Positions 1-39,228 of a stretch of DNA of 39,228 nucleotides are shown here, piece after piece. The notes under the pieces were generated by a model, which made no database searches, was not told the origin of the DNA, and saw nothing but the letters and a program-made list of their open reading frames with translations. Where the stretch lies: the IMG/VR virus record IMGVR_UViG_3300009593_000045, positions 1 through 39,228 of that record, one strand, 5' to 3'. The position numbers were made by a program, and so were the translations under genes. Position 1 is the first letter of the stretch. Each line of letters opens with the position of its first letter. This stretch comes from a virus.

Positions 1-1728
1 TACAAGTGTTCCTGTAGTAACTGTTAAATCACCTGTACTTGCACCTGTAAATGAACCTGTACCTATTAAGAATTTGTCTGCACTTTCGTCCCAACCTATA
101 AATGCGTTGTCTGAGTCTCCTCTTTCAAGAACAATACCCATATCATTTGCAGGTGTTCCTGTTGTACCATTTCCTAACTCAATCAATCTATCTGTAATTG
201 TTGAGTTTGTAGTATCTAAAGTTGTGGTTGTTCCGTTTACATCTAAGTTACCTGTAACTGTCAAATTACCTGTTGCAGCTACGTCTGCGAAAGTTACATT
301 TGAACTTGTTGCAACTGCTTGTCCAATTGCAATTTCACCACTTGATACAGTAACACCTGTTCCACCTGAGATATGCGCTCTTACTTCTGACGCACTTGGG
401 CCTGTATATGTAATAACACCTGTAGAGTTATTGTATGCAAGTGAACCGTCTCCACCTGAATCTGTTACGGAGACCTTTCCTCTGATTGTTGCGTCTGTGA
501 TTGCAAGGTCTACCGCACCGTCACCAGCATCGTCATATGTTGCAGTGATATTTGTGTGTGAACCGTTTGTAGCAAATTGTGCACCAACGATATCTTCTAT
601 TTCTTCTTCTGTTTTACCCGAAGACGCAATTGTTAAAGTATTAGCTGCATCGTCATATGTCAATGACATGTTTGTACCAGCTTGTAATAGTGCGTTAACT
701 CTATCGTCTACTCTTTCTGATGTATGATAAAGATTACTTGAGCCTTCTGACAAGTCATCAGTATCGAAACCTGAAATACTTGTTGTAAGGTCTATTGTTC
801 CATCTGCATCTTGATAGGTTGCTGTAATACCTGTTTCAGTATTACCAGTAAACATTGCACCAGCAATGTCCTGTATTCTTTCTGCGTTCATTGTCACATC
901 GCCAGAAGATACAGTAAAGTCTGTACCGTCAAATGTTGCGACACCAGCGTTTGTTTCTGTTGCAAGTTCCGCTGAATATGTGACTGTTCCTGAACTTTCT
1001 GCAACGTCTACACCTTCACCAGCTGCAAAGGTTATTGTTCCACCTAATGCTGTTGCAGTTGTATTACTGCCGTCTGAAACTGTAATTGATGAATTTGCTA
1101 GTTTAGCGTTTGCAATAGAACCTGCCAACATGGCATTTGTAATACCACTTGCTTTTACTCTTAAGGTATCTGAATCTGTTTCTATAGAACTATCGTCTAC
1201 TTGAACCGCAAGTGTGACATCTCCTGATGTTCCACCACCTGTTAGACCGTCTCCAGCAACAACCGATGTAATATCACCTACTGTTGTAGATAGAACACCG
1301 TTAGTTGCAGTAATACCTGTTCCAGCCATTGCGGTTGCAATGTCTGCTAATGTTTCTTTCTTAGAACTGTTGTCTGATGCATCTATAATTGCAACACTAT
1401 CGTTTGCAATATCTACTGTTGCAGCTGTTAATTCGTTTAGGTCTACTGCAAGGGATACATCACCTGATGAACCACCACCTGATAAACCGTCTCCAGCAGT
1501 TACGCCTGTTACGTCTCCAACTTGTCCGTTGATTGTTAATGTGCCTGCACTATCATCATATGTTGTAGAAATACCTGTTCCTGCTTGGATTAAGGCGTTA
1601 ACTCTATCGTCAACTTTTTCGTTAAAATCACTTCCTAGTGCGGCTGATTGTATAAGACCTGAGCTGTTGATAACCTCGGTTACCCCGATACTCAGTCCGT
1701 TTTTTACATGAAAATTCTTTGCAGCCAC
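1..1728 (-). CDS. Repetitive tail-fibre protein, C-terminus beyond left edge
   Basis: The frame is open from a GTG at 1728 to the left edge (576 codons seen), so the 3' end is missing. GTG is chosen because GGAGG lies 8 bases upstream (1737-1741) and an in-frame TAA is just above it. The product is Gly/Thr/Ser/Asn-rich and made of repeated beta modules: VDDRVNALIQAGTGI followed by a YDDS.GTLTI strand occurs twice, and GDGLTGGGTSGDVTLAV-type segments recur. Near the left edge comes a NLTVTGNLDVNGTTTT module followed by IELGNG and FIGWDES strands. These modules are typical of fibre proteins of marine T4-like phages, which recognise the host surface. It lies at the downstream end of the baseplate/fibre block, behind its own late promoter. 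The family assignment rests on composition and motifs; receptor and exact position in the virion are unknown. Confidence 0.8.
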   Translation of the reverse strand, partial: MAAKNFHVKNGLSIGVTEVINSSGLIQSAALGSDFNEKVDDRVNALIQAGTGISTTYDDSAGTLTINGQVGDVTGVTAGDGLSGGGSSGDVSLAVDLNELTAATVDIANDSVAIIDASDNSSKKETLADIATAMAGTGITATNGVLSTTVGDITSVVAGDGLTGGGTSGDVTLAVQVDDSSIETDSDTLRVKASGITNAMLAGSIANAKLANSSITVSDGSNTTATALGGTITFAAGEGVDVAESSGTVTYSAELATETNAGVATFDGTDFTVSSGDVTMNAERIQDIAGAMFTGNTETGITATYQDADGTIDLTTSISGFDTDDLSEGSSNLYHTSERVDDRVNALLQAGTNMSLTYDDAANTLTIASSGKTEEEIEDIVGAQFATNGSHTNITATYDDAGDGAVDLAITDATIRGKVSVTDSGGDGSLAYNNSTGVITYTGPSASEVRAHISGGTGVTVSSGEIAIGQAVATSSNVTFADVAATGNLTVTGNLDVNGTTTTLDTTNSTITDRLIELGNGTTGTPANDMGIVLERGDSDNAFIGWDESADKFLIGTGSFTGASTGDLTVTTGTLV

Positions 1729-1791
1729 GCTGTTCGCCTCCGTTTACTGTTCACTATCCCAGTTCACAGCATTATTAAAAATGTCTACTGT

Positions 1792-1799
1792 TATTTATA
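1792..1799 (-). promoter_or_regulatory. Late promoter -10 box TATAAATA
   Basis: A perfect T4-type late -10 element on the minus strand lies in the gap between the 137-residue protein gene and the fibre gene starting at 1728. Transcription would start near 1786, giving a leader of about 58 bases that contains the GGAGG ribosome binding site. The match is seen directly; promoter activity is inferred from the T4 late consensus. Confidence 0.7.
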
Positions 1800-1800
1800 A

Positions 1801-1815
1801 CTAAACGGAGTTTAG
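1801..1815 (-). other. Short hairpin after the 137-residue protein gene
   Basis: CTAAAC-TCC-GTTTAG (minus strand) is a perfect 6-bp stem with a 3-base loop, just after the stop codon at 1818-1820 and directly before the late promoter. There is no U-run after it, so it is more likely an mRNA 3'-end protecting hairpin than an intrinsic terminator. Confidence 0.35.
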
Positions 1816-1817
1816 GA

Positions 1818-2231
1818 TTAAGATTCTACTAATTGTCTGTCAAATTTAAAGACAGTTGAGCTTGTAGAGGCAGGGGTTATAAGTAATCTTGCATTCGCAC
1901 CACTAATATCAGCGGCAAATGTTGCTAAATCACTACCTGATTTGAGAATACCATATTCAAGAATATCTGCAGTCGAACCGTCATGAGATATAACAAGTTC
2001 TGTAGAATGGTAATCTGAACCTTGAGTTACAGAAACAATATATCTTGCAGTCGTGAAAGACGCATGTGCAAAAGTATCCAGTGCAACTTGAGTTGTTGCG
2101 GTTGTGGTTGTAGAACCTGATTTTCTTCTTGAGGAAACTAATTCTTTACTTACAACAATATCGTCATTAGCACTATCATAATAGATGTGTCTAGAAATTT
2201 CTGCAAGTTTGAATGCTAATGACCTAGGCAT
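1818..2231 (-). CDS. Small virion protein with one marine-phage beta domain
   Basis: A 137-residue protein whose start overlaps the upstream stop (TAATG) and follows an AGGAG ribosome binding site. Residues 41-133 form one copy of a roughly 90-residue domain (TTTT..TQVALDTF...ARYIVSV, then ELVISHDG, EYG and ARLLITPAS). The same domain occurs twice in the gene immediately upstream. Residues 1-40 are different and contain a short basic stretch (SSRRKSGS). Domains of this kind are common in structural proteins of marine T4-like phages, so a surface or fibre-associated role is inferred. No enzyme motif is visible. Confidence 0.7.
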   Translation of the reverse strand: MPRSLAFKLAEISRHIYYDSANDDIVVSKELVSSRRKSGSTTTTATTQVALDTFAHASFTTARYIVSVTQGSDYHSTELVISHDGSTADILEYGILKSGSDLATFAADISGANARLLITPASTSSTVFKFDRQLVES

Positions 2232-3367
2232 TATTCTCCTCTCTTAGTTACGTCCCAATAGAACGTAGTATTAGTATTAGCAGGAGTTACCAATAGATTA
2301 GTATTTCCTGAACTAACTGAGGTATTTAGAGAGAATAGAACACTTGATGTCACTACATCACCATATTGTGAGAAGAATGCATCAGTTCCGTCTGTACCCA
2401 CGACTATCTCAGCGGCGTGAGTACCACTTGAGTGAACTGCAAGTAATGAATATTTCAATCCTTCATATGCGACTGATTGTGAATCAAGAGTCTGTTCAGA
2501 AGTTGTAGTTGTTGTTAGTTCACCGTCTTTGGTAGCAGGAAGTCTTGAGTATGTTAAAAAGAAAGTGGTATTTGTATTTGCAGGAGTAACTCTTAATAGT
2601 TGATTACCACTAGACATAGTTGTGCTAACAGTATATAAGAATGCACCTGTAGTTGTTACGTCACCATATTGTGAGAAGAATGCGTTACTACCGTCATTAC
2701 CCATTACTATTTCACATGAATGTGAACCTGTTGAATGAACTGCAGTTAATGATACCTTAGTTGCTTTCGCACCAGCAGACGCAACCGATAAAATAGTTTG
2801 GTCTGCGTTAGTAGTTGTCAGTGCTGAACTAGAAGTTTCTAATGCGACTGGATTCTTAGGTGTTTTAATACATACTACGTCACCACTTTCTCCATTTGCT
2901 TGAAGAGTGATAACTGAGGAACTTGTTGTTGCGTAGTCAACACCACCGTCTTGTAGTAATACACCATTTAGATATACTGCTTCTTTACCAAGTTCATATG
3001 ACAATGCTTGCCCATCATCGTCATTTCCTGATATGGTAGTTGTAGTTCCCGATAGAGTAAAGGTAAAAGTATTTCCAGTTCCATAACTTCCACCACCGCT
3101 TTGGTCTGCCCACGACAAAGTCCCCGAACCATCGGTTGTTATTACTTGGTCAGATGTGCCGTCAGAAGTGGGGAATGTGATTGCGTCATTAATAGTGAAT
3201 GATGCAGGATTAGACCCTACTTCTACAATGGCAGCTGAACCGTCATTCTTCTCAGTGTAAAACCTACCGTGGTAAGTATTTACTGCCAATTCCCCTAGAG
3301 TTATATCTGAGGTAGTTGGAACAGCGTTCTGAGTCGATGACTTCTTGAACGTTATGACTGTTGCCAT
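2231..3367 (-). CDS. Virion structural protein with two copies of a 90-residue domain
   Basis: A 378-residue protein. Residues 1-50 contain LGELAVNTYHGRFYTEKNDGS, an N-terminal segment resembling those that attach tail-fibre or tropism-determinant proteins in many phages. Residues about 60-90 (TFPTSDGTSDQVITTDGSG, then LSW) are a common fibre segment. Residues 130-168 form a VYLNGVLLQDGGVDY...ITL...GDVV module that also appears in two other proteins here. Residues 183-275 and 284-375 are tandem copies of one domain, each with FFSQYGDV and a TPANTNTTF ending. The third copy is in the next gene. The most likely role is a fibre or baseplate-decorating protein; the exact role is unknown. Confidence 0.75.
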   Translation of the reverse strand: MATVITFKKSSTQNAVPTTSDITLGELAVNTYHGRFYTEKNDGSAAIVEVGSNPASFTINDAITFPTSDGTSDQVITTDGSGTLSWADQSGGGSYGTGNTFTFTLSGTTTTISGNDDDGQALSYELGKEAVYLNGVLLQDGGVDYATTSSSVITLQANGESGDVVCIKTPKNPVALETSSSALTTTNADQTILSVASAGAKATKVSLTAVHSTGSHSCEIVMGNDGSNAFFSQYGDVTTTGAFLYTVSTTMSSGNQLLRVTPANTNTTFFLTYSRLPATKDGELTTTTTSEQTLDSQSVAYEGLKYSLLAVHSSGTHAAEIVVGTDGTDAFFSQYGDVVTSSVLFSLNTSVSSGNTNLLVTPANTNTTFYWDVTKRGE

Positions 3368-3387
3368 GTATTACCCTATTCTAATAA

Positions 3388-4815
3388 TTAAAAAGTCCCA
3401 CCGTCTATTGCGGTAATAGTTACAGCACCACTAGATACAGTGAAGTTATCACTTGAGAATGATGCAATACCTTTATTGGAACTTGTTGCATCTTCACCAA
3501 TGATTGTAATTGAACCTGAACCGTTAGTGATATCAATACCTTCACCTGCAGTTAAAGTTGCAAGTGCAACGTCTGAACCTGTACCAATCATTAACTGACC
3601 GTTTGCAGGTGTAGCGCCGTCTAATGAAGTTATTGAACCACTTAGTGCTAAACCAACACCTTCGATATTTCCGAATGCAACGTTACCTGCAGTACCTGAA
3701 AATACTTCGGAAGTATTTGTTGCGTCTGCGATAAATGTAAACTTACTTGCACTATCGTCATATCCAAAGAAACCTACTTTAGCAGAAGAACCGTTATGAT
3801 ATCTAAATTCAATACCTCTATCTTTGTTGTCGTCTGAGCCAGGAGCACTGTCTCCACCAACTGTAAAGATTGGGTCGTCTACTGTTGTAGTTGTTGAGTT
3901 AACAGTTGTTGTAGTACCGTTAACTGTTAGGTTTCCTGTGACCGTAAGACTATTTCCTACAGTTACGTCATCAGGTAAACCTACTGTGATTGTTTGTCCA
4001 CTTGCTGAAGTTTCTATCTCGTTTGATGTACCAGCGATTGTTAGTGATTGTGAATCAAGGTCTATTGCACCTGTTCCTGAATCAGCTGCAACGTCTAAAT
4101 CTTGAGAAGTTATGTTTGTATCAACATAGTCTTTAACAGCAGCCGCTGTTGGGAACCCTGTATCTACATCATTACTTGAGATACCCTCTGATTCTGTAAT
4201 GATAACTGCGTCTGCAATTTTAGCAAGTGTGACTGCGTCATTTGAGATAGTTATAACACCAGTGTCCGCCATAGTAGCGTCACCTGACATTACGTTATCT
4301 ATCCACTTAGATGTTCCTGTATCATACAGTAACATTGCACCGTCAGCTGCTGAAGTGATATTGGTGTCTGTTGCACCGTCAATTGTTGATGTTACAGTCC
4401 TAAAACTAAGATTTCCTGAACCATCGGTTTCAATTACCTGATTAGCAGAACCGTCTGCACCCATCAGTGTAAATGTTACATTTGAACCAACCGCATTTGG
4501 CGATTTCAAAGCAACGTAGTTTGTACCGTTGTCAGAATCTTCTCTAAGTTGAATCTCTGCACCAGCAGTTGCACCATTACCAACAATTAAGTTAGCAGGT
4601 GTGGGTGTAGAACCCTTTATGATATCAGTAAAAAATTTACCACCAATTTCATGTATAACTGGGTTTGAACTTGAATCTACAGACTCAATGAACAACTTTG
4701 AGGACGCACCGTCATTAGAACGGTCTTGGACATACGCCAATTCCGCTTCTGCTAAATCCGATACTGTAGGGCTAGAAACACCAGTCGTTCTTTTAATTTG
4801 AATTACTGTTGCCAT
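3388..4815 (-). CDS. Tail-fibre-like structural protein
   Basis: A 475-residue protein with a GAGGA ribosome binding site upstream of the ATG at 4815. The N-terminus ([17 protein letters not shown], then [16 protein letters not shown] and KLFIES) is the conserved head of marine T4-like fibre proteins, probably the part that docks on the baseplate or another fibre. The middle holds the recurrent [16 protein letters not shown] module, followed by [10 protein letters not shown] and a [10 protein letters not shown]...[15 protein letters not shown] segment, repeated in many cyanophage and pelagiphage fibres. The protein ends in IDGGTF, as does the 68-residue protein encoded upstream. It is transcribed from a late promoter with a structured leader of about 110 bases. 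Confidence 0.8.
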
Positions 4816-4944
4816 TTATTTTTTCCTCGTATAATTCTGTTATTAATCCCACATGGGTATATCCATAATGAACCTATCCACTCACAATGTGGGTCGGAAC
4901 TCACTGGTTGTTCCCTTGATATGTGTCTTATACTATTTATACGA
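4816..4944 (-). other. Structured intergenic leader of the 475-residue fibre gene
   Basis: No gene fits this 129-base gap. It holds a late promoter, then inverted repeats on the transcribed strand: a 7-bp pair CCCACAT (4848-4854) with ATGTGGG (4887-4893), and a GGAAC/GTTCC hairpin with a 9-base loop inside 4894-4918. The ribosome binding site GAGGA lies next to the gene. The inverted repeats are seen in the sequence; a role as a translational control leader is inferred. Confidence 0.45.
4934..4941 (-). promoter_or_regulatory. Late promoter -10 box TATAAATA
   Basis: A perfect late -10 box just downstream of the stop of the 68-residue gene, on the minus strand. The predicted start near 4928 gives a leader of about 112 bases ahead of the fibre gene at 4815. 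Confidence 0.7.
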
Positions 4945-5151
4945 TTAGAAAGTGCCACCGTCAATGACTGTGGTAGTTTTCCACTTATCTTCGGTTTGGT
5001 CGTATTGTAGATACCCTTTATCAGTTTCTGAAGCTTCTACGTCTTGTAGTTCCTGAATGGATTTTGCTGATAAATTAACGTCTGTAACTCCAACTTTTAA
5101 AGTTTGTACCTTGATGTTTCCTGTTCCTCTAAGTTTTCCTTTAATTGCCAT
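4945..5151 (-). CDS. Small structural protein ending in IDGGTF
   Basis: A 68-residue protein (MAIKGKLRGTGNIKVQTLKVGV at the N-terminus) with a GAGGT ribosome binding site 6 bases before the ATG. Its C-terminal half carries SIQELQDVE...TDKGYLQYDQTEDKWKTT, a fibre-type segment, and it ends IDGGTF exactly like the 475-residue fibre protein encoded next. It starts 2 bases after the stop of the preceding gene, so the two are probably translationally coupled. It may be a small fibre-attachment or tip protein; no function is known. Confidence 0.7.
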   Translation of the reverse strand: MAIKGKLRGTGNIKVQTLKVGVTDVNLSAKSIQELQDVEASETDKGYLQYDQTEDKWKTTTVIDGGTF

Positions 5152-5153
5152 GT

Positions 5154-5486
5154 TTACCTCGTTACGCCTGGTGTTACTGTTGCTTGTCCTTCAACAACAC
5201 GACTTATTGAACCACTTCCGTCTGTTATCAATAAATCATATACATATCTTCCTGCTTCTAAAGCAGTTGTAACAGTATCAGTTAATGTCATTGTAACTGT
5301 TCCACCAACTCCATTATGTGAACATGTAAAGGTTGCAGCCGCATTTGAAGAACCATATGTTTTTCTTAATTGAGCAGTCGCAGTAAATCCAGTGAGATTC
5401 AATACATCACCTACTGTATCTGTTAAGTCAACTTGTATAGCAAAGTCTGTACCTTGGTCTATGAATATGTTTGCGATTATTGCCAT
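5154..5486 (-). CDS. Small baseplate-upper-protein-like beta protein
   Basis: A 110-residue protein, all beta by appearance. It starts MAIIANIFIDQGTDF and continues with VDLTDTVGDVLNLTGFTATAQLRKTYGSS, then a long YVYDLLITDGSG strand near the end. This pattern resembles the N-terminal domain of BppU-type baseplate proteins and the small Ig-like structural proteins of marine T4-like phages. Its ATG is exactly 5 bases downstream of a TATAAATA late box, and no Shine-Dalgarno sequence is visible, so the mRNA may be leaderless. A baseplate or fibre adaptor role is an inference. Confidence 0.7.
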   Translation of the reverse strand: MAIIANIFIDQGTDFAIQVDLTDTVGDVLNLTGFTATAQLRKTYGSSNAAATFTCSHNGVGGTVTMTLTDTVTTALEAGRYVYDLLITDGSGSISRVVEGQATVTPGVTR

Positions 5487-5491
5487 TTAAC

Positions 5492-5499
5492 TATTTATA
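5492..5499 (-). promoter_or_regulatory. Late -10 box five bases from the start codon
   Basis: TATAAATA, then GTTAA, then ATG on the minus strand. With T4 late spacing (box at -13 to -6) the predicted +1 is the A of the ATG at 5486, giving a leaderless message. The same geometry occurs before gp25 and before the gene at 28663. Confidence 0.65.
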
Positions 5500-5503
5500 C
5501 CTA

Positions 5504-6844
5504 TTATGATTTACTAAATTGAGCTGCAGGAACTGTTTGGTGAATTTTTTCTAATGTTCCTTGGTCATTTACATAAACTTCTTGTAATTTTCTTAAAGTT
5601 CCAGCGTCATTTAAGTATACTGCTTTAACTTTGGCAGCCGCACCAATACTTCTAGTTGTAGAATATGCTTGTTGGAAAATATAACTCAACTGATAATTCT
5701 GTTGGAAAGGATATGATTGTTGTGCATTTGCAGGATACGTACCACGTGCATCAGCAGGATAAGTAAATGGATATCTTGCTTGGTAATTAAACGGATAACT
5801 AGTTTGTTTATTTGCAGGATATGGAAATCTTCCCCGAGCATTTGCTTGGTAATTAAACGGTTGTTGTCCATCAGCAGGATATCTTCCACGTGCTTGATAA
5901 GTTGCAGGATATGGGTATCTCGCTTGATAGTTAAATGGATATCTTGCCTGATAGGTATACGGATACCTTCCCTGTCCAGTTCCATTGGAAATGTATGGTT
6001 GTTGGTTTTGAGTTGTAAACGGATACCTTCCCCTTGACGAATATGTCTGTTGCACCCTTGGGGTACTTGTGTATGGTTGTTGAAAAGAATAGACATCTTG
6101 GAACCATATACCTGGCCCTATATCTTCAAATTGAAGCATTCTTCCGATTGCAGGTCTTTGAGCGAGAAAAGTTTGGGGTCTACGACCCTGATTCTGTGTA
6201 CTGTATTGGCCAGGCCCAGGCTGTATGAATGGATAAGGAGTTTGGAAAAATACAAGTTGTCCTTTAGGGCCAATATCACCCATAGGTGTTCGACCTCTGG
6301 CGTCATGTGCGTTTGCCGAAAATCCAGTAGATGGATATGTATACGGTTGTTGCACAGCTGCAGGTCTTCTTGCAATATATGGATATCGCCCTTGGTTGTT
6401 TGTAGGACTAGGTCTTCTTGCCTGATAGGTATACGGAAATGGATACCTTCCCTGTGCATCAGCAGGATACGTACCACGTGCACTTGCAGGATATCTTCCA
6501 CGTGCTTGATAGTTTGCAGGATAAGGATATCTCGCTTGGTAAGTAAATGGTGTTTGTCCTATCGCAGGATAAGTAAATGGATATCTTCCCTGTGCTTGAT
6601 ATTCAGATGGTGTTTGACCTATTGCAGATGCAGGATATCTACCTCGAGCGTTAGCTTGATAAGTAAATGGATATCTTGCTTGATAAGTAAATGGTGTTTG
6701 ACCACTTACAGCTCTTTGTACCTGTAAATCACCTGTGACAGCTTTCTGACCTTGATAAGGTTGTTGGAAAGTTCCTGATTGACCTAGTTGTCCTAGTTGA
6801 CTATGCGGAGCATTCTTGGTGTTTATATATATTTCGTCTGCCAT
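5504..6844 (-). CDS. Tyr/Pro/Arg/Gln-repeat adhesin-like virion protein
   Basis: A 446-residue protein with three parts. Residues 1-45 are Gln/Gly-rich. The large middle is degenerate repeats such as RYPFTYQA, RYPFNYQA, RYPYPANYQARG and GRYPASARG, interrupted near residues 190-270 by a different segment (GDIGPKGQLVFFQTPYPF...LQFEDIGPGIWFQDVYSFQ). The last 50 residues carry VYLNDAGTLRKL and VYVNDQGTLEKI, a paired motif found at the ends of marine phage fibre proteins. The repeat has almost no Asp, Glu, Lys or Cys but is very rich in Tyr, Pro, Arg, Gln and Ala. It lies between fibre genes. A flexible adhesive or spacer role is inferred; no known function. Overlapping open frames in this stretch are artefacts of the repeats. 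Confidence 0.75.
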   Translation of the reverse strand: MADEIYINTKNAPHSQLGQLGQSGTFQQPYQGQKAVTGDLQVQRAVSGQTPFTYQARYPFTYQANARGRYPASAIGQTPSEYQAQGRYPFTYPAIGQTPFTYQARYPYPANYQARGRYPASARGTYPADAQGRYPFPYTYQARRPSPTNNQGRYPYIARRPAAVQQPYTYPSTGFSANAHDARGRTPMGDIGPKGQLVFFQTPYPFIQPGPGQYSTQNQGRRPQTFLAQRPAIGRMLQFEDIGPGIWFQDVYSFQQPYTSTPRVQQTYSSRGRYPFTTQNQQPYISNGTGQGRYPYTYQARYPFNYQARYPYPATYQARGRYPADGQQPFNYQANARGRFPYPANKQTSYPFNYQARYPFTYPADARGTYPANAQQSYPFQQNYQLSYIFQQAYSTTRSIGAAAKVKAVYLNDAGTLRKLQEVYVNDQGTLEKIHQTVPAAQFSKS

Positions 6845-6861
6845 TACACATTACTCATTCA

Positions 6862-8451
6862 CTATATTACAAACCAAAGGTGACCGTCCGAAGTTGAACC
6901 AACTGCGCCTGGAGCTGAGTTAGTAACTTCATAGTCAACTTGCACGTCATTTGCATTGACTTTAATCCCTTTACCTGCGCCGATATTTATGGTGTTTTCT
7001 CCTGTAGCTTCTGTAGTTGCAAGTAAACCAGCACCACTTTCAATATCACTGTGAATGGTTAATGTATTAGCGGAATCATCATATGTTAAGTCGATACCGT
7101 TTCCACCGACTAGTCCACCACCACCTAAGAAGTCTAAAACATCTTCATTACCGTATAAAGCATTACCATTAATAGTTAAAGTATTACTTGCATCGTCATA
7201 TGAAGTTGTTATACCTGTTCCACCAACTAATAATGCGTTAACTCTATCGTCAACTCTTTCGTTTGTGAAATATAAATTACTTGAACCCTCTGTTACTGTA
7301 TCAGAAGTAGCTTGGTCTGTTGGTTCATATCTACTATTACTTGAACTATAAACAAGTATCTGACCGTTACTTGGGGCACTTCCACCAACATCACTTAATC
7401 CTGTAATACTATGGTTTGCAATACCTGAAACTGTTCCTGTTAAGGAACCTGTAAATGTACCAGTAATAGTTTTATTTGTTAATGTTTGAGTTGCACTTGT
7501 TCCAACCAACTCTTGGTCTCCACCTTTAGGAAGTGTTAATGTATTTGTAACACCTTCACTGTGTGGTTGTGGTTTAATTGTTTGACCGTGTGAGTTAGCA
7601 TGACAGTTAAGTTTAATCTGTCCTTCTGTTGAACCCCCACCTCTGAATTCTGTTATGTATGTAGCTGCGGTAACCTGAACATTACCTGAACTTGAAGTTA
7701 ACGGCCCAATGTGTGTTCCTGTAGTATCACCTGCAACGTTACCTGTTAAGTTACCAGCAAATGCAGTAGAAGTTATACTTGTCCAACCAGTACCATTACC
7801 ACCAGTAAATGTTCCCGTTCCGTCTGTAATTGTCGGAGCAGTAAATGTATGTCCAGTATCAACTGATAGATTACCGTCAACTTTAGTTACACCTTCTAAC
7901 TGTATGTTTATACCAGTATCTAATGAAGTTATAGAAGGAGTATTGTTTGCATTTAATATGATACCATTACTATTATGGTTAAAGATTGTATTGTTTGCAG
8001 TTTCTGTAAATAAAGAACTACCACCGACACCACCGCCCTGAACTGTTAAGAATGAACCAGTAAAGGCATGGATTGCAATTTTATCACCTAGGGTAGCAGC
8101 TGAAATAAGTGTAATCTTTTTGAATGTTCCGTCTGATTGTTGACTTGCTAAAACATAGTCGTCACCAACTCTTAACAATGCACCATTTTTATAAACCTGT
8201 ATTCTATCTTTCTTGTATACTAGGTCATTACTAAATGCGTCATTTCCTGTAAATTCAGTCTGACCACCGTCTGCAGTATAAAGGAACTCTTGATAGAAGA
8301 ATGTTTTATCTTCTATACTATTGATTGCGTCTATTAGATTTCCTTTAACGTCAGTTCTTAAGCCAGAGATATCCCCAACGTCATTTGCTAAATCGTTGTA
8401 ACGAGTTCTAAAGTTTTCTAACGTACTAAATTGGTCAATTGTTTTTGCCAT
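6862..8451 (-). CDS. Tail-fibre-like structural protein
   Basis: A 529-residue protein. The N-terminus (MAKTIDQFSTLENFRTRYNDL, then NDVGDISGL and NLIDAINSI) is the conserved attachment region of fibre proteins in marine T4-like phages. It is followed by a module IQVYKNGALLRVGDDYVL...ITLISAATLGDKIAIHAF. Later parts contain repeated sequence TGTFTGSLTGTVSGI and two VNALLVGGTGITTSYDDASN-type modules shared with the fibre gene at 1-1728. It ends HLWFVI at a TAG followed directly by TGA, a tandem stop. Its start overlaps the 3' end of the 79-residue gene by 17 bases, with only a weak GAGAGA ribosome binding site. Confidence 0.78.
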   Translation of the reverse strand: MAKTIDQFSTLENFRTRYNDLANDVGDISGLRTDVKGNLIDAINSIEDKTFFYQEFLYTADGGQTEFTGNDAFSNDLVYKKDRIQVYKNGALLRVGDDYVLASQQSDGTFKKITLISAATLGDKIAIHAFTGSFLTVQGGGVGGSSLFTETANNTIFNHNSNGIILNANNTPSITSLDTGINIQLEGVTKVDGNLSVDTGHTFTAPTITDGTGTFTGGNGTGWTSITSTAFAGNLTGNVAGDTTGTHIGPLTSSSGNVQVTAATYITEFRGGGSTEGQIKLNCHANSHGQTIKPQPHSEGVTNTLTLPKGGDQELVGTSATQTLTNKTITGTFTGSLTGTVSGIANHSITGLSDVGGSAPSNGQILVYSSSNSRYEPTDQATSDTVTEGSSNLYFTNERVDDRVNALLVGGTGITTSYDDASNTLTINGNALYGNEDVLDFLGGGGLVGGNGIDLTYDDSANTLTIHSDIESGAGLLATTEATGENTINIGAGKGIKVNANDVQVDYEVTNSAPGAVGSTSDGHLWFVI

Positions 8452-8674
8452 TTGTTCTCTCTAATATTTCACCTAATAGTTGTTTTATCTCTGTCATTTC
8501 TACTTTTAAAGTATTTATTTCTTCTCGCTGAATTTGGAAGACTCTCTTTCTTCTAATAGCAGCTTGATATCCTTCGATATCATTATTAATAATCGCCTGT
8601 GAACTTTCGTCTCTAACTAGAGTCGAATGCCCTTCTACTTTTGCATGTCCTTTTTCATAAGCGAACTTTGACAT
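8435..8674 (-). CDS. Small conserved coiled-coil protein
   Basis: A 79-residue protein: an N-terminal part with AKVEGHSTLVRDESSQAIINND, then a predicted coiled coil (residues about 38-75, INTLKVEMTEIKQLLGEIL). Small proteins with a EGH..LVRD start and a C-terminal coiled coil occur next to fibre genes in T4-like cyanophages, but their role is unknown; fibre trimerisation or assembly help is only a guess. There is no Shine-Dalgarno; the ATG sits in the context GTAATATTATG, shared with two other genes here. It lies 4 bases after the giant protein gene and overlaps the next fibre gene. Confidence 0.65.
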   Translation of the reverse strand: MSKFAYEKGHAKVEGHSTLVRDESSQAIINNDIEGYQAAIRRKRVFQIQREEINTLKVEMTEIKQLLGEILERTNGKNN

Positions 8675-8678
8675 AATA

Positions 8679-11600
8679 TTACGTTGCTAATGCAATCGCT
8701 CTCAAGTTACTTACAAGTGGGACATTAGAAGTATTAGTTGACTGACCTACAATCTTAATTGCAAATGCTGAGAACTCTGCGAGTCCTTCTACTGTATAAT
8801 TATACTCCTTAAAGTTTCTTGCGTCATTTCCTACAGCGGTATCTGGCGAACCGTCTGTATTAAAGTAGTTCCAACCTATATCATCAAACGGTGTTGAGTT
8901 ATCGTTTTCTAATACTTTATAAAGAACTTTTATATCAGTTCCCGAAGGTCTAAACCCGTCTAACATCACCTTCACAGCGGTGCCAGGCGTAGCCAGAGAG
9001 ACCTTTCTTGTACAGTATACAAATGCATTGTTGTCACCATCAGGTTCCGTAGAATCAACATATGTGATTCCTGTAGGTACATCTAAACTACTGTCTATGT
9101 TATTTAATCTGTTCATGATACCTAATGCACCCAAAGAAGAAAGGTCAACCATTGGTGATAAGTTCTGTCTAGGTGATTGCATTTGTAAAGTACAAGTAAA
9201 TGACTTCACACTTGCCATTTCATTAGTTTCGTTGATAGCTGAAGCAACAATCGCTGGTTGGTCTAAGAAGTGGTTATCGTTTAATGTAATAAACTCTGCA
9301 GTATTGTTTTTACTATATGCAGTTCCACCAACACCTTCTGGCGATTTCATTCCAGTTGTTCTAATGTTAGTATGTAACAATGTTCCTTTCAACTGAACAC
9401 TTGGTATCATTGTGTGTATTGTATCAAAATAATAGTTTCTTTGTGCGGTTGCATTTGAACCACCACTTTGTGTGCTTTCTAAAGCAACATATCCTGACTT
9501 AAGGTCTGTACTAGACAAGTCGGGTATTACTGTATAACTATCAATATCTATTCCTGCGATAGCAGTATATGTTCCGTTAATACATGATACTGGTATTCCA
9601 CCAATTGTTTGGTCTACGGTATCAATATCAATTGCAACAGTGTTTGTTGCACTACCAAAGTTAGTAACTGTTAATGTGTTTGTATCTAAATATCCGAAGC
9701 CTGGATTTGAAATTTTAACTGAACTTATCGCACCTGAATCTACTGTTATATCTACGGTGCAACCTGTTCCACTTCCGTCATTAGTTGTTGCAATGTCATT
9801 ATAAGGCCCGTTTGCAGGAAGAGTCCCAGTTGTTGTCATTGAACCTTCTGCTTCAAGATTAATTACTGCACCTGTTTTTTCTCCTGTAACTCCTGCTATA
9901 ACAGCATTAGAAGAAGTATCATACATACCGTGTCCATATGCGTAAACTCTTACGTAGTTTTGACCAGTGTATGATTCAATTGGGTTATCTTGTAAAGGTG
10001 ACGCTTCTAATGATTTGTTGTTAAATTTAACAATAGGTCTCTTAGAAATATCAAATCTTGCATACTTCAAATGGAACTTAAGGTCATCTGTTTGTTCTGC
10101 AGTCCATGTTGAAGCATTTTGAGATGCGAATAATGAACCTGCGTATGGTTGTCCTGAAATTACTTGTCCAGTTGCTAAGTCTGTCTCACCCATTCTTGAA
10201 ATAAATGCTTCATACTTGTTAGAGTTTGAAAGAACTACAAAACAATATTCCTGTCCTTGTTCTAAGAATACTGGACTTGGGAATGTAAATGTTGTAACAG
10301 CTGAACCGTCCTGTGACAAGTTAACGTCTGCAGGATTCTTTGTAACTTCTGAGAATGGTAATATAATTTGGCCAGGATATCCATTGACCATGTTTCTAAC
10401 TTCTACAGATACAGGTAAACTCTCGTCTTTAGTTTTAAAGAACAAGTCTACTTCTGTTAAGTACATACCACCAGTCTTATCAACCAAGAATGATTGTGCA
10501 AGTGGGTCTCTCCAACCAAAGAATTCAAATTCTAAGAAACTTAAATCTAAATCCAAGTTCAAAGGTAACTGAATATCAGGAATCGGTGGCGGTGGCAGAG
10601 GCGGTTCTTCCCTTGGTGGAATTGGCGGCTGCGGTGGCGGTGGTGGGTCAGGTTGTGGTATTGGTGGTGGGTCATTATCCACATTACGTGAGTTCATTTG
10701 TTCACCACGTCTTGTTATCTGTCTGTCGCCACTGACACTACCTAAAACAGTTCTACCGTTTCTAGTAGAAATAATTTCTGTTTGGTTAGTTTGTAATAAT
10801 CCCTGTGCGTTAAATTCTGCTTGACCACCTGATGAAGGATTAGATTCGTTGTGTGCACTTGAAGTTACTTTCAAGTCTCTTTGACCTGTAGGGAATCTAT
10901 CTACACCACTGTTAGGTAAATCAAAGTATGCACGAACTCTACCGTTACCGTCTGCTTTAATTCCTGATGAAACACTTGTTCCACCGTCCTGTGAATAAGT
11001 TGCATTGAATGGTCTTACGAATCTGTTTACGTCTTGTCCGTCAAAGAATACGTAGTGGAATGAATCAGGTTTTAAGTTTACTGCGTCAATCTGAATTGTT
11101 TGAGCACGTATAAACGGTATAACAGATATACTTACAACTCTGTCATTTCTATCTTCTACAAAATCTTCTACTACAGTAGTTCTGATACCAGTTCTACTTT
11201 GTGTTTCAATCGTACTTGTAATTTCTCTTGATACTTCTGTACCCGATACCCATTCACCACCCTGTGCTGGGTCACCACTCCATGAACCACTAGAAGTTGA
11301 TAGAACCTCTGTAGATACAGTTGTAGGTTCTCCTACCCAGTTTGTTTGCCATGCGTTCCAAACAGTTCCAAGGTCTGCACTTTCAGCTAACAATGCGTCA
11401 AAGTTACCTTCTCTGTTTATTCTTACTTCGGGTAATTGTGTTTGGTCTTGCCATATATCAGAAGCAGGAGTCAGACTTACATTTCCAATAAATGCAAATA
11501 CGTGATAAGGGTTAACATTCATTGCCCTTGACGCTTTACTCTGATTTACATAACTTGTACTTGTATAAGGTAAAGTAATCAAGTCACCTGTCTTTTGATA

Positions 11601-14600
11601 CTCTGAACTATTAACTGTGTCTAATTCTATATCGAAGAAGTTTTGGAAGTTCTTAGGTCTCAATACACCTTGTTTTGTATCGATTGAACAATTGTAATCT
11701 AAATGGTTAACGTCTCCGACATTATGTCCTTTAAATGAATCCACAACAAAACCTGACTTGAATCTATCAAATCCGTCTGCGTCTTGGAATTGCATTGTTT
11801 GTGTATCTCTTTCTAATAGAGATAATGTTGTCAATCTTTCTAGGTTAGCAACACGGTTAGATATCTTACCGATATCTTTCATTGTAAACCTTCTATGGTC
11901 TACACTTCTTAATCTTACTTTCTTTAAATCGTCTGTATAAGGTGGAATTCTTAACTCATATAACTCTATAGCGTCATCGATTCCTTTTGGTTTCATAGGA
12001 GTCAATGAAGGTGTTCCTTGAGATATTTGGAATTCACCGTCTTTGTGTAGGAAGACTTTATCGATTCTTCCAACATAGAAACTTATATCACCAACTACGT
12101 TTGAGCCTGGGACTGGTACGTCTACCGCACTAGCACCTGTTGCTGAAATACCTGTTACTGCTTGTTCAAATGATTTACTTGAATATGCAAACGGTGACGA
12201 TACACAACCCGAAGTTGTATCACTTAAATTAATTGGTGATTCAGGATTTGGTGTTCCTGAACCAAAAGTAGTTGTACCTAATAGTTGTCCTAATATTGGT
12301 CTAAAGTCTACTGCGTCTGCTAATTCAAACTCACCATCAGGTTCTAGACCACCTAAGTCAACTTTACTTGGAACATAAGTTGGAATCTCTTCATAGTCAA
12401 GACCACTGTAAGAACTTACGTCAAAAAAGTCACCGTTACCACTTGCAGTAAAGTAATCAAATACAACTAGTATCTGATTATTAGCAGATGGATTACCTGG
12501 CTTCAGTTGTAATCTACCATGGTCATAGAATCCGTCTCTCTGACCATCGTCAAAGTAATATCTGTTTGTTATGTTTGTTGCACCTTGGTCAAAATTAGTT
12601 AAGTTACCAGTTGCTTTTGAAGTCTGTCCTACAAGAACTTCACCTTCTATGAATGTTTTGTTTGTTGTGGTATAATAGAAATAACTCTTGTTTGTAGAAC
12701 CATTGTAGTTTATAATTACCGCACGTGCGTCTGAGGTATTACCTTTGATAACCTCAAAACTTTGGAATGGTATAGCAGGACTTGCTGTTTCTGTAATTGT
12801 TCCCGAAGGTGGTAGAGGTGCAGTGGCACCATTACCTTCATAGACTGCACGAACTCTATAACAGTCTGCAACACCTAATGAAATATCTTTATCATTATAG
12901 CAAGTACCATAGAATCCACCTGTAGTTCTAGAGTTTACAACTGAAAGACATCTTGACTTTCTTAATGTCTTGTCTCTGTTAACTGGTGCATTGATATCTA
13001 CAGTAAATGTTACTTTTAAAATCGCACCGTTATCTGCAGTTGGGAAACCACTAAATTCTAAATTACTTCCTGAAATTGTATCTGTAAATGGCGAACCACT
13101 TAAGTTATTAACAACGTCAACCATGTCACCATTTGCTAATGTAGGTGAACCTGATGTTTGTGCTTCTACGACTGAGAAGACATAGTTGTCATTTGTTCTT
13201 GTTGAGAATGATTCTCCTGAACCACATGTAAGTGTAATATTACCACTTGATATTGTTACGTTCTGTGACCTTCTTACTTGTACTTGGTCGGGTGTATGTG
13301 TTTTTACATAGTCTCTTGGCCATGCAAATATAGACGCAACTTGGTCTTGGTCAAATACTCTTGTTCTTCGTCTAGTTGCGTTTGCGTTTGTTAAAGCAGT
13401 TCCTACCGCACCTGTTAGTGTAGCAGCTATATCACTGGTTACAGTAGAGATAACTCTTTCGTTACCAGCACCGTCAATAACTATATCACCTTCTTTAAGT
13501 TCTGCAGTAAATTTAGTTGCAAAACCTGTTACGTTTGTAGAAGACATTGATACTTGACCAGTTAATATAAAGTCAGAATCAGTATAAATGTCTGCAGTGA
13601 ATGTTTCTCTTGCAGTTACGTTTGGTGCTTGTGATATCGCACGAACTCTGTCAATATTATATGTTCTTACTTCACCAGCAGTTCCTCTAAAATTCTCACC
13701 AGTATGTTGACCAGCTGACATTGCAAACGTACCATTTGTTGAACTGATTGCGTCTGCTGAAGTAAATGTTCCTACCACGTCATGGACAAATAATGCACCT
13801 GAACCATCGTCATATCCAACTATAGCAGTTGCACCTGATACTGAACCCGTAATCTTATCACCAACTACTGCAGTACCACTATGTGCACTGTACTTAAGTT
13901 TGGTAAACATTTTGATATCAAATAGATATGAATTCCAAATAGTAGCATTGTCCCATACTTCGTCACTGTTTGAAGTACCTGCAGTTGCCATATCAAAGTT
14001 TCTAATTCTTGCGAAACCAATTTGTCCACTGCTGTTTTCTGTTCCAGCAGAAGCTGTCACTGCGTCAAAAAGTTTTACGATACCATATGGTTTCTGTGCG
14101 TCTGTTCCTGATTCGTTACCAAATTCAGGAAGACCATGTGCGTTTTTAACTTTTACAAAGTTACCAAGTCTAACTGGGGTTGAAGCACCTGTAAGACTTG
14201 CGGTACTTCTTGCCTTTTTAATTGGAATAGTAGAACCTACTGGTTTATCTACTTGGTGACCTTTAACATATGCTTTACCAGCAGAAGTTTTAACTACAAA
14301 TTCATCTGCTAAACCACCATTAAGTGTTGAATATACACCACCATTAGTTCCGTCATCTAAATGTTCTTTAAGATTAGGTATAAATTGTCTTACAATAAAA
14401 TCACCCGAAGTATCGAATGTTCTTTGTGCAAGTAAATTTTCAAATGCATTGTATTCAGGTCTCTGAATTGACAATTCCATGATTCCATTGTTAACTCTCA
14501 TTAACTCAACAAAGTTTGAGTCTGTTGTGGAATCTATAAGATGTTTTGCTAAAGTTAATTCTATTTTTAATCTGTCAGCACCAGCGGCATTCTCATTAGA

Positions 14601-15338
14601 AGAACCCTGTGCATTATCAAATAGTGTAGCGTCCGAAGAAGAACCAACTAAAGATTCTGCAATTTCTAATCCGACTCTATAACTTGGTGCACCTGAATAT
14701 TTTTCAAGTGTTATTTGTTGTTGATTAACCTTAACAAAAAACCCTCTAGTGAAAATAACACCGTCTTGTATTTCTGCTAATGAAGAACGTCCAACTGGTG
14801 TATGAGTTGAGTCCTTAATTTTTAATTCGTTATTATTACCTGCGGAAGCAGCTGCTCCGTTTGCGTCTATTGTGACTTCTTGAAGTTCTTCACCTGCGGA
14901 AAATCTAATAGAGTTATCTGCGTCAGTACCTGACTTATACATTCTAACAACGTATGTAACAGGGTCGCTTGAAGTTTCTGCATATGAAGTAACTACCTGT
15001 GCAACTGCACCTGTAGTTTTACCTTGAAGATATTTTGTATCGAAAGTAGTTCTATAATTTTCTACACCAACTGTTCCTGAACTATTAGGATTTGAACTTT
15101 CTACTTTCACATAGATAACGTCCATGTCCACGTTAGATTCAGCACCAGTAATGATACTTCCCTCTTTGAACATGTGGTCACCAAATCGTTCAATTTGGTT
15201 TTGAAGAATAGATTGTCCTTGAGTTAACTCTCTTGCTTGTATCGGTCTACTTGGACGATAAAGTACCTTATGATACTTTTTATCTTCATCATAATCGTCA
15301 TAATAAGGCGATACATTTAAGTCTACTTTCTCAGGCAT
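8679..15338 (-). CDS. Giant DUF4815-type baseplate/tail-fibre protein
   Basis: At 2219 residues this is the largest gene in the window. Residues 10-70 (YYDDYDEDKKYHKVLYRPSR, then QARELTQGQSILQNQIERFG) match the DUF4815 family of phage virion proteins. The middle is a long series of beta modules, including LFVHDVVGTF and TRRRTRVFDQDQV segments. Residues about 1550-1590 form a polyproline tract (PPPIPQPDPPPPPQ and more), followed by GWRDPLAQSFLVDKTGGMYL. The C-terminal 620 residues look conserved and folded (DPLAQSF, EYCFVVLSNSNKYEAFISRMG). It follows gp8, the place where T4-like phages encode gp9/gp10-type baseplate and fibre-connecting proteins, so a baseplate periphery role is likely. Equivalence to T4 gp10 is not shown. 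The ribosome binding site is weak (AGAGAT). Confidence 0.75.
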   Translation of the reverse strand: MPEKVDLNVSPYYDDYDEDKKYHKVLYRPSRPIQARELTQGQSILQNQIERFGDHMFKEGSIITGAESNVDMDVIYVKVESSNPNSSGTVGVENYRTTFDTKYLQGKTTGAVAQVVTSYAETSSDPVTYVVRMYKSGTDADNSIRFSAGEELQEVTIDANGAAASAGNNNELKIKDSTHTPVGRSSLAEIQDGVIFTRGFFVKVNQQQITLEKYSGAPSYRVGLEIAESLVGSSSDATLFDNAQGSSNENAAGADRLKIELTLAKHLIDSTTDSNFVELMRVNNGIMELSIQRPEYNAFENLLAQRTFDTSGDFIVRQFIPNLKEHLDDGTNGGVYSTLNGGLADEFVVKTSAGKAYVKGHQVDKPVGSTIPIKKARSTASLTGASTPVRLGNFVKVKNAHGLPEFGNESGTDAQKPYGIVKLFDAVTASAGTENSSGQIGFARIRNFDMATAGTSNSDEVWDNATIWNSYLFDIKMFTKLKYSAHSGTAVVGDKITGSVSGATAIVGYDDGSGALFVHDVVGTFTSADAISSTNGTFAMSAGQHTGENFRGTAGEVRTYNIDRVRAISQAPNVTARETFTADIYTDSDFILTGQVSMSSTNVTGFATKFTAELKEGDIVIDGAGNERVISTVTSDIAATLTGAVGTALTNANATRRRTRVFDQDQVASIFAWPRDYVKTHTPDQVQVRRSQNVTISSGNITLTCGSGESFSTRTNDNYVFSVVEAQTSGSPTLANGDMVDVVNNLSGSPFTDTISGSNLEFSGFPTADNGAILKVTFTVDINAPVNRDKTLRKSRCLSVVNSRTTGGFYGTCYNDKDISLGVADCYRVRAVYEGNGATAPLPPSGTITETASPAIPFQSFEVIKGNTSDARAVIINYNGSTNKSYFYYTTTNKTFIEGEVLVGQTSKATGNLTNFDQGATNITNRYYFDDGQRDGFYDHGRLQLKPGNPSANNQILVVFDYFTASGNGDFFDVSSYSGLDYEEIPTYVPSKVDLGGLEPDGEFELADAVDFRPILGQLLGTTTFGSGTPNPESPINLSDTTSGCVSSPFAYSSKSFEQAVTGISATGASAVDVPVPGSNVVGDISFYVGRIDKVFLHKDGEFQISQGTPSLTPMKPKGIDDAIELYELRIPPYTDDLKKVRLRSVDHRRFTMKDIGKISNRVANLERLTTLSLLERDTQTMQFQDADGFDRFKSGFVVDSFKGHNVGDVNHLDYNCSIDTKQGVLRPKNFQNFFDIELDTVNSSEYQKTGDLITLPYTSTSYVNQSKASRAMNVNPYHVFAFIGNVSLTPASDIWQDQTQLPEVRINREGNFDALLAESADLGTVWNAWQTNWVGEPTTVSTEVLSTSSGSWSGDPAQGGEWVSGTEVSREITSTIETQSRTGIRTTVVEDFVEDRNDRVVSISVIPFIRAQTIQIDAVNLKPDSFHYVFFDGQDVNRFVRPFNATYSQDGGTSVSSGIKADGNGRVRAYFDLPNSGVDRFPTGQRDLKVTSSAHNESNPSSGGQAEFNAQGLLQTNQTEIISTRNGRTVLGSVSGDRQITRRGEQMNSRNVDNDPPPIPQPDPPPPPQPPIPPREEPPLPPPPIPDIQLPLNLDLDLSFLEFEFFGWRDPLAQSFLVDKTGGMYLTEVDLFFKTKDESLPVSVEVRNMVNGYPGQIILPFSEVTKNPADVNLSQDGSAVTTFTFPSPVFLEQGQEYCFVVLSNSNKYEAFISRMGETDLATGQVISGQPYAGSLFASQNASTWTAEQTDDLKFHLKYARFDISKRPIVKFNNKSLEASPLQDNPIESYTGQNYVRVYAYGHGMYDTSSNAVIAGVTGEKTGAVINLEAEGSMTTTGTLPANGPYNDIATTNDGSGTGCTVDITVDSGAISSVKISNPGFGYLDTNTLTVTNFGSATNTVAIDIDTVDQTIGGIPVSCINGTYTAIAGIDIDSYTVIPDLSSTDLKSGYVALESTQSGGSNATAQRNYYFDTIHTMIPSVQLKGTLLHTNIRTTGMKSPEGVGGTAYSKNNTAEFITLNDNHFLDQPAIVASAINETNEMASVKSFTCTLQMQSPRQNLSPMVDLSSLGALGIMNRLNNIDSSLDVPTGITYVDSTEPDGDNNAFVYCTRKVSLATPGTAVKVMLDGFRPSGTDIKVLYKVLENDNSTPFDDIGWNYFNTDGSPDTAVGNDARNFKEYNYTVEGLAEFSAFAIKIVGQSTNTSNVPLVSNLRAIALAT

Positions 15339-15363
15339 ATTTTTATCTCTGTTTAGTTATCAA

Positions 15364-16842
15364 TTACATTTGAACAATAAGTTTGATATCTTCAATTTGG
15401 TCTGAAGCCCTAGATACCGCACCTCTGTTCTCTATGTAAATGATTTCACCCGAATGCGGTTGCACTTCGGGATAATCTGAATCAACTGCACTAACTGTTC
15501 CTATACTTGAAGACCCTAGGAATACATTGTTTGTTCCACTTGTTGCAAATGCAACTACTTCACCTTTAGAATTTTCTTGAGGTAAGTGGTAGACAAATTT
15601 ATTAGATGTATCAATTGAAACTATAATACTTTTAGCGACACCAGTTCCGTTAGAAGAAGAACTCATAATAGTATCGTCTTTTGCAAGACCTGATACTGAA
15701 CTCAATGTCATTTTATGCATTGCACTTAGAGTTGTGTCTGTTGAAACTGTAGTAGTGTCATCTTGGAATGGGTCTTGAATTAGACCAATTCTTCTAAAAT
15801 CGTTATCGACTGGGAAGTCACCGCTTCCTTCTGCGAATTCTAATCTTGAGTTTACGATAACATAGATACCACCTAGTTCTTCAACTGGGTTAGCACCGTG
15901 TCCATAAATTGGTGATATGATTGGTTTTACTACTGCACTTGTTGAAGGTGAACCGATACCTGAAATATCGTCAATGTTAATTGAAGCACGTCTGTAACCA
16001 GTTCCTTCGTCTGAACCTATGCTATTTACGTAAACATGAGTTACCGCACCACCAGCTACTATAACTGTTACTACCGCACCACTTCCGTCACCTGTTACTG
16101 CAACATTATTGTAAGTACCGTTGGTATATCCAGCACCACCATTAGAAACCACTACGTGGTGAATACCACCGTCTACAGCGGCTGTTTCTACGTCATATTG
16201 AGTTGAACCGTCATCTGCTCCAGCAGAACCGAATGCACCTAAGTCACCATTGACTTCTGTTTGTGCACCTAATGTTTTCACAGGAATAAAATCGTTTGTT
16301 ACAAACTTGATAGTTTCTGAAGCAGAAACTGAGTACATGTATTTCCAAATGTAACCACGACCAGCGGCAGCTGAACTGTCGGCGACTGCAAATGGATTTG
16401 TACTTGTTCCTGTAGGTTTAACTGTAGATGCGACTACGTTACCTGAACTATCTCTTCCTGTTCTTAGACATTTGTATACATTGTAATCATCAGTGATTAC
16501 GAAGTACCTTGAGTCATATAAGTTATTTGAACTAGAAGCAGGAGACGTATTTGTTGCACTATAGTCATGTGCATATTCGTCATACGTTGTTCCTGTTGTC
16601 CAATCCCTTCTTACTAAAGCATGTGATACGTCCGAAGAAGTAATTTTCTTCATTGCTATCATATCAGTATATGCATTTACCATTTCTCCAATGGAGTTTG
16701 AGGGTGTTGGGGTTGTATCTGATGCGTCCCACTGTTGTGGTCTTCCTATAAAAAGGAATGTTGATGAAGCGGCTTCACCAAAATCTTCCTTAAACTGTCT
16801 CGCATTATGGATACGAAACTTTTCTGTTATTATTGCTGCCAT
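15364..16842 (-). CDS. 8: Baseplate wedge protein gp8
   Basis: A 492-residue protein. It has the features of T4 gp8 in the right order: an N-terminal TEKFRIHNARQF segment, FIGRPQQW, LVRRDWTTG, YKCLRTG, a GRGYIWKYMYSVSASETIKF block and the C-terminal HSGEIIYIENRGAVSRASDQ, which corresponds to the HSGEMIYMENR...DQTEEINI end of T4 gp8. It is longer than T4 gp8 (334 residues), with beta insertions around residues 220-330, as usual in marine relatives. gp8 forms a dimer in each baseplate wedge. It is preceded by two late promoters and a TAGGAGAT ribosome binding site. Confidence 0.88.
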   Translation of the reverse strand: MAAIITEKFRIHNARQFKEDFGEAASSTFLFIGRPQQWDASDTTPTPSNSIGEMVNAYTDMIAMKKITSSDVSHALVRRDWTTGTTYDEYAHDYSATNTSPASSSNNLYDSRYFVITDDYNVYKCLRTGRDSSGNVVASTVKPTGTSTNPFAVADSSAAAGRGYIWKYMYSVSASETIKFVTNDFIPVKTLGAQTEVNGDLGAFGSAGADDGSTQYDVETAAVDGGIHHVVVSNGGAGYTNGTYNNVAVTGDGSGAVVTVIVAGGAVTHVYVNSIGSDEGTGYRRASINIDDISGIGSPSTSAVVKPIISPIYGHGANPVEELGGIYVIVNSRLEFAEGSGDFPVDNDFRRIGLIQDPFQDDTTTVSTDTTLSAMHKMTLSSVSGLAKDDTIMSSSSNGTGVAKSIIVSIDTSNKFVYHLPQENSKGEVVAFATSGTNNVFLGSSSIGTVSAVDSDYPEVQPHSGEIIYIENRGAVSRASDQIEDIKLIVQM

Positions 16843-16868
16843 TTGATTCTATCTCCTAAGATATAATG

Positions 16869-16876
16869 TATTTATA
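16869..16876 (-). promoter_or_regulatory. Late promoter -10 box upstream of gp8 (proximal)
   Basis: TATAAATA on the minus strand, 26 bases before the gp8 start codon. Together with the next box it forms the tandem TATAAATAGAAGTATAAATA. The TAGGAGAT ribosome binding site lies within the short leader. Confidence 0.7.
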
Positions 16877-16880
16877 CTTC

Positions 16881-16888
16881 TATTTATA
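16881..16888 (-). promoter_or_regulatory. Late promoter -10 box upstream of gp8 (distal)
   Basis: Second TATAAATA, 12 bases upstream of the proximal one. It is followed by GAAGTAT, the same bases that follow the late box before gp25. Tandem late boxes suggest high or robust late expression of gp8 and the genes behind it. Confidence 0.65.
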
Positions 16889-16907
16889 ACAACTTCTGCT
16901 ATAAAAA

Positions 16908-19148
16908 TTAATTTGTTCCCGATTTAACATACGCTGAGTAGGTTAAGTTAGTCCTATCCCTAGCGTGGTCGGAAAATTTTGGAATAAAGGTGTTGGGGAA
17001 CAAAGTTTCCATGTCTTGGATTCTAAGTCCTTCGGGTTTTGAGACTTCACTCATGATAACACCTGTGCCGTCTTCTAATAAGAAGTCGTCATTATCTGTT
17101 TCGTCCTTGATATAATATGCGATATCATATACTTGTTGACCACTGATTATATTTAGGTCATTGAACGAAGTTCCGAAAGATACAAATGAAGAGGTTACAG
17201 CATTCTCACTGACACCTTCGACTACTAGTCTATCATCATTTTCCATACAGATAGAGAACCCGTCCTCTGTCTGCATATATCTTTCTACTAAATTCTCTCT
17301 GCTTCTTTCTGTTACAAAATAATCAACCTCTTCTATAGTTGTAGCAGATTCTAGACGCATGGAACTCCCGTCTTCCATTATCATTACGTCACCATATACA
17401 CCTTTCACTTCTGCTTCTCTTCGAGGTTCCATTCTTAATTTACAAACAACTTCTTCTGCTTCTATTCTATCACCATTTTCCATAACAATGACTTCTTCAT
17501 GGTGTGGATTGACTGGAAGTGGTTTACCGTTACGTGTAGGTCGTCTTTCAGGCCCACCGTTTACATTTGTTTGTAAAACAAAGTATGGGTCAAAGGTTGC
17601 GTCACCACTTTCTAAAGATATGGTTGTTGGTATTCCATTTAATGTATACATACCGACTTGAGAACTAGCTGTATTCTTAGAAACAATTTTAAAAATGTTT
17701 ATATGTCTATTTCTAATTGCGGAATCACCGTACTCAGTTCCTGGCTCAGTGATTGACCCACCTGTTCTTGGGTCTGTATTTTCAGCTGGTATCGACTCAT
17801 TAACTAATGCAATCATTGGTGCGTATGCTAAGTCATGTTCTTCTGTAGACAATGAGTATATTTCAACTTCTTGTCTTTGTGCAGTTCTAGTTGCTAATTG
17901 AGGACTTACCACTGCAGTATCGTCACCACCAGCATTGATAACAATAGTTGGTCTAAATCTTACATGGTCTGCGTCAGCAACATTCATAGAAACATTATTT
18001 GTTACCGCAACCTCACCAAAGAATATGTGACCTGCAGGGTGAACTAAATCTTTTACTATTGAACGGAACTTGTTAATACTCTCACCGATTCTTACAACAT
18101 AAGAATGTGATTGATAGAATTTACTATCAGTAATAGACATTCCTGAAGCTGATAGAGCACCAGTATCACCTGTTGTTCCTTTGTTTATAAATCCTTCACC
18201 TGATTTTGTTCCTCTACCCGTAAATGGATTGAATGCATGAATCTTAAATGTTCCACCATTAGGAAATGTTACTGGTTCATTTTCCAAGAACATGTTAGTC
18301 ATGTCTTGAACTTTAAGTAATTGTGTATTAGAGTTAAAGTCCAATACCCTTGCAGTTGAACCTGATACTGAACCTGTTATAATTGTATCTTTTGTTAGAG
18401 CAACACTTGGTGCGGATATCAATAGAGGATATGTTGAACTTTGAGCTACATGTGCGTCTGAGGTATATCTATTACCTTGTGCTTTGATATTAATTGTTCC
18501 AACTCTACCAATACTTTTTGAAAATGCAAATATTTTTGCACCTGTTCCCGAAGAAACGTTTTGTTGTAAAATTGTAGAAGTCGCACCACTTCCACCACCA
18601 GTTAAAGTTTCTCCTACTACAAATGAACCTGTATCTGTTGGTCTACGATATACTTCTAGTCTATTCTTTTCGTTATTAACTAGTCCGATTACTGCTGTCG
18701 CCCCGCCAGCGCCCGTGACAACTTCTCCCTGAGTAAATGTTGACATACTCGCAGGATAAATGTATCCGCCTGGGCCACATATAGGTAATGTACTGTAACC
18801 ACGTCCACCATTTATTAGAGTTACTTTTCTTATGTTTGAATTTGTTGTTTCAAGATTTACAGGCGAACCGTCTTCCAAAGTAATTCTCATATACTCTGTG
18901 TATATTTCTACTTGGTCACCATTACTCAATCCTGAATTAAATGTTAGTACACTTCCCTGTGTACTAAAACCTGTTGTTTGTTCTACGTCATTTACAAATA
19001 CATGTCTGTTGTGGTCTTCATAAATTACTTGTTGTCCGTAATTATCGTAACCACTAAAAACTGTTTGTCCTGCTGTTGCAGTAAACTGATAGTATCCAAA
19101 TCTTGTTCCTGCTTCTTGGAATAGTTCGTCACCAGCAGAACCAATCAT
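16908..19148 (-). CDS. C-terminal part of the gp7-like baseplate wedge protein
   Basis: This continues the frame of the preceding gene after a single in-frame TAG. The open frame runs from 19475, so 109 codons lie between the TAG and the first ATG at 19148, which has no ribosome binding site; the ATG is therefore probably not a true start. The sequence is rich in beta modules (HVFVNDVEQTTGF, RGYSTLPICGPGG, KFYQSHSYVVRIGESINKF, a conserved MFLENEPVTFPNG). At least six copies of a short EDG motif occur, for example MIMEDGSSMRLE and FLLEDGTGVIMSE. Together with the upstream part it would be about 1184 residues, similar to T4 gp7 (1032). Its position between gp6 and gp8 supports gp7. The two pieces may be one functional protein (readthrough or a sequencing error) or a broken gene. 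Confidence 0.6.
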   Translation of the reverse strand: MIGSAGDELFQEAGTRFGYYQFTATAGQTVFSGYDNYGQQVIYEDHNRHVFVNDVEQTTGFSTQGSVLTFNSGLSNGDQVEIYTEYMRITLEDGSPVNLETTNSNIRKVTLINGGRGYSTLPICGPGGYIYPASMSTFTQGEVVTGAGGATAVIGLVNNEKNRLEVYRRPTDTGSFVVGETLTGGGSGATSTILQQNVSSGTGAKIFAFSKSIGRVGTINIKAQGNRYTSDAHVAQSSTYPLLISAPSVALTKDTIITGSVSGSTARVLDFNSNTQLLKVQDMTNMFLENEPVTFPNGGTFKIHAFNPFTGRGTKSGEGFINKGTTGDTGALSASGMSITDSKFYQSHSYVVRIGESINKFRSIVKDLVHPAGHIFFGEVAVTNNVSMNVADADHVRFRPTIVINAGGDDTAVVSPQLATRTAQRQEVEIYSLSTEEHDLAYAPMIALVNESIPAENTDPRTGGSITEPGTEYGDSAIRNRHINIFKIVSKNTASSQVGMYTLNGIPTTISLESGDATFDPYFVLQTNVNGGPERRPTRNGKPLPVNPHHEEVIVMENGDRIEAEEVVCKLRMEPRREAEVKGVYGDVMIMEDGSSMRLESATTIEEVDYFVTERSRENLVERYMQTEDGFSICMENDDRLVVEGVSENAVTSSFVSFGTSFNDLNIISGQQVYDIAYYIKDETDNDDFLLEDGTGVIMSEVSKPEGLRIQDMETLFPNTFIPKFSDHARDRTNLTYSAYVKSGTN

Positions 19149-19475
19149 ACCAAATGCACCGCTACCGTTAGTACCAGTATTATCAAAGATAACTAAATCA
19201 CCACCTTCGTATCCTGAACCACTTGCTTCAATGTATACTTCTTCTACAGAACCTGTTTTTATACCTTCTACTACAGAAGTTGCAAGACCTACTTGACCTA
19301 ATTGGTCTTTTGAACCTTGGAAATTAATATCATCATTTATTGCATATAGAGAACCTATTGAAGCACTACTTGCTTCTAATAACAGACCACCACCGTCTTC
19401 TAGAAGAATGTCTCCGTCATCATCATGTGCAAGGTATACGGAAGAATCACTATCATTAAATGTTGAAATGAAACC

Positions 19476-19478
19476 CTA
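19476..19478 (-). other. In-frame amber codon within the gp7-like gene
   Basis: The reading frame ...AGTV-TAG-GFISTFNDSDSSVYLA... stays open and protein-like on both sides in the same frame. TAG ends other genes here (gp25, gp59, the 529-residue fibre gene), so UAG is not generally reassigned. Confidence 0.8.
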
Positions 19479-20462
19479 TACTGTTCCTGCTCTTTTGATT
19501 TTGGTATTTCTATCTAAAAGTTCTATCCCAGAACCTTCTCTAAATGCTTTACTTGCTACGTTTGTTATATCAAGTGAAAACAATGTATCAGAACCAACCA
19601 CTGGGTATACAATGTTAACGATACCCTGTGCGTAAACAACTCCACCTTCATATTCAGTTATGGTATCTGTTGCTTGTGGTCTATCTTTTTCTATAGGGAT
19701 ATTAACAACCATTCTTCTTTCTGAAACATAAGAAGATTCACTTGACTTGATTGTATTATCGAATGGGTATGATACCTCTGCTTCCTGCCCGTATAGAAGT
19801 CTTAAAAGGAACTTTAATGAATCAGGTGAACCTTTCTTTTGATAAAGGTCTCTGATATGTTTTATTGTACTTCTCTTGTTTGAGTTCAAACTCGCATCAA
19901 GAGAGGGCATGAAATCTTTTTGGAAATATTCTAAGAATGATTCCGTTGTTTTATCTACGTCTGAGTATTCTAAGATTTTATTATTTGCACGAATACTAGA
20001 TTCTTTATATGTGGAAACAACACCAGTTTGTCCACTTGTTCTACCAGTTACGGTTTCATTATTTTTAAAACCTAAACCTGAAATAGTCTTAACGAATAAT
20101 TGGTCTCCGTTAACGACATTAATTTTTGCAACTGCTTTAGATGTATTACCAACAAGATACTCACCTACAGTAAATGGGTCAGCACTTGCAGTTGGATTAT
20201 CAACTGTTCGTTCTAATAGTATTTTATTATCTGCAGTTGTAGAAGGAGAGATGGTTGCAGTTTCATAAAGTAAACTACTCCCATCTTCCAATCCTACGTT
20301 ATCAATAGTCGATTGACTTTTGAGAACTACCGTTTCATGTTCTAGAAACTCAAAGTACGCTTTCAGGAAGGCGACAAATTCTGGCGACTCTGCCTGAACA
20401 AAGTCGGGTACTAGACTATTAAGTCTAGGTAGTAATTTGTCAACCCCCTGAATTCCACTCAT
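19476..20462 (-). CDS. N-terminal part of the gp7-like baseplate wedge protein
   Basis: A 328-residue open frame ending at the amber codon. Residues 1-45 (LLPRLNSLVPDFVQAESPEFVAFLKAYFEFLE, of which LVPDFVQAESPEF is distinctive) and 170-250 (FLEYFQKDFMPSLDASLNSN, KHIRDLYQKKGSPDSLKFLLRLLYG, EVSYPFD) are the conserved head of the large wedge protein found after gp6 in marine T4-like phages. A beta segment (residues 100-150, GEYLVGNTSKAVAKI, TGRTSGQTGVV) resembles modules in the giant baseplate protein. The ATG lies 2 bases after the end of the preceding gene, without a clear Shine-Dalgarno, suggesting coupling. The name gp7 rests on position and size of the joined frame, not on direct alignment with T4 gp7. 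Confidence 0.65.
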   Translation of the reverse strand: MSGIQGVDKLLPRLNSLVPDFVQAESPEFVAFLKAYFEFLEHETVVLKSQSTIDNVGLEDGSSLLYETATISPSTTADNKILLERTVDNPTASADPFTVGEYLVGNTSKAVAKINVVNGDQLFVKTISGLGFKNNETVTGRTSGQTGVVSTYKESSIRANNKILEYSDVDKTTESFLEYFQKDFMPSLDASLNSNKRSTIKHIRDLYQKKGSPDSLKFLLRLLYGQEAEVSYPFDNTIKSSESSYVSERRMVVNIPIEKDRPQATDTITEYEGGVVYAQGIVNIVYPVVGSDTLFSLDITNVASKAFREGSGIELLDRNTKIKRAGTV

Positions 20463-20463
20463 A

Positions 20464-20943
20464 TTATGATAGTGTTACTGTACTATTAAAGTTTGCTAGA
20501 AGATACCAGTTAGAACCGTCCCAAATACAAACAACCGCTTCACCCAAAGCATTTTGAGAGACTTGGTTACTTGAACTTGTTCCACTTCCGAAACTAGTTA
20601 TGGTAATGTTAGCCGCATGGGTAGATGCAGGTTCAGTTTTTTGATAAATCACTTTTAACTGACCAACGTCTGTTCCGTTGTCTAACGTAAATGCAACATC
20701 ACCTGAAGCACCTGATAAATCAATCGCAGTTGCGAAAGAAGAAGCAAGGTTACTTGCGGTTGCTGTTACGGTTGTAATATCGTCAACTGCTAAGTGAGTT
20801 GGGATATTTTCAAAAAGTTGAGCAATTGTCATCTTTTTGTTTACTGGCGTTCCGCCAGGGTTATCAACGATGTGAAGTAAATCATCACCACCAATGTCTG
20901 CGTCTGCTACTGCAGTTAACGCTGATATTTTCTTATCTGCCAT
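20464..20943 (-). CDS. Small fibre-like structural protein
   Basis: A 159-residue protein with an AGGAGA ribosome binding site. The start (KKISALTAVADADIGGDDLLHIVDN, with TPVNKKMTIAQLFENI following) is a widespread N-terminal segment of phage virion and fibre proteins. Residues 60-159 form a beta domain with ITSFGSG and an ending VVCIWDGSNWYLLANF, a pattern seen in capsid-decorating and fibre domains. It is inserted between gp6 and the gp7-like gene. It is probably a virion protein; its location in the particle is unknown. Confidence 0.65.
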   Translation of the reverse strand: MADKKISALTAVADADIGGDDLLHIVDNPGGTPVNKKMTIAQLFENIPTHLAVDDITTVTATASNLASSFATAIDLSGASGDVAFTLDNGTDVGQLKVIYQKTEPASTHAANITITSFGSGTSSSNQVSQNALGEAVVCIWDGSNWYLLANFNSTVTLS

Positions 20944-21015
20944 TTGAATTTTCTCCTATTGTAATCCAATTTAATGGTAAACTACTCAGGGGACTCCTGA
21001 CCACTTTATCCATGG
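20944..21015 (-). other. Short intergenic region between gp6 and the next gene
   Basis: Seventy-two bases with no gene. It contains a small imperfect hairpin TCAGG-GGACT-CCTGA (20977-20991) and then the AGGAGA ribosome binding site of the next gene. No U-run follows, so it is not a convincing terminator. No late -10 box is seen. Confidence 0.3.
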
Positions 21016-22890
21016 TTAATAAGTCGAGGTTGATGTTGGAGTAAATCCTACACCAGCACTCGATTCACCGCTTGCAACGGTGTCCAATTCACTTGTGACC
21101 TTGATATCAGCAGAAGAGATATCGATTAACGAACCTCTTTTTGCAATAACATCATTTGAATTAGGTATTAAAGTGAAGTCAATCGTATTGTCTGAATTAA
21201 CTGTTGAAGTTATGTTCAGAGCATTGATTGTTATTTTACCAGTACCGTATGCGATAGTACCCGCTTGACTATCTTGATAGACTCTTACAGAACCTGAAAG
21301 ATAGTACCTACGAATATTACCTTCACCGTCATCATCAAAATACATGATATTCGATGCATCGCCACTAATGTAAAATCCTGTTGTCGAAGTAATACCACCA
21401 GCATGTTTATTATGTCCACTGTGTGGGTTATACAACGGGTTACCAAAGTCTACTATTAATCCATTAGTTTGACCTAGTAACAAAATCTTTTTCTTGAGTT
21501 TCAATCTCACGTTAGTTATATTTGATAGAATAGAACTATCAACATCGTCTATAATTTTTAGAAGATTTGAATGTCTGAATATACTATCAAAGTTGTTAAG
21601 GTTATCTCTATCATATTTAATGATAGCGTCCTTAACCAAAGTTTCTAACTCACCACTTGTTAAATCTGTTGCCTTTTCATTGTATTTAAATACGGTTGAA
21701 AGCATAATCTTAATAATTTCAGGGTCTACTATTTCAGGTCTAACTGTGATTACGTTTAGTTTGTTTAGATTTGCTTTGACTTGATTTTTTTCTATGTCTG
21801 ATAAGTAATCACTGTTCAAAGGTTTGATTGCAACAAAAACTTTACCATATTCAGGTGGGTCATTATCTTCACCACCCCATACCGCTACTGCGTCTGCATT
21901 TGGATAATACTCTGATACTTTTGCTTTGTAGTCATTCAATGTTACTAATCTGTTTTGTGAAGAATAGAACTTTGTTGCTTTAAATTTAATTGACTCAACA
22001 CTTTCTTTTTCCGCACCACCCTGTGCGATACTTGTAGTTACAACTGTTGAATCTGAAAAACCGTTTATGTTATCTAAAAGAGTAAAAGTGTTTGCACCAT
22101 TAGCATGAATCAAGTCTACAATTGTATATTGAATCGTAATGATATCTCCGTCATTTAATTCTTTACCGATACTACCGTCACCAAAATACACTTCTGTATA
22201 TCCGTCTTCGTTTTCTTGCGTGAAAAATACTTCACTGGTAGAAAGAATATTTGATATATCACTTGCAAGTGCATATGCTGTACTTGTACCACCTGAGTTT
22301 ACAGATACAGTCATTGCACTTCTATCGATTCTAGGTTGACTTAATACAAATTTAGGATTTGCAAGTTGTCTATCATAAACAAAAACGTCACTTGCATTTG
22401 TTCCCTGTTTTAAATTTACGTTTGCGTAAGTAAAACTCTTTCCGTTTGGGTGAGGTGTTACACCTGAACTTACAACAAAGTTAAATGCTTTACCGTCATA
22501 CTGAGTTGAAAATCTTGTTCCTGCTGGGATAGTCATATCGTTTGCACTTGGATATGTACCGTCTGCATTTCTTACGTTGTTCATGGTTAGGTCAATAATT
22601 GCTGTAGAGGCAGTTTCTGAAGCAGGAGTAAAACCTAAATCTTTCGCACGTGATACAACGTTCTTTCTCATTTGTGCGGAATCTAAGAATAGTTCTGAAG
22701 CAGCTATGTTTGTATTTACTGCCCCGATATGTGATGAATACGCAAGTAAGTCTATTAACATTGAAAGTGTTGAACCTTCAAAGTCATAATCCTTTAGACT
22801 ATCTTGTCCTTTTAAATAACTTTTCAGATTTTGACTTATATCGTCAAAGTCTAAATCAGTTACATTTAGTGATGAACTTTTAACTGCCAT
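21016..22890 (-). CDS. 6: Baseplate wedge protein gp6
   Basis: A 624-residue protein close in size to T4 gp6 (660). The N-terminal part LNVTDLDFDDISQNLKSYLK, then YDFEGSTLSMLIDLLAYSSHIGAVN and NIAASELFLDSAQMRKNVVSRA is the hallmark of gp6/baseplate-J-like proteins. Further on, YTEVYFGDGSIGKELNDGD and QNRLVTLNDYKAKVSEYYPNADAVAVWGGE match the J-like core. The C-terminal 130 residues are beta-rich. gp6 forms the ring that joins baseplate wedges and changes shape when the sheath contracts. It has a GAGGA ribosome binding site and directly follows gp25, its T4 partner. Confidence 0.9.
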   Translation of the reverse strand: MAVKSSSLNVTDLDFDDISQNLKSYLKGQDSLKDYDFEGSTLSMLIDLLAYSSHIGAVNTNIAASELFLDSAQMRKNVVSRAKDLGFTPASETASTAIIDLTMNNVRNADGTYPSANDMTIPAGTRFSTQYDGKAFNFVVSSGVTPHPNGKSFTYANVNLKQGTNASDVFVYDRQLANPKFVLSQPRIDRSAMTVSVNSGGTSTAYALASDISNILSTSEVFFTQENEDGYTEVYFGDGSIGKELNDGDIITIQYTIVDLIHANGANTFTLLDNINGFSDSTVVTTSIAQGGAEKESVESIKFKATKFYSSQNRLVTLNDYKAKVSEYYPNADAVAVWGGEDNDPPEYGKVFVAIKPLNSDYLSDIEKNQVKANLNKLNVITVRPEIVDPEIIKIMLSTVFKYNEKATDLTSGELETLVKDAIIKYDRDNLNNFDSIFRHSNLLKIIDDVDSSILSNITNVRLKLKKKILLLGQTNGLIVDFGNPLYNPHSGHNKHAGGITSTTGFYISGDASNIMYFDDDGEGNIRRYYLSGSVRVYQDSQAGTIAYGTGKITINALNITSTVNSDNTIDFTLIPNSNDVIAKRGSLIDISSADIKVTSELDTVASGESSAGVGFTPTSTSTY

Positions 22891-22900
22891 TTAGTGTCCT

Positions 22901-23320
22901 CTATCTTGCCCTGTTAACAGTGAAATCTAGTTCCTGTCCTTGGGCGCTATTCTTTATGTTGTAGAAAATAGTAACGTTCATTTCATTTCTATCCGATACG
23001 TCACCTAGTAAGACTTTTACATTTTCTACTCTTGGTTCAAAGTCTTCTATAATCTTTTGAACTCTTTTTGCAAGTCTTCTTACTTTCCTATCTGTGTTTA
23101 ATTCAAAAAGTTGATTCCTCAACGAAGACCCTAAACTTGGTTTGAAGGGTCTCTCATAAAAATTAGTTAGAACGATATTTCTAACTGCACGTCTGACAGC
23201 GTCTGTATCATATTTGATAGTAACGTCACCAGTAACTGGGTGTGGTTTAAACCTAAAATCTATATCTGCGTATAGTTTTGATTCTGCAACGTTTTGTCCC
23301 TGTGATTTTAAGTCTGCCAT
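22901..23320 (-). CDS. 25: Baseplate wedge protein gp25
   Basis: A 139-residue protein of the gp25-like family (T4 gp25 is 132 residues). Seen: FKPHPVTGDVTIKYDTDAVRRAVRN, TNFYERPFKPSLGSSL (the family core with the Glu-Arg-Pro-Phe signature) and the VENVKVLLGDVS, then NVTIFYNI strands. gp25 nucleates sheath assembly on the baseplate and binds gp6 and gp53. Its ATG is exactly 5 bases after TATAAATA, with no Shine-Dalgarno, so it may be read from a leaderless late mRNA. It ends in TAG and is followed 10 bases later by gp6. Confidence 0.93.
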   Translation of the reverse strand: MADLKSQGQNVAESKLYADIDFRFKPHPVTGDVTIKYDTDAVRRAVRNIVLTNFYERPFKPSLGSSLRNQLFELNTDRKVRRLAKRVQKIIEDFEPRVENVKVLLGDVSDRNEMNVTIFYNIKNSAQGQELDFTVNRAR

Positions 23321-23325
23321 ACTTC

Positions 23326-23333
23326 TATTTATA
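23326..23333 (-). promoter_or_regulatory. Late -10 box five bases from the gp25 start codon
   Basis: TATAAATA-GAAGT-ATG on the minus strand. By T4 late spacing, transcription would begin at the A of the gp25 ATG. The box lies in the gap between gp5 and gp25. Confidence 0.68.
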
Positions 23334-23337
23334 CCAT

Positions 23338-24648
23338 TTACGCATCAGGAATTGAAGAATCGTTTGTCTTACCTGCGTTAGCACCAGTACCAGTATCCAT
23401 AGATGTTGTTTTGTGTTTATGAGTCGCAAGAGTCGGTGCATTTCCAGCGTCTGTTGATACGTCACCAACTGAATGTGTTGTTTTAGTAACATGTACTGTA
23501 CCGTCAACTGTTAAATTTGTAGTCATAAGTGTTTCGGGTGAAGTGAATGTTGTATTACCAACCACGTCTGCATTGAGTGTTCCGCCTATACTTGCATTTA
23601 CGTTTCCGTCTACCATTAAATCTGTATGTCCTGCTACGTAGATATCTGCATTACCTGTTGCTACTGCAATTCTAACATTACCCTTTTCGACAGACACGTC
23701 TACGTTACCACCGACAATTAGTTTATTGTCTTTTGCAACTACAGTATAATTATCATTTACAATTCTAGTTACCTCTGAACCGTCAGGGTGTATCTCATGG
23801 AATGTTCCACTCCTATGTTCGAGTGCCATTCTTTCTACACCAAGAGTATCGTCTATCTCAACGATATGTCCTGACTCTGTAGTCATGGATTTGTTATATG
23901 GATATACTGGTTTAGCAGGTGATACTGGGAATCCCCATTCTTCGTCTACTACTCTTTTCTTTGTATTGTCTGTAAAGATTTCTTTTGTGTTTACGTGTTT
24001 TAGATTCTCAACTTTATCGTCTACAACTTTTGTAAAACTTCTATGTGTATATGTTGCGATACCTGTTGTGTTATCATTTAAATCTGAAGCGTCATAGTAT
24101 CTTGGATAGTAAGGTAAATCATCTTTGGTAAGTTCTACTTCTTCTATTGTTGAACCTGTTCCGTCATAGTTCAGCGTGAGAGACTTGACGTGTTTTGGTG
24201 CGGTATCTAATGCAGTAGTCAATCCAAAAGTTCTAGTCCTGTCATGCGTAGGTGTTTCCCCGTCTGGCGTCTCAGCATAGTCTTCTACTGTTAATCGTCT
24301 TGGGTCATTGAATCCGTCTTCAATCTTTCTCTGTATCAATTCGTCTTTGATTGTAATACGAGAACCCTGTGCAGGCATTCCAGCTGCTACACCAAGAACC
24401 ACTGGGTCTTGCATATAGTTTTCGTCTCTCCAAAAACCGAATACCGTAGACCCTTCTACGAGACCGTTACCTTTTCCGAATCCTGAGAGTCCTGCTTCTG
24501 TTGTTGGAAGTAATACTTGCGCCCATGGTAAATCAGGTGTTGAGATTTGGTCTTTGATATGAGTATGCACTCCGTGTACACGCACACGCACACGGCCAAT
24601 CTTTAATGGGTCTTGTCTGTCTTCTACTATCCCGTACCAAAATTTCAT
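23338..24648 (-). CDS. 5: Baseplate central spike protein gp5 without lysozyme domain
   Basis: A 436-residue protein. Residues 1-100 form the OB-fold of gp5/VgrG/gpV proteins (KFWYGIVEDRQDPLKIGRVRVRV, with PWAQVLLP and VFGFWRDENYMQDPVVLG following). Residues about 270-400 are a repetitive beta-helix (HIVEIDDTLG, MALEHRSG, VDVSVEKGNVRIAV, DLMVDGNVNASIGG). The end has HKH at 410-412, like the HxH iron-binding tip of P2-type spikes. T4 gp5 (575 residues) has a lysozyme domain between the OB-fold and helix; here no lysozyme signature is seen and the protein is shorter. It trimerises below the hub and pierces the outer membrane. It has a TTGGAGAT ribosome binding site. Confidence 0.85.
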   Translation of the reverse strand: MKFWYGIVEDRQDPLKIGRVRVRVHGVHTHIKDQISTPDLPWAQVLLPTTEAGLSGFGKGNGLVEGSTVFGFWRDENYMQDPVVLGVAAGMPAQGSRITIKDELIQRKIEDGFNDPRRLTVEDYAETPDGETPTHDRTRTFGLTTALDTAPKHVKSLTLNYDGTGSTIEEVELTKDDLPYYPRYYDASDLNDNTTGIATYTHRSFTKVVDDKVENLKHVNTKEIFTDNTKKRVVDEEWGFPVSPAKPVYPYNKSMTTESGHIVEIDDTLGVERMALEHRSGTFHEIHPDGSEVTRIVNDNYTVVAKDNKLIVGGNVDVSVEKGNVRIAVATGNADIYVAGHTDLMVDGNVNASIGGTLNADVVGNTTFTSPETLMTTNLTVDGTVHVTKTTHSVGDVSTDAGNAPTLATHKHKTTSMDTGTGANAGKTNDSSIPDA

Positions 24649-24649
24649 T

Positions 24650-24889
24650 TTATCTCCAAGGTAACATTGTCATACCAAGTTGATTCAAACCCAACTCTAA
24701 TAATATGAATACTAATAGACATGGGCCTAATTGCCATGCCCACCATTGCCAACCTTCTAAACTATCTACCCATTGTCTGAGTTTACTGTTTCGTGCTTTA
24801 TCATATGCACCACTCTTTTCGCCTATTCTGTTTGCCCAATAGTTTGGGTCTACCCAATTTTTAAGTGACTTTAAGAATCTTACTATCAT
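24650..24889 (-). CDS. Small single-pass membrane protein
   Basis: A 79-residue protein. Residues 1-48 are basic and Trp-rich (IVRFLKSLKNWVDPNYWANR), and residues 50-73 are a hydrophobic helix (WAWQLGPCLLVFILLELGL). Its start overlaps the preceding stop (ATGA) and follows a GAGGG ribosome binding site; gp5 starts just after its stop. It sits between hub and spike genes, where cyanophages also encode small membrane proteins. Roles in lysis or in DNA injection are both possible and neither is shown. Confidence 0.65.
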   Translation of the reverse strand: MIVRFLKSLKNWVDPNYWANRIGEKSGAYDKARNSKLRQWVDSLEGWQWWAWQLGPCLLVFILLELGLNQLGMTMLPWR

Positions 24890-26367
24890 ATTTCCCTCGG
24901 TGGTGCTGAATTATCTAATGGTGTATAGTCTGCAATCTTCTTCGCATAACTTTCTTTCACGCACTCAACAAAACATTTTCCTACCTTATCAGCAGGAACA
25001 CCGTTAACACATATGTCTGTAATTAAGTATCTATTGTCATTCATTTTATCTGAAATATCTACACCACCTGTTGAAGATTGCGGTGGTGGTATATCTAATT
25101 GTATAACTGTACCTACACTTAAATCTGTTCTCATAGGTATTGTGATTATAATTCTGTTCTGTTGTAGTATCTCTAACATTGCTCTACGTTCTAATTTACC
25201 TGAGTCAACTTTAGCAGACCAACCTTTAAATGATTCATCAGTATCTAACTTATCCGCATTGTCAAAAGAATGTACCATTTTGGTATCGTAGATTTTTAAT
25301 GAATCATATTTGTGACCTAAATTAGTATCAACATCTTTTTCTGTGGTTGGCGGAGATACTTTTGCGTCCGTTACATTTTCTGTTGTAAATACTTTTTCAA
25401 AGACTTCATTCTCGTCACCTGTTCTAATTAATGGAAAACCTGATAAATGATTTTCTGCATTTCTATTGAATAGTTCGTCAATAGAATACAAGTCTATTTC
25501 GTCAACCTTTCTTATTGGGTCATAAGTTATTTGTGTTGACGCATACGCACCACCAACCATTCCTCTCAATGTATCTGCTCTTTGCGGAACTTCGATTGCT
25601 TCAATAACTGTATTAACACCACCGTCAGCATTTGCGTCCACGTCTGCAGTTTCTGTATCTCCCTGTCTTGAACCATATGAGAATTTAAGTGGAAACTCTT
25701 CTTGAAACATTGTATCAATACTTTTAAAAACGAATCCGCCATTTAATGTTTGGTAAAAGAACATACCATTTCTATATACTGCTTTGTCTTCTAATCCTTT
25801 ATCTGCATTGTTGACTGTAAAATCTATAAACTTATCAATCGTCCAGTTGGGTACAACCATTTGTTGATTATCAGGTTTTGAATCTTCCCAATGCACGAAC
25901 TCGTCTATTTTCATATGTCCTTCATTAATAAGAACGTTCTGTAACATTTTATCATATGAACCACGCATGACTCTAGATACTCTAGTATTTCTAGCAGTAA
26001 ACATGCGTGGGTCACATACTTTTAAAACATAAGCTTGTGTTGCTTGGTCTACCCTGTTGATTGAATTTATCTTGTAGACTTTCAAGTCTTTGTCTATGGT
26101 AAACTCTTTGGAAGCTTCTTCTCCCATACCTTCAATTTGTTTGACTGCAATACGTATGTACTCGTCACCCGTAATTTTAAAATTCTTTAGTAGGTCAAGA
26201 CCGTCTATGACATTGATATCACCTGTAACGAACTTATTGTAAATACTTTCGTAAAGACGAAAAGATAAGACAAGACCCTGTATATCTACAGACTCGCCTT
26301 CTTGGTTTACTAGATTAATTGCGTCAATGGTGAATACACCACCCTGCATGTTTTTCTTTTCAGTCAT
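24886..26367 (-). CDS. gp27-like baseplate hub protein
   Basis: A 493-residue protein between gp53 and gp5, the place of the hub in marine T4-like phages. Seen: an N-terminal FTIDAINLVNQEGESVDIQG, LVLSFRLYESIYNKFVTGDI segment, a YIRIAVKQIEG strand, the conserved NNADKGLEDKAVYRNGMFFYQT and the C-terminal IIITIPMRTDLSVGTVIQLD with MNDNRYLITDICV, which together look like the two tube-like barrels plus barrel domain of hub proteins (gp27, gpD, VgrG). It is larger than T4 gp27 (391). It would form the trimeric ring that joins tube and spike. The family is inferred from position and layout. Confidence 0.65.
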   Translation of the reverse strand: MTEKKNMQGGVFTIDAINLVNQEGESVDIQGLVLSFRLYESIYNKFVTGDINVIDGLDLLKNFKITGDEYIRIAVKQIEGMGEEASKEFTIDKDLKVYKINSINRVDQATQAYVLKVCDPRMFTARNTRVSRVMRGSYDKMLQNVLINEGHMKIDEFVHWEDSKPDNQQMVVPNWTIDKFIDFTVNNADKGLEDKAVYRNGMFFYQTLNGGFVFKSIDTMFQEEFPLKFSYGSRQGDTETADVDANADGGVNTVIEAIEVPQRADTLRGMVGGAYASTQITYDPIRKVDEIDLYSIDELFNRNAENHLSGFPLIRTGDENEVFEKVFTTENVTDAKVSPPTTEKDVDTNLGHKYDSLKIYDTKMVHSFDNADKLDTDESFKGWSAKVDSGKLERRAMLEILQQNRIIITIPMRTDLSVGTVIQLDIPPPQSSTGGVDISDKMNDNRYLITDICVNGVPADKVGKCFVECVKESYAKKIADYTPLDNSAPPREI

Positions 26368-27101
26368 TATACACTCATTACACGTTCAAACTCAGATACC
26401 ACTCTTCGTATGAACTCAGGTCTGATAACTTTTATCTTTCTTCTCGCTTCGTTGTCTTCGTATTCTTTTTGCCAATACGTTCTTGGTTGATAGGTTCCCG
26501 TAGTATTGTTGTTATATCTAAAACCTTTATCTATTGCGTCAGGGTCATAGTAATATGCAACACCGTCTTGCCCGTCTTTAACACTGCTAGGTGTAAAACT
26601 CTTAGTGCTACTCGTACCTGTAACCGCCTGGCTGGCCACAAATTTTCGCCCGTTTGTTGTTTCTACTAAAATTCTATTATAAGTTGGGTCAACTTTTAAA
26701 ACTTTACCTTTACTTGCCCCTTGAGTTATGTCTTCACCAATTAAAAATTTAGAAGTCGAAGATACTATGTCTGTACTCGTAGACGCAACTAAGAATTGGC
26801 CAGGATATGTAGATTTCATATAATTTTCAAATGTAGAAGTATCCATATACCAATCATAATAATTAGTAATTTCATTTGCAAGAAATATTGTCCAGTGCAA
26901 ATCACCATTACCGTATAACTTACTCGCAACTACATCAGGTCTTTCGCCTTCTTGGAGTTCATAAAATGTATAATCGATTACTTGATTAAGTTGTGTTCCT
27001 TCTAACTTTGCTTTACGAAAGAAGTCTTTGATTGTAACAATCTTTCCGTTACTGAGTGTGTATCTTACTTCGGGAAAGTTTTTAAATAGTTCGTTTGCCA
27101 T
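26367..27101 (-). CDS. 53: Baseplate wedge protein gp53
   Basis: A 244-residue protein (T4 gp53 is 196). Seen: FKNFPEVRYTLSNGKIVTIKDFFRK at the start, YTFYELQEGERPDVVASKLYG, DLHWTIFLANEI and YYDWYMDTSTF, the gp53 core with its LysM-like part. An insertion (residues 110-180, FLIGEDITQGASKG, VDPTYNRILVETTNG) explains the extra length. gp53 clamps neighbouring wedges around the hub. The start overlaps the gp48 stop (TAATG) with a GAGGAG ribosome binding site. Confidence 0.88.
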   Translation of the reverse strand: MANELFKNFPEVRYTLSNGKIVTIKDFFRKAKLEGTQLNQVIDYTFYELQEGERPDVVASKLYGNGDLHWTIFLANEITNYYDWYMDTSTFENYMKSTYPGQFLVASTSTDIVSSTSKFLIGEDITQGASKGKVLKVDPTYNRILVETTNGRKFVASQAVTGTSSTKSFTPSSVKDGQDGVAYYYDPDAIDKGFRYNNNTTGTYQPRTYWQKEYEDNEARRKIKVIRPEFIRRVVSEFERVMSV

Positions 27102-28171
27102 TAGTCTCCTCTCGTCCTTTTGTCTGTGATACTATAATCAGTAGGTGTAATACTCTTATCACCGATTGGTGAAATTTGTTGGAAGTTTTCTTGAGTAACA
27201 ATTTTAATTTCTGTAAAGTCTAATTTCATAGCAGACTTTGTTGGTTGTCCGTTTTCAAAGAAACCTAATTCTGTATCTCCATGTTGTATATCACAACCAG
27301 TACAAACCATGGGCATAAATCCGTCTAGTCTTTCTGAGATTGGGCCATCGAATGACACGTCAAATACATTTGGATAGTTAAAGAAGTTTTCGTTTTCTGT
27401 TGTTTCAGATGTACCAAAAGTATCAGGTAACATTGCAGTTCTGAAATAGTACATAATCTGTTGTACCATATCTGCCTCTTCCTCTGAGCGTGGATAGAAT
27501 TCATACTGGAATGAAAAAGAACGGAAACCTATCCCTTCTAACATTTGTTCTTCCATGGGGTTAGTTGCTCGGCCAGAATTAAAGTTTACCATATCACCTG
27601 TAGCAGAATTTGCAAGTTTGTTTATGGCAGCTCCTGCTATGTTTTTGATTTCACCAGCGAATTGTTCTAGTGAACCACCTTCACCAAAAAAGTCTCCTGT
27701 TTCTCCACCGTCAAATGCGGCCATGATTCCACGAATGCCTGGCCCAAATCCTTGAGTCTTATAGTTAACTACAAAGTTACTTGCTAAATGTTCGGGTCTA
27801 ACGTACAATGCTATTTCTACATTATCTTTGGATAGTAAATTTTTTCCATTCTTCCCGTCTCTTGCTTCACGTGCCCTAGTTTGGAAAACAATGTAGTTAT
27901 CTAGTTGGTCATACAGTGGATAAATTAAATCTATATCTGCAGTTGAAGGTGTTGACTTTGCAACTGCCTTACCTTTGTTTCTTGCGTCAAGGTTTTTTTC
28001 TAAAGATGTCCTTCTCTTTTCTAAAGTTCTTTTAGCTTCTTCTGCTTGTTCACCTAATTGGTCTAGTACGGTTGTCTTATCAATGTTTTTGAGTTTGGTC
28101 TTGATACCTTTTACAGACTCTACAGCAGACTTCGCTTGATTGACTTTATCTAATAGTTTGCTTATTGCCAT
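27101..28171 (-). CDS. 48: Baseplate tail-tube cap protein gp48
   Basis: A 356-residue protein (T4 gp48 is 364). The first 70 residues are a charged coiled coil. The rest has the tail-tube-like fold seen in gp48: YIVFQTRAREA, ALYVRPEHLASNFVVNYKTQ, FSFQYEFYPRSEEEADMVQQ, FFNYPNVFDVSF and a C-terminal KLDFTEIKIVTQENF. gp48 sits on the hub and starts the tube together with gp54. It is the first gene of the minus-strand tail operon, with GAAGG as ribosome binding site and a divergent late promoter shared with gp4. Confidence 0.82.
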   Translation of the reverse strand: MAISKLLDKVNQAKSAVESVKGIKTKLKNIDKTTVLDQLGEQAEEAKRTLEKRRTSLEKNLDARNKGKAVAKSTPSTADIDLIYPLYDQLDNYIVFQTRAREARDGKNGKNLLSKDNVEIALYVRPEHLASNFVVNYKTQGFGPGIRGIMAAFDGGETGDFFGEGGSLEQFAGEIKNIAGAAINKLANSATGDMVNFNSGRATNPMEEQMLEGIGFRSFSFQYEFYPRSEEEADMVQQIMYYFRTAMLPDTFGTSETTENENFFNYPNVFDVSFDGPISERLDGFMPMVCTGCDIQHGDTELGFFENGQPTKSAMKLDFTEIKIVTQENFQQISPIGDKSITPTDYSITDKRTRGD

Positions 28172-28176
28172 AAATA
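28169..28176 (+). promoter_or_regulatory. Late promoter CATAAATA for gp4, overlapping the gp48 start
   Basis: CATAAATA on the plus strand; its CAT is the complement of the gp48 ATG. The predicted start near 28182 gives a leader of about 30 bases to the gp4 ATG at 28212. NATAAATA is the late consensus reported for the marine T4-like phage S-PM2. Confidence 0.6.
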
Positions 28177-28206
28177 CCTTCGTTAATTATTAATTGGTAA
28201 TATATC

Positions 28207-28214
28207 TATTTATG
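28207..28214 (-). promoter_or_regulatory. Late promoter CATAAATA for gp48, overlapping the gp4 start
   Basis: CATAAATA on the minus strand; its CAT is the complement of the gp4 ATG. The predicted start near 28201 gives a leader of about 30 bases ahead of gp48, containing the GAAGG site. It mirrors the plus-strand box at 28169-28176. Confidence 0.6.
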
Positions 28215-28646
28215 TCTTACAGTGGCAAGTTTAAACCTAAGAACTATAAAAAATATAAAGGAAACCCTACGAAAATCTTCTATCGTTCATTATGGGAGCG
28301 TAGATTCATGGTTTACGCTGACTCAAACCCCAATATCATTGAATGGGGTTCAGAAGAAGTAGTCATTCCTTACATATCACCCTTAGATAGAAAACCTCAC
28401 AGATACTTTCCTGACTTCTATATTAAGTACGTAAATGCTTCGGGACAAACTGTACGGGAAATCATAGAGGTCAAACCTAAGAAACAACTCAAACCGCCTG
28501 CAAATCCTCAACATAGAGTTTCTAAGAGATATCTTATGGAAGCACAGACATATGCAGTCAATCAAGCAAAGTTCAAAGCAGCTGAATCATACTGCAAAGA
28601 AAGAAGATTAAAATTTAGGATATTAACGGAAGACCATTTGACTTAA
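28212..28646 (+). CDS. 4: Head completion nuclease gp4
   Basis: A 144-residue protein of the T4 gp4 (gp50) family. The ATG at 28212 (MSYSGKFKPKN) is preferred over a TTG at 28194 because family members begin near this point. A TnsA-like PD-(D/E)XK arrangement is visible: Glu29 in YRSLWERRFMVYADSNP, a WGSEEVVIPY strand, Asp68 in RYFPDFYIKY and the catalytic Glu86-Val-Lys88 in EIIEVKPKK. In T4 it acts late in head maturation, before tails join. It is the first gene of the plus-strand operon, divergent from gp48. Confidence 0.88.
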   Translation: MSYSGKFKPKNYKKYKGNPTKIFYRSLWERRFMVYADSNPNIIEWGSEEVVIPYISPLDRKPHRYFPDFYIKYVNASGQTVREIIEVKPKKQLKPPANPQHRVSKRYLMEAQTYAVNQAKFKAAESYCKERRLKFRILTEDHLT

Positions 28647-28649
28647 ATG

Positions 28650-28657
28650 CATAAATA
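28650..28657 (+). promoter_or_regulatory. Late -10 box five bases from a start codon
   Basis: CATAAATA-GTTGT-ATG. Spacing is identical to the boxes before gp25 and before the gene at 5486, so transcription is predicted to start at the ATG at 28663. It lies in the 16-base gap after gp4. Confidence 0.62.
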
Positions 28658-28662
28658 GTTGT

Positions 28663-29214
28663 ATGGGACAACTATTGGACGATTTACAAAACGAGAAACC
28701 TGCTGAACTAAGAGCAAGAAGTATCGACTCCATGAACTGGTTCCGTAATAATTTAAGACAAATAAGAGTGCGGTCTACTTCCTTAATGGACGAATTTGAT
28801 ACTGAGGGAGCGCTTCAACTAGGACAAATGTATATGTTCTTTTATGACGCAAAGACACAGGCAAAACTCCCATATTGGGACTACTTTCCTTTATGCATTC
28901 CTATTAAGAAATATAAAAATGGTTTCATGGGATTGAACCTGCATTACTTAGCACCAAGATATAGAATTAGATTACTGGACGCTATGTATGAGTATGTTTC
29001 AGAAGGTGTATTTGACGTGAATTACGCAATGGTAAAGTCAGTCGGAAAACTAAGGTGGGCAAAACCATGTGTAAAACAATATCAATATGGATACTTTAAG
29101 AGTTACATAAAGAAAGTAGACTATCAATATTATGATTTGATATCCATGTTACCAACAACCAAATTTAACGTAAATGCGAATACAGTATACGCAGAATCAC
29201 TAGGAAGAATTTAA
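28663..29214 (+). CDS. Conserved T4-like virion-assembly protein of unknown role
   Basis: A 183-residue protein. Seen: NWFRNNLRQIRV at the start, then LQLGQMYMFFYDAKTQAKLPYWDYFPLCIPI and GFMGLNLHYLAPRYRIRLLDAM, a block I associate with a conserved but unnamed gene of T4-like marine phages. The C-terminal half is Tyr-rich and basic (KQYQYGYFKSYIKKVDYQYY). It lies between gp4 and the tube-like gene; head or neck assembly is a reasonable guess. No Shine-Dalgarno precedes the ATG, but a late box sits 5 bases upstream. It overlaps the next start (TAATG). Confidence 0.7.
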   Translation: MGQLLDDLQNEKPAELRARSIDSMNWFRNNLRQIRVRSTSLMDEFDTEGALQLGQMYMFFYDAKTQAKLPYWDYFPLCIPIKKYKNGFMGLNLHYLAPRYRIRLLDAMYEYVSEGVFDVNYAMVKSVGKLRWAKPCVKQYQYGYFKSYIKKVDYQYYDLISMLPTTKFNVNANTVYAESLGRI

Positions 29215-29963
29215 TGGCATTAAAAGATTTAGTAAAACAAGGTGTTTCTAACTTTTTAGGTGGAAACGACAAAGGAACTGGAATAGATAGGTTCAAAGCA
29301 AACTTTGATACAGGTGCAAGAACAAATAGATTTCAAGCAGACTTTTTTGGCCCACAGGGATTATCTTTAGAAGGGTTACGTTGTGACTCTGCTTCATTGC
29401 CAGGCAGAACAATTGAATCAACTCCATGGGCAGAATACGGACAAAAAAGACAAATGCCTAATGCTGTTAATGACGGTGGTGAAACAACATTCTCTTTTTT
29501 CTGCGACCAAACATTCGCTGACAGATTAATAATTGAAGCATGGCAGACTTTAGTATACACTGCTGGTGAAGGTACTCAATTACAACCTACCTTCGCATAC
29601 TACAACGATTACATAGGACAAGTTGATATAACACAATACAGACTTGACGGTGACTCTGCATTGAAATATAAGTTATATGAATGTTATCCAAAATCTTTTG
29701 ACGCAATGGCATTAGACTCAAACACTCCTGATGGTATATTAAAGTTTGGGTGCACCATTGCATATCGAGGGTGGGAAGTAGAATATACTCAACCACCTGA
29801 ACTATCAGGACTAAATAAAGGAAGGAGAGCACTTAATGCTGTCATGGAAGGACTATCAGTCGCTTCTAGATTTGGTGGCAAAGGTGATAAACTTCTTGGA
29901 AAACTGACTTCACTGGATACTAATCTTGGTAAGATTAATAATGTATTCGGTAGAGGCGGTTAA
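29214..29963 (+). CDS. Tail-tube-like protein (gp54/gp19 type)
   Basis: A 249-residue protein. The central part NRFQADFFGPQGLSLEGLRC, SASLPGRTIES, GGETTFSFFCDQTFADRLIIEAWQ and DITQYRLDGD, KYKLYECYPKSFDAM looks like the tail-tube beta-barrel shared by gp19, gp48 and gp54. The last 55 residues are Gly/Leu/Lys-rich and probably flexible. T4 encodes gp54 next to gp48 as baseplate-tube initiator; this gene sits close to gp48 but in the other transcription unit. gp54-like is preferred over the main tube protein, which should be shorter, but I cannot prove it. The ribosome binding site is AGGAAG. Confidence 0.65.
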   Translation: MALKDLVKQGVSNFLGGNDKGTGIDRFKANFDTGARTNRFQADFFGPQGLSLEGLRCDSASLPGRTIESTPWAEYGQKRQMPNAVNDGGETTFSFFCDQTFADRLIIEAWQTLVYTAGEGTQLQPTFAYYNDYIGQVDITQYRLDGDSALKYKLYECYPKSFDAMALDSNTPDGILKFGCTIAYRGWEVEYTQPPELSGLNKGRRALNAVMEGLSVASRFGGKGDKLLGKLTSLDTNLGKINNVFGRGG

Positions 29964-29988
29964 TTTTTATTATTTGAGGAAATAAATT

Positions 29989-30702
29989 ATGGCATTACCA
30001 ATACAAAGTGCACCTACTTATAAGTGCACCTTGCCAAGTGACGGACGTGAAGTAACATTCAGACCGTTTCTTGTTAAGGAACAAAAGGTTTTAGTAATTG
30101 CGAAAGAGGGTGAAGACCAAAGTCGGTCACTTGCTTCTATAAAGCAAATGATTAAGGCAGTAACAGCATTCGAGGAAAACGAATGGTTGGACGTTGAAAA
30201 ACTTCCTATGTTTGATATTGAATATCTGTTCATTAAAATTAGAGCAGTATCAGTTGGTGAAACTGTTAAACTTAATCTGCCTTGTAAGGACAATGACTGT
30301 AACGGTCACGGAGAGGTTACAATAAACCTTGACGAAGTTCAAGTAACTAAGTCAAAAGGTGTTGAACCTAAAGTTATGATAAACGACAACTTGGGTGTTG
30401 TGTTAAGGTATCCCGATTGGGGACTTATGGAACAGGTAAATAAAATGCCTGCAGACCAACAACCCTTTGAAATGTTGAAGCAATGTATCACTGAAATTTT
30501 CGATGAAGAAAATGTATATGATACAGATGATGTATCGAAACAAGAACTCAATGAGTTTGTGGATAGTTTAACGTTTCCACAAATGGAACAATTAGGTGCT
30601 TATTTCGATGACATGCCTAAAGTTTATATGGACGTTGACTTCACCTGCTCATGTGGAAAAGAACAAAGTAGAACCATGGAGGGCCTACAAAGTTTTTTTT
30701 GA
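29989..30702 (+). CDS. 26: gp26-like baseplate hub / tail assembly chaperone-like protein
   Basis: A 237-residue protein of the T4 base-plate protein family (gp26-like; T4 gp26 is 208). Seen: APTYKCTLPSDGREVTFRPFLVKEQKVL at the start, a helical middle (IKQMIKAVTAFE, FDIEYLFIKIRA), a Cys pair LPCKDNDCNGHG and a second pair FTCSCGKE near the end, which may form a zinc site, and FVDSLTFPQMEQLG. The ribosome binding site is GAGGAAAT. It stands two small genes before the tape measure, as tail assembly chaperones do. It ends on TTT TTT TGA inside a run of eight T, and an open frame in -1 continues, which suggests a longer frameshift product. Confidence 0.72.
   Translation: MALPIQSAPTYKCTLPSDGREVTFRPFLVKEQKVLVIAKEGEDQSRSLASIKQMIKAVTAFEENEWLDVEKLPMFDIEYLFIKIRAVSVGETVKLNLPCKDNDCNGHGEVTINLDEVQVTKSKGVEPKVMINDNLGVVLRYPDWGLMEQVNKMPADQQPFEMLKQCITEIFDEENVYDTDDVSKQELNEFVDSLTFPQMEQLGAYFDDMPKVYMDVDFTCSCGKEQSRTMEGLQSFF
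30693..30699 (+). promoter_or_regulatory. Candidate -1 frameshift site T_TTT_TTT
   Basis: In the zero frame the codons are AGT TTT TTT TGA, an exact X_XXY_YYZ heptamer ending one base before the stop codon. A -1 slip would continue with TTG ATA TGC into the open frame ending at 30902. Frame relations are seen directly; slippage is inferred. Confidence 0.55.
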
Positions 30703-30902
30703 TATGCCTTTCTCATGAGAGCGTATTGAATTATTACAATACGAACTTTCAGTTGATGCAACATCATAATTACAGTTTAGAAGAACTTGAAAATATGATG
30801 CCATGGGAAAGGGAGATTTATATTATGCTGTTATTGCAGTTCCTAAAGGAAGAACAGGAACGACAAAAACAAGAACAAGCCAAATATAATCAAAGGAGAT
30901 AA
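30699..30902 (+). CDS. C-terminal extension frame, probably read by -1 frameshift
   Basis: A 67-codon frame, open from 30672, with no ATG until residue 20 and no ribosome binding site; its only early start would be TTG at 30699. It reads LSHESVLNYYNTNFQLMQHH, then YSLEELENMMPWEREIYIML, and a Lys/Glu/Gln-rich helical tail. The MPWEREIY segment recalls the T-type extension of tail assembly chaperones. Joined to the gp26-like protein it would make a product of about 304 residues. The alternative is a separate small protein started at TTG by coupling. The ribosome binding site of the next gene (AGGAGAT) is embedded in its 3' end. Confidence 0.65.
   Translation: MICLSHESVLNYYNTNFQLMQHHNYSLEELENMMPWEREIYIMLLLQFLKEEQERQKQEQAKYNQRR
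30722..30743 (+). other. Stem-loop downstream of the slippery site
   Basis: CGTATTG (30722-30728) pairs perfectly with CAATACG (30737-30743) around an 8-base loop. It starts 22 bases after the slippery heptamer, further than the usual 5-9 bases, so its stimulatory role is uncertain. A palindrome TCTCATGAGA lies between (30711-30720). Confidence 0.45.
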
Positions 30903-30903
30903 C

Positions 30904-31287
30904 ATGGCAGACAGAGACCAATTTAGTGGTGACATGAGTCGTAACGAGGTAGAGATTGACCTCAGCAAGTTTATGGAAATGGTCACCGAAAACAATGCAC
31001 TCAAACAAAAGATTTGGGAACTTGAACATGACGATAAAGTCAATCCATGGCAGAAATGGATATTTCTTGCAAAGACTGTAGACTCTTGGAGAATATGGCC
31101 TAGAGCATTTCTAAGTGTTTACATATTCTTAATTTACTACGTTGTTATGTGGTTCATTGGATTACCTGAACCTACTATGGAACAATCAGGTCTTATCAGT
31201 ATCTTAGTTGGTGCTGGGGCGGCATGGTTTGGACTATATGTAAACAGTGCAGCCAAAGAACACGACTCAGACAATCAGAAGAAATAA
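30904..31287 (+). CDS. Two-helix membrane protein, holin-like
   Basis: A 127-residue protein with an AGGAGAT ribosome binding site. Residues 1-60 are charged and partly coiled coil (SKFMEMVTENNALKQKIWELE). Two hydrophobic helices follow: about 68-86 (AFLSVYIFLIYYVVMWFIG) and 95-116 (SGLISILVGAGAAWFGLYVN), then a charged tail. The LVGAGAAWFGLYVNSAAKE segment is like the last helix of small holin-type proteins. It lies between the gp26-like gene and the tape measure, so a tail-linked membrane role is also possible. No endolysin is nearby. Confidence 0.62.
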   Translation: MADRDQFSGDMSRNEVEIDLSKFMEMVTENNALKQKIWELEHDDKVNPWQKWIFLAKTVDSWRIWPRAFLSVYIFLIYYVVMWFIGLPEPTMEQSGLISILVGAGAAWFGLYVNSAAKEHDSDNQKK

Positions 31288-31291
31288 TTAA

Positions 31292-33379
31292 ATGGCAAAC
31301 GAAATCGATAAGCAGTTAGAAGAGGCCGCAAAGTCTCTTAAACCAGCATTTAAGCAAGTCATAGATACTCTTGCAGAATCTAATAAAGAGTTTGCTGTAA
31401 CAGCAGCTAACTTTAGAAATTCTACAAGAGACTCTTTTGCTGGTGCTCTCACGGCAAATAAACTTAAGAATACTTTAGAAGAAGTAGCACAAGGTCTTAA
31501 GGAAGGTGAGGGTGAGATAGCTGGTATCGATTTTGGTGAGTTTAAAAAAGTAAACGATAAGATAAATGCACTTGAAGAACAACGTGCAAAAAGATTAGAA
31601 ACTGCCAACAAGAAAGGTAATGTTCTTTACAAAGCACGTGTAGCGTTTGAAAAGGCGGAAGCCGCTGAACTGGAAGCTGCGACAAAAGGAAAACAAGTCA
31701 CAGGTGCAGCTTTAGAAAAACTACGAACAGCAAGAGAGGAAGCAGAAAAAAATCTAGCTGAAAAGACCGCCCAACAAACCAAATCATATGATGAAAATAT
31801 TGAACGTGAAAAAGAAAACAGAAAGGAATACCAAGACCAGTTAGACAAAGCTCTCGAAGAGATGCAAAAAGAAAGCATGGAATACATGGAAAACATGTCG
31901 GGTGCATTCAAAAAACTTACTGGTATTGACATCATGGGTGCGTTTGACTCTATGGTTGAAAATGTAAATGCTATCGGTACATTATTTACTAGAGGTAAAA
32001 ACACAGATGTATTCGGTGATATTGTTGGTGGTATTCAGAACATGGGTGAAAATATTTCTAATGGTTTAGCCAAAGCACGTGAAGGTGCGAAGGCAATGGC
32101 AACAAATTTAATGGCATCAGGTAAACAATTTCTTAAACAAGGGAAAAAGTTTGCAATATCTGCTGGGTTGATGATAAAAGGATTAATTTCTTCAGCTGCA
32201 GCTATGGTTGCAACTGGTGTATCATTGTTAGCAGCTGCATTAGGACTTTCAGTTCCCGCTTTACTTATAGCAGCTGTTGCACTCGCACTAGTAGCTGGTG
32301 CAATTTATCTATACAACGAATCAGAAGGATTTAGAAATGCTGTCGATTCAGTAGTAGAATACTTTATGGATATCATAGAAATAATAGGAAATATCTTTGG
32401 TGGATTCTATGACTTCTTTGCTGGACTATTCACTGGTGACTTCGATATGATGTTCCAAGGTGTTAAAGATGTCCTTGGTGGATTATGGGATTTGATTATG
32501 GCACCGTTTAAAGCAATCGGTGACTTCTTTTCCAATCTATTTGGTTTTAATATCAAATCATGGTTGAAAAAGAAGGCAGAAGCATTTGGTCTAGGTTGGT
32601 TAATCGATGGTGAAGAACCCAACGAAAAGGTTGAAGCTATGACTAATGGTGCTGACCCTGCTAAAGCTAATGACATGAAATATGCTGACGAAGACATAAC
32701 GGGTGAATCCCATGATTACATGGCGAAAATCAATGCAATGTCAGATGAAGAACGAGGTGCAAGATTCGATGAACAAATTGCTCGTAGAGAGGAAGCATTA
32801 AAGAAAGCAGAAGCAAAATTAGCAGAACTGAAAAAGAAACAGGAAGAGAAGGCTGAATGGGATCCAACGGATTATACAGACCAAATTCGTCTTGCTAAGA
32901 TGAATGTGGAGGGCCGCCAAGAAGATGTAGACCAAAGAACAGCAGACAAACAAAACTTCTTTGACCCTGAAAGACGAGAGTATGACGAACTTAGTAAAAG
33001 ACTCGTATCAGGGGAAAAACTTTCAGACGAAGAAAATGCAAGGTTGGATTATCTTTTTGATTCTCAGGGAGATGACGGACGTTTCTCTGCAGAAACGGTA
33101 GCAGCAGAACGAGAAAAACTTTCGATGGGTGAAGGGGCGACCTCTGCTGATTTGGCTAGTCTGAAAGGCACTCCAAGTAGAGAAGGTGGAACTGCTGGTG
33201 ATGTTGCAGACGCAACTCAAGAAGTTAAAGACGGTGCGAAAGCGGCATCGCAACAAGTAGCAGTAACTACAATCAATGCACCAACAACGAATGCGTCTAA
33301 TACTAATGTGAAGAGTGTAAACCCAACACCTAGAGATACAGACCCTACTGGTAGTCGGTTAGCAGCTGTTCCTGCTTAA
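31292..33379 (+). CDS. Tail tape-measure protein
   Basis: A 695-residue protein, a little longer than T4 gp29 (590). Residues 1-210 are strongly helical and charged (long coiled coil). Residues 295-340 are hydrophobic (MIKGLISSAAAMVATGVSLL, LSVPALLIAAVALALVAG), followed by amphipathic Gly/Phe-rich helices (NIFGGFYDFFAGLFTG, VLGGLWDLIMAPFKAIGDFF). Residues 480-560 form another charged helix, and the end is Thr/Asn-rich. This layout, and its place after the gp26-like gene, are typical of tape measures, which set tail length and later enter the cell envelope. At about 1.5 angstrom per residue it predicts a tail near 100 nm. The ribosome binding site is weak (GAAG). It ends the plus-strand operon. 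Confidence 0.8.
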   Translation: MANEIDKQLEEAAKSLKPAFKQVIDTLAESNKEFAVTAANFRNSTRDSFAGALTANKLKNTLEEVAQGLKEGEGEIAGIDFGEFKKVNDKINALEEQRAKRLETANKKGNVLYKARVAFEKAEAAELEAATKGKQVTGAALEKLRTAREEAEKNLAEKTAQQTKSYDENIEREKENRKEYQDQLDKALEEMQKESMEYMENMSGAFKKLTGIDIMGAFDSMVENVNAIGTLFTRGKNTDVFGDIVGGIQNMGENISNGLAKAREGAKAMATNLMASGKQFLKQGKKFAISAGLMIKGLISSAAAMVATGVSLLAAALGLSVPALLIAAVALALVAGAIYLYNESEGFRNAVDSVVEYFMDIIEIIGNIFGGFYDFFAGLFTGDFDMMFQGVKDVLGGLWDLIMAPFKAIGDFFSNLFGFNIKSWLKKKAEAFGLGWLIDGEEPNEKVEAMTNGADPAKANDMKYADEDITGESHDYMAKINAMSDEERGARFDEQIARREEALKKAEAKLAELKKKQEEKAEWDPTDYTDQIRLAKMNVEGRQEDVDQRTADKQNFFDPERREYDELSKRLVSGEKLSDEENARLDYLFDSQGDDGRFSAETVAAEREKLSMGEGATSADLASLKGTPSREGGTAGDVADATQEVKDGAKAASQQVAVTTINAPTTNASNTNVKSVNPTPRDTDPTGSRLAAVPA

Positions 33380-33497
33380 GTTTATTTCTATTGTATTTGG
33401 TTCTATCCCTTTGCACCTTATGACCATAAGGTGAATCTTTTACAAACAATTCTTTTGCAAACCTAGGTTTAGGTTTTTGTGGGATTCTTTTAGACAT
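33345..33497 (-). CDS. Small basic protein following bS21
   Basis: A 50-residue frame on the minus strand, starting 3 bases after the bS21 stop. It reads MSKRIPQKPKPRFAKELFVK, DSPYGHKV, RDRTKYNRNKLK and is strongly basic. Its tight spacing and composition suggest a real small gene, although the ATG has no clear ribosome binding site. Its 3' end overlaps the tape-measure gene by 35 bases on the opposite strand, and the terminator hairpin of the plus-strand operon lies inside it. I do not know a function; an RNA- or ribosome-binding helper of bS21 is conceivable. Confidence 0.5.
   Translation of the reverse strand: MSKRIPQKPKPRFAKELFVKDSPYGHKVQRDRTKYNRNKLKQEQLLTDYQ
33414..33439 (+). terminator. 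Intrinsic terminator of the plus-strand tail operon
   Basis: CACCTTAT-GACC-ATAAGGTG is a perfect 8-bp stem with a 4-base loop (33414-33433), followed by AATCTTTT on the plus strand. It lies 34 bases after the tape-measure stop. On the minus strand no U-run follows, so it should act in one direction only. Confidence 0.6.
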
Positions 33498-33500
33498 GGT

Positions 33501-33752
33501 TTAATAAAATCTTGACGTAAGTTTTCTACGTGCTTCAGATTGTTCTGCTCTTACCTTATCAAGGTAATTACGTCTCTTACGTTTCTGATTATCCTCATGT
33601 TTCTTTTGATTGGGTTTTACATAGTATTCTCTACTACGTACTTCCGCAACGATACCTGCCCTTTCACATTTCTTTTTGAAACGTCTAAGCATTTGGTCAA
33701 AGGATTCTGTCTTGTTCCTTTTTTTATCGTGTCTTGGTGTTACTTGTGGCAT
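33501..33752 (-). CDS. rpsU: Phage-encoded ribosomal protein bS21
   Basis: An 83-residue protein from the ATG at 33752 ([11 protein letters not shown]); an in-frame TTG 15 bases upstream is less likely. [31 protein letters not shown] and the basic helical tail ending [10 protein letters not shown] align along the full length with bacterial bS21 (E. coli: EPFDVALRRFKRSCEKAG, EVRRREFYEKP). Near the N-terminus there is a short basic insertion. bS21 sits on the small subunit near the mRNA anti-Shine-Dalgarno helix. Phage copies are known in marine phages including pelagiphage HTVC008M and may replace host bS21 to favour phage mRNAs. No Shine-Dalgarno precedes it; the start context is AATAATATTATG. 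Confidence 0.9.
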
Positions 33753-33759
33753 AATATTA

Positions 33760-34650
33760 TTATTCAAAAAAATCAGTCAGTGACGACTGCTCCTTATTTC
33801 TTATTTTATCTGAGTTAACTTCTAACTCCCCTTGTTTACGAAACACTAGAACGTACTCATGTACTTTACTAGTATATCTTTTACTTGCACATTTACCCAT
33901 TTGTAAAGCTGCAAATATGGTGTCGTTCTTCATAACAATAACGTCATGAAGTTTTAGACCTGCCATTGTGAACATATTTATACAATCAGAATGGAAGGGT
34001 ATGTATTCACCGTCCCGTCTCCAATCTCCGCATACCCATACACAAAATCCGCCAGGCACTAAAACTCTTTCTATATTTTGGGCACATACTTCTATACGAT
34101 TACGAAACTCAGTATAACTTCGTATATCTGATAACTGTCCGTCTGCACTTTCATATCTTTCGATATCTCCATACGGTGGACAAGTCATAACTAATTGTGC
34201 ACATTCATCATCAGTATGAGACATTTCACAACCGTCACCTTCTACAATATCATAGTGACCGTCAAAGGCATGTCTTGACATTTCTGATTTAACTTTAGTT
34301 ACAGTTGTTGGTGATACATCATAACCAACGTAATCTCTTCCTAGTGAAGCAGATACAAATGCTCTTGTCATTCTACCTGCAAATGGGTCAACGATTGTAT
34401 CGCCAACCATACTCCAATAATGAACAATGTTCTCACACAATCCTGCGTGGAACTCAGACATCATTAAACCATTTGGTAGTCTAGGACATTCTCCTCTCTT
34501 CTCTTCATATGCAGTCAAGTATGCGTCTTCCCAATTTGACTTAGACGCTTTACTTGGTGTTATGACTGATAGAGGAGTCCAACCAAATTGGTCAACGACT
34601 CTTTCGTTCTCGTTGAATGGTAATATGTTTTTATAGTATTCGCTTTTCAT
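33760..34650 (-). CDS. DNA methyltransferase with C-terminal clamp-binding peptide
   Basis: A 296-residue protein of the amino-methyltransferase (N4/N6) type. S-adenosylmethionine motif I is [17 protein letters not shown] (residues 86-102), with YVGYDVSP following. The catalytic motif IV is [11 protein letters not shown] (156-166). Further on come [16 protein letters not shown] and HEYVLVFRK. Motif I precedes motif IV, and the Cys in TCPPY is unusual (S/N/D-PPY is the norm). Residues 288-296 are QSSLTDFFE, a perfect QxxLxxFF clamp-binding box at the very C-terminus, like the one on gp33. No restriction enzyme is adjacent. It may mark phage DNA at the replication fork. Target sequence is unknown. 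Confidence 0.82.
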
Positions 34651-34840
34651 ATTCTTAAAAAGTGTAAAGTCGCCCCACGCATTACTGCATTCCCGCTCTT
34701 TACAGACAAATCCGCCATTTTGACTATCTGCCTTTCCCTAACTAAGTACCCCCTCAGATTTTTATCCACGGTCTTAGTTCAACTGGGTAGTGCACTCAAG
34801 GACACATAAAATAGTCACTACCCCCCGAAGTTACTTCTGC
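34651..34840 (-). other. Structured intergenic region between gp32 and the methyltransferase
   Basis: A 190-base gap with no clear gene. Two inverted repeats are present: GGGTAGTG (34785-34792) with CACTACCC (34816-34823), and AACTAAG plus ACC (34740-34750, one bulged base) with GGT plus CTTAGTT (34770-34779). A 23-codon frame (34718-34647, MADLSVKSGNAVM...) ends in ATGA overlapping the methyltransferase start, but its AGGG/AAGG site is too far upstream for a normal ribosome binding site. It may be an untranslated leader, gp32 mRNA 3' end or small RNA. Confidence 0.4.
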
Positions 34841-35737
34841 TTACGAATCAGAAGCAAGCTTCTTGAAGTAATCCATTGCGTCTTCTGAATCATTAGAATC
34901 AGCAGATTGGATTACAGGTTCCTCTGCAACGGGTTCCTTGTTCACGTCTGACCAAGGCACTTCGTCAAGGTCTTCAGCAATGGACTCTGCAGTAGAGGTT
35001 GAAGTTGCACCAGTCAGTCCTAAGACTCTGTCAAACTTTTCTTTAAGTTCTTCATAAGACTTGAACTCTTCGGGTGCAATAATAGCAGATAAAGAATGTA
35101 GAGAAGAAACAACTTCTTCTAATTTCTCTTCTTCTGCAAATAAAGGTGCTGGTGAATCAAACTCAGATTTGTCGTAGTTCCAGTAACCGTCAACTTTTCT
35201 GATTTTAATTTTAAAGTTTGCACCTTCTCCTCTTATGTCAAAAGGATTGATTGCTTGTTCGTCTGCGAATGCAGGTGAAATAGCTTCTTTCAACATTTCA
35301 AAGATTTTCTTACCAAAACGGTATTTGAAAACCTTACCTTCGTTGTCAGGATTTTTAGGGTCTGAAACAACATAGACATTAGACACATAATGTAAACGTC
35401 TTTTCTGTTTACGTGCAATCTCTTTATTTGCTTCAACACCAGTATTCCACAACTGAGAGTTGTAGTCTGACACTGGGTCTTTCTTGTTAAGAGTAGTCAA
35501 AGACTTCTCAATATACCAACCGCCAGGGCCTTGAAAACCGTGGTCAAAATAACTGACCCATGGCATTTCTTCTCCTTCGGGTGTTGGTAGGAAACGAACT
35601 ACTGCAAAACCGTTACCTGTTTTATCAAGTTCGGGTTTCCACATAGTATCATCGGAATAGGACTTTTTTTCTCCTGAACCAGGCGCTGATGCAGATTCCA
35701 TAGCTGCTCTCAGTTTTTCTAACGATGCATTTGACAT
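34841..35737 (-). CDS. 32: Single-stranded DNA-binding protein gp32
   Basis: A 298-residue protein, nearly the size of T4 gp32 (301). Seen: MWKPELDKTGNGFAVVRFLP, WYIEKSLTTL, DPVSDYNSQLW, RKQKRRLHYVSNVYVVSDP, EGKVFKYRFGKKIFEML, an N-terminal cooperativity region and an acidic C-terminal tail that recruits replication partners. The T4 zinc-binding His/Cys residues are absent; the protein has no Cys at all. It coats single-stranded DNA in replication, recombination and repair. T4 gp32 represses its own translation; here four direct repeats lie just upstream of the AGGAG ribosome binding site, consistent with a similar control. Confidence 0.93.
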   Translation of the reverse strand: MSNASLEKLRAAMESASAPGSGEKKSYSDDTMWKPELDKTGNGFAVVRFLPTPEGEEMPWVSYFDHGFQGPGGWYIEKSLTTLNKKDPVSDYNSQLWNTGVEANKEIARKQKRRLHYVSNVYVVSDPKNPDNEGKVFKYRFGKKIFEMLKEAISPAFADEQAINPFDIRGEGANFKIKIRKVDGYWNYDKSEFDSPAPLFAEEEKLEEVVSSLHSLSAIIAPEEFKSYEELKEKFDRVLGLTGATSTSTAESIAEDLDEVPWSDVNKEPVAEEPVIQSADSNDSEDAMDYFKKLASDS

Positions 35738-35747
35738 TGTATTCTCC

Positions 35748-35787
35748 TATTGTATTGCATTGTATCGCATTTTATCGCATTGTATCG
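35748..35787 (-). repeat. Four tandem 10-base repeats before the gp32 ribosome binding site
   Basis: On the minus strand: CGATACAATG, CGATAAAATG, CGATACAATG, then CAATACAATA, directly followed by GGAG. The second unit contains the stop codon (TAA) of the upstream gene. A candidate cooperative binding site for gp32 on its own mRNA, by analogy with the unstructured A/U-rich operator of T4 gp32. Confidence 0.65.
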
Positions 35788-36482
35788 GACTCAAGACCTT
35801 CGCCTAGAATCCACCTTTCACTATTTTCATAGTAATATAATTCATTATACTCTACTTTTACAGTTCCCGTAAGAGGGTTTTTGAAATAAACGTTAACGTC
35901 TTCAAACTCTTCTAGTAGAGAAATGAATTGTGACCGCTGAGCATTTAACACTCTGCTATCACTATTATATTTATGTAAATAATTCTGTGTTCCTTCGTAA
36001 TTGTTTGACCAATTTTCTTCTTCGAGGGCATTAAATCCAGTCAATGTGATTTCCTTTTCACCATTAAGCATAGCATATCCTAATGCACTCATTCCACAAA
36101 ACATGTTCTTGAGCTCAGGATTATTATACATAATAATGTTCTTCATTTGGGGGCTGCTAAGGCCAAGAAACGTGGTCACTTCATCGTCCCCTTGTACTAC
36201 CAAATACTCACTATCGGGCGAAATCGATTCTTCTATCCTTGTATTCCCGAATCCCATTTTCAATGGTTCAATCATATCAATCGGTAGTATTTCCCAATTC
36301 CCTACCGCAACTTTGTTTGCTTCTGCATATCCCCATTCTATTACTTCCCTCTGCATAGGTATGTCTACAGTAAAAAGAATCTCAGGATTTGCGTCTCGGT
36401 AGAATGCATTGCAACCCCAAAACCTATCTTCACCATAAGTAGGCATAACTCTGTTTGTTCCATTCCCTACTATAGTGAGCAT
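35772..36482 (-). CDS. Conserved unknown protein with VGNG/GCNAFYRD motifs
   Basis: A 236-residue protein. It starts MLTIVGNGTNRVMPTYGEDR and continues FWGCNAFYRDANPEILFTVD and MQREVI, then WEILPIDMI. A central part LVVQGDDEVTTF precedes SALGYAMLNGEKEITLTGFN, and the end is acidic and Tyr-rich. The VGNG...GCNA.YRD..PE pattern recalls phage and bacterial proteins with a nucleotide-sugar-binding-like fold (DUF115/glycosyltransferase-like), but this is a weak recollection. It overlaps the gp59 3' end by 13 bases and ends inside the gp32 repeats, so it is in the same replication operon. Confidence 0.65.
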   Translation of the reverse strand: MLTIVGNGTNRVMPTYGEDRFWGCNAFYRDANPEILFTVDIPMQREVIEWGYAEANKVAVGNWEILPIDMIEPLKMGFGNTRIEESISPDSEYLVVQGDDEVTTFLGLSSPQMKNIIMYNNPELKNMFCGMSALGYAMLNGEKEITLTGFNALEEENWSNNYEGTQNYLHKYNSDSRVLNAQRSQFISLLEEFEDVNVYFKNPLTGTVKVEYNELYYYENSERWILGEGLESDTMR

Positions 36483-37063
36483 AGTTCTATTAGTTTTGAT
36501 TTGTATGCGTCATGGTCATACTGTATGAATGACTTATACTTGTTAATCTTAATGTGTATATCAGGATAGACTACCTTCTCTGTAATCAGTCGTTCCCAAT
36601 CTTTTGTGAATCCTATGATAGCGTCCATGATACAAACTGTTTCCAAAGATACTTTTTTACTCATAAGAGATTTTAAAAGTCTTGGGTGTTGTCCGTCTGT
36701 TACTTTCAATATGGTATCTATCTTAAATGTTTTAAGCAGGTCACTTACTTCTGTATTGAATAGGTATGCTTGTTTCTGTCGATTGTTCTTCCACTTCTTA
36801 TATCTTCGGTCTGCTTCTTTATCTAACAAGTCACCTACCCAATAGTCTTTCTCAGAAAGATTTGCAATGAAGAACTCTTTGAGTTCGTGTTTATATGTTC
36901 TTGATAGTTTACCAAAGTGAAATTTATCTTTACGTTTTAAGAAGGACGGTAGTTCTGCTTTGACTACACCATTGTATTTGACAAAGTCGTAATCCTTGGA
37001 ATGAAAGTGTAATTTGATTCCAAGGTACAACTGATATGCATCGAATCCTTCTCTAGATGTCAC
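36470..37063 (-). CDS. 59: gp59 helicase loader
   Basis: A 197-residue protein (T4 gp59 is 217). The helical layout and motifs correspond to gp59: FDAYQLYLGIKLHFHSKDYDFVKYNG, KRKDKFHFGKLSRTY, LKEFFIANLSEKDYWVGDL and SLETVCIMDAIIGF. gp59 loads the gp41 helicase on gp32-covered forks. The start is GTG at 37063, whose GTGA overlaps the stop of the preceding gene, which suggests coupled translation. It ends in TAG inside the next gene. Confidence 0.85.
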   Translation of the reverse strand: MTSREGFDAYQLYLGIKLHFHSKDYDFVKYNGVVKAELPSFLKRKDKFHFGKLSRTYKHELKEFFIANLSEKDYWVGDLLDKEADRRYKKWKNNRQKQAYLFNTEVSDLLKTFKIDTILKVTDGQHPRLLKSLMSKKVSLETVCIMDAIIGFTKDWERLITEKVVYPDIHIKINKYKSFIQYDHDAYKSKLIELCSL

Positions 37064-37356
37064 TTAACTAATGTAGGCCCTGTTGGTGTTACGATTGAAC
37101 CAGTTTGTTCTTGCCATGCTTTCGTAACTTGTTCGTTTGTTGGTGTTACAAATACTACATTCATAAATGAAACTTCTTCGGGATTCTCAACACCAGTAAC
37201 TGCTATCCCTCTAGCAAAACCCATTTCGCCTGACTGTGGGTTTTGTAATATCATTCTAGGTTTGTCGATAGATACATTACCACCGTCAAGGTATGTAAGT
37301 TTACCTACGTATTCACCACTCACAGTAATGACTGTGACTATATCTCCATTCTTCAT
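37060..37356 (-). CDS. Conserved small protein with Sm-like barrel appearance
   Basis: A 98-residue protein: MKNGDIVTVITVSGEYVGKL, then VSIDKPRMILQN, GFARGIAVTGVENPEEVSFM and VVFVTPTNEQVTKAWQEQTG. This is a conserved family of T4-like marine phages between gp33 and gp59. The N-terminal strand pattern (a GDIVTV...GxYVGKL...V.I..PRMI core) resembles an Sm/Hfq-type barrel. GAGG overlaps the gp33 stop and acts as ribosome binding site. A perfect 7-bp hairpin (TCACAGT-AATG-ACTGTGA, 37320-37337) lies early in the coding region. Function unknown. Confidence 0.7.
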   Translation of the reverse strand: MKNGDIVTVITVSGEYVGKLTYLDGGNVSIDKPRMILQNPQSGEMGFARGIAVTGVENPEEVSFMNVVFVTPTNEQVTKAWQEQTGSIVTPTGPTLVK

Positions 37357-37363
37357 AATTACC

Positions 37364-37594
37364 TCACTTAAAAAATGTTGTTAAACTTGCCTGTGAATTG
37401 CTTCCACGATTCACCATGTTAAGTTTTTTTGCTTCTGCTTCCAACCTTTCTTTGAGTGGGTCACTAAGCAATCTCTTCGTTGATTCGGGTTCTATCTTGT
37501 TGTTGTCGCATACCTTAATGATTGCGTCCATAACACTAGCACCCTTATTAAGTAGAACTTCTACTTGTTCTGTAAATTCTTTTTTTGATATCAT
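37364..37594 (-). CDS. 33: gp33 late transcription coactivator
   Basis: A 76-residue protein, smaller than T4 gp33 (112) but of the size typical in marine T4-like phages. Seen: EFTEQVEVLLNKGASVMDAIIKVCDNNKIEPE, then a helix LKERLEAEAKKLNM and the C-terminal QASLTTFFK. gp33 bridges host RNA polymerase and the gp45 sliding clamp in late transcription; the C-terminal QxxLxxFF box would bind the clamp. Its start ATGA overlaps the stop of the 39-residue gene. The presence of gp33 fits the TATAAATA late boxes. Confidence 0.78.
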   Translation of the reverse strand: MISKKEFTEQVEVLLNKGASVMDAIIKVCDNNKIEPESTKRLLSDPLKERLEAEAKKLNMVNRGSNSQASLTTFFK

Positions 37595-37710
37595 TTCAAC
37601 CGTCCTTGTAAAGTTGCAATCTCGGTCTTTTGACGGTCATTGGGTTCTTTTACTTTAAGTAAATTATCTAAGGCAACTTGCCTCCTATTTTGCACGTTTT
37701 TCTTTTTCAT
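37591..37710 (-). CDS. 39-residue basic protein coupled to gp33
   Basis: A short frame MKKKNVQNRRQVALDNLLKV, KEPNDRQKTEIATLQGRLK on the minus strand. Both its ends overlap neighbours by ATGA: its ATG overlaps the stop of the nuclease gene, and its TGA overlaps the gp33 ATG. This exact fit, and a helical basic composition, support a real gene. It fills a gap that would otherwise be empty. A small helical protein of this kind occurs near gp33 in related phages as far as I recall; function unknown. Confidence 0.7.
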   Translation of the reverse strand: MKKKNVQNRRQVALDNLLKVKEPNDRQKTEIATLQGRLK

Positions 37711-38387
37711 ATTCCGTATAAGTTTTTGTATTGAAGTCTCACTGCACATAAGTCGTCAATGTAGTCTTCGTGGTTTGCTGTAAAGATTTGAAACGTTCCA
37801 TTCTCTAACATAACTAATGCAACAATCTCTTCTATCTTCTTCCCTGTTAGTTCTTCAACCATGAGAGCATAAGCAGTCATTTGTAAGAACCATGGTCTCG
37901 CCATATAATCTTCTTTAAACTTACTTGAAGTCTTAAAGTCGATTATACATAAGACATCGTCCAACATTCCAATACAATCTACCCTTCCTGCCATTTTCAG
38001 ATTATCTGAATACATGGGTGCTTCTAAAGCTAAGGGGATAATCTCGTCTAACACTGGGCGTATTCCTTTAAACATTCCCTCATGTATTAGGTTGTCGAAT
38101 TCTATAAACTCTTTTTCTTGTCGTAAGTAATCTTCCACGTGTTGGTGCATGGTCGTTCCACGTGAAGTAGCAGACTTTGTAATCTTGTTTGCTTTCTCTT
38201 CACCGATTCGTTTACGCCACGCTTTGATATGTTCCCTTGATTCCAATCCCACAACCGTGGTGACACTTGGATATCTTTTAGTTCCTTCGGTATCAGTATA
38301 GAAACGTTGACCATTCTCTGTAACAGTTTTTAGGTCTAGGTCTTCTAGTTCAGTAATATCCAGTGTTGATAATCTCACTTCTGTCAT
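37707..38387 (-). CDS. PD-(D/E)XK exonuclease (RecB/Cas4-like)
   Basis: A 226-residue protein with the RecB-type nuclease layout: RYPSVTTVVG (38-47), RGTTMHQHVEDYL with His81, APMYSDNLKMAGRVDCIG with Asp137, CIIDFKTSSK with Asp150 and Lys152, and WFLQMTAYALM with Gln169 and Tyr173. All expected catalytic residues are present. Such enzymes in T4-like marine phages probably process DNA ends in recombination or host DNA breakdown. No Shine-Dalgarno is visible; the start context AATAATATTATG is the same as that of bS21. Confidence 0.85.
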   Translation of the reverse strand: MTEVRLSTLDITELEDLDLKTVTENGQRFYTDTEGTKRYPSVTTVVGLESREHIKAWRKRIGEEKANKITKSATSRGTTMHQHVEDYLRQEKEFIEFDNLIHEGMFKGIRPVLDEIIPLALEAPMYSDNLKMAGRVDCIGMLDDVLCIIDFKTSSKFKEDYMARPWFLQMTAYALMVEELTGKKIEEIVALVMLENGTFQIFTANHEDYIDDLCAVRLQYKNLYGI

Positions 38388-38396
38388 AATATTATT

Positions 38397-38705
38397 TTAC
38401 TTCTTTTTGTTCTGTATGTCTACATGCTTTTTGACAATATCTCTAGTCTTGATATCTTTTACAGATTGATTGTTGTATCGTTTATCTAGAGGGCTGTCGG
38501 GAAACTTGCTACCAACTTTGGATAGCACTTCTTTAAAACCTGCGTCAGTTTTGACTCGGTCACCAGTACCACCAACTATTTGTGGTGTTCCTATTTGTTG
38601 AAGTAAGTGGGGATTGTTCTTTTTGAATTCGTCAAGGTCTTTCCAAGACATTGTGTATTCTTTTATCTCACCAGTTTCAGTATTTAAAAAATCGTATCTA
38701 GGCAT
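38397..38705 (-). CDS. Small FmdB-like protein without zinc-binding cysteines
   Basis: A 102-residue protein starting at the ATG at 38705 (MPRYDFLNTETGEIKEYTMS). This start is chosen over an in-frame site 66 bases upstream because MPxYDFxNxETGE is the usual N-terminus and because ATGCCTAG overlaps the preceding stop. It contains WKDLDEFKKNNPHLLQQI, IVGGTG, VKTDAGFKEVLSKVG. The pattern matches FmdB-like small proteins of cyanophages, but no Cys is present, so no zinc ribbon forms. The C-terminus is basic. Function unknown; a regulatory or DNA-binding role is only a guess. Confidence 0.68.
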   Translation of the reverse strand: MPRYDFLNTETGEIKEYTMSWKDLDEFKKNNPHLLQQIGTPQIVGGTGDRVKTDAGFKEVLSKVGSKFPDSPLDKRYNNQSVKDIKTRDIVKKHVDIQNKKK

Positions 38706-39228
38706 ATTGTTCCATAAATGTAGGGCGTTCTCTGTCAGTCCACTTCGCAAAATCTTTCTTCTCGTTTGCATAGTATTTATGGTACGAAATAATAGAGTCT
38801 TCGTGTTTGCAATAATCAGGCATTGCAGGTGGTGGTTGTCTCCATGTTCCTAGTTTGATATTCTGAGGAAGAACGTTTAGCAGTTCCCTGAGTTTATCGT
38901 CTGTCATATGGACTTTACCATATCGATACGTATACTCGTCACACAATGCAACAAACATATCATACATAAATTGATACTGGATTGCATTCTCTCGCACCCA
39001 TATAGCAGAAGGGTGATTGATATGACTTGCTTTGTATAGGAATGATTCCATATAAGGATTCGCAAGTCGCCACCTTCGGATTCGCCTACCACTGGTCTTG
39101 TCGATATATTCTTTACCGTCCAACATTCTGTGAGCAGTAGATAGCATTTGAGCATACTCAATAATCATCTTGACCACGTGTTTGTCGCAGTGCAACTGAG
39201 CAGACTCTTTCGGGTCTTCGTGTAAATA
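38698..39228 (-). CDS. Conserved phage protein, N-terminus beyond right edge
   Basis: The frame is open to the right edge (176 codons plus stop seen); the first visible residues are YLHEDPKESAQLHCDKHVVK. A TTG at 39195 is not a credible start because the sequence before it (DPKESAQ) matches the family's usual DP..CA..H.DKHVVKM start. Further motifs: IIEYAQMLSTAHRML, NHPSAIWVRENAIQY, EYTYRYGKVH, LLNVLPQNI, PPPAMPDYCK and SYHKYYANEK. These are typical of a conserved, unnamed protein of cyanophages and other T4-like phages. Its His and Asp residues suggest metal binding. No function can be assigned. Confidence 0.72.
   Translation of the reverse strand, partial: YLHEDPKESAQLHCDKHVVKMIIEYAQMLSTAHRMLDGKEYIDKTSGRRIRRWRLANPYMESFLYKASHINHPSAIWVRENAIQYQFMYDMFVALCDEYTYRYGKVHMTDDKLRELLNVLPQNIKLGTWRQPPPAMPDYCKHEDSIISYHKYYANEKKDFAKWTDRERPTFMEQYA

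What the first reader, a model, noticed from the sequence alone, without database searches (positions are those of the whole stretch)
5504..6844. Tyr/Pro/Arg/Gln repeat protein resembling adhesive or phase-separating proteins
Most of the 446 residues are degenerate RYPFTYQA-like repeats with almost no acidic residues, Lys or Cys. Arg/Tyr-rich low-complexity repeats act as cation-pi stickers in condensing proteins, and Tyr/Pro-rich short repeats occur in mussel foot proteins. Such a protein in a phage fibre block could be an unusual adhesive appendage or flexible linker. It ends with two VYVND.GTL motifs typical of phage fibres, so it is probably a virion part.
Basis: partly seen in the sequence, partly recalled or inferred. 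Interest (0 to 1): 0.75.

Follow-up and report, generated by a model that had tools for sequence, protein, structure and literature searches.

The report
Phage fibre zipped by complementary protein strands
This gene of an uncultured marine phage encodes a fibre-like protein whose two long repeat arms are length-matched, mirror-image partners of one another, residue by residue, much like two strands of a nucleic-acid hairpin; no such long sequence-coded protein duplex turned up in the databases or papers searched.

Summary
In detail: a 446-aa minus-strand ORF, rich in Tyr/Pro/Arg/Gln repeats, under purifying selection, sits in a conserved T4-like fibre block. The 'adhesive or condensing disordered protein' reading does not fit. 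The repeats keep a strict two-residue register (Y, F, A, G on one face; P, Q, R, T, N on the other). The protein consists of a conserved base, arm 1 (residues 47-159), a variable tip, arm 2 (267-379) and a conserved base. The arms are complementary in mirror order: Y/F faces A/G, P faces Q/R, T faces N. In relatives the arms often lie on two separate genes, in either order, yet their lengths match (165-549 aa; r=0.99) and each arm picks its own partner. The partner ranked first in 33 of 34 cross-validated and 25 of 25 held-out cases, and cross-locus pairs in the same phage do not match. Best explanation: an out-and-back, antiparallel beta fibre zipped by a residue-pairing code, with a fast-evolving tip that probably binds the host. 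Pairing is strongly supported by sequence; beta structure, oligomeric state and virion location are inferred. AlphaFold2 on single chains gave nothing usable. I found no described family built this way.

The parts
5504..6844 (-). repeat-arm fibre protein, 446 aa (single-ORF form, locus 1)
   Evidence: relatives; dN/dS
6707..6844 (-). N-terminal base, residues 1-46 (MADEIYIN... conserved)
   Evidence: identical to L002 over 1-48; MADEIYIN near-invariant in 12 orthologues
6368..6706 (-). arm 1, residues 47-159
   Evidence: mirror pairing with residues 379-267, 80% favourable pairs
6047..6367 (-). tip, residues 160-266, non-pairing and fast-evolving
   Evidence: pairing score falls below zero; about 46% identity to L002 here against 84-85% in arms
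5708..6046 (-). arm 2, residues 267-379
5507..5707 (-). C-terminal base, residues 380-446, with VYLNDAGTL / VYVNDQGTL unit
   Evidence: phrog_13729 match 401-437, E=3e-7; weak beta strands 406-411, 416-425, 431-438 in a low-confidence AF2 model
5154..5486 (-). LtfC-like gene always directly downstream of the repeat gene(s); possible adaptor or chaperone
   Evidence: phrog_3304 E=4e-23 'L-shaped tail fiber protein assembly'; synteny
6862..8451 (-). fibre-like protein (529 aa) directly upstream, also in relatives
   Evidence: phrog_697 structural protein; synteny
1..1728 (-). fibre-like gene that in relatives directly precedes repeat locus 2; cut by the window end, so locus 2 of this phage lies outside the window

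Best explanation
The gene encodes a phage fibre whose chain runs out along arm 1 (47-159), makes a variable tip (160-266) and returns along arm 2 (267-379), so that both conserved ends lie together at the virion-proximal base. The arms are extended (beta) strands paired antiparallel, residue by residue, under a pairing code: on one face an aromatic (Y/F) sits opposite A/G, on the other P sits opposite Q/R and T opposite N/S/D. The code fixes register, fibre length and choice of partner. In many relatives the two arms are made as two proteins that would have to zip together; the same code works there. SHOWN from sequence: parity, matched arm lengths, mirror complementarity, partner specificity, orthogonality of the two loci, purifying selection, synteny. 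INFERRED: beta conformation, direct contact, oligomeric state (a trimer of hairpins would give a six-stranded needle), length of about 37 nm (113 pairs at 3.3 A), place in the virion, receptor binding by the tip.
For: (1) Parity: P-to-P distances up to 20 residues are even in 1661 of 1828 cases in 40 relatives; relative to P, Y is 1408:22, F 455:22, A 1166:109 on the other parity. (2) Arm lengths: 46 hairpins, r=0.991, mean difference 4.8 aa against 52 for shuffled partners (minimum 34 in 10,000); arms were delimited by composition only. (3) Mirror complementarity: correlation of large with small residues -0.60 on average, best register within 6 residues of the expected one in 40 of 46 (7 expected); parallel orientation gives no such register. 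(4) Pair table over 34 non-redundant hairpins: Y-Y 2 (216 expected), A-A 5 (152), P-P 28 (313), Y-A 818 (368), P-Q 1134 (445), T-N 592 (119). (5) Cross-validation between loci: own partner first in 33/34. (6) Hold-out on contigs not used before: 25/25 first, +1.06 against -0.03 (sd 0.22) bits per pair, length r=0.997, arms 181-549 aa. (7) Window itself, with a matrix trained on locus 2 only: 113 pairs, 80% favourable, +1.37 bits per pair against -1.55 (sd 0.30, maximum -0.47) in 2000 parity-preserving shuffles. (8) Orthogonality: in three window-type phages own pairs score +1.14 to +1.23, cross-locus -0.58 to -0.18. (9) Not an RNA or DNA inverted repeat: codon reverse-complement match 0.225, average over registers 0.232. 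(10) Double changes: L013/L025 have 47 pairs changed on both sides (30 expected); of 27 previously compatible pairs 18 stay compatible, against 6 or 5 if only one side had changed. (11) Ends conserved, tip divergent.
Against: AlphaFold2 on the single chain (pLDDT 30) and on a central hairpin piece of a relative (pLDDT 43) gave no structure. No solved relative, no isolate found to carry it, so there is no virion evidence. Pro about every 8 residues is unusual in beta strands. Locus 1 of the L083/L088/L090 group pairs only weakly (+0.05 to +0.09, with register slips), and single-ORF relatives L010, L032 and L037 were not resolved without gaps. Pooled over all related pairs the double-change excess is modest (363 against 267). 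Hairpins share ancestry, so counts overstate independence.
Confidence: 0.72

Rival explanations
1. Disordered low-complexity 'sticker' protein (Arg/Tyr cation-pi, condensate or mussel-like glue) in the fibre block.
For: Composition; AF2 pLDDT 30; Y-R pairs are enriched.
Against: Strict parity, matched arm lengths, mirror complementarity with partner specificity: none is needed by a disordered glue.
Confidence: 0.06
2. The complementarity is real but reflects packing of the two strands around a common core of a trimeric needle (constant cross-section: one large and one small residue per level), not direct side-by-side pairing in one two-stranded ribbon.
For: T4 gp37 needle has a glycine in a beta strand (G921) packing against F970 of another subunit (PMC6957217); large/small compensation is the main signal on one face.
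Against: The other face (P with Q/R, T with N) is just as selective, which a buried core alone does not explain.
Confidence: 0.3
3. The mirror symmetry is a by-product of how the repeats arose (duplication, inversion, gene conversion), not of selection for pairing.
For: Arms are built from the same short words; lengths match.
Against: No simple DNA event turns PFTYQ into PANAQ in mirror order; reverse-complement match is at background; parallel register gives no signal; gene order of the two arms differs between phages.
Confidence: 0.03

Closest known systems
T4 long tail fibre gp37 distal needle
   Same: Thin phage fibre made of long beta strands, variable receptor-binding tip, aromatic packing against Gly in the core; chain running down and back is from my own knowledge of the crystal structure.
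   Different: No sequence similarity; no HxH iron motif here; gp37 has, to my knowledge, no 8-residue repeats or residue-pairing code, and its needle is about 15 nm; here arms reach 549 aa and may be two proteins.
T4 gp5 / VgrG triple-stranded beta-helix
   Same: 8-residue repeats, alternating in/out residues, phage spike.
   Different: Motif VxGxxxxx is absent from the arms; three identical chains wind round one axis; no partner arm of complementary sequence.
Mussel foot proteins, FUS-type or other Arg/Tyr low-complexity proteins, glutenin Tyr/Pro/Gln repeats (own knowledge)
   Same: Tyr/Pro/Gln/Arg-rich short degenerate repeats.
   Different: No fixed parity or mirror partner is known for them; here register and partner are encoded.
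Donor-strand exchange pili and tandem beta-zippers (own knowledge)
   Same: Intermolecular beta-strand pairing defines assembly.
   Different: Short single strands, no long length-matched complementary sequences.

Membership tests
T4 gp37-type needle fibre | detectable sequence relation to solved phage fibres | tested here: not met
T4 gp37-type needle fibre | HxH iron-binding motifs in the needle | tested here: not met
   no HxH in the 446 aa (sequence)
T4 gp37-type needle fibre | chain runs out and back, antiparallel, tip variable | tested here: inconclusive
   sequence complementarity and tip divergence support it; no structure
T4 gp37-type needle fibre | homotrimer | not testable with these tools
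   only single-chain prediction available
gp5/VgrG triple-stranded beta-helix | VxGxxxxx octapeptide repeats | tested here: not met
   motif; arms carry no such repeat
Arg/Tyr low-complexity condensing or glue protein | disordered chain without fixed register or unique partner | tested here: not met
Tailed-phage fibre/baseplate virion protein | encoded in the structural fibre block | tested here: met
   synteny in all mapped loci, T4-like baseplate genes in window
Tailed-phage fibre/baseplate virion protein | present in virions | not testable with these tools
   no isolate found to carry it
Any named Pfam, PHROG or NCBIfam family | match over the repeat arms | tested here: not met
   only the C-terminal 37 residues hit phrog_13729 (unknown function)

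The most novel reading that the evidence does not exclude
A natural protein 'double strand': two polypeptide arms, on one gene or on two separately expressed genes, zip antiparallel over 110 to about 550 residues under an amino-acid pairing code that sets register, length and partner, and two orthogonal such pairs are used in the same virion.
Probability: 0.75. Interest if true: 0.95.

Novelty: categorically new. Interest (0 to 1): 0.9.

Why it matters
If right, nature has a readable pairing code for long beta strands: a short table predicts which protein strand binds which, in what register, over hundreds of residues, with orthogonal pairs in one virus. That would be a new principle for building fibres of set length, a direct test bed for cross-strand pairing rules that protein designers lack, and a function for a large class of uncultured marine phage genes that present tools read as low-complexity noise (199 relatives by one N-terminal domain alone).

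Tried and rejected
AlphaFold2 on the whole protein with 12 orthologues and on a 150-aa central hairpin piece of L033 with 6 relatives: no usable model, so no fold search was run. tblastn in isolate phages with four queries: only spurious or very weak matches. Syntenic block of HTVC008M, Mosig, Melnitz and a cyanophage: no such protein. PDB sequence search: nothing. Bacterial genomes: one contig, apparently a phage contig placed in a Sphingobacteriales MAG. RNA-hairpin or DNA-inversion origin of the mirror symmetry: rejected. Parallel pairing: rejected. Gap-length parity between orthologues points the same way (2682 even, 740 odd) but is partly circular, because parity-constrained sequences align best with even gaps, so it is not used as main evidence. 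Literature searches found T4 fibre precedents but no description of complementary-strand fibres; only open-licence papers could be searched.

Full report
WHAT IS THERE. The window is a 39,228-base virus record of a T4-like marine phage: baseplate proteins of the gp6, gp25, gp5 and gp8 families, tail tube, tape measure, exonuclease and ssDNA-binding protein are recognisable. The nearest isolates by gp8 and by the giant DUF4815 protein are Pelagibacter phages Mosig and HTVC008M and the Methylophilales phages Melnitz, about 34-38% identical. The finding is a 446-aa ORF on the minus strand, 5504-6844. It is under purifying selection.

A STRICT TWO-RESIDUE REGISTER. Identity autocorrelation is high only at even lags and below chance at odd lags. 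In 40 distinct relatives 1661 of 1828 proline-to-proline distances of up to 20 residues are even. Residues fall on two faces: Y, F, A, G, H on one; P, Q, R, T, N, I on the other (Y 1408 to 22). The unit is about 8 residues (RYPFTYQA) but lengths of 6, 10 and 12 are common. That is the pattern of a long extended strand, not of a coiled coil, collagen or polyproline helix, and not required of a disordered chain.

TWO LOCI, EACH WITH TWO ARMS. The mapped relatives share one gene order wherever the contig is long enough: gp8, DUF4815 protein, a 68-84-aa protein, a fibre, the repeat gene(s), an LtfC-like gene, several fibre genes, then a second repeat locus. The window ends before the second locus. 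A composition-based three-state segmentation, which knows nothing of pairing, shows that each locus has two repeat arms: either in one ORF around a middle part, or split over two neighbouring ORFs, of which one carries the N-terminal base and often a tip domain and the other starts directly with repeats and carries the C-terminal base. Gene order of the two is reversed in some phages (L051, L061, L069, L098, L103, L106).

THE ARMS MATCH IN LENGTH. In 46 arm pairs (165-325 aa) the correlation is 0.991 and the mean difference 4.8 aa; shuffled partners differ by 52 aa on average and never by less than 34 in 10,000 shuffles. In 25 further pairs from new contigs the lengths run from 181 to 549 aa with r=0.997.

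THE ARMS ARE MIRROR-COMPLEMENTARY. If arm 1 is read backwards from the tip against arm 2, large residues face small ones: mean correlation -0.60, best register within six residues of the expected one in 40 of 46; non-cognate arms reach only -0.29 and parallel alignment -0.34 at scattered registers. The pair table (34 pairs below 70% identity) is close to a code: on one face Y and F sit opposite A and G, H opposite N, S and T opposite Q; on the other P opposite Q and R, T opposite N, S or D. Y-Y occurs 2 times with 216 expected, A-A 5 with 152, P-P 28 with 313. In this code the word PFTYQ is the antiparallel partner of PANAQ.

TESTS AGAINST CIRCULARITY. The register used for the pair table was chosen by the large/small signal, so the table was cross-validated: matrices learned on locus 2 were applied to locus 1 and the reverse. 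The true partner ranked first among about 34 arms in 33 of 34 cases (+1.00 against -0.24, sd 0.45 bits per pair). With the locus-1 matrix frozen, 25 of 25 held-out locus-2 pairs from newly fetched loci, all below 70% identity to the training arms, ranked first (+1.06 against -0.03, sd 0.22). Within one phage, arms of locus 1 do not match arms of locus 2. The symmetry is not at the nucleic-acid level.

THE WINDOW PROTEIN. With a matrix that never saw locus-1 proteins, the best mirror axis is at residue 213. Residues 47-159 pair with 379-267: 113 pairs, 80% favourable, +1.37 bits per pair, against -1.55 (sd 0.30) in parity-preserving shuffles; every 11-residue stretch printed from 47 to 159 scores above 0.6, and the score turns negative in the tip, 160-266. 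Against its nearest relative L002 the N-terminal base is identical, arms 84-85%, C-terminal base 92%, tip about 46%. The gene is the most divergent in its block (79% against 90-98% for the neighbours compared in L052).

HOW IT MOST LIKELY WORKS. The chain runs out and back; the ends form the base on the virion, the tip faces the host. The strands are held by cross-strand pairs in which one partner is large and one small, with prolines on one face limiting sideways growth (inference). Because both sides of a pair must match, the code fixes register and choice of partner, which matters when two loci and up to four arms are made in one cell. Precedent for the packing: in the T4 gp37 needle a glycine in a beta strand packs against a phenylalanine of another subunit (PMC6957217). 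The oligomer is unknown; a trimer of hairpins would be a six-stranded needle.

WHAT IS NOT SHOWN. No structure, no binding data, no virion data. AlphaFold2 on single chains failed, which says little for an obligate assembly with few homologues. One group of locus-1 proteins (L083, L088, L090) pairs weakly with slips, and the single-ORF forms L010, L032 and L037 were not resolved without gaps. Confidence by step: mirror pairing of the arms 0.93; extended beta-like conformation 0.8; virion fibre 0.8; receptor-binding tip 0.55.

NOVELTY. No Pfam, PHROG, NCBIfam or PDB match over the arms; no isolate phage was found to have it; the papers that could be searched describe nothing of the kind. As a phage fibre it is a member of a broad known kind; as a way of building a fibre, from long complementary protein strands under a pairing code, I know of no precedent.

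Noticed in passing
L062:18304-19713, L051:18588-19799, L082:17643-19043 and similar ORFs in L066, L095, L097, L098, L102, L103: In many relatives the locus-2 protein ends, after arm 1 and a glycine-rich linker, in a Hint (intein/hedgehog-type) self-processing domain with CF..GT, TxxHP-like and (in most) a C-terminal HN motif; it could cut itself off or join the two arms after zipping.
   Followed up: partly
L051, L061, L069, L098, L103, L106 (locus 2): The order of the two arm genes is reversed compared with other phages, yet the arms still match.
   Followed up: yes
L083:8686-9921 and L083:17619-19031: In one clade the two loci carry near-identical tip domains (PDPA.WGPYPVTGGLLSS...), suggesting tip exchange between the two fibres.
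   Followed up: no
L053:19196-20719, L056:19677-21245: A protein of about 510-525 aa that follows repeat locus 2 matches phrog_28018 (unknown function) and may be its partner or cap.
   Followed up: no
L051 (JAAXIF010000105.1): A contig assigned to a Sphingobacteriales MAG has the same phage gene block, so it is probably a misbinned phage contig or a weak host hint.
   Followed up: partly
window 5492-5499 and 4934-4941 (-): TATAAATA, the T4 late-promoter consensus, lies just upstream of the LtfC-like gene and of the 475-aa fibre gene; 7 copies in the window, all on the minus strand, 3.5 expected on both strands.
   Followed up: partly
window 33760-34650 (-): A DNA methyltransferase-like gene (phrog_12517 / phrog_498) sits between the tape measure and DNA metabolism genes.
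   Followed up: no
window 35749-35787: A short 10-bp tandem repeat (ATTGTATCGC, about 4 copies) between genes.
   Followed up: no
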